A stretch of 41,033 nucleotides of DNA from Candidatus Poribacteria bacterium (GCA_024278235.1 JAJRTO010000046.1:1-41033), one strand, 5' to 3'. Counted from the stretch's first letter, positions 1-41,033 are shown. Numbers and translations: made by a program. The notes: a model not told the origin generated them from the letters alone.

Positions 1-50
1 CACATTTGACACCTCTATGTCAACACTTTTTTGCATCTTCGACACCCGAT

Positions 51-73
51 AAACCCAGATGGCATCTGGGTTT
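51..73. repeat. Perfect 10-bp inverted repeat
   Basis: Bases 51-60 (AAACCCAGAT) are exactly complementary to 64-73 across a three-base loop. A decayed version (AAACCC...ATCTAGGTTT) lies at 115-137. It sits about 180 bases beyond the selD stop and has only three T residues after the stem, so it is at best a weak terminator. The rest of 1-252 shows no convincing gene; the open frame there lacks a ribosome site and recognisable motifs. Confidence 0.5.
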
Positions 74-252
74 GGAAGGTTTCCGGAACCAAAATTACAC
101 GCGAAAATACCTTTAAACCCACGCCACATCTAGGTTTCTGGACACTTTTGCCCCATTGGAAGACCATCACAGAGCTGAGGTTCGGAAACCTGATTCATAG
201 AAGTTGGATGGACGATTTCTTAAAATTCCTCGGTTTATGTACCGGACAGGTT

Positions 253-1311
253 CTAAGGACTAATCCAAATGCGCCCTTGTTCATCCGGAATGATCTCGCC
301 AATGTTAGCGGCAATGAGCACATCGGGCCGCTGCAGTGCAGTCAACAGCGCATCGCAACGGTCCGGCGACACTGCCATCAATAGACCGCCGGAGGTCTGG
401 GCATCGCACAGTACCAATTTCTCGACTTCCGAGATAGCATCATCCCACATTATCGAATCCTCGATGTACTCCATGTTCGCATAAGATCCGCCGGGGATGT
501 AATCCTCATGTGCGAGTTCCCATACGCCTTCGATGACAGGGACTTCACTCAGTTTGATCCGCGCGCCGACTTTGCTTGCACGGGTCATCTCACGAAGATG
601 CCCTAGCAATCCAAAACCCGTTACATCTGTGGCTGCACGCACACCCACCGATATCATGGCTTCACTGGCTCCCCGGTTGAGGTGCGCCATGATGTCAATC
701 GCTCGTTGCGCGACTTCCGCCGAAGCGACATCGTTCTTGACGCCCGTGCTGATGATCCCGGTGCCAATCGGTTTGGTGAGGATAAGACGATCACCGACTT
801 GGGCCCCAGTGTTTCTGATGACCTTCGTTGGATGGACCTCTCCAACGAGCACCAGTCCATATTTGGGTTCGTCATCATCGATTGTATGCCCACCAACGAT
901 AAAGATACCCGCTTCCCGGGCTTTGTCAGCGCCTCCCTGCAAGATCTCCCGCAGGATATCGTAGGGCAAGTCTGGTGAGTTCGCAGGGAAACCGACAACG
1001 TTCAGTGCCATGAGCGGCCGGGCCCCCATCGCGTAAATATCACTCAGACTATTGGCAGCGGCAACCTGCCCAAACTCGTAGGGCGAATCGACAACGGGCG
1101 TGAAGTAATCCAACGTTACGACGAATGCTTGGTCTTCATTCAGTTGATACACTGCAGCATCATCGGCGGTTTCTGTACCAACGAGGACCTTTGAATCATC
1201 AACAACGGGCAAATGACGCAGAACCTGCGCCTCCAGATCCCCTGGATTTAACTTGCATGCTCACCCAGACTTATGGCTGAAGGAAGTCAGCTTGATCTTT
1301 TTGTGGGTCAC
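253..1311 (-). CDS. selD: Selenide, water dikinase (selenophosphate synthetase), selenocysteine-containing
   Basis: SelD makes selenophosphate from selenide and ATP, the selenium donor for selenocysteine and selenouridine synthesis. The uninterrupted frame begins only at a TTG (1212), after the catalytic N-terminus. Reading the same frame upstream through the UGA at 1263-1261 gives the family signature LTSFSHKSG-U-ACKL. From the GTG at 1311 the product is 352 residues, the usual SelD length, with U17, C19 and K20 exactly where E. coli SelD has C17, C19 and K20. Further family motifs are TADDAAVY, GGHTIDDDEPKYGL, TDVTGFGLLGH and DAQTSGGLL. The purine-rich stretch AAAGAAAGAAGAA precedes the GTG; an in-frame ATG at 1368 is the other possible start. 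The gene is divergent from the methyltransferase gene at 1631. Automated callers would truncate it at the UGA. SelD identity is certain; the selenocysteine reading is strongly supported. Confidence 0.93.
1232..1246 (-). promoter_or_regulatory. Bacterial SECIS-like hairpin after the selD UGA
   Basis: On the coding strand TCCAG-GGGAT-CTGGA forms a 5-bp stem with a five-base loop starting with G. The loop begins 20 bases after the UGA. Known bacterial SECIS elements have a short stem, a loop with G among its first two bases, and a UGA-to-loop distance of about 16-37 bases, and this hairpin fits all three. In a selenoprotein mRNA it would bind SelB and recruit Sec-tRNA. The stem is short, so this is supporting rather than independent proof. 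Confidence 0.6.
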
Positions 1312-1473
1312 GACAGTTCTTCTTTCTTTTGTGCACTCATACTCCGACTTGATCGTCGCCCATATCATCGGGAGTTTCTCAGACGGCTCGATAGCCAGGA
1401 AAAGCTCCAGATTTTAGATCTCCGGGTGATATTGCCATGATCATGAGTTACCACCCGTGTCCAACTATCGTTT

Positions 1474-1502
1474 AGTGTATCAGCTTTGCCCGTTGAATGC
1501 AA
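1474..1502 (-). promoter_or_regulatory. Possible selD promoter
   Basis: On the minus strand TTGCAT, 17 bases, TACACT. The -35 matches consensus only in its first three bases, and the implied leader is about 160 bases. It overlaps the 16-base direct repeats at 1502-1544. Weak candidate. Confidence 0.25.
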
Positions 1503-1544
1503 CACAAATATGGCAGGTGTTCCACAACACACAAATATGGCAGG
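1502..1544. repeat. 16-bp direct repeat, period 27
   Basis: ACACAAATATGGCAGG occurs exactly at 1502-1517 and 1529-1544, between the divergent selD and methyltransferase genes and just upstream of the latter's promoter. Two identical sites 27 bases apart could be regulator binding sites; a chance local duplication is also possible. Confidence 0.6.
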
Positions 1545-1564
1545 AATCAGGAATGCAAATATCA

Positions 1565-1593
1565 TTGACCCCGGAGCGAAAGGTTGCTAGAAT
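1565..1593 (+). promoter_or_regulatory. Sigma-70-type promoter of the methyltransferase gene
   Basis: TTGACC (1565-1570), a 17-base spacer and TAGAAT (1588-1593). The predicted transcript start near 1600 lies between earlier in-frame ATGs and the ATG at 1631, so it supports 1631 as the real start. Confidence 0.6.
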
Positions 1594-1630
1594 GATCTCA
1601 CGTTGTCGGTCGGACACAGGAGACAGTGAC

Positions 1631-2659
1631 ATGCAAATAGACTACAAGATGACATCCAAGCGCAGGTTCCTATCGGGTATCCTGGGTGGTCGAGTCGACC
1701 GTCCACCCGTAGCGAGTGTAACCTCAGTCGCCAACATCGAGCAGATGGAGATGACCGGTGCCTTCTTTCCGGACGCGCATCTGGATGGTGAAAAAATGGC
1801 GCGTCTTGCCGCTGGTGCGCATGAGTATCTGGGGTATGATGCCATCATGCCCTATTTCAGCGTCCAGGCCGAGGCTGCTGCTCTCGGATGTGAAATGGAC
1901 TGGGGGGATATGGAAAACATGCCGGTGGAGCGTTCTCATCCCTGGTCTGAGCCTGAAGATGTGCGCATTCCCAACGATTTTCTCAAGGCCCCCTCGATCA
2001 AGGCCGTTCTGGATGCCCTGCGGATACTGCGAAGTGGATATGGTGATCAGGTCGCGATTGTCGGTAAGGTGATGGGCCCCTGGACGCTGGCGTATCACAT
2101 GCATGGCATCAACGACTTCTTACTGGAAACGCTCACCGAGCCAGACAAGATACGCCATTTCCTCGACAGACTCAAGGAGATCCCGGTACTGTTTGGTAGA
2201 GCACAGATGGAAGCGGGTGCGGATGTGCTCTGTCTGGCCGATCATGCCACGGGAGACCTGGTGAGCCCAACCATGTATCATGACTTTCTGTTGCCTTACC
2301 ACCAGGAGTTGACCCAGAGGCTCGGCTGCCCCATGGTACTGCATATCTGTGGTAACACGCTCGACAGGATGCACTCCATCTGCGAATCAGGATTCGACTG
2401 CTTCCACTTCGATTCCAAAGTCGATGCCCAGGATGCTATGGAGGTGATCGCCGGTCGGATATCGCTCATGGGCAACGTGAACAATCCTGAGATCCTTCTC
2501 AGTGGAACGCCTGAGCAGGTTGCCGAACAGACCCGATATGCGATGGAATCGGGAGTTCAGGTGATCGGGCCCGAATGTGCCATCCCACTGCAGACGCCTC
2601 TTGAGAATCTCAGGATGATCGCCCACATGGTGCAGACGGCAAGGGTGATCCATGAATGA
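1631..2659 (+). CDS. Uroporphyrinogen decarboxylase/MtaA-family methylcobamide methyltransferase-like protein
   Basis: A 342-residue cytoplasmic TIM-barrel protein of the MtaA/MtbA/CmuA branch of the UroD superfamily, which moves methyl groups between corrinoid proteins and thiols. The zinc-ligand pattern is present: H238-I-C240-G and C316 within GPECAIPLQTPLENL, the usual GP-C-P-TP-N ending. Start chosen at ATG 1631 because AGGAGA ends seven bases upstream and a promoter lies at 1565-1593; the frame is open back to 1457 but those codons precede the predicted transcript start. The gene overlaps the EamA transporter by eight bases, implying co-translation. No corrinoid protein or MtaB/MtbB partner is visible in the window, so the substrate is unknown, and a non-methanogenic demethylation role is only inferred. 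Confidence 0.85.
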   Translation: MQIDYKMTSKRRFLSGILGGRVDRPPVASVTSVANIEQMEMTGAFFPDAHLDGEKMARLAAGAHEYLGYDAIMPYFSVQAEAAALGCEMDWGDMENMPVERSHPWSEPEDVRIPNDFLKAPSIKAVLDALRILRSGYGDQVAIVGKVMGPWTLAYHMHGINDFLLETLTEPDKIRHFLDRLKEIPVLFGRAQMEAGADVLCLADHATGDLVSPTMYHDFLLPYHQELTQRLGCPMVLHICGNTLDRMHSICESGFDCFHFDSKVDAQDAMEVIAGRISLMGNVNNPEILLSGTPEQVAEQTRYAMESGVQVIGPECAIPLQTPLENLRMIAHMVQTARVIHE

Positions 2660-3551
2660 TGGACAGGTTTCCCGGATCCGCCTGCTGCTCAGCCTGGCGA
2701 TCGGCGTTGTGGCCATCTCGTTCGCAGCCGTTCTTATCCGCTTTGCACAGGCTGATGGTGTCCCGACTCTATCCATTGCCACATGGCGGCTCACCTTCAC
2801 CTCTCTTGTACTGCTGCCTTATGGCTGGTTCACTCATCGCAATGAGATCCGAGATCTCTCATCGCGGGAGTGGGTTCTGCTCATCGCATCCGGTATCTTC
2901 CTCGGACTCCACTTTGCCACGTGGATAGTATCGCTGGGATACACTTCTGTTACGAGTTCCGTGGTTCTGGTGTCCATGGGCCCTCTCTTCGTGGGGCTTG
3001 GCTCATGGATGTTTCTGAAAGAACGCCCGGGCTTTCGGGTGATCACCGGCATCATCATTGCGGCGACCGGCAGTATCATCATCAGTTGGAACGATTTCAG
3101 CAAAGGACAGGATCAACTGCTCGGCGATCTCCTGGCTCTGACAGGGGCCGTCATGATAGCAGGATATTTGATGATCGGTCGTCGAGTGCGCGCTCAACGT
3201 TCGTTGACAGCATATATCGCCCCCGTCTATGGCATCGCCATGCTCACCTTGCTCGTCATTGCGCTTGTTGGCAACCAACCGATGTTCGGCTTTCGAAGGT
3301 CTGCCTACGGCTGGATGCTGTTGCTCGGTTTAGTTCCTCAACTGATTGGGCATTCGACCCTGAACTGGGCGTTGCGTCATCTTACTGCCACCTATGTGTC
3401 ACTCATCACATTGAGCGAACCGTTGGGGTCGAGCGCGTTGGCCTATTTCATCCTCGGAGAGACGATTTCATGGCTCATTGCCGTCGGTGGTCTCCTGACT
3501 CTGGTGGGCATCGTCATCGCCTCCCGATCCGAGATTACCGATCCAGGATAA
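2652..3551 (+). CDS. EamA/DMT-superfamily inner-membrane transporter
   Basis: A 299-residue hydrophobic protein with about ten membrane segments arranged as two EamA repeats, typical of drug/metabolite transporters of the RhaT/YdcZ/RarD type. Family features visible are AVLIRFAQADGVPTLSIATWRL in the first repeat (broken here as AVLIRFAQADG and SIATWRL), SVVLVSMGPLFVGLGSW, and in the second repeat LITLSEPLGSSALAYFILGE, the usual 'P-hinge' segment. The ATG at 2652 lies inside the end of the methyltransferase gene, so the two are probably one transcript. The substrate cannot be told from sequence; export of a small metabolite related to the upstream methyltransferase is only a guess. Confidence 0.85.
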   Translation: MNDGQVSRIRLLLSLAIGVVAISFAAVLIRFAQADGVPTLSIATWRLTFTSLVLLPYGWFTHRNEIRDLSSREWVLLIASGIFLGLHFATWIVSLGYTSVTSSVVLVSMGPLFVGLGSWMFLKERPGFRVITGIIIAATGSIIISWNDFSKGQDQLLGDLLALTGAVMIAGYLMIGRRVRAQRSLTAYIAPVYGIAMLTLLVIALVGNQPMFGFRRSAYGWMLLLGLVPQLIGHSTLNWALRHLTATYVSLITLSEPLGSSALAYFILGETISWLIAVGGLLTLVGIVIASRSEITDPG

Positions 3552-3556
3552 ACCTG

Positions 3557-3766
3557 ATGAACTTTTCATACAGCAGATCCATCTCTCAATGGACCGTCGA
3601 AAAGATCAGCGACCGTCTGGGCATATCAACCGCAATCTACCAGAGAAGTCGCTTGTGCGCTCGACATATCGCTGCAATACGGGGGATGGGAATCACCCGT
3701 ATCGAACTCTCGATCATCACCGGTTGTCTGGATTACAACGATCGGCGTCTCGCTGTCCATTCATGA
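3557..3766 (+). pseudogene. Remnant of a sugar-phosphate isomerase/epimerase-type TIM-barrel gene
   Basis: The 69-codon frame begins right after the EamA stop. Its product (MNFSYSRSISQWTVEKISDRL... then GMGITRIELSIITGCLDYND) resembles only the first strand-helix units of xylose-isomerase-like/AP-endonuclease-2 family proteins, which normally have 270-320 residues. After CLDYND the frame runs into RRLAVHS and a stop. In a neighbouring frame the following bases read GVSLSIHET, like the next beta-strand of the same fold, suggesting an internal deletion or frameshift. There is no good ribosome site. A short functional peptide cannot be excluded. Confidence 0.45.
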
Positions 3767-3798
3767 GACAGCTCCTGGCATTTGACATCACAGAACAG

Positions 3799-3838
3799 AA
3801 AAAACGCTGGCATCCTCGAAAGCATGCCAGCGTTTTTT
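3799..3838. terminator. Bidirectional intrinsic terminator
   Basis: AAAAAACGCTGGCAT (3799-3813) pairs perfectly with ATGCCAGCGTTTTTT (3824-3838) across a ten-base loop. The GC-rich core is flanked by A6 and T8, so it can stop transcripts from both sides. It lies between the plus-strand methyltransferase/EamA unit and the minus-strand TPR gene ending at 3856. Confidence 0.92.
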
Positions 3839-3855
3839 TTGGTCGTTCAAGCGGA

Positions 3856-5451
3856 TTAGTTGCCTTCATGCACCTCAAGTGATTTCAGGTACACGAAGAT
3901 CTCCGTGTAACGCTTCTCAGCGTAGTCACGGGCTTGTTGTACTTGCTCATAGGGAGCCGGCTTATTGATGGGATACTTGTCGAGTAGATACTTGTAAGCT
4001 TCCATCGCCTTTTCCCAATTCTCCATCACAACGTAGCTCTCGGCAATTTGGATATAGCCGATATCGGCCAGGGGAGCATTTGGGAATTGCTCCGCAAGGT
4101 CTTCGAAGACCTTGATGACATCCATGAGCTTCTGGTTCCGTGCTTCATCTGCGAGGAGTTTCGCACTGTCGAGCATATCCTTACCACGCGTATAGATGTC
4201 GCGTGTGAGCAGATCTTCAGTCTCGACAATGTACTCTTTCGCCAGACGCTGAGATTCCGGCTTGATCCCGGGCAGTTCAGAAGCACGCTGATAGGCTTCC
4301 AACGCGAGACGATAGAACCGTTCTCGCTCCTCAGAGGAAATGTCCGTGTTCGAGCCCTGATTGAAGTAGTTGTTCCCGACATTGATGAAGGCATCCGGTG
4401 CATACTGGCTATCGGGATATTCATTTGCCAGGATCTCATTCAACTCATAGACCTTGCTCAGGTTTGCATCCCGGTTCTTAACATCACCCTGGGATTCCGC
4501 CATGTCTGCTATCAGTTGATAACAGGTCGCCATCGCGTAGAGGGAATCCGCAGCGCTTTCGTGCTGAACATCCATCTGCCGCACCTTTTCGTACTCCTGG
4601 ATGGCTGTCACATAATCCTGGGCAGCATAAAAGGATTCCCCTGCCTGGTATTGCCACAGAGGAGCGTCTTCGTCTTTCGGGAAACGACGCACGAGATCCT
4701 TGAACGTAGCAGCCGCCTGATTGAAGATCATGGGATCCAGTTCAGCCATACGCGCCAGTTCAAAGTACGATGAACCGACATAGGTGAGGGCATCCCGGAC
4801 GTTTTTCTGGATCTCCGAATCCTGGGCAACGCCCTTGAAATATCCCTGATCCGCAAGTTTCACGAAAGTCTCGAGAAGCGGGATCGCATTTTGCAGATCG
4901 GACTGGAATCGGAGGAAGTAGTAAAGCTGACCCGACTGGAACAACGAGTGCATCACAAAGGCTCGTGAACTTTGCTCGAGCTGATCCAGAGGCTGGGCCA
5001 ATTCATAAATCTGGGCATAAGCACTCGCGGTCTCACGGACAGAGTTCTTGTATTCTTCCGTGGGAACCTGATTTTGCAGGCTCTGCCTTATTTTGTCTGT
5101 CTTCAGAGCAAGCATATAGGACAATTGATACTGCGCTTGCAGTTTCTGAGCGATGGGGATGTTGGCATCCGCAAGAGCCATATCCCTTGCCTTTTGGGCC
5201 TCCGTAATTGCAGCTTCCAGGTTGCCCGTCTTGATCAACAGATCGGAACGACGTACCATCGCATCGGAAACCATGTCGCGGATGGTGCTGTGCTGACTAC
5301 CCGAATACTCTGAAACCAGATTGGTGAATGCTTGCAGTGCATTCTGCGTTTCGTTCAGGTTGTTCTGGTAGATGAGTCCCATACGATAGTAGGACTGTGC
5401 GCGTGTCAGTTCATCCTGGGATGTTTCGATAGCCTTCTGATAATTCACCAC
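3856..5451 (-). CDS. C-terminal part of a giant TPR protein (gene broken)
   Basis: The 531-codon frame holds tandem tetratricopeptide-like repeats with the W/Y-A-Y-P spacing typical of YbgF/BamD-like proteins, for example NWEKAMEAYKYLLDKYP. The GTG at 5451 is not a natural start: two codons upstream is an in-frame TAA (5457-5455), and beyond it the same repeat reading continues (AIAYAYDDQLQNYD). With 5751-8489 it forms one ancestral gene: 3856-8489 is 4634 bases, one short of 1545 codons, so one lost base plus two stops explain the break. Alone it has no signal peptide. It may be expressed from an internal start, be dead, or be an assembly artefact. TPR arrays are protein-binding scaffolds; the partner is unknown. 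Confidence 0.75.
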   Translation of the reverse strand: MVNYQKAIETSQDELTRAQSYYRMGLIYQNNLNETQNALQAFTNLVSEYSGSQHSTIRDMVSDAMVRRSDLLIKTGNLEAAITEAQKARDMALADANIPIAQKLQAQYQLSYMLALKTDKIRQSLQNQVPTEEYKNSVRETASAYAQIYELAQPLDQLEQSSRAFVMHSLFQSGQLYYFLRFQSDLQNAIPLLETFVKLADQGYFKGVAQDSEIQKNVRDALTYVGSSYFELARMAELDPMIFNQAAATFKDLVRRFPKDEDAPLWQYQAGESFYAAQDYVTAIQEYEKVRQMDVQHESAADSLYAMATCYQLIADMAESQGDVKNRDANLSKVYELNEILANEYPDSQYAPDAFINVGNNYFNQGSNTDISSEERERFYRLALEAYQRASELPGIKPESQRLAKEYIVETEDLLTRDIYTRGKDMLDSAKLLADEARNQKLMDVIKVFEDLAEQFPNAPLADIGYIQIAESYVVMENWEKAMEAYKYLLDKYPINKPAPYEQVQQARDYAEKRYTEIFVYLKSLEVHEGN

Positions 5452-5826
5452 AGCTTAGTCGTAGTTCTGGAGCTGATCATCATAGGCATAAGCGATAGCA
5501 AAATAGGATGCACCAAGCGTCTGCGCATCGGTGGAATTGGCAATCAGATACTAATACTCGCGAATAGCTTCGGGGTGTTTCCCTTGACTCGCATAGAGTT
5601 CCGCCAGTTGAGTATGCGCCTGATAGACAATCGGTTTGCGATCCTCTTTTGTGACCTGATCCTCAAACCCGATGACCTTCTGGAACGCTGCTGTCGCGGC
5701 AGAGACATCCTGGAGTCGAAAATAAGCAAGCCCCTGGGTATAGTAGATACTCACGGACATATCGGCGTCGAGCTTGCCTTTGGTCGCTTCATCAGCAGCG
5801 GCGGCGGCGGCACGATAGTGGGCGCC
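5452..5826 (-). pseudogene. Disrupted middle segment of the giant TPR gene
   Basis: Between the two long TPR frames the TPR reading continues but is broken three times. Near 5822-5826 a base appears missing: restoring one G after GTA AAG gives KGAHYRAAAAAADEA and leads into MSVSIYYTQGLAYF (5760 down). An amber TAG at 5553-5551 follows HPEAIREY, and an ochre TAA at 5457-5455 follows LQNYD. A 31-codon open TPR segment lies between the stops. Both stops could come from glutamine codons by single C-to-T changes (CAG to TAG, CAA to TAA). Other genes here end normally at TAG and TAA, so reassignment of these codons is not supported. Confidence 0.75.
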
Positions 5827-8489
5827 TTTACCGCTGGATCCGTGGCGGCTTCCCCTTGCTTGAATTCACACACCGCAATCTGATAGTAAGCGATGGGGAC
5901 ATTCTCACTCGTTGGGAAATCCTCGATGAGTTTGCGATATTCGGGGACGGCTTCCGCAAAGCGATCCGCACCAAACAGGATGTGACCGATCTTCAATTGA
6001 GCGACCGCACGGGATTCTTCCTGAATCGTTGGCGTTCCAACCACCTTACGCAAACCTGCAACCAGGGCATCCGCAATTTCCGCTGAATCCTGGGTGGCCT
6101 CCATCGCCTCAATACGCCGGACTTCAATTTCGGCAAGACGTGTACGGACCTTGGAGTCTTCGATATCCCCGAATTGTGCGTTTGCGGCATCCGAAATCTC
6201 GATCACTTTCGCCCAGTGCACAGGGTCATTGACTGCGAGTTCCTTGTAGGCAAGTATCTGACCGAAGTAGGCCTCGACGACATTGGGACTTTCGGGGTAA
6301 TTATCAATCACTAACTGGAAGGCAGCCAGTGCTTTCTGCATGTCCTCCGGCGACTTCTGTCCACGCTCGCCAATGCTGTAGTAGCACAGACCGACCAGAT
6401 ACTGAGCGTCATCAGCGAATTCGCCCTGAGGGTTACGAGCGACAACAGCCGCGTACTGGTCTGCTGCTTCGTTATAACGTTCCTGATTCCTCAGCAGATC
6501 CGCGAGTTTGATCTCAGCAAGGGATTTGGTATCCGCTGAGAAACTATTATCAGTGAGTACCTGTTGATATTTCTCGATGCCTTTGGAGGCATTGCCTTCC
6601 TGCACAAACGTCTCTGCGGTCAGCAACTGAACACGTTCGTAATTGTCATAACCAGGCTGGAACTTGGCATACACATCCCGTGCATTTTGCCATTCCTTCA
6701 GCTTCTCATAAGTGAGCGCTTGATTGAGCAGACAGTTCTCGACCATCTGGGCCCGCTCTGGGAAATCCTGGCTCATGTCGAAATTAACGAGGAACTTGTC
6801 AACGGCTTCTTCATATGCTGCCACTGATTTCCGGAGATACTCCTCGTTGAATGCAACGTCTTTGTCATCTTCCTCGTAACCTTCCGGTTTTGCAAGGTTA
6901 TAGTAGGAAAGACCTTGCTGGAATTTTGCACTGAGTTTGAGCAGATGGAACTGAGGAAGATCACGGTAATCAGCCCAAACCTTCGCATATTCAGCCGCGG
7001 CGATCTCATAGTGTTTCACAGCCGTGGCGTAGTCCCCATCTTTCAGGGCATCCCCTGCGATCTGGAACTGGATATCTCCGAGTTTGGTCTGGATTTCCGC
7101 AGCTTGTAATGCGAAGTCTTCATCATCCTTGCGCTTCGCGATGAATTCCGCACCAACGCGTTGGACTTCATCGTTCCGCCCCATTTCGCTCAGGGTCCAG
7201 ATAGCACCGTAAAGTGCGTGAGGCGTGAATTGATCGTTCGGATATTCGTCGAGAACACGCTGATACCATGTGAGACCGGTTGCGAAGGCTTCCTGATCGT
7301 CTGTCGTGCGACCTAACTGGTAATAGCCTTCACCAATCTGGAAGATGGCATAGGGAACATATTCCGGCGGGTCGCTATGGTCATCGAGGAACTGCTTGTA
7401 GGAGGCAATCGATTCATTCCATGATTCGAGCTTGAAGTAACTATCCCCGATGCCGATCTTTGCCTCTGGAATGTGCGGGCTCTGAGGATACTCGTTCAGG
7501 AGTGTCTGATATGCCACCACCGCGTTCTGGAAGTCCCCTTCATCGAAATACACCCGGGCAATTTCATTCTGTATTTCTGAACGAAGCTCCGGATTGTTGG
7601 TATTTTGAAGGGCCAGTTCGTAGTTCTGGCGGGCATTATCATAATCTTTTTGCTTGGCGTAGATCGCGCCGAGGTCGAAATAGGCAGCCGTGACGAATTG
7701 ACTCTGGGGAAATTCTGAAATGAACTCATTGTAACGGTCGATTGCCGACTGGTCATTTCCGAGCATACGTTCGCAGAACGCCGCCTTATAACGAGCTTCT
7801 GGCTGCAGATCCTTGAAGATACGGAACTCTTCACTCGCAAGACGGTCAAATTCGATCCGTGCTTGTTCGTAGTTATCTTCCTTCAGGAAGGACTGGGCGA
7901 TCAACTGCTGAGCATCATCTTTGTATTCAGAGTTCGGAAAATTATCCAGGATCTCTTTGAAACCTTTACGGGCTTGCGGATAGTCTTCGATCTGGAAATT
8001 CAGCTTCCCGAGAGCATACCAGGCATTCTCAACAAAGATGCTTTGTGGGAAGTTGTCGATCAGTTCCTGGAATTTTGGGCGAGCTTCTTCATACATATCC
8101 TGTCGGAATAGGATATGGCCCCACAGGTAGATGATACCTTCCCGATGCTTAGGAACCGTAGCCGTTTGGTAGATCTCCTTGATGATGTCCTCCGCCTGGG
8201 AATACAGCGATATGTCCCCCTGCTGAGCCCAGTTGGCATACGAAACAGCGATACGGTACTTCGCCAGTGTGGTGAAGTCCTCGTCGATCACCTTGGTGTC
8301 AACCAGGGGCTTCGTGCTCTCCTCAAGAGCTTCTTCATATTTTGCGATCGCTTCACTGAAGTTACCGGCCTGGCGCAATGTTTCTGCCTCATTATAGAGG
8401 TCTTCGACCCTCTTGGAACTTCCTGTGGGCCAAAACAGAACGACAGCAAGAGCGATACCTGCAACGATTCCCAGTATTTTGGGATTCAT
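5751..8489 (-). CDS. N-terminal part of a giant membrane-anchored TPR protein
   Basis: The start at 8489 has AAAGGAG ten bases upstream. Residues 4-20 (KILGIVAGIALAVVLFW) form a single signal-anchor helix, so the rest probably lies in the periplasm. Then come about 20 tandem TPR-like units of 35-40 residues with a conserved A--Y---L--YP core, for example ARPKFQELIDNFPQS and YPQARKGFKEILDNFPNS. The last 25 residues (PTIVPPPPLLMKRPKASS...) are out of frame, produced by the frameshift near 5822-5826. It follows the ECF sigma/anti-sigma pair on the same strand by about 90 bases and resembles the TPR lipoprotein at 10126, suggesting related envelope scaffolds. The intact product would have been about 1544 residues. 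Confidence 0.85.
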   Translation of the reverse strand: MNPKILGIVAGIALAVVLFWPTGSSKRVEDLYNEAETLRQAGNFSEAIAKYEEALEESTKPLVDTKVIDEDFTTLAKYRIAVSYANWAQQGDISLYSQAEDIIKEIYQTATVPKHREGIIYLWGHILFRQDMYEEARPKFQELIDNFPQSIFVENAWYALGKLNFQIEDYPQARKGFKEILDNFPNSEYKDDAQQLIAQSFLKEDNYEQARIEFDRLASEEFRIFKDLQPEARYKAAFCERMLGNDQSAIDRYNEFISEFPQSQFVTAAYFDLGAIYAKQKDYDNARQNYELALQNTNNPELRSEIQNEIARVYFDEGDFQNAVVAYQTLLNEYPQSPHIPEAKIGIGDSYFKLESWNESIASYKQFLDDHSDPPEYVPYAIFQIGEGYYQLGRTTDDQEAFATGLTWYQRVLDEYPNDQFTPHALYGAIWTLSEMGRNDEVQRVGAEFIAKRKDDEDFALQAAEIQTKLGDIQFQIAGDALKDGDYATAVKHYEIAAAEYAKVWADYRDLPQFHLLKLSAKFQQGLSYYNLAKPEGYEEDDKDVAFNEEYLRKSVAAYEEAVDKFLVNFDMSQDFPERAQMVENCLLNQALTYEKLKEWQNARDVYAKFQPGYDNYERVQLLTAETFVQEGNASKGIEKYQQVLTDNSFSADTKSLAEIKLADLLRNQERYNEAADQYAAVVARNPQGEFADDAQYLVGLCYYSIGERGQKSPEDMQKALAAFQLVIDNYPESPNVVEAYFGQILAYKELAVNDPVHWAKVIEISDAANAQFGDIEDSKVRTRLAEIEVRRIEAMEATQDSAEIADALVAGLRKVVGTPTIQEESRAVAQLKIGHILFGADRFAEAVPEYRKLIEDFPTSENVPIAYYQIAVCEFKQGEAATDPAVKAPTIVPPPPLLMKRPKASSTPICP

Positions 8490-8537
8490 AGCAACGATAC
8501 TCCTTTCATCAAATCCTTTTGATCTCGAATTGCAGAT

Positions 8538-8561
8538 GACGGGCTAAGAAATCCCGGTTCC
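8538..8561 (-). promoter_or_regulatory. Possible ECF-type promoter before the giant TPR gene
   Basis: On the minus strand GGAAC (8561-8557), 15 bases, CGTC (8541-8538), about 50 bases before the TPR start. This resembles the GGAAC/CGTC pattern recognised by several ECF sigma factors. It lies just behind the anti-sigma gene, which makes regulation by the neighbouring sigma factor attractive, but a single short match is weak. Confidence 0.25.
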
Positions 8562-8578
8562 GCATTCCGAATTGGTAG

Positions 8579-9475
8579 TTATTGGTTCGTCCGATCCTCG
8601 ATCACGAGATTCGTGGGGGAAGCCACTGGATAAACCAGACGATCCAGTAGATCAGCAAAAACATAACCCTGGCGTATCCTCGATGGTGCCACAGGTTCAT
8701 CGAAGTTACGCGGTAACATAACAACGGTTGGATTCGTCGTCGGCATAGTGACTTCCCGCAGCGGAACCTCCTCAGATTCTGCGTTTGCCGAACCAACGAT
8801 GTCCAGTGTACCTACAAAAAGCAGTTTGCCGTCCTTCAATTCGACGGCACGTACTTCCATACCTTCGGAATGCTCTATCGGTAGAGGTGCGACAAATCCG
8901 TAGGCCCGATGATCGCTGATCTCATCACCCTTCAACCTGTCCGCAGCTTGTCCCATCAACTGAAGTCCCCGTCGGCTGAGCGATTGGCCGGAATCGGACA
9001 CAGAAGCTGGGGCATAAGCCGTGTCAGTCACCAGAGCTTTCCGAATCATCCCCGGGAGATTAGGCCGGTAATAGTAGCGATCAACCCATATCCCTGCAAA
9101 TATCAGAAGAATGACCGTGACGAGTGTCTGTAAACGTCGTTGCCATCCCCCTGCATCCATCACATCAAACCACGTCGCCTGCCAAGCACGGACTTGCAGC
9201 ATAATGGACCCGAACGTCCGCTGCCACCAATGGCGAGCGACCTCCTGCTCTAACTTGTCCAGCAGTTGCGATTGCAGATCCTCCAATCTCTCTGATGAGA
9301 TCGATTCCATCCGTCCAGAGGCACGAATCAGATCAATGGTCAGTTCGAGCGCGTTTCGTTCGTCTGCACACACACGGCATTCCCGTATGTGCTTCTCGAT
9401 CTGACGGGATGCCTCCTCCGGGAGAATCCCATCCAGGTAATCCGATAATTGTCGTTGGATTTTCTCACATTGCAT
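8579..9475 (-). CDS. Zinc-binding anti-sigma factor (zf-HC2), membrane-spanning
   Basis: A 298-residue protein directly downstream of the ECF sigma gene. The N-terminal anti-sigma zinc motif is H29-x3-C33-x2-C36 (HIRECRVC). It is followed by a charged helix, one membrane helix at about 114-131 (LQTLVTVILLIFAGIWV) and a roughly 165-residue C-terminal, presumably periplasmic domain of unknown type. The ATG at 9475 is preferred because AGAGGA lies seven bases upstream; an ATG at 9523 overlapping the sigma stop is possible but lacks a ribosome site. The product should sequester the sigma factor at the inner membrane until an envelope signal releases it, by family analogy. No cleavage site for regulated proteolysis can be recognised. 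Confidence 0.88.
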   Translation of the reverse strand: MQCEKIQRQLSDYLDGILPEEASRQIEKHIRECRVCADERNALELTIDLIRASGRMESISSERLEDLQSQLLDKLEQEVARHWWQRTFGSIMLQVRAWQATWFDVMDAGGWQRRLQTLVTVILLIFAGIWVDRYYYRPNLPGMIRKALVTDTAYAPASVSDSGQSLSRRGLQLMGQAADRLKGDEISDHRAYGFVAPLPIEHSEGMEVRAVELKDGKLLFVGTLDIVGSANAESEEVPLREVTMPTTNPTVVMLPRNFDEPVAPSRIRQGYVFADLLDRLVYPVASPTNLVIEDRTNQ

Positions 9476-9516
9476 CTTGCTGTCCTCTGATCCGTTCACC
9501 ACACGGCGTTCACAGC

Positions 9517-10068
9517 TCAACATTCCGTATAGGGGCGTAAGAAGATCTGTAGCCGCTTGCGTGCATAGTGAAGTCTGGAACGCACTGTGCCTTCTGAGCA
9601 CTGAAGGATCGACGCAATCTCTGCATGCGTCAACCCTTCTAATTCATGAAGGATCACCACACTACGGTGGTGTGGTGACAAAGCATCGATGGCCTGACGT
9701 ACCCAATACTTGAGTTCTTTCTTTTCCAGCTTCTGATGGGGATCCTCGGCAGTTCTGCGGGGCATCGCCTCTAAAGCGGCTGCCTGATACTTAGCGCGCC
9801 GCTCAGATTTCTTGACAGCGTTGAGCGACAGATGAACCACAATGCGATACAACCACGTTTCAAAGGAGGATTCCTTGCGAAACTTACCGATAGACTGAGA
9901 CACCTTCAGAAATGTCTCCTGGAAGATATCCCCGGCGTCTTCGTGATCCCGGGTGATACGATAGGCCACACGATACACAAGGTGTTTGTACTTTTCGATG
10001 AGGATCTCCAGAGCCACCTGATCACCAGCCTGTACATGCTCTACCAGGATAGCATCTGCTTGTTCCAT
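9517..10068 (-). CDS. ECF RNA polymerase sigma factor (RpoE-like)
   Basis: A 183-residue sigma factor with regions 2 and 4 only. Region 2 carries YRVAYRITRDHEDAGDIFQE and SSFETWLYRIVVHLSLNAVKK; region 4 carries LSPHHRSVVILHELEGL followed by the helix-turn-helix HAEIASILQCSEGTVRSRL. The length fits the family. The ATG at 10068 has GAGGAGG nine bases upstream; the frame is open further back, but the earlier candidates overlap that ribosome site. It lies 57 bases after the TPR lipoprotein gene and 41 bases before the anti-sigma start, the standard pairing. It probably directs transcription of envelope genes when released. No clear autoregulatory ECF promoter could be picked in the short gap before it. 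Confidence 0.93.
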   Translation of the reverse strand: MEQADAILVEHVQAGDQVALEILIEKYKHLVYRVAYRITRDHEDAGDIFQETFLKVSQSIGKFRKESSFETWLYRIVVHLSLNAVKKSERRAKYQAAALEAMPRRTAEDPHQKLEKKELKYWVRQAIDALSPHHRSVVILHELEGLTHAEIASILQCSEGTVRSRLHYARKRLQIFLRPYTEC

Positions 10069-10125
10069 ACGAACCATCCTCCTCAACCACCATGTTAGAC
10101 AACACAGCAAGGCAAAGTGTTCAAA

Positions 10126-11379
10126 TTATTCCTGTACGATTTTTGTCAGCCTTCGTTCGATCTGTTTATCTCTATCCGGAGAGATGTTTCGCAATGATTC
10201 GTAACGTTTCTGGGCATCTGCAGTCCGCCCCTCGGCTCGATATCGATCCGCTTCCTCGATCAATCGATCGACGGCTCCGGGATCGATCTGGTTCAGTTCA
10301 CGAAACATCGCCTGTGCCTTTTTGATCTCACCCACTTCTCGGTAGCATATTCCCAGGCGGAGGTACAGGTTTGCCTCCCGGATGCCCAGTTCGAGAGCCT
10401 TCTCAAGGGCCGCTCCCGCTTTGCGATACTCCTGGGTCATATAGAACATGAGCCCCATGTTGTAGACGGCGTCATCCAGCAGTGAGCCGTTGCCGGCCAG
10501 GCTCTCCTGCAATTCTTCTCCCCCGAACATCCCTTCCCCCCCGAGTAACAGTTCACGGACGTTGTATCCAAAAACATCCGAGGGTTGCCATTCATACAGC
10601 AGTTGCCGGGCATTCGGTCTCGTCGGAGGCCCCACCTCCCGCAATCCGCCCTCGGGCACTATCGGTGGTGCCTGAGCCAGAGCACCGAGTTCCTCCAGGC
10701 GATTCTCGGCCGAAGCCGCCTGCTCCGTATGGGGATACTCTTCCACCAGTTTCCGGTAACGGGCTACCGCCCGATCTCGACGTTGCATGTGTTGCGCGTA
10801 GAGATCCGCCTGGCGCAACAGGATTTCCGGAATCCGGGAAGATTCGGGATAGTAGCGAAGGTATTCTTCATATACCGTGAGTGCCTCCTGATAGCGTTCC
10901 ATCTTTACATAGCACGCTGCTCGTTGTAGATGAGCTTCCTGGGCACGGGGAGTGCGTGGGAAATCCATCATCAACTGGACAAATCTGGGCAGGGCTTTCG
11001 TGTACTCCCCACGGTTATAGTAATGCATCCCCAGCAACCACAGAGCCTCTTGAGCCTGCTTGCTCCCGGTATACCGCTTCGTAACATCACGGTAGATCTG
11101 CACAGCATCATCGGGCCGGTTGAGCTGCTCTTCATACAGCCTGGCGATGCGCAAGGTTGCATTCCGAGCGACCTCTGAACCCGGATGCTTCCGGATGATT
11201 TGCAGATACTGCGCAACGGCCCCCTGGTAGTTCCCTTCCTCCACCAGTCTGTCCCCCTGCCAGAGTTGGGTCGAAGTCGTACATCCGGTTAAAATTGTGA
11301 TGAGCAGGACGTGCAATACGAGGAGGGAGAGTAGAGCATCCTGTGGCAACCTATGGCTCAAAACTCGCTGTGTATTCAT
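10126..11379 (-). CDS. TPR-repeat lipoprotein
   Basis: A 417-residue exported protein. A hydrophobic signal (LLSLLVLHVLLIT) ends in the lipobox ILTGC with C33 as lipidation site, so it is likely anchored in the outer membrane. Repeats of the BamD/YbgF type follow, such as GNYQGAVAQYLQIIRKHPGS and ERYQEALTVYEEYLRYYPES, then a linker rich in P and G and two more TPR units near the C-terminus. The ATG at 11379 shares one base with the metalloprotease stop; a GTG one codon earlier is equally possible. The overlap implies translational coupling to the protease and caspase genes. The partner is unknown; it may tether other products of this operon. Confidence 0.85.
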   Translation of the reverse strand: MNTQRVLSHRLPQDALLSLLVLHVLLITILTGCTTSTQLWQGDRLVEEGNYQGAVAQYLQIIRKHPGSEVARNATLRIARLYEEQLNRPDDAVQIYRDVTKRYTGSKQAQEALWLLGMHYYNRGEYTKALPRFVQLMMDFPRTPRAQEAHLQRAACYVKMERYQEALTVYEEYLRYYPESSRIPEILLRQADLYAQHMQRRDRAVARYRKLVEEYPHTEQAASAENRLEELGALAQAPPIVPEGGLREVGPPTRPNARQLLYEWQPSDVFGYNVRELLLGGEGMFGGEELQESLAGNGSLLDDAVYNMGLMFYMTQEYRKAGAALEKALELGIREANLYLRLGICYREVGEIKKAQAMFRELNQIDPGAVDRLIEEADRYRAEGRTADAQKRYESLRNISPDRDKQIERRLTKIVQE

Positions 11380-14327
11380 CACCGCATCACCATCATTTTC
11401 CGCAACGCCGTGTTGGTTCCTACCCGGATCTTGTAGAAATAGCTTCCGCTTGCCACCGTTTCGCCGACCTCATTACGCCCATCCCAATAGATGGCATCGG
11501 CCTTTGAAACATAGACCCCCGCAGGGAGGTAGCCCAGAGCCAACTTCCTGACAATTTTGCCCTGGAGATCATAGATGGTGATTTGCACATCCCCGCCTGC
11601 CGTCATGACAAATGGGATCCAGGTTTCCGGATTGAATGGATTCGGATAATTCGGCAACAGGAACACCGCTTGAGCACCCACTATGGCAGGTGCTGCAAGC
11701 CCATAGGTTTCCCCAAAATGTTGACCAACCGAAACCAGATCCAGGATGTCCACCCAGCCATCGCCCGTCACATCAGGATTCTCATCGGGAGATCCCGTGA
11801 TCGCTTCCCCGAAATGCAGTGCCACGATGGTCAGGTCCAGCACATCCACAACCGCATCATCATTCACATCCCACGGACGGGGTTCTGAGATCTCGATAGC
11901 CACCGATGGTCCCCAGTCGCCGATTGTCCCCGCTTGATTGACCGCCCGGATCTGTGCCTGGTAGCTTCCGTTGGCCCCAGGAACGAAGGCGTAGCGCAAG
12001 ACATTTCCGGCCACTTCCGCATCGACAGTCCCCCCCTGTGCAGATACGACACGGATCTCGTACCGAGCAATGCCGCTGGTATCCGAGACGGCCTCCCACA
12101 CCAACTCAAGCGTTTGGCCGACAGTCGCACGATTCACAGGTGCTCCCTCGACGAGCCAGCGTAGATTGGCGGGGACAGCGGGTTTCTGTGTGTGGATCTG
12201 CAACTTGAAATGAGTTACATCCGTCCAGTAGCCGAGCGGATCGCGAGCCCGTACGTGGAGCCACCAGATGCCATCATCCAGTTGCTGAAATGAGAGATGA
12301 TTGCCAACCAAATCGGGGTCGGTGTCCGGTTCTGTATCTGCGGTCTGATCGAGGAGGTAGCTAAATTCAGACACCTCCGATTCAATCGTCAAATCGGGCG
12401 AGGCGTTGGCGACCCATTGTGTGGGATCGGGATGTGTTGCGGAGTGGACCACAGGGGCAGCGAGCGGCGTATGATCCACGAACACTTTCCCACGGCTGTA
12501 GGCTTCCGCGCTTGCGCCTCGGTTATCCGTAACACGCACCAATACATAGTATCCCCCATCTGACAGACTGCTGGTATCCCAGAGGTATTGGGTGATTGTG
12601 CCGTCAAGCCCTCGTATCATTGGGAATGTGTTGCCGGCAAGTATGTCCTGGTCATAATACAGATCCACGGTCAAAGGATCCCCATCCGGATCGCTTGCTG
12701 TCCAGGTAACCGTGGCGAGTTTCGGCGACAAACGATCGGTTGTATCCGGAGTTAAAACCGCAACAGTGGGCGGTTGGTTGCTCCGTAGAGGAACGCCATG
12801 ACTCGCAAAGATGAGTTCCGTGGCATCGTAATAGAGTCCCCGTTGCTTCCAGCGTTCGCCGAGCGTGCGGATGTCGGGCGGACGCTCCTCCGTCATGATC
12901 TGCCACGCATAGGGGAAGAGACTGTCGGCATCATCATCGTCCACTCCCGGCGTGTGATCGGTGCTCCGGGACGTGTCCGTGATGTCCCACAGAATACTGG
13001 CGACTGCTCCCTCAACGATGTTGCCGTCCATATTATTCCCGTTCCCATCCACTTCGCCTGTGTACCAAGCATTTTCCTCCACATTGGGCAGATCTCGGTT
13101 CACATAGCCGCGCAACATCAGCGCATCATCATCTACCGCGGCCTCCATGAATTCAGCCCAACCTTCGCTCATTGCAAACCCCGGGTCCGATACCGTGTTG
13201 ACATAATGCGGCTGATCGTATTCTCCATTGGGAATACGATCAAAATCGTTGTTGTAAGCGGCAGACATAACGGAATGACCATATTCGTGCAACATCGTGA
13301 TCCGTTCCCACGCATCGGCACTTACGATATGAATCTCATCGAAAAAAAGCGTGCCTTTCGTGAAGTAAGAGTAAAACGAACCTCCCTCATTTGTGGGCCA
13401 GATAATGGGGATGGGATCGCGCTCCCAGGAAACCTGGTTCACCAGAAAATCGTGGGCATCGATGATGACATTGAAAATATGTCCGGCACCGCGGCGATTA
13501 TGCGTGGCATCCAGGGAAACATCGAGTTCGATCAGGCCGTTGGGCACATCATGGACCACGTCTGAACTAAGGACATAGACCTGCTCATGGATATTTATCA
13601 GGCGCAAGGCTTCATTCTCGAACACAGCCGAGATGTACAGATCACGCAATCCGCCATCCTGTGGATCCACGTTGTCAATCTGAGCAAAGCGATACTCCCC
13701 GTCATTGTCTGTAAAGGTACTGTCGATCAGAACATCGCTTCCGGTATTGAATTCCCACAGCTCGACAAGTATCCTCCGAACCGGTCGGAGCGCGGTTTCA
13801 TTGTCATCGAAGTAAGTAACCGTCCCCTGTACTTCCACAGATTGCTGAGGTGCTCGCTGTATCACACGGCTCCGGGTTGCCATTTTCTGAACAGGTTCTC
13901 CAGGCAAAGGCGTTGAACTCACCTGCGCACCTGTATGGGTAACACGGACATAAACGATGAAATGGCGAGTCAGATGTCCCGCGTACAGTGAAACCTGGAG
14001 AGGATAAGTCCCTGGAGATTCGAAGCGTACGGCAAATGCCTGTGATATTTCCGCTCCGGCGGGGAGGTAAACGGGCATCCGAACGTCTGATTCCGCTGAC
14101 ACACCGACGGGCAGACGTAGCCACAGTTCCGCCTGTGTCGAGACATCCAGATGGGATTTCGTTGTCAGGATGAGAGTCGACATCTGTTGAAGACGGGGTG
14201 GGGAAGCGAAGGACAGATTCCCTGTGATATCAGGAGGAGGAAAACGGCGTGCTTCGACCGTGGTCGAGAACGAGAGCGTAGATAACAGTACACCGAGGAT
14301 GATGCATAACGACCATTGGTATCTCAA
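11379..14327 (-). CDS. Secreted HExxH zinc metalloprotease-like protein with Ig-like, dockerin and C-terminal sorting domains
   Basis: A 982-residue exported protein. Signal peptide at residues 5-27 (SLCIILGVLLSTLSFSTTVEA). The catalytic signature is H347-E-Y-G-H351, with a second acidic motif SEGWAEF (E388/E392) about 40 residues later, as in gluzincin-type zinc peptidases. A carboxypeptidase-regulatory-like segment (TYFDDNETALRPVRR...) precedes it. Afterwards come Ig/FN3-like domains (PPTVAVLTPD; GIARYEIRVVSAQGG), a dockerin-type calcium pair (DVNDDAVVDVLDL and DVTGDGWVDILDL), and a FlgD-like tail beginning NYPNPFNPETWIPF. The TTG at 14327 is preferred: AAGGA lies six bases upstream and it follows the caspase stop by 13 bases; a TTG at 14360 overlaps the caspase gene. 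The dockerin may bind a cohesin partner not seen here. Protease activity is inferred. Confidence 0.85.
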   Translation of the reverse strand: MRYQWSLCIILGVLLSTLSFSTTVEARRFPPPDITGNLSFASPPRLQQMSTLILTTKSHLDVSTQAELWLRLPVGVSAESDVRMPVYLPAGAEISQAFAVRFESPGTYPLQVSLYAGHLTRHFIVYVRVTHTGAQVSSTPLPGEPVQKMATRSRVIQRAPQQSVEVQGTVTYFDDNETALRPVRRILVELWEFNTGSDVLIDSTFTDNDGEYRFAQIDNVDPQDGGLRDLYISAVFENEALRLINIHEQVYVLSSDVVHDVPNGLIELDVSLDATHNRRGAGHIFNVIIDAHDFLVNQVSWERDPIPIIWPTNEGGSFYSYFTKGTLFFDEIHIVSADAWERITMLHEYGHSVMSAAYNNDFDRIPNGEYDQPHYVNTVSDPGFAMSEGWAEFMEAAVDDDALMLRGYVNRDLPNVEENAWYTGEVDGNGNNMDGNIVEGAVASILWDITDTSRSTDHTPGVDDDDADSLFPYAWQIMTEERPPDIRTLGERWKQRGLYYDATELIFASHGVPLRSNQPPTVAVLTPDTTDRLSPKLATVTWTASDPDGDPLTVDLYYDQDILAGNTFPMIRGLDGTITQYLWDTSSLSDGGYYVLVRVTDNRGASAEAYSRGKVFVDHTPLAAPVVHSATHPDPTQWVANASPDLTIESEVSEFSYLLDQTADTEPDTDPDLVGNHLSFQQLDDGIWWLHVRARDPLGYWTDVTHFKLQIHTQKPAVPANLRWLVEGAPVNRATVGQTLELVWEAVSDTSGIARYEIRVVSAQGGTVDAEVAGNVLRYAFVPGANGSYQAQIRAVNQAGTIGDWGPSVAIEISEPRPWDVNDDAVVDVLDLTIVALHFGEAITGSPDENPDVTGDGWVDILDLVSVGQHFGETYGLAAPAIVGAQAVFLLPNYPNPFNPETWIPFVMTAGGDVQITIYDLQGKIVRKLALGYLPAGVYVSKADAIYWDGRNEVGETVASGSYFYKIRVGTNTALRKMMVMR

Positions 14328-14340
14328 ACGTGATCCTTGT

Positions 14341-16572
14341 CTATTTGAAATTCCATACAAGCCCGGCTGTCATGTTGTATCCCGCGAGCCAGACTTCATC
14401 TTCCCGTATAATATCAGCAAGCGTGCGGAATTCGAAGGCTTTGTATCGGAAGCCGAAGCCCAGGCCCAGACCTGTTGACGATATCTCCATCGGATCCTCC
14501 ACGTAGACTTCCTCCGCGCCGTTTGTGACGGACCAAAGCACATCCTCTGTGACGCTCGTGCTGGACCAGAGCACATCCACGACATACATCATTTCAGAAG
14601 CCGGTGAGGAAAAATTCATGTAGCGCAGTCCAAACCGGGAAAATCCTTGACGCCAGGTCGTCCCATCTTCGTCCCCAATGCCATCACTAATGACAGCGTA
14701 ATCACCCGATTTCCCGGCATAAGATGCGGATAGCATCAGGTAAATCCCCCGCTTGGATATCCGCAAACCAGCGTCTATGCCGCCTGTAAGCCAGGGCTTT
14801 CCGTAGCTATCAACGACGAACTCGTCGACAGGCGCGTACAGCCCACCGTGGATGCCGATAAACCCTCTCGGTAATTGTCTCTTTTGAACCTGAGGTTCAG
14901 TCGGTGGAGGTGTTTCTGTCACTTGCGGACTCGACGCCTGTGGTTCCTGCTCCGCCGCTGTTGGTGGTTCAGGCTTCGTTTCAGGCTCAGGTTCAGGCTT
15001 CGTTTCAGGAACAGGTTTTGACTCCGGTTCAAGTGTCAGTGTTATCCGCGTGGGCCCATCCGTTGTGATCTCGATCGTTCGGATCGTGGATTTGTAGCCA
15101 TCCTTCTCTGCAATCACACGGTAGATACCAGCGCGGAGTTCTGTTGCCTGAATGCTCACCTTCGTTTGGCCTGTTGGTTGGATGATGAGGTCTTTTGAAG
15201 CGATCGATTTACCATCTGAGGTGAGGATCGTCACTTTTGCGTCAGGAGGTTTCACATCGACATACAAGGTCCCCAGCCGTGGTTTCTCTGTTATCTGAGA
15301 ACTGGTATCGAATTCATGGATCACCTGTGCTCGTTGGGCAAATTCAGCGACAGAGATTCGACCGGTTCGCAGTGAATCGATCTCTGCCAGCAACAACGAC
15401 TCCTGCTCGGTCAGCAGTTCTCCACTGATCGACTTATCATATGCCGACTGTATGACTTGCAGTGAAAACTCCTTGAGTTCCTGATCCAGACCTTCGAGGC
15501 TCGCCCTGAGAATTGCCTTTGTCCTTTGATTGAAGATATTTCGCTGTTCCTGAACAAACGTCTCGCGTTCCGCTTGATTGATGGCGAGGGGGATATCACC
15601 GCGCACCTGTCCAAAATCATAACGACGCGTTGGTTTTTGAACCCGTGGAAAGTTCTCGCGCGTATATTCCGGCACTTTATCCTCGACGTACATGGCCACC
15701 TCTGTGAAGGTAATGATACCATCGCCATTCGCATCGGCTTCGCCGTTCAGCCCCTCCAGCAGGAAGCGCGTGAAAACACCGTTCTCTGCGGTTTCCCATG
15801 AAACCTCTGATTCGTCGGAGGAGAGCAACAATGCGCGTCCTTCCGCCTTCCGGAATGTTTCCAGATAACGCCGGACAAGACCTGTACTTGCCATCGCCCG
15901 TGCTCCCGCAGGTTTGACCCCTCCGGCGTGACAGGCATCCAGGATCACGACAGCCTTTTTGGCTTGCATCGCGCGGATCTTCTTTGCAAGGTCATCGAAG
16001 TTGATACAAGTGGCGGCAAAATCGCGGACATCGAGATCATAGGGGATCAGATAAGTGCTTTCACCATCAGCTCCGCGGTAGCCATGCCCACTGAAGTAGA
16101 AGATCACCATATCTTCCGGCTGAGCACGCCTTGCGATGTCATTGAACGTGATGAGGATGTTGCGCCGAGTTGCTTCCGCATCGGTAAGCGTAAACACATG
16201 ATCGGCATCGAAGCCGCCCCTGCGTGGATCTTTCAGAAGTTCGGTGAGTGCCGTCACGTCTTTCACAGGAGCCCTTAGCGGTTGAATCTCATATCCACTG
16301 ACAGACCTGGGATAGTTCGCAATGCCCACCAGAAGGGCCCAACGAACACCTTGCATGGTATCGAAAGATGCCGTGCTATTTGAACTGTCATCAACAATGG
16401 AAGCTCTGGGGGGTTCCTGCGCGACCAGGGGAGGAGGGATTGCGATACCTATCACGACACATATCGTTAGCCATTTTACGATATTCATTAGCATAGTTGT
16501 CCATGAGTATTGCGCATCCCGATAGATGAAGGCGGTGGATGCATGTGTATGCGAGACACACGGAGGAATCAT
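14341..16572 (-). CDS. Exported caspase-like (C14) protein with EF-hand, PEGA and beta-barrel-like C-terminus
   Basis: A 743-residue protein. The caspase fold at about 77-325 carries the His-Cys dyad in FYFSGHG (H163) and VVILDACHAGG (C214). A canonical EF-hand loop follows (D280-A-N-G-D-G-I-I-T-F-T-E291), suggesting calcium control as in metacaspases. After a helical stretch come a PEGA domain (about 434-515), a PEP/TKP-rich linker (516-565), and a C-terminal region of alternating strands from GFIGIHGGLYAP to AGLVWNFK, which looks like a small outer-membrane barrel. The signal peptide lies at MLMNIVKWLTICVVIGIAI (28-46). The ATG at 16572 overlaps the upstream stop by four bases; an ATG at 16494, directly before the signal peptide, is a real alternative. 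The caspase domain would sit in the periplasm, which is unusual. The substrate is unknown. Confidence 0.88.
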   Translation of the reverse strand: MIPPCVSHTHASTAFIYRDAQYSWTTMLMNIVKWLTICVVIGIAIPPPLVAQEPPRASIVDDSSNSTASFDTMQGVRWALLVGIANYPRSVSGYEIQPLRAPVKDVTALTELLKDPRRGGFDADHVFTLTDAEATRRNILITFNDIARRAQPEDMVIFYFSGHGYRGADGESTYLIPYDLDVRDFAATCINFDDLAKKIRAMQAKKAVVILDACHAGGVKPAGARAMASTGLVRRYLETFRKAEGRALLLSSDESEVSWETAENGVFTRFLLEGLNGEADANGDGIITFTEVAMYVEDKVPEYTRENFPRVQKPTRRYDFGQVRGDIPLAINQAERETFVQEQRNIFNQRTKAILRASLEGLDQELKEFSLQVIQSAYDKSISGELLTEQESLLLAEIDSLRTGRISVAEFAQRAQVIHEFDTSSQITEKPRLGTLYVDVKPPDAKVTILTSDGKSIASKDLIIQPTGQTKVSIQATELRAGIYRVIAEKDGYKSTIRTIEITTDGPTRITLTLEPESKPVPETKPEPEPETKPEPPTAAEQEPQASSPQVTETPPPTEPQVQKRQLPRGFIGIHGGLYAPVDEFVVDSYGKPWLTGGIDAGLRISKRGIYLMLSASYAGKSGDYAVISDGIGDEDGTTWRQGFSRFGLRYMNFSSPASEMMYVVDVLWSSTSVTEDVLWSVTNGAEEVYVEDPMEISSTGLGLGFGFRYKAFEFRTLADIIREDEVWLAGYNMTAGLVWNFK

Positions 16573-17579
16573 CGCATAATACGTTTCGCGAGTACAATGA
16601 CAAATAGTGGAATTGAGAACATGCCGATCATCGCTTCGAGTATCACGAACAGCTTAAGGTGTGGAGGTATTTCCAAGAGCGCGACACTTCCCATAGTCGC
16701 AAAAGTAGCGACACTGAAGTAAAGTGAGTCCACGATTCGAGCCAACAGATTCCCGGCGTCACTCACATTCGATCCGCCCATGACGAAATATGTAACGGCA
16801 AACAGCAGGATGATGGTACTACAGAAGATGAGCACATTCTTGATCCGCTCACCGTAACCACAGATGGTCTCATACAGCAGCGTCGAGAACCATTTCCATG
16901 AATGAGGCTCCAATTGCATCCTCTTCATCAGCATTTCTCGATAGTGCATTTCACTGGCATCGTCGTACATGCCACCTTCTTTGTAGACCGCTTTGGCCTT
17001 GCAGTAGCTCTCCTCTGCGCTGACCCACACGCCGGCATGGTGATAAGCCGTGCCGGACTGTGCGTAACTGAGACCGGATGCCTGCCAGGCGCGAGCCCGC
17101 CGACACGCTTCTCCCGACTGTTCGTAACTTGCCCCCACTTCTTGCCAGCTTTGCACCTGCTTGTAAGCCTCGCCCGATCGGCGGTAGTATTCACCCGCGG
17201 TGATAAAATCATCGTCCGATTCATAAGCAAATGCTGCCTGACTGTAGTGGAGGCCGGCCGCCATCCACTTGCCAAGTTTCTCGTAACACTCAGCCGACTT
17301 AACATAACTAATGGCCGCCTTCCGCCATTTACTAAACCGCTTATAGGCTTCCCCGGACTGGCCATAATTGAAAGCAGCACGTTCCCAGTATCCAGAACCT
17401 TCATAAGCATAGCCGGACCAACCATACCAGAGCCCTGCCTTCTCATACTCACCCGCTTTGTAGAGTCCCCGGGCTTTACGTTCGACGAGCTTCGCGCGCT
17501 CCAGCAGCAAGACATGACTTTCATTGACCGACGCCAGCGCGCTTGATTCGATGACAGTTGTCTGTTCGGAGTCCATCAT
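16569..17579 (-). CDS. 20-residue-repeat protein fused to a degenerate two-TM ion-channel domain
   Basis: A 336-residue protein. Residues 41-200 are eight exact-length 20-residue repeats with consensus W--A---Y-QSGEAYK, probably alpha-helical hairpins of TPR/SNAP type. The C-terminus matches the layout of repeat-linked Ion_trans_2 proteins: CGYGER before TM1 (about 247-267), a pore-helix segment DSLYFSVATFATMG (about 284-297), then TM2 (309-331). Where potassium channels have GYGD, this protein has GSVA, so the selectivity filter is lost and conduction of potassium is doubtful. Start and stop overlap both neighbours by four bases (ATGA), implying tight translational coupling with the secreted protein and the caspase. 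No signal peptide precedes the repeats, so they probably face the cytoplasm. Confidence 0.8.
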   Translation of the reverse strand: MMDSEQTTVIESSALASVNESHVLLLERAKLVERKARGLYKAGEYEKAGLWYGWSGYAYEGSGYWERAAFNYGQSGEAYKRFSKWRKAAISYVKSAECYEKLGKWMAAGLHYSQAAFAYESDDDFITAGEYYRRSGEAYKQVQSWQEVGASYEQSGEACRRARAWQASGLSYAQSGTAYHHAGVWVSAEESYCKAKAVYKEGGMYDDASEMHYREMLMKRMQLEPHSWKWFSTLLYETICGYGERIKNVLIFCSTIILLFAVTYFVMGGSNVSDAGNLLARIVDSLYFSVATFATMGSVALLEIPPHLKLFVILEAMIGMFSIPLFVIVLAKRIMR

Positions 17580-18271
17580 GGCACATTGCTCTTAAGATAA
17601 GCCCACGTGATTGGTAATTTGCCTTCGGTCCGGACAGCGATTGGGCCTTCTACCACCACGTCGTAGTCAACCAATTCAAAAACAACATCGCTGGTATTGA
17701 TCTCTTTCACAATGCCAACATCTGGTGCCAGCCACATGAAGCGTTGAAACGACAGTTGGCCAAGTACAAAGCTGAGTTCGATATCCTGACGGATCTTGAA
17801 CACGCCCAGAAATGTACCCGCAGGCACCGTCACATCTTCGATTGCCACGACCTGGCCCCGATTATTCGTTGAGATGATAGTATCTGCAACCATCGCTTCA
17901 CCAGAAACGGTCCAGGTGGTGTCTAAATTCAAAGGAATGGGGAGAAACACTTGGGGGGGATTATAGTCGAATTCCAGATTGAAATCGCCGAGATGAACTT
18001 CTGCCCGATGGATCCAAATCCCATCATTCTCTGTCACGACATACAGGCGATCCGGAGGATTGTCATTCGTTTGCCCTTCGAACACAGTGACCAGACGATC
18101 CCTCAATAGTTCCTTCCTGACAACCTCATTGACCCGCGTATCGAGTTCATCCGTACTACGGAGTACCCATCGGTTACCAACACGATCTGGGTAATAGTTC
18201 TGAGCTGCTGCAAACATGGCAAACCCAAAGAAAACAAACATGACAACACAAAACCGCATTAAAAGCCTCAT
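17576..18271 (-). CDS. Secreted protein of unknown function
   Basis: A 231-residue protein with a clear signal peptide (FCVVMFVFFGFAMFAAAQ, cleavage near residue 23). The mature part starts NYYPDRVGNRWVLR and later has a paired-strand pattern ending FMWLAPDVGIVKEI, a layout common in small exported beta-rich proteins of this kind of bacterium ('YYP-GN-W ... A-GVG-VK'). GAGAG lies before the ATG at 18271, nine bases after the previous stop. It is the first of the overlapping five-gene run (18271 to 10126). I cannot name a family with confidence; a lipid- or ligand-binding beta-barrel-like fold is a guess. Confidence 0.75.
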   Translation of the reverse strand: MRLLMRFCVVMFVFFGFAMFAAAQNYYPDRVGNRWVLRSTDELDTRVNEVVRKELLRDRLVTVFEGQTNDNPPDRLYVVTENDGIWIHRAEVHLGDFNLEFDYNPPQVFLPIPLNLDTTWTVSGEAMVADTIISTNNRGQVVAIEDVTVPAGTFLGVFKIRQDIELSFVLGQLSFQRFMWLAPDVGIVKEINTSDVVFELVDYDVVVEGPIAVRTEGKLPITWAYLKSNVP

Positions 18272-18280
18272 GACGCTCTC

Positions 18281-18943
18281 CTAGAAAGCTGTGAGGAGAT
18301 ATCCCAGCAATACCCCAAGCATCACAACACCAATACAACCGATGACAACCAAGAGAGCAATGCCAATGGAGATCCCTGTTTCTGGTTCGGAAGACTCGCT
18401 CCAGAACTCACGTTCTCCCTTGTCCTGTTTTCGCTTCGGAGGAGTCGTGAGACTGGGAACAGACTTTTCACCTGCCCAGGTTGCACGTCGCTGCTCCTTG
18501 ATCTTCTCACGAAGTTGCTCTTGGATGTAGGCATGCTGTCGCTGAGAGGATTCTTTGTTCTGATCATGGAAGATCCGCAAACGCTGAGGTGGATCATCCG
18601 TCGGCGAGTTATCGACTGCCGCTTCAGAGGTGGCAGGAGGATCTGATGGATTCACCTGCTCAACAGGTTCCACGGTGATCAGACGATCCTCTTGTATCTC
18701 ATGGTTCTGTTCTGCATATTCGGTGGGTTGGGTTGGTGTTGCTATCACTTCCGCATGGTCATCCGCTCGTCGCAAAACAGAAACCTTACGTCCGGCATCA
18801 GCAGAACTCTGCTCTTGAACCGAGTTGTCGTCCTGAAGTGGATCCTCTTTTTTTCGTTTGCGGGTACGAATCCCCCAGGATGCGCGACGTGATTCCTTAT
18901 ATTTTTCCTTGAGGATACGTTTATCCTTTTCACTTAAGGACAT
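18281..18943 (-). CDS. Tail-anchored protein of unknown function
   Basis: A 220-residue protein with a long charged, low-complexity N-terminal part and one C-terminal membrane helix (IGIALLVVIGCIGVVMLGVL) ending four residues from the stop. A short motif is repeated: SRRASW near the N-terminus (about residue 20) and QRRATW near 155, each within a basic segment; it looks like a docking or phosphorylation-type short linear motif. The soluble part most likely faces the cytoplasm. It has no resemblance I can name. The ATG at 18943 follows the cyclophilin-like stop by 21 bases with a purine-rich site (AGAAGAGGA), so it belongs to the same transcript. Confidence 0.65.
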   Translation of the reverse strand: MSLSEKDKRILKEKYKESRRASWGIRTRKRKKEDPLQDDNSVQEQSSADAGRKVSVLRRADDHAEVIATPTQPTEYAEQNHEIQEDRLITVEPVEQVNPSDPPATSEAAVDNSPTDDPPQRLRIFHDQNKESSQRQHAYIQEQLREKIKEQRRATWAGEKSVPSLTTPPKRKQDKGEREFWSESSEPETGISIGIALLVVIGCIGVVMLGVLLGYLLTAF

Positions 18944-18964
18944 AGGAGCGAATCCTCTTCTTTC

Positions 18965-19342
18965 TCAACTTTCGCCTGGTTCAATACTCACCACGGCGCC
19001 ACTCCGAACACGTTTGAAATCCTTTGGATCGCCAAGCAATTTCCCAACGACCTCAACAGCACTCGCTGGTCGGATTTCATCCCCATGACTGGCGGGGGTA
19101 CGCCCAAAGAAGATGCAGAAGGCGTTTCCAGGGGGCCAGTATCCGAGATCACCCAGCTCAACGACTTCCTGACCATTTTCGAGACCGGCCTGAACGGGAA
19201 TCGAAAAGTAGATCTCCTCCCCCCATGTTGAACCTCGGGTTTCAATGGGAAGCGCGTCCCAAATAGCTTGTGCTACCTTACCATCGTTCAACTCAGCTTC
19301 CATACTTACATCACCAGCGGTGATGAGGATTTTCTTACTCAT
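18965..19342 (-). CDS. Cyclophilin-like fold protein (TM1367/DUF369 family)
   Basis: A 125-residue protein with the small beta-barrel pattern of the TM1367-like cyclophilin-fold family: ILITAGDVSMEAELND at the start, ALPIETRGSTWGEEIYFSIP, then DLGYWPPGNAFCIFFGRTP, the most conserved stretch. Such proteins lack the usual prolyl-isomerase active site and their function is unsettled. GAGGGG precedes the ATG at 19342, and a strong promoter lies at 19401-19429, so this gene appears to begin the long minus-strand transcript. It may be unrelated in function to the caspase genes downstream. Confidence 0.8.
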   Translation of the reverse strand: MSKKILITAGDVSMEAELNDGKVAQAIWDALPIETRGSTWGEEIYFSIPVQAGLENGQEVVELGDLGYWPPGNAFCIFFGRTPASHGDEIRPASAVEVVGKLLGDPKDFKRVRSGAVVSIEPGES

Positions 19343-19400
19343 TAGACCCCTCCGTTTCCCACAAATCTGCCCGGCACAAGCCCATTTTCAAAGCAGGCTT

Positions 19401-19429
19401 AGTATAGCACAGACGCCCCGGATGTTCAA
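19401..19429 (-). promoter_or_regulatory. Sigma-70-type promoter at the head of the long minus-strand gene run
   Basis: On the minus strand TTGAAC (19429-19424), 17 bases, TATACT (19406-19401). The -35 box overlaps the stop codon of the methyltransferase-like gene ending at 19426. The predicted start near 19394 leaves a leader of about 50 bases before the ATG at 19342. Confidence 0.65.
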
Positions 19430-20004
19430 GCGTTTTTCCAAACGCTCAATAGGACAATCAGACCACACACGGCGAGGATCGCAAGTAAGGTTCGGCGCTC
19501 GCTCTGAAAAGCACGCTTCCACGAGAAGTCATGACGAGAGGCGTTTGGATAGGGAGTCCGCATCGGCAGCCAGCGCGGTGTATGCGACCGATAGGCTTCG
19601 TAGCTTTCTCCATAAGTGCGCAGCAGGTAATCCTCCTCAGATCGCACAATGGGCATATACTGGATAAAATATCCGGCGACCAGTAGCGGTAGTATCCAAT
19701 AGACACCCGAGAGGATGCAGATCCCCACACTCAGCAGCCCATTACCAAGATAGAGCGGGTTACGCACATAGGCATAAGGCCCCGTCGTCACCAACTGGCG
19801 TGCAGCACCGAGCGTACGGGTTCGTGTGGAGGAGCCCGCATATCCAACAGCCCACAGCCGTCCTAGTTCACCTAACAACAGTAATATCACACCGATTATG
19901 ATGGAAAATCGTGTGGGTTGGACAAAATAGAGCATTAGTAAGATGAGTGGAACAGGAGTGAAACTGCGAATGCGAAAGAAGAATCGGCCCAGACGTTCCA
20001 ACAA
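19426..20004 (-). CDS. Isoprenylcysteine/phospholipid methyltransferase-family membrane protein
   Basis: A protein of about 192 residues with four to five membrane helices and the family signature TTGPYAYVRNPLYLGNGL plus the C-terminal EEDYLLRTYGESYEAYRSHTPRW (these two form the S-adenosylmethionine and lipid site in ICMT/PEMT-like enzymes). The frame is open far upstream, but a promoter at 20039-20067 places transcription start near 20030. The TTG at 20004 (MLERLGRFFFRIR), with GGGGGA nine bases upstream, is therefore preferred; no ATG is available between them. The substrate is unknown; in bacteria such proteins often methylate small lipids or isoprenoids. Confidence 0.78.
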   Translation of the reverse strand: MLERLGRFFFRIRSFTPVPLILLMLYFVQPTRFSIIIGVILLLLGELGRLWAVGYAGSSTRTRTLGAARQLVTTGPYAYVRNPLYLGNGLLSVGICILSGVYWILPLLVAGYFIQYMPIVRSEEDYLLRTYGESYEAYRSHTPRWLPMRTPYPNASRHDFSWKRAFQSERRTLLAILAVCGLIVLLSVWKNA

Positions 20005-20038
20005 TGCGAATGGTCCCCCGGGAGTTCGAGTTGTCCCA

Positions 20039-20067
20039 ACATTATCACATGTTCTTTGCCCTGTCAA
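20039..20067 (-). promoter_or_regulatory. Sigma-70-type promoter of the methyltransferase-like gene
   Basis: On the minus strand TTGACA (20067-20062), 17 bases, TAATGT (20044-20039). The perfect -35 and its position support the TTG start at 20004 rather than the longer open frame. Confidence 0.5.
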
Positions 20068-20177
20068 CAGAAAAAACGGACGTTTAGAAATTCCCCAGGG
20101 GGTAATCCTTTTGGATTGTGGTAACAAGCTACAGTTTTCAAGCACCGACAGCTTGTCTGTGCCAAGTGAATCAGCAT

Positions 20178-20198
20178 GCGCAGACAGGCTGCCTGCGC
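20178..20198. repeat. 21-bp near-perfect palindrome in a gene-free stretch
   Basis: GCGCAG at 20178 pairs with CTGCGC at 20193-20198, the stem continuing inward after one A/C mismatch. It lies in the non-coding interval 20068-20273 between divergent promoters, inside text with further partial repeats (GACAGCTTGTCTGT upstream). It resembles dispersed REP-like hairpins rather than a terminator. Nothing else was recognised in this interval. Confidence 0.5.
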
Positions 20199-20273
20199 TA
20201 CCCGTTTTCCAAGAGGAGGGTAAGCTACCCACCCTCAAGAAGCTGGAGGGGTTCTGAAATCCAGAGATTTTTG

Positions 20274-20302
20274 TTGACTGGAGAATGAGAAACGGGTAAA
20301 AT
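20274..20302 (+). promoter_or_regulatory. Sigma-70-type promoter of the LamG gene
   Basis: TTGACT (20274-20279), 17 bases, TAAAAT (20297-20302). The predicted start near 20309 gives a leader of about 120 bases before the ATG at 20430. Confidence 0.6.
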
Positions 20303-20429
20303 GACTTGTTGATATTTTCGAGGTAGACTGTAAAAACCCATCAGGTTCCCATTATTGCCAAAACTGATAGGTTGGGGAAGAGGGAGCGTGGGGTACAATG
20401 ATACATCTTACCAGAATGGAGGACATCCT

Positions 20430-21206
20430 ATGAAGGCAACGTTACTAGGTCTAGCCATTATCTGGCTAGTGATAACACCAACAATCTCCGGTCATGCCAA
20501 CATTGATGCTGACTCTATCCTCGGGATGTGGCTGTTCGATGATGGCAACGGTGATGTCGCTACAGACGCTTCCGGGAACGGAAATGATGGTACACTCATC
20601 AGCAATCCCAAATGGGTCGACGGGAAAACTGGTATGGGACTCGAGTTTGAGTTCGGTGCAAACAGCTATGTGATTGCACCACTACCCCACAGCAATACGG
20701 TTACCGTGGCTTTGTGGGCACTTTTCACGGCATTACCCACGAACAACTCCGGTCTGGTACATTTTCAAGCAGACGAGCAGGCAGGAGGAAATCCTGACTC
20801 AAAAATCATCGGCATGTGGGTTGAAAACACAGGTCTCCTATGGGGCAGGTTCATCCCCGATGGCGGCGGAAATGTGAACATGCCCAAAGTTGAGTCGCTC
20901 GATGCAGATACCTGGTATCATATTGCGATGACCATTGACGAGCAAGGCAAGAAGGGAATACAGTGGCTCAATGGGGAACCAGTGTCCGAGATGGACTATC
21001 CCGGTGAGTTAACTCAGTTCGCCTTCATTAAGATAGGGAGACAGGGAACCGAATCTTGGACAGGAATACTTGATGAGGTGATCGTCCTCGATCAGGCACT
21101 CACCGGGGATGATCTCAAGAACTTGATGAATGGTATAGAAAGCGCGTTAGGGTTGGAGCCTGGTGGTAAACTGACCACTCTCTGGGGAAAGATGAAATCC
21201 AGATAG
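20430..21206 (+). CDS. Secreted LamG/concanavalin A-like domain protein
   Basis: A 258-residue protein with a signal peptide (LLGLAIIWLVITPTISGHA) followed by one LamG-type jelly-roll domain: WLFDDGNGDVATDASGNGNDG at the start (D-SGNGNDG is the diagnostic turn), ALWALFTALP, DTWYHIAMTIDEQGKKG and FIKIGRQG...WTGILDEVIVLDQALT at the end. These domains bind carbohydrate or protein surfaces, so it probably acts outside the cell or at its surface. GGAGG lies seven bases before the ATG at 20430, and a promoter lies at 20274-20302. It appears to be a single-gene unit; 21207-21296 carries no gene. Confidence 0.85.
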   Translation: MKATLLGLAIIWLVITPTISGHANIDADSILGMWLFDDGNGDVATDASGNGNDGTLISNPKWVDGKTGMGLEFEFGANSYVIAPLPHSNTVTVALWALFTALPTNNSGLVHFQADEQAGGNPDSKIIGMWVENTGLLWGRFIPDGGGNVNMPKVESLDADTWYHIAMTIDEQGKKGIQWLNGEPVSEMDYPGELTQFAFIKIGRQGTESWTGILDEVIVLDQALTGDDLKNLMNGIESALGLEPGGKLTTLWGKMKSR

Positions 21207-21296
21207 TATCATCGCCGCTCGCAAGATGCTCAGGTCGGATGAAGCAATCGTTTATCTGCGTATCGCGATGGACCAAGAGTTGGGAGATAGCCATAT

Positions 21297-21899
21297 ATGG
21301 CAAAACAACAAGCTATCGAAAGCAACCTGAAATGGAGTTCGTGCTGTCAGATGCTAGGCCCTGTAGGTCTCCTCATCTTTGTGCTCCTGCTGGGTGGCTG
21401 TATCAGTAAACAGACTGTCGAGCAAACAACTGCGAAGCTGGAACCTGTCCAGTTAGGGAACACCCCAAACGTCCACAAATATCAGCAAATCTTCCTCGCT
21501 GGGCAGCCGAGTGAAGCCGACTTCGAGATAGTGAAGCAAGCAGGCATCAAAACCGTTATCAACTTGCGCATGCCAGCAGAGATGGACTTTGATGAGCCTC
21601 AAGTCGTCGATAGATTGGGGATGTCGTATCGCAATCCTGGCATTGGTTCAGCAAACACACTGACGGACCAACGGTTTGAGGAGGTACGGAGGCTTTTGAA
21701 TCAGACGGAAAATCACCCTATCTTGCTGCATTGTCGCTCAGCGAACCGTGTGGGGGCCATATGGCTGGCATACCGTGTGTTGGATGGAGGAGTGGGCTAT
21801 GAAGCTGCTCTGGCTGAGGCCAAGCGTGTGGGGCTCAAGAGTTCAGCACTGGAAGTCAGGGCAAAGGAGTATATTCAGCATCACAGGCAACCCAAGTAA
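21297..21899 (+). CDS. Lipoprotein of the DUF442/dual-specificity-phosphatase-like family
   Basis: A 200-residue protein with a hydrophobic signal ending in lipobox LLGGC (C35), then a phosphatase-like domain: IFLAGQPSEADFEIVKQAGIKTVINLR, broken here as LAGQPSEADF and GIKTVINLR, and the loop HCRSANRVGAIW. The spacing C-x4-R differs from the C-x5-R of classical tyrosine phosphatases but fits DUF442/beta-lactamase-hydrolase-like proteins. GGAGA lies ten bases before the ATG at 21297; an ATG at 21351 closer to the signal lacks a ribosome site. The domain would be at the periplasmic side, an odd place for signalling by phosphatases. The stop codon lies inside the 7-bp tandem repeat that follows. 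Confidence 0.78.
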   Translation: MAKQQAIESNLKWSSCCQMLGPVGLLIFVLLLGGCISKQTVEQTTAKLEPVQLGNTPNVHKYQQIFLAGQPSEADFEIVKQAGIKTVINLRMPAEMDFDEPQVVDRLGMSYRNPGIGSANTLTDQRFEEVRRLLNQTENHPILLHCRSANRVGAIWLAYRVLDGGVGYEAALAEAKRVGLKSSALEVRAKEYIQHHRQPK

Positions 21900-21929
21900 G
21901 CAGTAAGCAGTAAGCAGTAAGCAGTAAGC
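21895..21929. repeat. Tandem 7-bp repeat, five exact copies
   Basis: AGTAAGC is repeated five times without change. The first copy contains the TAA stop of the lipoprotein gene. Each copy carries TAA, and as seven is not a multiple of three all frames are closed within the array. Slippage-prone; no spacer structure, so not CRISPR. Confidence 0.95.
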
Positions 21930-21979
21930 AAGACAGTAGAAGAAAACCTGTGAACCATTCGCACAAAGGAGCGGCTCCG

Positions 21980-23512
21980 ATGTTAGCGACCATCTTGAGC
22001 AGTGCGATTCTGGGGATTGATGCCTATATCGTGAAGGTTGAACTCGACATCACGGATGGGCTGCCCACGTTCAACACCGTCGGCATGCCGGATACTGCTG
22101 TCAAAGAAAGCCGGGACCGGGTCACCGCAGCCATCAAGAACTCCGCCTTCCATTTTCCCATCAAGCGCATCACTGCCAATCTTGCTCCTGCGGACATCCG
22201 CAAAGAGGGAGCAGCCTTCGACCTGCCATTAGCCATCGGTGTGCTAGCTGCGACGGGCCAGGTGAACCATGACCGGCTGGGGGAACTGCTTATCCTGGGA
22301 GAACTATCCCTCGATGGAAGCGTGCGTCCAGTTCGGGGAGCGTTGCCCATCGCTGTAGGAGCACGCCAGCATGGGATGAAAGGACTCATCCTTCCTGCTG
22401 AGAATGCGCGCGAAGCTGCGGTCGTGGATGCTCTCGATGTGTTTCCCGTGAGTAATCTCCGGGATACGGTGGGTTTCTTGAACGGAGAATCGCTCCTCTC
22501 TCCACTTGACTACGACATCCAGGAAGCTTTCCAGCGACAACAACAGTTGAGCGTGGATCTGAGTGATGTGAAGGGACAGGAACATGTGAAGCGCTCACTG
22601 GAAGTGGCAGCAGCGGGTGGACACAACGTGCTGATGATCGGGCCACCGGGTTCAGGGAAGACGATGTTGGCACGCCGTCTACCGACGATACTACCTCGGA
22701 TGACGCTGGACGAATCGCTGGAGACGACGAAGATTCACAGTATCCTGGGGAAACTCTCCGCGGAGGAAGGGCTGATCACCATCCGCCCCTTTCGCACCCC
22801 ACACCATACGATTTCAGATGCTGGTTTGATAGGCGGGGGTAAAATACCACGCCCTGGAGAGATCTCGCTGGCGCACAACGGTGTGCTGTTCTTGGATGAA
22901 CTTCCTGAGTTCCGGCGTAACGTTCTGGAGGTTCTCCGACAACCACTTGAGGCTGGACAAGTAACTATCTCGCGCGCGACCGCGTCCCTCTCTTTTCCGG
23001 CGCGTATCCTGCTCGTTGGTGCGATGAACCCCTGTCCGTGTGGATTTCACGGAGATACAATGCGACAATGCCGTTGTAATCCGAACCAGATTCAGAACTA
23101 TCTGGCAAAGGTGTCCGGTCCCCTGCTCGACCGCATCGACATCCATGTGGATGTCCCTGCGGTGCCCTACAAGGAACTATCGGGTGACCGTATGGGTGAA
23201 TCATCGAGCGCGGTACGAGAACGCGTACAGCATGCCCGTGAAATCCAGCAGCAGCGTTTTGAGGACGCTCCCATTCACTGTAATGCCCACATGACATCCC
23301 GTCAGATGCGCCGTTACTGCAAGGTCGGACGTGCCTCCCAGGAATTGCTGCGTACTGCCATCACCCAACTGGGACTCAGCGCTCGAGCCTATGACCGGAT
23401 CCTCAAGGTTGGACGTACCATCGCGGATCTTGCGGGAGATGAGACCATCGAAGTGGAACACATTTCAGAAGCAGTGCAGTACCGTAGTCTGGATCGACAG
23501 TTCTGGGCGTGA
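21980..23512 (+). CDS. YifB/ComM-family Mg-chelatase-like AAA+ ATPase
   Basis: A 510-residue protein. The N-terminal ChlI-like domain has [20 protein letters not shown] and [11 protein letters not shown]; the AAA+ core has Walker A GPPGSGKT (221-228) and Walker [10 protein letters not shown] (about 305-313); the [10 protein letters not shown]...CRCNP cysteine cluster and the C-terminal helical domain ([18 protein letters not shown]) complete the family pattern. In bacteria with natural transformation ComM acts as a branch-migration helicase; otherwise the role is unclear. The ATG at 21980 has AAAGGAG about nine bases upstream and starts at the conserved [10 protein letters not shown]; an in-frame ATG at 21950 is less likely. 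Confidence 0.93.
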
Positions 23513-23677
23513 GACATCGGAGTTATTCTCAAGCACAATAGCCGGATAGCCGCCGTAGATGAGATACTGCTCGTAATGAGCCTGCAACTGCCTTCGGTGG
23601 ATTTCCAGGGGAATCTCCCCAAGGTCGCCATCAAACGGGAATTTTTCAGGGACAGTTCGAGGTATTGTCGTTGTTGC
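23513..23677 (-). pseudogene. Decayed fragment of a DUF4143-type ATPase
   Basis: On the minus strand the frame FPFDGDLGEIPLEIHRRQL...YEQYLIYGGYPAIVLENN strongly recalls the middle of bacterial/archaeal AAA ATPases of the DUF4143 group, where EYL-YGG-P is diagnostic. Upstream the frame is closed by TGA (23680-23678), and downstream it runs antisense into the end of yifB, so only about 50 codons of a protein near 400 residues remain. It fills the gap between yifB and the DUF4091 gene. Such ATPases often move with toxin-like or mobile loci, so this may mark an old insertion. Confidence 0.5.
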
Positions 23678-23683
23678 TCAACA

Positions 23684-26485
23684 CTATTCGTAAACAGGCC
23701 CGGCGAGGGCTTCGATGTCGCGGGTCCCTTCGGAACAGAGTTCACCTTCGGCATCGGTGATCTTCAGGCGGAGCCGGTAGCGGCCCGGCGAGATGGAGGC
23801 AGTATTCAGAACGATGACGCGTCTTTCTGCGAGATCCTGCTGTTGCTGCGCCACACCCTGACCCTCTGTTGTTTCGAGCAAGGCGGTGAGCGTATGGCTC
23901 CCCACTTCGACCGCGCCGGTTCCCATGACGTTGAACTCCACCGGCAGCCAAGTCGTCGGTAACGTGAAGTAGGCGGGCGCGTCGATCTGCGAGATCATGG
24001 GGGACTTGAACCGCAGCAACCTGGCCTCGGCGATATCGAAGGTCAGGCTTGTGCCGTGCGCGAAATTCCCCTCGGCGATGAAGATCTGCACCCGCGAGAT
24101 GTCCCGCCACGGATCGGTTCCCCGGCCCACCTCCTCCATGAGCCTCTTGATCGAGAACCGGACGGGTATCCAGACGCGCTGACGATCTCCCAAATCGCGT
24201 TGCGTCTCGAAGAAACGCCCTTGAACCTTGTGCGAAGCCAGCATGAACCCGAGCGGGGTAGAATCGTCGGCCACCTCATCCCGATCCGAATCGATGCGCA
24301 CCAGAAAGGAGAGGTAGTCGTAGCCGCTCATGTCCAACTTTCCCGGGTCGAATGTCCGCGCGATACGGGGCCAGCCGACAGGGTAGTTGCCCCCTTCGCC
24401 GCCATCGTTCTCGTGATCCACGCGGACGCGCCAGCGCAGTCCTTTCTGCCCCTGTCGCCCTGCTGCTTCGGTCACCTCGGCCGTCCCCTCCTTCGTGCTG
24501 TTGACCCAGGAAGCGAAATCATCACCCAGATCCTTTACCTCGACGTTCCCCTCCTGAAAGGCCTTCTCGATCAGGGGTATTTTATCCTCCGCAGGACGAG
24601 GTGTGGTGTCCGCCACCAGCACGGAGGGAGCCGTCCCCTGCCGTTCTGGCGGGTATCGGTGCAGCCGCTCGATGGCCTGTGCCAGCAGCCAGCGCCGGGT
24701 ATTGAACTCCTCGGAGGGCCACATCCCGCCGGCGAGGTACTTCTGCTGGACGTGGATCGCATCCCATGTTTCCTGAAGCAGCGACTTCGCCTCCTCGACG
24801 GCACGGCGACATTCCGGGTCACGTGCTCCTTCCCGCTCGAAGACCACCTGTTGCAGCGTGTAGAGGTATCGCGCGTCGTCGTTCCCCTCGCGGAAGCACT
24901 CCCAGTAGATGGCGGGGATCACCTCACCATCGTCAGTGAGACGCTGACCGCATCCTGAGCGCGAACCGCGCAGGTAATCGAACTGGTCGTCCCCCGGTGT
25001 CCAGCTCCAGTGCCAGGGAATGAGCGTCGTGTAGCCGCTCCGCCAGAAGCCGAAGCCGTAGGTCATCCGACCGCCCTTGCACATGACCCGTCGATCTTTG
25101 ATCTCGCCCGCGTTGTGGTTCGGGTAGGACCAGTATTCGTACCGATCCTGCGCGACGATCTTCTCATAGGGAGTCGAATAGGGTTGCGAGCACCAGACAT
25201 CCACATACGGTTGGTAGGCCACCGCATCGCTGGCGATGGGATTCTTGGTGATGTAGGTTCGGATGCCGGCCGCTCGCACCGCTCCATAGACCTTTGCGCC
25301 AAATTCCTTGTGGGTGGCAGCAACCTCATCAAGAGGGCAGCAGACGAACTCCGGCCATCCCCGGGCCTTGCGTTCCACTTCGAACGCTCTGAAGAGTTCC
25401 GTGACTCTCTCATAGAACTCCGGCGGGGGCATCTTCTCGGTCCGCCAATGGGAACGCCTCTGACCACCCGGTGTCATGTCCCGATAGATGCGCTCGATGG
25501 CGTTCCCGGCAGCCAGAGGTACAGGGCCTGTGAACCCCATCTGCAACAGCCGATCCAGATCCTCCGCGTTCCTGACCGTGAACGTCTCCCCATCGAGACA
25601 CTGCAAATACTGAGTCGGCACCATGTCCAGGCCGTATTCGAGCATCGCCCGGTATTCGTTTTCGGAGGCTTTTCGGACGAACGATTCCGGCTTGTCGTGG
25701 TACTGCGTCCGGTTGCGCACGTAATAGTACACCGAATAATGCTTGGCCGGATCACGCCGGAGCGAGAAATCCAGGACACGGAATTCCACAGGGATCTGCG
25801 CTGCCCGTTCGCCCTCGTCGTCCCAGACCGTCACGTTGCCCCGGTAGATCCCCGGCTTGGCATCCGCTGGCACATGCACCAGGATCCAGTACCGTTGACA
25901 TTCGCGGGCAGGGGAAGTGTGTACCGTGACGCGCTCCAGCAGTTCGGGCGTCCGGCGGTAGGTGTCACGCGACGTGTAGCGCGGGTAACCGATGTTCCAG
26001 TAGGTAACGAGGCGCACGCTGATCTCGGAGGCGGGGATCTCCCCGGCCTTTCCGCTGAGCGACGAACTGCGTACTCTCAGGTTTCCCAGATCCCGCACGG
26101 GGTAGAGGCTGAACGTGAGTGGCTCAAACTCGCCGGGCGTGGCGAAAGCGACAAGCCGTTCGAGACGTTCGTGTCCGAGCGGTTGCGTGTTTGGGTACAC
26201 AGGCTCCATGATGGGCCGCTGGAACAGCAGATAGCCCCGCGCCTGTTCCTCGGCCGTCAATGCAGGTGTAGGAGCTTTTTCGATGAAAGGAACTTCCCGG
26301 TAGTTCTCGGGCACCGTGGGTTGCATCCGCGCCCGGAGTTCGGGCGCGGAGTCAGTCGATTTCGGAACCGTGTTGATGGGTGATGACAAGGCAATACTCC
26401 CTCCCTGGATAGTAGCGACAAACAGTGTGATTTGGAAAATCGAACGACAAAACCTCATCAATTCAGTTATGATGATCACCTTCAT
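23684..26485 (-). CDS. Secreted DUF4091/GH123-like glycoside hydrolase family protein
   Basis: A protein of about 933 residues with a signal peptide (SIFQITLFVATIQGGSIA). The N-terminal beta-domain contains PGEFEPLTFSLYPVRDL; the middle TIM-barrel region carries FVCCPLDEVAATHKEFG with the adjacent Asp-Glu pair typical of GH123-like active sites, and GYTTLIPWHWSW; the DUF4091 region DGEVIPAIYWECFREGNDDARY follows; the last 300 residues are beta-rich, possibly carbohydrate-binding. GH123 members cleave N-acetylgalactosaminides, but the substrate here is unproven. A perfect -35 promoter lies at 26542-26570. The ATG at 26485 has CAGGAAG very close upstream; GTG 26515 and ATG 26458 are alternatives. 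The gene is visibly more GC-rich than its neighbours. Confidence 0.82.
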   Translation of the reverse strand: MKVIIITELMRFCRSIFQITLFVATIQGGSIALSSPINTVPKSTDSAPELRARMQPTVPENYREVPFIEKAPTPALTAEEQARGYLLFQRPIMEPVYPNTQPLGHERLERLVAFATPGEFEPLTFSLYPVRDLGNLRVRSSSLSGKAGEIPASEISVRLVTYWNIGYPRYTSRDTYRRTPELLERVTVHTSPARECQRYWILVHVPADAKPGIYRGNVTVWDDEGERAAQIPVEFRVLDFSLRRDPAKHYSVYYYVRNRTQYHDKPESFVRKASENEYRAMLEYGLDMVPTQYLQCLDGETFTVRNAEDLDRLLQMGFTGPVPLAAGNAIERIYRDMTPGGQRRSHWRTEKMPPPEFYERVTELFRAFEVERKARGWPEFVCCPLDEVAATHKEFGAKVYGAVRAAGIRTYITKNPIASDAVAYQPYVDVWCSQPYSTPYEKIVAQDRYEYWSYPNHNAGEIKDRRVMCKGGRMTYGFGFWRSGYTTLIPWHWSWTPGDDQFDYLRGSRSGCGQRLTDDGEVIPAIYWECFREGNDDARYLYTLQQVVFEREGARDPECRRAVEEAKSLLQETWDAIHVQQKYLAGGMWPSEEFNTRRWLLAQAIERLHRYPPERQGTAPSVLVADTTPRPAEDKIPLIEKAFQEGNVEVKDLGDDFASWVNSTKEGTAEVTEAAGRQGQKGLRWRVRVDHENDGGEGGNYPVGWPRIARTFDPGKLDMSGYDYLSFLVRIDSDRDEVADDSTPLGFMLASHKVQGRFFETQRDLGDRQRVWIPVRFSIKRLMEEVGRGTDPWRDISRVQIFIAEGNFAHGTSLTFDIAEARLLRFKSPMISQIDAPAYFTLPTTWLPVEFNVMGTGAVEVGSHTLTALLETTEGQGVAQQQQDLAERRVIVLNTASISPGRYRLRLKITDAEGELCSEGTRDIEALAGPVYE

Positions 26486-26541
26486 CTTCCTGTTTTGGTG
26501 TTGTCTGAGTGACACAAGTTTTTCACTTCATCTTTCTCTCA

Positions 26542-26570
26542 ATCCTACCGCATCGTATCCTCTCTGTCAA
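26542..26570 (-). promoter_or_regulatory. Sigma-70-type promoter of the DUF4091 gene
   Basis: On the minus strand TTGACA (26570-26565), 17 bases, TAGGAT (26547-26542). Predicted start near 26535, giving a leader of roughly 50 bases to ATG 26485. Confidence 0.6.
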
Positions 26571-26643
26571 GCTCACGGTTCGCGGAGGCGGATTCCGTCA
26601 TTGATCGTCCCCGGATGGTGTGGTAGAATGAAATCAAATCATA

Positions 26644-26813
26644 CGAGTTTTTCACTTACGGAGTCCGTAGAGCATGCTGCCAGCTTGTTCTCCGTTGAAC
26701 GTTCAACGTTCTTCCAGACTCACGAAGCCACACACACGTGTCCAACTCTCTATCCTGGTTTTGCACAGGAAACGAACAAGCTGCACGCTCTACGGGGCTC
26801 ACTGAAAAACTCG
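26644..26813. repeat. 170-bp element with imperfect terminal inverted repeats
   Basis: The left end (CGAGTTTTTCA...CCGTAGAGC...AGCTTGTTC, 26644-26690) is matched in inverse by 26774-26813, with the same three blocks in the same order. The interior holds a perfect 14-bp palindrome GTTGAACGTTCAAC (26694-26707). It has no open frame of note. Two related copies lie at 40883-40988 and 40991-41033. It looks like a non-autonomous MITE/REP-like family. It fills most of the gap before the ceramidase-like gene. Confidence 0.8.
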
Positions 26814-26865
26814 TGAGATCAAGGTATCCGTCGGAGATTGCAGGCTCTCATGAAAGGATAGAAAC

Positions 26866-28185
26866 ATGTTCCGAGAACCCATCGTTTGCTCTGCCGGGTG
26901 TGCTCAGCAGGTCATTACACCTCCCGTAGGGGTATCGCTCGCAGGTTACTTCCACGACCGTGTCAGCAAGCGCATCCGCGATGATCTGTATGCCAGGGCG
27001 GTCGTGATCGAGCATCACGGCACACGTCTGGCCATCGTCTCGTGTGACCTCATCAGCATGACCGAAAAGATCACCATCCCCACCAAGACCATGATCACCC
27101 AGCAGGTGGACATTCCGCCGGAGCACGTGTTGATCTGCGCCACCCATACGCATACGGGCCCCGAACTCAGATCCAACGCGGTCGTGCCACGTTCGCAGGC
27201 GTGGGCCGAGGCATTGCCTGGACGGATAGCTGATGCTGTCCAAATGGCCGCCGACTCCATGTTTACCGCGACCCTTCATCCGGGGCGCACCGAAGTGGAA
27301 GGCTATGCCTTCAATCGTCTCTTCCGGCTCAAAGATGGCTCGGAGCAGTTTGGAAAGCGGGGACGGGATGCTGACATCGTCAGGGAAGCGGGTCCCATCG
27401 ATCCGGAACTCCAGACGCTGAGTATCGTCGATGAGGAGGGGGCACTCCGGGGAATGCTCGTCAACTTTGCGTTGCATCCGGATGTCATCGGTGGTGGAAG
27501 CGCGGACTTCATCTCCGCCGACTGGCCGGGGGAGATGGCTCGGAACCTCGCTGCCATCTATGGTGATGAGGTGGTAACGCTCTTCCTTCAGGGGACGGCG
27601 GGCGACATCAACCATGCGCCTCACGATGCCACTCATCTACCACGGGGTGGGCCGCGCAAGGCCGTACAACTCGGGAGGGCTTTGGCAGGCGCCGCCATCT
27701 ACGCCGCCGAGCGTGCGGAACCGATGACAGCGCTGGAGATCGCCGGCCAGATCGAGGTGCTATCGATCCCCTACTACACGCGGGATGCCGCTTTCATGGC
27801 CGAAATCGAGCGGCTCAAAACGGGCGAACAAGGTCCGTTCGAGAAATACCTCATCGAGCGAGCGGAATCCTGGCCCTATGACGGCAAGACTGCCGACGTT
27901 CCCGTGCAAACCATGCGCCTCGGGGATGTGGCCGTGGTCGGATTACCCGCGGAGATATTCGTGCGCATCGGCCTCGAGATCAAACAGTTTTCACCGGCTC
28001 CCTTCACGTTCGTGGTTGAACTCGCCAACGCGCGAGTTACGACCTATGTCCCAACGACCGATCAGGCTGAACGCGGTGCGTATGGGGCCAAACTGATTCT
28101 GTCGCGGTGGCTCTGCGCTGATGCAGGACGTCGCATGTCCGACGCCACTCTGGTCATGCTCCACCGTTTGTTTCTATTTTCATAA
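26866..28185 (+). CDS. Neutral/alkaline ceramidase-like hydrolase
   Basis: A 439-residue protein resembling the N-terminal catalytic domain of neutral ceramidases: AQQVITPPVGVSLAGYFHDR near the start, the zinc-binding block CATHTHTGPE, VNFALHPDVIGG with a further metal-type histidine, and SADWPGEM, LQGTAGDINHAP. Unlike true ceramidases (650-700 residues with a signal) it is short and lacks a signal peptide and the C-terminal Ig-like domain, as is common in uncultured marine bacteria where these proteins are annotated only by fold. AAAGGA lies eight bases before the ATG at 26866. It is followed after 11 bases by the nitrilase gene, so the two are probably co-expressed. The amide substrate is unknown. 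Confidence 0.82.
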   Translation: MFREPIVCSAGCAQQVITPPVGVSLAGYFHDRVSKRIRDDLYARAVVIEHHGTRLAIVSCDLISMTEKITIPTKTMITQQVDIPPEHVLICATHTHTGPELRSNAVVPRSQAWAEALPGRIADAVQMAADSMFTATLHPGRTEVEGYAFNRLFRLKDGSEQFGKRGRDADIVREAGPIDPELQTLSIVDEEGALRGMLVNFALHPDVIGGGSADFISADWPGEMARNLAAIYGDEVVTLFLQGTAGDINHAPHDATHLPRGGPRKAVQLGRALAGAAIYAAERAEPMTALEIAGQIEVLSIPYYTRDAAFMAEIERLKTGEQGPFEKYLIERAESWPYDGKTADVPVQTMRLGDVAVVGLPAEIFVRIGLEIKQFSPAPFTFVVELANARVTTYVPTTDQAERGAYGAKLILSRWLCADAGRRMSDATLVMLHRLFLFS

Positions 28186-28196
28186 GGAGTCAAAAA

Positions 28197-29132
28197 ATGG
28201 CTAACTATGTCAGGATAAGTACCATCGGAGCAAGGGCGGCGTCGGGTAACCCGGGCACGGGACAGGCTGCTGTGGACAGGATGATCGCGTATTGGAAAGG
28301 CCGATTCTCCCAGGTCTTGCCCGACCGACCTGACCTTATCGTGGTTCCAGAGTGCTGTGATCGCTTCCCTGCACATTCCGCAGAGGAGTGTCCGATCTAC
28401 TATCGTAATCGCGGACATCAGATCGGCGATTATTTCGCCAGCGTCGCCAGGGAAAACCGCTGTTATGTCACCTATCCGGCCTTGCGCGAGATGCCTGATG
28501 GCACCTGGCGCAATTCTGTAGAACTGTTCGACCGAAAGGGCGAATCGATGGGTTTCTATAATAAGAACTTCCCGGTGATCACTGAGACGACAGGGAGCGG
28601 AGTCCTCGCCGGGCGAGAGGCCCCGCTGTTTGAATGTGATTTCGGACGTGTGGGCTGTGCTATCTGTTTCGACCTCAACTTCGACGGGATCCGGCAGAAA
28701 TATGTGGAATCAAAACCCGATGTGATCCTCTTCTCCTCTATGTACCACGGAGGACTGATGCAGGAATACTGGGCTTATTCCTGTCGGGCACACCTGGTAA
28801 CAGCGATATGTGGTTTGCCAAGCAGGATCATCTCTCCGGTTGGGGAACCCATTGTTTCCACGACCAATTACTTCGATTTCATTACTCACGCAGTGAACCT
28901 GGACTGCAAGGTAGCACATCTGGATTTCAACGGGGAAAAACTTAGGGCGATGAAGGATAAGTATGGACCGAACGTGTCGATTTTCGATCCGGGATACCTC
29001 GGCTCGGTGCTGATCTCCAGCGAGACCGATGACGTGACGAGCGACGAGCTGATCGCCGAGTTCGGAATTGAGTTGTTGGACGATTATATGGCACGCTCCA
29101 TCGCTCACAGTAATGATCCACAGATTTTCTAG
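28197..29132 (+). CDS. Carbon-nitrogen hydrolase (nitrilase superfamily)
   Basis: A 311-residue cytoplasmic enzyme with the full catalytic set: E52 in IVVPECCDRF, K123 in FYNKNFPV and C157 in VGCAICFDLNFDG. Members hydrolyse amides, carbamoyl compounds or nitriles through a cysteine acyl-enzyme. Its length matches the stand-alone hydrolase branch. AAGGAG lies six bases before the ATG at 28197. The gene follows the ceramidase-like gene by 11 bases; both act on C-N bonds, which suggests linked steps in degrading an amide compound (inference). The specific substrate cannot be told from sequence. Confidence 0.88.
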   Translation: MANYVRISTIGARAASGNPGTGQAAVDRMIAYWKGRFSQVLPDRPDLIVVPECCDRFPAHSAEECPIYYRNRGHQIGDYFASVARENRCYVTYPALREMPDGTWRNSVELFDRKGESMGFYNKNFPVITETTGSGVLAGREAPLFECDFGRVGCAICFDLNFDGIRQKYVESKPDVILFSSMYHGGLMQEYWAYSCRAHLVTAICGLPSRIISPVGEPIVSTTNYFDFITHAVNLDCKVAHLDFNGEKLRAMKDKYGPNVSIFDPGYLGSVLISSETDDVTSDELIAEFGIELLDDYMARSIAHSNDPQIF

Positions 29133-29211
29133 TGTTGTGGAACAATCAAAACAAGACACATTGCAGGAGAAGACGCGAACTTGGCATGAGAATTGATAAC
29201 CCTTGAGTTGC

Positions 29212-29250
29212 TGCTCCTGGGAGTCGATAGGTTGGAACCTTGCAGGAGCA
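29212..29250 (+). promoter_or_regulatory. Nested hairpin in the leader of the alcohol dehydrogenase gene
   Basis: TGCTCCTG (29212-29219) pairs perfectly with CAGGAGCA (29243-29250). Inside, AGGTT-GG-AACCT (29229-29240) forms a second 5-bp stem with a two-base loop. It ends 36 bases before the ATG, has no T-run and so is not a normal terminator. It may be a cis-regulatory leader or mRNA-stability element. The rest of 29133-29286 shows a repeated TTGCAGGAG (29161 and 29240) and no gene. Confidence 0.45.
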
Positions 29251-29286
29251 TGAGGGGAAAACATCAAAACCTTCAGGAGGACACCT

Positions 29287-30303
29287 ATGAAAGTCGCAGC
29301 AATGTTTGGTGATGGCAAGGGAGGGCTGGTAGAGAAACCGGATCCTATTCCCAAAGAAGATTTTGTCGTTGTGAAGATCCACGCTGTGCCCATGTGTACG
29401 GAGTATAAGGGGTTCAAAGCGGGACATAAAGGCGACCATTTTGGACATGAGGCGGCAGGAGAAGTGGTCGAAGTAGCCCAACCAGGACAGGTCAAAGTCG
29501 GTGACCGGGTTGTCGTGCAACCCCAGTATTCATGTGGCCGATGCTGGCTGTGCCTGATCGGCGAGTTCATCCACTGTCAGAATATTCGTGATGCCCTTGC
29601 AATTACGGGGTCGAGTACCGGCACAGCCACCTATGCCCAATACCTACTCAAACAGGATTGGTTGCTTTCGCCAATCCCCGACGGCGTCAGCTATGAGCAT
29701 GCGGGTATGGCATGCTGTGGACTCGGACCAACTTTCGGTGCGATGCAGCAGATGCAGGTCAACGCACTCGATACGGTTCTCATCACCGGTTTAGGCCCTG
29801 TGGGATTGGGCGGGGTGATCAATGCACATTATCGCGGCGCACGTGTTATCGGGGTTGAGGGTCACCCTTACCGCGCGAATCTTGCCAGGGAACTCGGGGC
29901 TGATGTCGTGCTGGATCCGAAAGATGAGCATATTCTCGATCATATCCGGGATCTGACGAACGGCATGGGTGTCGATAAAGCGGTGGACTGTTCAGGGGCA
30001 TCCCGGGCGCATCGACTCATGGTGGATGCCGCTCGGCGGAAAGGTCAGGTGACCTTTATTGGGGAAGGAGGCGAGTTTCCTCTCGCGGTAAGCGGGGATA
30101 TGATCCGCAAAGGGCTGATCCTCAAGGGCAATTGGCATTACAATCTCGGGGATTATCCGAAGCTGATCAAGGTGATCCAGGAATCTGGCGAGCAACTCGA
30201 CAAATTTATCACACACACATTTCCGATGCGTCAAGTCCAGGAAGCATGGGAACTGCAAAGCACGGGTGAGTGTGGTAAGGTGGTTCTCGATCCCTGGGCA
30301 TAA
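29287..30303 (+). CDS. Zinc-dependent medium-chain alcohol dehydrogenase
   Basis: A 338-residue oxidoreductase of the MDR superfamily. Catalytic zinc ligands are C37 (MCTEYKGF) and H54-E55 (FGHEAAGEV); the structural zinc site is C83, C86, C89 and C97 (CGRCWLCLIGEFIHC). The nucleotide-binding fold has TGLGPVGLGGV and later GVEGHPYRANLARELGADVV; an acidic residue (E) after the second strand suggests NAD rather than NADP. It most resembles sorbitol/threonine-dehydrogenase-type enzymes, but the substrate is open. A strong site (CAGGAGG) precedes the ATG at 29287. The gene may be transcribed separately from the nitrilase gene because of the structured 154-base gap. Confidence 0.88.
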   Translation: MKVAAMFGDGKGGLVEKPDPIPKEDFVVVKIHAVPMCTEYKGFKAGHKGDHFGHEAAGEVVEVAQPGQVKVGDRVVVQPQYSCGRCWLCLIGEFIHCQNIRDALAITGSSTGTATYAQYLLKQDWLLSPIPDGVSYEHAGMACCGLGPTFGAMQQMQVNALDTVLITGLGPVGLGGVINAHYRGARVIGVEGHPYRANLARELGADVVLDPKDEHILDHIRDLTNGMGVDKAVDCSGASRAHRLMVDAARRKGQVTFIGEGGEFPLAVSGDMIRKGLILKGNWHYNLGDYPKLIKVIQESGEQLDKFITHTFPMRQVQEAWELQSTGECGKVVLDPWA

Positions 30304-30376
30304 GTAATACTCATTTCAGCGTAGGATGATAGCATGGCTCGATGATGGGTCGATGGATTTGTGGACAGAGGGATTC

Positions 30377-31453
30377 ATGCGGTATATTGGCTGCAAGAAC
30401 AATCTCCTACCTCATATAGAGGATGTGGTGCGTGGAGCGGGATGCCAGGCCGGAGTGTTTTGCGACATCTTTGCAGGGACTCATTCCGTGGCAGCGCATT
30501 TCAAGCGACTGGGCTTTCAGATTGTCTCCAATGACCTGCTCTTCCTTGCCTATATCTTCGGACGTGCCCTCATCAAGAATAACAGTAAGCCGACCTTTGC
30601 CAGACTCGCTGGGTCCCTGGCATCAGATAGGAAATCAGCCCTGTCTGAACCAGGAGATCCCTATCTGAAAACCCTGAATCACTTGAACCATCTTCGAGGT
30701 GTTCCGGATGGTTTTGTCTTCAATGCCTATTGCCCCAACGGGAACAATGAGTATAAACGACAGTACCTCTCTGACCAGAACGGGCAGAAAATCGATGCGG
30801 TGAGACAACGGATTGAGGAGTGGAGACAAGCTGAACTCATCACTGAGGATGAATACTATCTCCTGTTGCTTTCCCTCCTGAAAGCTGTCTCCAGAGTTGC
30901 CAACATCTCCGGAACCTATGGTGCATATCTAAAGGACTGGGATCCGCGAACCAGGAAGCCATTGATCCTGGAACCGATTTCGATCATCGCATCTGAGAAG
31001 GAACACCACGTCCACCAGCAAGATGCGAATGAGCTGATTGAGGAGATAAAATGCGCCGTTCTCTACATTGATCCGCCCTATAACACCCGCCAGTATATCA
31101 CCAACTATCATCTGTTAGAGACCATTGCCCGCTATGATCGGCCGGAGATCTATGGAAAGACCGGGCTGCGGCCATACACGGATGATGAAAAGTCATCCTA
31201 TTGTTCCAAAACAGTGTGCCTCGATGCGTTTACGGATCTGATCCAGAAGGCACAGGCAGAGCATATCGTGGTGAGTTATAGCAGCGAGGGGATCATGGCC
31301 GCTGATGAAATTCTTGACGTCCTTCAACAAAGAGGGGAGACCAAATTGATAGCTCCCATTGAATACCAGCGATTCAAAAGTCATTCCAATGGAGTTTCCA
31401 AAAACACAGTTCAGGAATATCTGTTCCATGTCCAAACCAAGCAAAAAAGATAG
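30377..31453 (+). CDS. D12-class DNA adenine methyltransferase
   Basis: A 358-residue enzyme of the Dam/DpnM type: MRYIGCKNNLLPHI at the N-terminus (S-adenosylmethionine pocket), the degenerate motif I FCDIFAGTHSVA (28-39), a long insert carrying the target-recognition region, and the catalytic DPPY at 232-235 (VLYIDPPYNTRQY). This order defines the alpha group that methylates adenine N6. AGAGGG lies five bases before the ATG at 30377; the frame extends upstream without a better start. It overlaps the next methyltransferase by 26 bases. No restriction endonuclease gene lies nearby, so it is an orphan or a remnant of a restriction-modification system. Confidence 0.85.
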   Translation: MRYIGCKNNLLPHIEDVVRGAGCQAGVFCDIFAGTHSVAAHFKRLGFQIVSNDLLFLAYIFGRALIKNNSKPTFARLAGSLASDRKSALSEPGDPYLKTLNHLNHLRGVPDGFVFNAYCPNGNNEYKRQYLSDQNGQKIDAVRQRIEEWRQAELITEDEYYLLLLSLLKAVSRVANISGTYGAYLKDWDPRTRKPLILEPISIIASEKEHHVHQQDANELIEEIKCAVLYIDPPYNTRQYITNYHLLETIARYDRPEIYGKTGLRPYTDDEKSSYCSKTVCLDAFTDLIQKAQAEHIVVSYSSEGIMAADEILDVLQQRGETKLIAPIEYQRFKSHSNGVSKNTVQEYLFHVQTKQKR

Positions 31454-32396
31454 TCCAAAAGGGAAACACGATCCCCGCAATCAAGTCAATGATCTGACCG
31501 GCAGAGAGTGGGTCTATTTTCTGAACTCAATGGAGCTTGAAGGCGGTGAACCCAGGATCGTTACGGGTGAGAAGCTCAATGAGTTATCCGAAGAGGAATG
31601 GGCGAAGTTCCTGGCACCAGTCATCGACACGCTCTATCCGACTTCCGGCAAAGAAGCCTATGCGCATCATATCCGCAAGAAACATCCTTCACCAAAACCA
31701 CCTCAACTGATGAAGCGGCTGATCGAATTTTTCACCAAAAAAGGGGGTTGGGTACTCGATCCATTTGCCGGCGTCGGGGGCACGCTTCTGGCTTGTTCGA
31801 TGACCGGACGTTACGGGGTGGGCGTTGACTTGTCCGCAGAATATCTGGAACTCTATGAGCAGGTGTCCCGGGAGTTGAACCTTGAGCCGCAGAAGGTTTA
31901 TCAAGGAGATGCCAGGAGGTTGGGTGAGATTTTCCGGGGAGAGGATTACCTCTTCGACCTGATCCTGACGGATCCACCCTATGGGGATATGTTGTCCAGA
32001 AAACGGACCGGAGAACGCAAAAAGAAAACCGGCAGCGATGCCCCCACACCCTTCACAGATCACCGGGACGATCTGGGGAACATGTCACCGGAAGCGTTCT
32101 ACGGAGCATTGGAGGAAGTGATCACCGAATCGCTGAGGTTCCTGAAAGTCAAAGGATACGTCCTGATATTCTGCAAGGATATGCAGCCGACAGCCGAGCA
32201 CCATAACATGATCCACGCAGATGTGGTCAATCGGTTGATGCAGATACCGAATCTCCGCTTCAGAGGCTACAAAATCTGGTATGACAAGTCCTTGAACCTC
32301 TATCCTTTTGGCTACCCGTATGCCTATGTTTCCAATCAATTACATCAGTTTATCCTGATCTTTCGCAAGGAACCATCGGATCATCCAATGCCTTGA
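31428..32396 (+). CDS. Second DNA methyltransferase (N6-adenine/N4-cytosine type)
   Basis: A 322-residue protein with motif I WVLDPFAGVGGTLLA (109-123) and motif IV ILTDPPYG (179-186), followed by a helical region with FCKDMQP and a C-terminal FGYPYAYVSNQLHQFILIFRK. The motifs lie close together as in gamma-type N6 enzymes or two-motif MT-A70-like methylases. The ATG at 31428 sits inside the end of the D12 gene with AGGAA nine bases upstream, so the pair is translationally coupled, as in the DpnM/DpnA pair of DpnII. Its last 47 bases overlap the glycosyltransferase gene read in the opposite direction. Target sequence unknown. Confidence 0.83.
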   Translation: MSKPSKKDSPKGKHDPRNQVNDLTGREWVYFLNSMELEGGEPRIVTGEKLNELSEEEWAKFLAPVIDTLYPTSGKEAYAHHIRKKHPSPKPPQLMKRLIEFFTKKGGWVLDPFAGVGGTLLACSMTGRYGVGVDLSAEYLELYEQVSRELNLEPQKVYQGDARRLGEIFRGEDYLFDLILTDPPYGDMLSRKRTGERKKKTGSDAPTPFTDHRDDLGNMSPEAFYGALEEVITESLRFLKVKGYVLIFCKDMQPTAEHHNMIHADVVNRLMQIPNLRFRGYKIWYDKSLNLYPFGYPYAYVSNQLHQFILIFRKEPSDHPMP

Positions 32397-33471
32397 GCAC
32401 ATCTTCCACTGAGACTTCCCCGACACATCCCCCGTCGTGAAACTTGCAGCGGTCCGCCATACAGGGAGGGCAATCCGGCTTGTGACGCAAACACCGCACA
32501 TGAGGGCCGATGGGGCCAAAACGCCCCGGACTGCTCGGTCCGAAAATACCCACTGTTGGGATCCCAACGGCCGCCGCCAGATGCATTGGACCGCTGTCAT
32601 TGCCGATGAAACCAGTACAGTTCTTGAGAATCCCCAGCAGTTCCGTGAGGGTTGTCTGTCCCGCCAGGTTCCAGGAATCATGGTGCATTGCTACCTGAAT
32701 GCGGTCGATCAGATCCGATTCGCCTGATGCTCCCACGAACAGTACCTGCGCGTCATAACGGGCTATCAATGCGTCCGCAAGCTCAATGAAGCGGTCTGGT
32801 GGCCAGCACTTGAGCGCGACAGGGGAACCGGGATGGATCGCAAAAATCGGTCGCTTCAGGACGACTCCCCGCGACGATAAAAAGTTCCAGGCTGAGAAAA
32901 TCTGATCCGTCTGCACCGGCCAGTCAGGGACACAGTGAGGTTTGGGAATCGATGCAAGCACTTCGAGATTCCGATCCAGTTCATGTTCCGGGGCGTTCCG
33001 ATGGAAACCCCATGAAACGTTACGCGAAGCTCGATCCAGCCGGTAACGAGCACATCGTGTTGCCGCGGCCAGGAGTGTGAGCCAACTCCCACGCAAGTCC
33101 ACGATCAGCTCCTCATGGCGTGATCGCAGGGCTCGCAGAAGCATCCAACGCATCCTTAAAGGGGTGGAAGGCACGGAGCGTGCAAAGAAGGGGGCATTAT
33201 AACAGAGCACCTCGTCGATATGGGGATGGCTCTCCAGGAGTTCACGCATCCAGGTTCCGGCCATCATCGTGATGTGTGCTTCAGGAAATGCCGCGCGCAG
33301 ATTCGCCAATATCGGCAGTGAAAGCAGGACATCGCCGATGTGATCGAGTTTGATCAGCAGGATGGATTCAAGTTTATCAGGGAGCTGCTTTTTGGAGTAG
33401 AACAGGTGCTGTATCAGGGATGAGGCCAGGAAGAGGCAATATTCTGACAACGAACGTCGCCATAGCATCAT
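32350..33471 (-). CDS. Glycosyltransferase family 9 (heptosyltransferase-like)
   Basis: A 373-residue GT9 protein. The N-terminal ILLIKLDHIGDVLLSLPILANLR and the C-terminal GFIGNDSGPMHLAAAVGIPTVGIFGPSSP are the classic acceptor and ADP-heptose site motifs of WaaC/WaaF-type enzymes. A cysteine-rich tail (CPPCMADRCKFHDGGC) is often seen in non-enteric members. It may add heptose or another sugar to lipopolysaccharide core, suggesting a diderm envelope. The ATG at 33471 overlaps the fusA stop by one base (TAATG), so it is coupled to fusA; a GTG at 33477 is the longer choice. Confidence 0.85.
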   Translation of the reverse strand: MMLWRRSLSEYCLFLASSLIQHLFYSKKQLPDKLESILLIKLDHIGDVLLSLPILANLRAAFPEAHITMMAGTWMRELLESHPHIDEVLCYNAPFFARSVPSTPLRMRWMLLRALRSRHEELIVDLRGSWLTLLAAATRCARYRLDRASRNVSWGFHRNAPEHELDRNLEVLASIPKPHCVPDWPVQTDQIFSAWNFLSSRGVVLKRPIFAIHPGSPVALKCWPPDRFIELADALIARYDAQVLFVGASGESDLIDRIQVAMHHDSWNLAGQTTLTELLGILKNCTGFIGNDSGPMHLAAAVGIPTVGIFGPSSPGRFGPIGPHVRCLRHKPDCPPCMADRCKFHDGGCVGEVSVEDVLKALDDPMVPCERSG

Positions 33472-35549
33472 TACCACCAGCGTTGATTCAAGATCGTATC
33501 GAGCACACTGGAAGGGACTTGTGCATAGTGCGAGAATTCCATCGTGTACGTGGCCCTCCCCTGCGTCATGGAGCGGAGATTGGTTGAATACTTGAACATC
33601 TCCGCCAGTGGGGCTTCGACATCAATCACCTCGACGGCCGGCCGCGACTGAATATGCAGGATCTGGGCTCTCCGAGTGTTCATATCACCGACCACTTTGC
33701 CCACATGTTCGCCAGGAGTGATGATCTGGACGCGCATGATCGGTTCCAGGAGCGTAGGGTTCGCAGCTTTGGCGGCATTTTCAAAGGCAATCGAACCGGC
33801 GGCCTGAAATGCGTTCTCCGTGGAATCCGACTCATGGTATGAACCACCGATCAGGGTAGCTCGAATATCCTGCATCGGGTATCCTCCAACAACACCGGAG
33901 GTCATCGCTGCACGAATCCCTCGTTCGACGGCGGGGACAAAAACGGGGGGAACATCTGTTTCATCCGCTTCGCTGGTAAACTCAAATTCTGCATTGTGTC
34001 CGAGTGGCTCGAGGCGTAGCCGCACATGCCCGTAGAAACTCACTTCCTCCGTTTTGCGGATATATTTGCCTTCTCCCTCCGCGGCCGTCTGAATCGTCTC
34101 CTTATAGGCGACCTGGGGCCTGCTGATCCTCGCCGAGACCCCAAACTCGCGTAACATGCGCTCCGTGATGATTTCAAGATGCAGCTCTCCCATACCCGAG
34201 ATGATGCGTTGTCCTGTATCTTCATCGAAATGAACGACAAAGGTGGGATCCTCCTCGGCAAGAGCTGCGAGGGCTTCATCGAGTTTATCCTTCTCACTCT
34301 CGGAACGTGGTTCGGCTGCTATCGAGATCACAGGATCCGGAAATTCCATCGATTCGAGGATGATCGGATGATTGGGCGCGCTCAGCGTATCCCCTGTGGT
34401 AGCAGATTTAAGCCCCACCAACGCAACGATGTCTCCCGCATGCGCTTCGTTCAAGGTTTCGCGTTTATTGGCGTGCATCTGCAGGATGCGTGTGACACGT
34501 TCCCGCTGGTTCTTTGTCGCGTTGAGGACCACTTCACCGCGTTTGAGAACACCCGAATACACACGGGTAAAACAGAGCCTGTCCACATTGACATCGGAAG
34601 CTAACTTGAAGACGAGAGCGGAAAAAGGTGCACTTTCTTCAGCGGAGCGTGTGTCCACCACTTGTGTCTTGGGAACGATTCCTTCGATAGGTGGGATGTC
34701 AAGAGGGCTTGGCAGATAATGAACAATGGCATCCAGTAGAGGCTGGATGCCCTGGTTTTTGAGGGCTGTTCCACACAATACGGGGACGATCTGGTTTGCG
34801 AGAGTTCCTCGCCGCAATGCTTCCACAAGTTCCTCAGGGAGGATCACTTCCCCCTCAAGGTATTTCTCAAGTATTTCGTCATCTTCAGTGGCGATGGTTT
34901 CAAGGAGTTTTTCTCGATGTAATTCTGCGGATTCGGCCAGTTCTTCCGGTATATCCATCATATCGTAAGTTTGTCCCATATCCTCCGGATGCCAGCAGAT
35001 CGCTTTCATGGTGAGCAGATCGATCACACCACCGAAGTTTTCTTCAGTGCCAATGGGAATCTGAACAGCGGCCGGTTGGGCCCCAAGCCGCTCCTGCATC
35101 ATATCCAGAACGCGAAAGAAATTTGCTCCCACTCGATCCATTTTGTTCACAAAAGCGATTCTGGGAACGTGATAGCGATTCGCTTGATGCCACACTGTTT
35201 CCGATTGGGGTTCGACGCCGCCAACTGCACAGAACACGGCAATGGTTCCGTCGAGTACACGCAAGGACCGCTCGACCTCCGCGGTAAAATCCACATGGCC
35301 AGGAGTATCGATGATATTGATACAGTGATCGCGCCAGAAGCAAGTCGTCGCAGCCGATGTGATGGTAATTCCCCGTTCGCGCTCTTGTTCCATCCAGTCC
35401 ATCTCGGCAGTGCCATCATCCACCGCACCGATCTTGTGCTTACGACCCGTGTAAAACAGGATGCGCTCTGTTGTCGTCGTTTTACCTGCATCGATATGGG
35501 CCATGATGCCGATATTGCGCGTTTTTTCCAGAGGATGTTCCCTGGCCAT
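33471..35549 (-). CDS. fusA: Translation elongation factor G
   Basis: A 692-residue canonical EF-G, the GTPase that drives ribosomal translocation. G1 [12 protein letters not shown]2/G3 [13 protein letters not shown] and [18 protein letters not shown]4 NKMDR, domain II and the C-terminal domains IV and V ([46 protein letters not shown]) are all present, so it is the full translational factor and not an EF-G2/TetM-type paralogue. GGAGG lies four bases before the ATG at 35549. It sits between rsmB and a glycosyltransferase, away from the usual rpsL-rpsG-fusA-tuf operon. Confidence 0.97.
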
Positions 35550-35567
35550 AAAACCTCCCTTGCTGAT

Positions 35568-36869
35568 TCACTGCCTCAGTAACTTCGCAATAAAGAAGCC
35601 GTCCATACCGTGACGGTGAGGCAGCGTCTGTATGAATTCACGGTCCGTCCGCAGTTCCGACGAGAGGCCGGGGGAAACCACCCGAAAGGCCGGGTGTTTC
35701 TCCAGAAAAGCATCCACGATCTGTTCGTTCTCTTCCGGCTCTGTCGTGCATGTGCTATAAACGAGCGTCCCCCCCGGTTTGACGTAGCCGGCAGAAGCCT
35801 CCAGAATCGCAAGCTGCAATCGTGCTAGTTTCTCTATCTGCGCTTCCTGGCGTTTCCAACGAATATCGGGGTGGCGTCTCAGAGTGCCGAATCCGGAGCA
35901 GGGGACATCTACCAACACCCTGTCTGCAACTGTGCGAAACTCCGGAACAGCCTTCTGCGCATCGGTGATCCGGGGATGGACGTTGGTGATACCCAGGCGA
36001 GAGCAGTTGGCATCGAGCATTTTGATCCGTGCTGGAGATTGATCGACAGCATGAATAACGCCCGTGTTGCGCATGCGTTGGGCGATATGAGTTGTCTTAC
36101 CTCCAGGGGCAGCACATACATCGACGATCGTTTCATCCGGTTGCGGATCAAGCACCTCTGTTACCAGCATCGCGGCCTCATCTTGAACAAAGAACCATCC
36201 TTGCTCAAAGGCTTCCAGCGTGAAAATGGGTGAAGATCGTGTGAGCTTGAGCCCTTCCCTGGTATATTGGAGCGGCTCCGATTCGCAATCGTGGGCATGC
36301 AAGGACGATCTCAAAGCCTCAGGGGTTGTGCGTAATGAGTTGATCCGGATTTCTAAAGGAGCTTTTTGATTGCTGGCTTCACAGAACCGTTGAGTCCATT
36401 CAAGGCCGTGCTCATCAAACCATCGTTTTATCAGCCACTCCGGATAGGAATAAACGATAGCACTGCACGCGACAGGATCCGAAGGATATTCAAACTCTGT
36501 CTGTTTTCGTTGGGCACTACGCAGAACGGCGTTCACGAAGCGTTTCTGACGCTTATGACACAGTTCGACGGTTTCATAGATGGCAGCATGCGCCGGGATC
36601 TTGTCCATCATCAGCAACTGATACAATCCCAATCGCAGGATGTACTGGATCCGTGTTTCTGGTGGCCGTTCCACCAATCGGGAGAGGATCCAATCCAAAC
36701 GTCCGCGCCAACGCAGAACCCCGTACACTATCTCCGTCAGCAGAGCCGCATCGACACTGGACGGGGTTTCTCGTCGAAGAGCCTTATTCACAACCGATGC
36801 AATGCTCTGTTGCTTGCGATCTAGCTCAAGTAAACAATCAAGGGCGATCTTCCGTATCTCCTGTGCCAT
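35568..36869 (-). CDS. rsmB: 16S rRNA (cytosine-C5) methyltransferase RsmB (Fmu/Sun)
   Basis: A 433-residue enzyme that methylates C967 of 16S rRNA. The N-terminal NusB-like domain (MAQEIRKIALDCLLELDR) is followed by the RsmB-type Rossmann domain: VCAAPGGKTTHIAQ, DVPCSGFGTLRRHPDIRWKR (PCSG) and YSTCTTEPEENE, the two catalytic cysteines being those of PCSG and STC. The ATG at 36869 begins exactly at the conserved start, although the frame is open further upstream. The promoter at 36879-36907 would start transcription one to three bases before this ATG, so the mRNA may be leaderless. It is followed by fusA after 18 bases. Confidence 0.94.
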   Translation of the reverse strand: MAQEIRKIALDCLLELDRKQQSIASVVNKALRRETPSSVDAALLTEIVYGVLRWRGRLDWILSRLVERPPETRIQYILRLGLYQLLMMDKIPAHAAIYETVELCHKRQKRFVNAVLRSAQRKQTEFEYPSDPVACSAIVYSYPEWLIKRWFDEHGLEWTQRFCEASNQKAPLEIRINSLRTTPEALRSSLHAHDCESEPLQYTREGLKLTRSSPIFTLEAFEQGWFFVQDEAAMLVTEVLDPQPDETIVDVCAAPGGKTTHIAQRMRNTGVIHAVDQSPARIKMLDANCSRLGITNVHPRITDAQKAVPEFRTVADRVLVDVPCSGFGTLRRHPDIRWKRQEAQIEKLARLQLAILEASAGYVKPGGTLVYSTCTTEPEENEQIVDAFLEKHPAFRVVSPGLSSELRTDREFIQTLPHRHGMDGFFIAKLLRQ

Positions 36870-36878
36870 TGCCGAAAC

Positions 36879-36907
36879 AGTATACTGTACATCCTGGGTT
36901 GCGTCAA
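36879..36907 (-). promoter_or_regulatory. Strong promoter of the rsmB-fusA-GT9 operon, with 12-bp palindrome
   Basis: On the minus strand TTGACG (36907-36902), 17 bases, TATACT (36884-36879). The -10 is embedded in the perfect palindrome ACAGTATACTGT (36877-36888), a possible operator. The predicted transcript start lies about one to three bases before the rsmB ATG at 36869, and no ribosome site is present. Confidence 0.65.
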
Positions 36908-36925
36908 GGGAAATGCCGATTTCGC

Positions 36926-36954
36926 TCAACACGAATGAGCCGGTGTGATATAAT
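36926..36954 (+). promoter_or_regulatory. Extended -10 promoter of the Gfo/Idh gene
   Basis: TCAACA (36926-36931), 17 bases, and a perfect TATAAT at 36949-36954 preceded by TGA, giving the extended -10 pattern TGNTATAAT. It diverges from the rsmB promoter. The transcript would begin near 36961 and carry a leader of about 165 bases made of hairpins. Confidence 0.6.
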
Positions 36955-36987
36955 GCCGAATGCAGTCTGGAATGATAGTAGGAGCAA

Positions 36988-37096
36988 AGCATTGCGATAA
37001 GAGAGCAATGCTACAGGAAGAATGCCTGAGATGGAACAGAGATCTCTGTTCCTCGTAACAAAGCAGGCAGTGCTTTGCCCTTGAATAGGAAGGGCA
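36988..37096 (+). promoter_or_regulatory. Leader with four consecutive hairpins, or a palindromic dispersed element
   Basis: H1: AGCATTGC/GCAATGCT (36988-37012, 8 bp). H2: a 20-bp perfect palindrome with GGAACAGA/TCTGTTCC arms (37033-37052). H3: CAAAGCA/TGCTTTG (37059-37077). H4: TGCCCTT/AAGGGCA (37076-37096). H3 and H4 share two bases. GCAAAGCA at 36984-36991 can instead pair with TGCTTTGC at 37071-37078, excluding H1, H3 and H4. It may therefore be a switching leader of the Gfo/Idh gene. The closing GCAAAGCA/TGCTTTGC pair also fits a small inverted-repeat element. Confidence 0.5.
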
Positions 37097-37128
37097 TTTA
37101 TTTTCGAGCCTTAACATGGAGGATAACC

Positions 37129-38136
37129 ATGGCGAAATTGAATATCGGTCTTATCGGTTGTGGCAATATGGGGACAGGTCTCGCCAGAGCCTGTAATCAG
37201 CTTGAACGTGCGCAGATCGTGGCAGTGCACGATGTGCATGCGGAAGCGGGGACCAAGCTCTCACACGAACTGGATGTTCCGTGGTACGAGCAACTGGAAG
37301 GGATGCTTGCAGGGGAACATCTGGACGGTGTGATCGTGGCAGTGCCTGGTTTCCTTCATGCGGAGTCTACCGTTCGAGCCGCAGAGGCGGGCAAGCATGT
37401 TTTCTGTGAGAAACCGATGGCTGTGTCGCTGGAAGATTGCGATGCGATGATAGCCGCCTGTGAGACCCATCAGGTAAAACTGATGATCGGTCAGGTATGC
37501 CGTTATCACGCGATCCATTCAAAGGTGAAGGAGATGGTCGATGAAGGTGTGATCGGCGAACCTATCTGCATGGTTGTCCGGCGGTTGGGCGGTGGCTTCG
37601 GTGGCGCCTGGAAGAAGACATGGCGTAATGAACGGCGTTACTCGGGGGGGACGCTGATGGAAGTCAATGCTCACGAAATAGACTTCATGCGGTGGGTCTG
37701 TGGAGATGTCCGGAGTGTGCATGCCCAGGGCGGACATTACCTCGAAAAATCCACAGACTACGAAGATGTCGTATTGGCATCACTGAAATTCAAGAGCGGC
37801 GCGGTGGGGCTCCTGCATTCGTCAAACGCTTCGGCCATTGGCGGATACGGCGGTCGGTTAGATGCCACCGGTGGTTCGCTCTTCTTCCCTTCGATCTGGG
37901 GTGGCGACGCCGGCATCCACTGGGCGAGGTTTGGAGAAAAGCAGGAGTTCATCCCTGCATCCGATATCCAGGTCGAGAATCCGGTGCGAGTAGAACTCCG
38001 GGCATTTGTGGATGCCATCTTGCACGATAGTACCCCACCCGTGACAGGGCAGGATGGCCGAGCGGCTGTTGAGATTGCCCTGGCAGCTTATCGTTCTGTC
38101 GAAACAGATGAGACCGTCGAACTGCCGCTAAAATGA
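37129..38136 (+). CDS. Gfo/Idh/MocA-family NAD(P)-dependent oxidoreductase
   Basis: A 335-residue enzyme. The Rossmann start GLIGCGNMGTGLA, VAVPGFLHAESTVRAAEAGKH (broken here as VAVPGFLH and AAEAGKH) and the family-defining CEKPMAV are present; the C-terminal beta-sheet domain has GGTLMEVNAHEIDFMRW, where H of the E-x-H/D-x2-H type motif sits. Family members oxidise sugars or inositols or their derivatives. GGAGG lies six to seven bases before the ATG at 37129. It is followed by the alpha/beta hydrolase after 15 bases and then a sulfatase, suggesting one pathway for a sulfated or esterified sugar (inference). Confidence 0.87.
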   Translation: MAKLNIGLIGCGNMGTGLARACNQLERAQIVAVHDVHAEAGTKLSHELDVPWYEQLEGMLAGEHLDGVIVAVPGFLHAESTVRAAEAGKHVFCEKPMAVSLEDCDAMIAACETHQVKLMIGQVCRYHAIHSKVKEMVDEGVIGEPICMVVRRLGGGFGGAWKKTWRNERRYSGGTLMEVNAHEIDFMRWVCGDVRSVHAQGGHYLEKSTDYEDVVLASLKFKSGAVGLLHSSNASAIGGYGGRLDATGGSLFFPSIWGGDAGIHWARFGEKQEFIPASDIQVENPVRVELRAFVDAILHDSTPPVTGQDGRAAVEIALAAYRSVETDETVELPLK

Positions 38137-38151
38137 CTTGAGGAGAAACTC

Positions 38152-39297
38152 ATGCAAACCAATATGCTCGGGGCTTATGGGCCGTGGGCGGCATCGATCG
38201 TAGGGGATGATCCCGCGAGACTCTCGTTTCGACTCGGTCGATGGAAGGATCTGGAGGAATGGCGCGCGGTTGCCAAACAGCGGCTCATGGATTGTCTTGC
38301 TCCACCTGACACGGGTGGAGTGCCGGAAGTGACGGTGCATCGCAAGTTTCATTATGATGGACTCCACGTCGAAGAACTGTCCTGGCAGTTGCCCTACGGT
38401 CCTCCAACCCAAGCGATTTTCCTGAAACCGGAGGGTTCCACTGGCAGACACCCGGGTATCCTTGCGCTGCATGATCATGCCGGCAAGAAGTACTTTGGCA
38501 AGCGAAAAATAGCGAGAACTGCGGATGAATGGCACCCGATGATGCTCGAACATTGCGACCAATGCTATGGCGGTGTGTCATGGGCGAATGAGATCGCCAA
38601 ACGAGGGTATGCTGTCCTGATCCACGATGCGTTTCCATTCGCGAGCCGACGTGTGCTGTTGAAAGATGTCCCTGAGAAGATCCGGGGAAATCTATCGGAC
38701 GAAGATCCTGAGAACCCACGGAATATCGAAGCCTACAATCGATGGGCAGCGAGCCATGAATCGATCATGGCTAAATCTCTCTTCTGCGCGGGAACGACCT
38801 GGCCGGGGGTATTCCTTGCGGAAGACCAACGTGCCCTGGATGTCCTTTGCGCCCGGGAGGATGTCGATGAAAACAGAGTGGGTTGTGCCGGGCTTTCAGG
38901 CGGAGGGATGCGCACAACATTCCTGGGAGGAACCGATCCTCGAATACGATGTGCTATCTGTGTGGGGTTGATGTGTACCTGGCGTGATTATCTGTTGCAC
39001 AAATGTTTCACCCATACATGGATGGTTTATGTCCCATTGCTCCCCCGTGATCTCGATTATCCGGAGATCCTGGGATTGCGCGTACCACTACCGACCTTTG
39101 TACAGAACAACATCAGCGATCCTTTGTTCACCTTACCTGAGATGGAGAGGGCTGATGTCATCTTGCGTGAGGTGTACAGAAAAGCAGGGGCGGAGGAAAA
39201 CTATCGATGTGAGTTTTACCCGGGTCCTCACAAATTCGACCTGGAGATGCAAGCAGAGGCATTTGATTGGTTCGACCGGTGGCTCACTGAAGACTAA
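38152..39297 (+). CDS. Alpha/beta hydrolase (dienelactone hydrolase/acetyl-xylan esterase-like)
   Basis: A 381-residue protein without a signal peptide. The nucleophile elbow is GCAGLSGGGM (S249); NNISDPLFTLPE (D323) and YPGPHKFD (H360) are the likely acid and base. LALHDHAGKKYFGKRK forms the oxyanion strand region. The layout fits the large family of bacterial hydrolases often found beside sulfatases and Gfo/Idh genes in marine bacteria. GAGGAG lies six bases before the ATG at 38152. It may remove ester groups from a carbohydrate; the substrate is unknown. Confidence 0.8.
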   Translation: MQTNMLGAYGPWAASIVGDDPARLSFRLGRWKDLEEWRAVAKQRLMDCLAPPDTGGVPEVTVHRKFHYDGLHVEELSWQLPYGPPTQAIFLKPEGSTGRHPGILALHDHAGKKYFGKRKIARTADEWHPMMLEHCDQCYGGVSWANEIAKRGYAVLIHDAFPFASRRVLLKDVPEKIRGNLSDEDPENPRNIEAYNRWAASHESIMAKSLFCAGTTWPGVFLAEDQRALDVLCAREDVDENRVGCAGLSGGGMRTTFLGGTDPRIRCAICVGLMCTWRDYLLHKCFTHTWMVYVPLLPRDLDYPEILGLRVPLPTFVQNNISDPLFTLPEMERADVILREVYRKAGAEENYRCEFYPGPHKFDLEMQAEAFDWFDRWLTED

Positions 39298-39312
39298 CGA
39301 TAAGGAATATCT

Positions 39313-40803
39313 ATGGCACATCCCAATATTCTTCTCATTTTCACGGATCAACAGCGAGGCGACACTATCCATGCCGCTGGCAATCCTGTCATCAAAACAC
39401 CCCATCTGGATCGCCTTGTTCGGGAAGGTGTGCATTTCAGGAGCGCTTACACCCCCTCTCCGGTTTGTGTTTCGGCGCGCTGTTCGCTGATTCACGGACA
39501 GTATCCCCACAATACGGGGTGTTTTGACAACGGTTTCCGCATGCCACAGGATAGACCAACTTTTATGCAGTTATTCACTGAAGCTGGTTACCGGACACAC
39601 GGCATTGGGAAGATGCATTTCAATCCCGATCCGCGTGGGCTGCGTGGATTTCAAGCCCGGGAATATCAGGAAGAGATGGGCGGGCAGATAAAACAGAACG
39701 ATTACCTGGAATTCCTGCACGCCAACGGCTTCGAGCACGTTTATGATCCGATGGGCCAGAGGGGGGAGATGTACTATATCCCTCAGCCGGCACAGATGCC
39801 AGCCAGATTTCATGCAACGAACTGGGTTGGCGATAGGGCAACCGACTTCATCCGGGATGTGGGTTCCTCACCGCCCTTCCTCCTCTTCACCAGTTTCATC
39901 CATCCGCATCCCCCGTTTTCACCGCCGACACCGTGGAACAAACTCTACCGTGGCGCGCTCATGCCACTCCCCAAACGTCCTGAAGACTATGAAACGCTCC
40001 ACACATACGCGAACCGACATCAGAACCGGTATAAATATCGGGACAACGGGATCGACAACAATCTCCTCCGGGTTATGAGAGCCTACTACTATGCGTGTAT
40101 TTCGTTCATCGACTTTCAGGTTGGCCGGATCCTCCAGGCCCTCGAAGATACAGATCAGCTCGACAACACGCTTATCCTCTACACTTCGGATCATGGGGAG
40201 TTCCTGGGCGATTACAATTGCTTTGGGAAGCGAAGTATGCTCGATGCCTCAGCGAGGATTCCGATGATCGTGAGGTTCCCTGAGCGGTTTACATCGGGAC
40301 AGGTTTGTGAGATCCCGACGAGCCTCGTCGATGTGATGCCGACGTTTCTGAACGCGGCAGGCATAGACGCAGCTACGTGCGATTTGGACGGCATCGATCT
40401 CGCGGAGATCGCAGCCGGTGAAAACAACGGCGCCTACCGTGACAGGTTGGTCTACAGCGAATATCAGCGGGATGCTCTTGGTGTCTACATGGCCGTAAAC
40501 CGGCAATGGAAATACTTCTATTCCTCACCGGATCGTCGCGAGTTTCTGTTTGACAGAAGGACAGACCCCGATGAAACACGGAATCGTGCAGGACTGAGTC
40601 TCTGTCATCACAATCTACAACAGATGCGAACAGGACTTCATGAATACTATCGGCGGGAAGGATTTACAGATCCGCTGGAGGATGATCGTTGGAAGTTGTA
40701 CCCGCAGCCTGCCCTCCCGGTGAATCCGGATGCAGGGCTGCTGATCCAGGATGCGCGTTGGGCCGCGCCCTACCAGGCGATCCCCGGATACACGGATAGC
40801 TAA
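39313..40803 (+). CDS. Sulfatase (alkaline phosphatase superfamily)
   Basis: A 496-residue type I sulfatase. Metal ligands D12-Q in LIFTDQQRG and D293-H294 in YTSDHGEFLGD are present, as is the catalytic-lysine stretch GIGKMHF. The formylglycine site is C52-V-S-A-R56 within SPVCVSARCSL, the cysteine-type variant of C-x-P-S-R, so a formylglycine-generating enzyme is needed but is not in this window. No signal peptide precedes MAHPNILLIF, suggesting cytoplasmic action on an imported sulfated sugar or a choline-type sulfate ester. AAGGA lies seven bases before the ATG at 39313. It closes the Gfo/Idh-hydrolase-sulfatase run. Confidence 0.9.
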   Translation: MAHPNILLIFTDQQRGDTIHAAGNPVIKTPHLDRLVREGVHFRSAYTPSPVCVSARCSLIHGQYPHNTGCFDNGFRMPQDRPTFMQLFTEAGYRTHGIGKMHFNPDPRGLRGFQAREYQEEMGGQIKQNDYLEFLHANGFEHVYDPMGQRGEMYYIPQPAQMPARFHATNWVGDRATDFIRDVGSSPPFLLFTSFIHPHPPFSPPTPWNKLYRGALMPLPKRPEDYETLHTYANRHQNRYKYRDNGIDNNLLRVMRAYYYACISFIDFQVGRILQALEDTDQLDNTLILYTSDHGEFLGDYNCFGKRSMLDASARIPMIVRFPERFTSGQVCEIPTSLVDVMPTFLNAAGIDAATCDLDGIDLAEIAAGENNGAYRDRLVYSEYQRDALGVYMAVNRQWKYFYSSPDRREFLFDRRTDPDETRNRAGLSLCHHNLQQMRTGLHEYYRREGFTDPLEDDRWKLYPQPALPVNPDAGLLIQDARWAAPYQAIPGYTDS

Positions 40804-40882
40804 TTCATAAGCTGTGCTTTGGCTGGAAACGAACGGGAAGGGCGAAAGGCAGGAAGACTGGAAGGCCGGAAGAGTCGGGAGC

Positions 40883-40988
40883 CGGTTTTCACTTACGGCG
40901 GAAGTAGAGCATGCTGCCAGCGTGTTCTCCGGATTCCGTATTATGAACGAGCAAGCTGCACGCTCTACAGGACTCACTGAAAAACCCG
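40883..40988. repeat. Second copy of the inverted-repeat element
   Basis: CGGTTTTCACTTACGG... and GTAGAGCATGCTGCCAG (left) repeat the left end of the 26644 element almost exactly; 40945-40988 is the matching inverted right end (GCTGCACGCTCTAC...CACTGAAAAACCCG). The interior is shorter here (106 bp in total against 170). It follows the sulfatase gene; the preceding 40804-40882 is purine-rich and carries no gene. Confidence 0.8.
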
Positions 40989-40990
40989 CG

Positions 40991-41033
40991 TTCCACTTAC
41001 GGCGGAAGTAGAGCATGCTGCCAGCGTGTTCTC
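40991..41033. repeat. Third copy of the inverted-repeat element, cut by the window end
   Basis: TTCCACTTACGGCGGAAGTA onward is identical to the left half of the copy at 40883 for about 40 bases, starting only two bases after that copy ends. The element therefore appears in tandem here, and probably continues beyond the window. Confidence 0.85.

Follow-up and report, generated by a model that had tools for sequence, protein, structure and literature searches.

A caspase gene and a channel-like gene within a secretion operon beside an ECF sigma switch in Candidatus Poribacteria: a probable composite of neighbouring units

Introduction

Pairs of an ECF sigma factor and a zf-HC2 (ZAS-type) anti-sigma factor combine a sigma protein containing regions 2 and 4 with a single-TM anti-sigma factor whose N-terminus binds zinc, and they use a bipartite promoter of the autoregulatory type with AAC at -35 and GTC at -10. 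The pair described here has all of these features; unlike the known pairs, its third conserved gene encodes a giant membrane-anchored TPR protein, and no further promoter sites rise above the control level in the genomes scanned. Bacterial caspases and orthocaspases (Peptidase_C14; caspase_w_EACC1) are characterized by a p20 fold, a His-Cys dyad and an ADxNxDG motif after the catalytic domain. The caspase of our locus shares these elements, although it scores 118.2 bits against the cut-off of 140 for NF047832 (caspase_w_EACC1), is predicted to be exported, carries a PEGA domain and ends in a private C-terminal region.

The two-TM Ion_trans_2 K+ channels, of which KirBac3.1 is the nearest solved sequence, align with a third protein of the locus through TM1, pore loop and TM2, and a CGYGE(K/R)P motif before TM1 is common to this protein and its distant homologs. 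Unlike the K+ channels, which have the filter T(V/L)GYGD, the protein and its orthologs read ATMGSV, ATLGHAE and ATLGQSE, and our protein has an N-terminal SNAP-like superhelix. The Hailong effector HalA is a more remote comparison: the channel-like protein reaches 16.1 bits where the model requires 250, and neither a HalB partner nor a nucleotidyltransferase occurs among the annotated adjacent genes. Finally, the secreted Por_Secre_tail/FlgD_ig proteins of Poribacteria-like genomes share with the metalloprotease of the locus a C-terminal sorting-type domain with the sequence PNPFNPETW. Such domains are known from Poribacteria, where a 2014 single-cell study reported that the TIGR04183 tail is carried by many proteins, while structural genes of Por secretion were not found (PMC3909097). 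Our literature search on caspases associated with ECF sigma factors returned no matching system.

Results

We analyzed a stretch of 41,033 nucleotides (GCA_024278235.1 JAJRTO010000046.1:1-41033, hereafter the window), contig 490 in a genome assembly of 5.19 Mb and 536 contigs. In its Por_Secre-type tails, its abundance of TPR proteins and its size this genome resembles Poribacteria. A first-pass annotation had described positions 9475-18271 as one coupled cassette linked to an ECF sigma switch. The genes it named are all real, lie on the minus strand in the order it gave and are tightly packed: a DUF3108-like secreted protein with a signal peptide (17576-18271; Pfam PF21347, 7.8e-9), a channel-like protein joining a SNAP/TPR-repeat superhelix to a two-TM Ion_trans_2-type pore module with the degenerate filter ATMGSV (16569-17579; Pfam SNAP 5e-10, Ion_trans_2 3e-4), a Peptidase_C14 caspase with a His163/Cys214 dyad, a helical region, PEGA and a C-terminal region of 150 aa (14341-16572; Pfam 2.8e-23), a secreted HExxH metalloprotease with dockerin-I repeats (Dockerin_1) and the FlgD_ig/Por_Secre_tail C-terminal domain (11379-14360; Pfam), a TPR lipoprotein with CpoB/BamD-like repeats and the lipobox LTGC (10126-11382; domain search), the ECF sigma factor (9517-10068) and the anti-sigma factor (8579-9475), whose body falls outside the annotated range. 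The tight coupling it reported also held: DUF3108/channel, channel/caspase (with the far start of the caspase gene) and metalloprotease/TPR lipoprotein each overlap by 4 nt and caspase/metalloprotease by ~20 nt, after which come gaps of 57 nt from the lipoprotein to sigma and 41 nt from sigma to anti-sigma. The row extends beyond this range on the same strand. Upstream there are a C-terminally membrane-anchored (tail-anchored) protein with one TM at 195-213 (18281-18943) and a cyclophilin-like protein, likely the first gene of the upstream operon (18965-19342; PF04126, Pfam 8e-43); downstream, the anti-sigma gene is followed by a giant TPR gene, at 8489 to 3856.

We compared this neighbourhood with those in 85 genomes of the phylum including its own, the other 84 all belonging to families and orders other than those of the window. 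Recurrence of the row in relatives was found in part: two sub-blocks recur, one of cyclophilin-like, TM, DUF3108 and metalloprotease genes and the other of TPR, sigma, anti-sigma and giant TPR genes, while the full set of caspase, metalloprotease, channel, TPR and sigma genes was not found in any of the 84. We therefore read the region, with a probability of about three in four, as a composite of neighbouring units rather than as one system. Unit A would be an old secretion operon from the cyclophilin-like gene to the metalloprotease; unit B, the SNAP-repeat channel-like gene and the exported caspase, would have been inserted between DUF3108 and metalloprotease in this lineage; and unit C would be the sigma switch. 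The unit boundaries come from this comparison.

Judged from homology and gene order, unit A appears to be a secretion operon widespread in the class, made up of the cyclophilin-like protein, the tail-anchored membrane protein, the DUF3108-like protein and the dockerin metalloprotease. Six related genomes have all or some of it; in five of them (G080, G012, G036, G071 and G003) the DUF3108-metalloprotease pair is kept, with the DUF3108-like ortholog (34-44%) directly before that of the metalloprotease (38-43%). Cyclophilin-like orthologs, 60-65% identical, head the operon in G036 and G005: at L122 of G036 this gene (60%) and a membrane protein precede the DUF3108-metalloprotease pair, and at L128 of G005 they stand directly before the metalloprotease, with DUF3108 elsewhere. 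The membrane proteins there are positional homologs of the one in the window (27%, 3e-12 in G036; 24%, 2e-8 in G005). A pattern scan placed a weak sigma-70-like site, TTGAAC-17-TATACT, ahead of the cyclophilin-like gene (19429-19401, minus strand); as a promoter it is only a suggestion, since scans for sigma-70 promoters and terminators found sites in the region at chance level. Similar proteins of 283-284 aa, PmoA/DUF6807-like by eye and absent from the window, are encoded near the metalloprotease in G003 (L124, 12430-13284) and G004 (L127, 1533-2384).

Among the 85 phylum genomes, a caspase and a channel gene between DUF3108 and metalloprotease occur only in the window. They may have been recruited to the DUF3108-metalloprotease genes as a lineage-specific operon for joint processing of envelope or secreted proteins, independently of sigma. 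We give this reading somewhat less than an even chance; it is compatible with a composite origin, and functional coupling of units A and B is quite possible. The 4-nt overlaps of DUF3108 with channel and of channel with caspase, the 20-nt overlap of caspase with metalloprotease, the lack of clear ribosome-binding sites at the inserted genes, and the intact catalytic dyad and open frames all argue for it, and unit B appears to be translationally coupled into the operon of unit A. The arrangement is nevertheless known from one genome only, neither gene accompanies the unit A operon elsewhere, and a recent insertion can look equally tight. Such an operon is possible in the family or order of the window, since all 84 compared genomes lie outside both. 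The tight overlaps also favour co-transcription of unit A, unit B and the TPR lipoprotein gene, which counts against the composite reading.

The sigma switch itself was correctly recognized by the first-pass annotation. The sigma factor matches regions 2 and 4 (Pfam Sigma70_r2 and r4_2; orthologs 42-58%), without a match to region 3, and starts at an ATG, a TTG at 10110 falling inside its own promoter; the adjacent anti-sigma factor has an N-terminal zf-HC2 domain (PF13490, 1.3e-9) and one TM at 114-132. Immediately before the sigma gene lies a predicted ECF-type promoter, TTGAAC-N18-GTCTAA (TTGAACACTTTGCCTTGCTGTGTTGTCTAA; 10124-10095, minus strand). No other exact match occurs in the window or in the rest of its genome, and with up to 2 mismatches allowed the window still gave no further site, close to units A and B or elsewhere. 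The motif occurs with identical spacing before all eight orthologous sigma genes, from five families, whose upstream regions we inspected in detail (the window, G004, G005, G013, G030, G065, G071 and G015), the last bases varying in two of them. When TGAAC-N-GTCT was scanned with spacers of 12-25 in seven of these regions (141 kb, both strands), the spacing of 18 gave 8 matches and any other 0-2; a stricter pattern matched once in the own genome, and in a first set of eight genomes its five matches all lay at the sigma gene.

Across the phylum the motif is present in 63 of the 85 genomes, usually once; it has 68 sites there, and the reversed pattern used as a control has 16. In 59 of these 63 genomes it shares a contig with the giant TPR gene and precedes it by ~1.4-3.1 kb (two tables compared by eye). 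All 15 further promoter-bearing loci inspected keep the promoter first and then the sigma, anti-sigma and giant TPR genes, and in none of them was the TPR lipoprotein of the window matched as the upstream neighbour; we therefore place the boundary of the sigma module at the promoter and regard the switch as a core element of the phylum. In G005, G065, G030, G071 and G013 the lipoprotein does stand together with sigma, anti-sigma and a TPR protein, the latter reaching 1560 aa; G005 has an additional gene ahead of sigma, and G015, cut by a contig end, shows the group in part. The lipoprotein appears to be a frequent, not a universal, neighbour. Neither a caspase nor the channel nor the full-length metalloprotease of the window lies upstream in these six groups. 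A sigma gene beside the DUF3108-metalloprotease pair of G003 (L124, 34%) was considered as an ortholog and rejected, the ortholog being at L239 (51%, with promoter).

Sigma, anti-sigma and giant TPR protein thus seem to form an autoregulated ECF switch that nearly the whole phylum has and that apparently acts at a single site. The single-TM zf-HC2 anti-sigma factor would hold sigma at the membrane, and sigma, presumably once released, would transcribe its own promoter, giving a transcript that covers sigma, anti-sigma and, by read-through, the giant periplasmic TPR protein. Because the genes of the caspase set are located upstream of this promoter and carry no copy of it themselves, control by sigma is not predicted for them, and they cannot belong to the transcript that starts from it; adjacency is all that speaks for sigma control of the caspase.

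This bears on the proposal of the first-pass annotation that caspase, metalloprotease, channel and TPR lipoprotein form a single cassette for periplasmic proteolysis, stress response or cell death under the ECF sigma. The overlapping genes on one strand through to sigma are in its favour, as is G004 (L127), where ~3 kb with four unrelated genes separate the metalloprotease from the sigma gene downstream of it; this is the only other hint of unit A beside unit C and makes a looser old neighbourhood of the two possible. We nevertheless consider the single cassette improbable: the set was not found in the 84 other genomes, nearly all of which have the sigma module on its own, the only ECF promoter stands downstream of the set, just before sigma, and channel and caspase were never seen adjacent elsewhere. 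Read-through from the upstream genes into sigma is possible.

The giant TPR gene has an ortholog in 81 of the 85 genomes and is in most relatives one open frame of ~1550 codons. In the window the homology follows one frame to ~5826 and another from ~5763 and then meets two in-frame stops, that is, the gene carries one frameshift (~5763-5826) and an in-frame TAG (~5553) and TAA (~5457). Either decay or an assembly error could account for the interruption. The lesions all fall within ~370 bp (5450-5830), though the gene is intact in nearly all relatives.

The caspase is most likely an exported cysteine peptidase acting on envelope or extracellular substrates. His163 and Cys214 of its p20 domain are invariant in the alignment of homologs, and a signal-peptide-like stretch at ~27-45 begins at Met27/29; the start is uncertain, and if Met27/29 is used, a gap of ~75 nt to the channel gene replaces the 4-nt overlap. 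The EF-hand that had been assigned to the protein was not found by Pfam: the ADxNxDGxIT motif follows the catalytic domain at the same place in most homologs aligned and is a family-wide feature. A C-terminal outer-membrane barrel was considered and not confirmed; the AlphaFold pLDDT is mostly <35 for 540-743, and the C-terminal 150-aa region has no homolog in the 85 genomes. The closest homologs, in G006, G009, G011 and G003, are up to 48% identical in the shared part, have neighbours different from those in the window and differ at their C-termini (DUF4384-like, sulfatase-modifying-factor-like or membrane segments, by eye); no channel ortholog was found in these genomes. The own genome has six caspase-domain matches in all, and a search of further genome contigs gave only a distant match in Telluribacter.

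One strand of L091 (G006:C104:1-14390) carries four caspase-domain genes within 12 kb, and the closest relative of the window caspase is among them. A caspase stands beside a 281-aa TPR/Ig-like membrane protein, which may be a recurring partner, in two genomes of different families and in opposite order (L094, 10580-12995; L098, 9538-12456). By eye, caspases at L101 (708-2498) and L097 (1876-3561) have a C-terminal formylglycine-generating-enzyme-like (sulfatase-modifying) domain.

The channel-like protein has TMs at 249-267 and 312-330 with a pore loop, and its Ion_trans_2 score, 21.0 bits, is just below the Pfam cut-off of 22.5. AlphaFold modelled the N-terminal part with high confidence as a SNAP/TPR superhelix, closest in Foldseek to gamma-SNAP (2ifu), and the pore part poorly. 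As the protein lacks a signal peptide, its repeats are predicted to be cytoplasmic. Full-length orthologs were found only in two genomes outside the class (G083 and G084, 48-51%), where no caspase stands beside the gene and its neighbour encodes a lipoprotein whose repeat was judged by eye to be carboxypeptidase-regulatory-like; ~300 further genomes outside the phylum gave matches to the pore module only and no full-length ortholog. The GYG filter is present in all seven distant homologs inspected, and TxGYG is absent from all three orthologs, which have GSV (window), GHA and GQS. From these alignments the protein appears to be a K+-channel scaffold that lost its K+ filter, and it most likely sits in the membrane without selectivity for K+, its cytoplasmic repeats serving as gate or scaffold.

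Discussion

If the locus is the composite that we favour, a lineage-specific neighbourhood has been kept from being named a new death or stress system. A bolder combination of the above elements can be imagined, in which the caspase and the filter-less SNAP-repeat channel are a working pair built into the secreted-metalloprotease operon: the cytoplasmic repeats would sense a ligand and alter ion flow or signalling at the envelope, the caspase would act outside the inner membrane, and read-through into the ECF module would tie the pair to a stress response. We regard this as a long shot. It is highly improbable that channel and caspase entered the operon as an effector pair for defence or cell death. 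In favour of this reading are a weak match of the channel module to HalA (E 0.005), which covers the pore part only and is far below the cut-off, and the match of the caspase to the generic PADLOC caspase model. Against it, the caspase has an export-signal-like stretch and PEGA instead of the arrangement of a cytosolic sensor, no nucleotidyltransferase, STAND ATPase or integrase is among the annotated adjacent genes, and PADLOC found no other defence gene of note.

Within the composite, two parts merit attention beyond this window. The SNAP-repeat clade with a K+-channel scaffold and no GYG filter would be a small case of channel repurposing. The nearly phylum-wide ECF switch with its giant TPR partner suggests itself as a candidate core circuit of envelope homeostasis in an uncultured phylum. 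Sites with one mismatch to the promoter showed no excess over the control genome-wide, and a larger sigma regulon was not detected; one with weaker sites may exist. In the own genome there are three additional sites with one mismatch, and a quick look at them showed no recognizable promoter setting. A second exact copy of the promoter is found elsewhere in a few genomes (G056:C59:26332, G056:C123:26516, G064:C69:109587, G081:C279:4056 and G028:C105:84608), and these copies could be further targets of sigma or chance occurrences.
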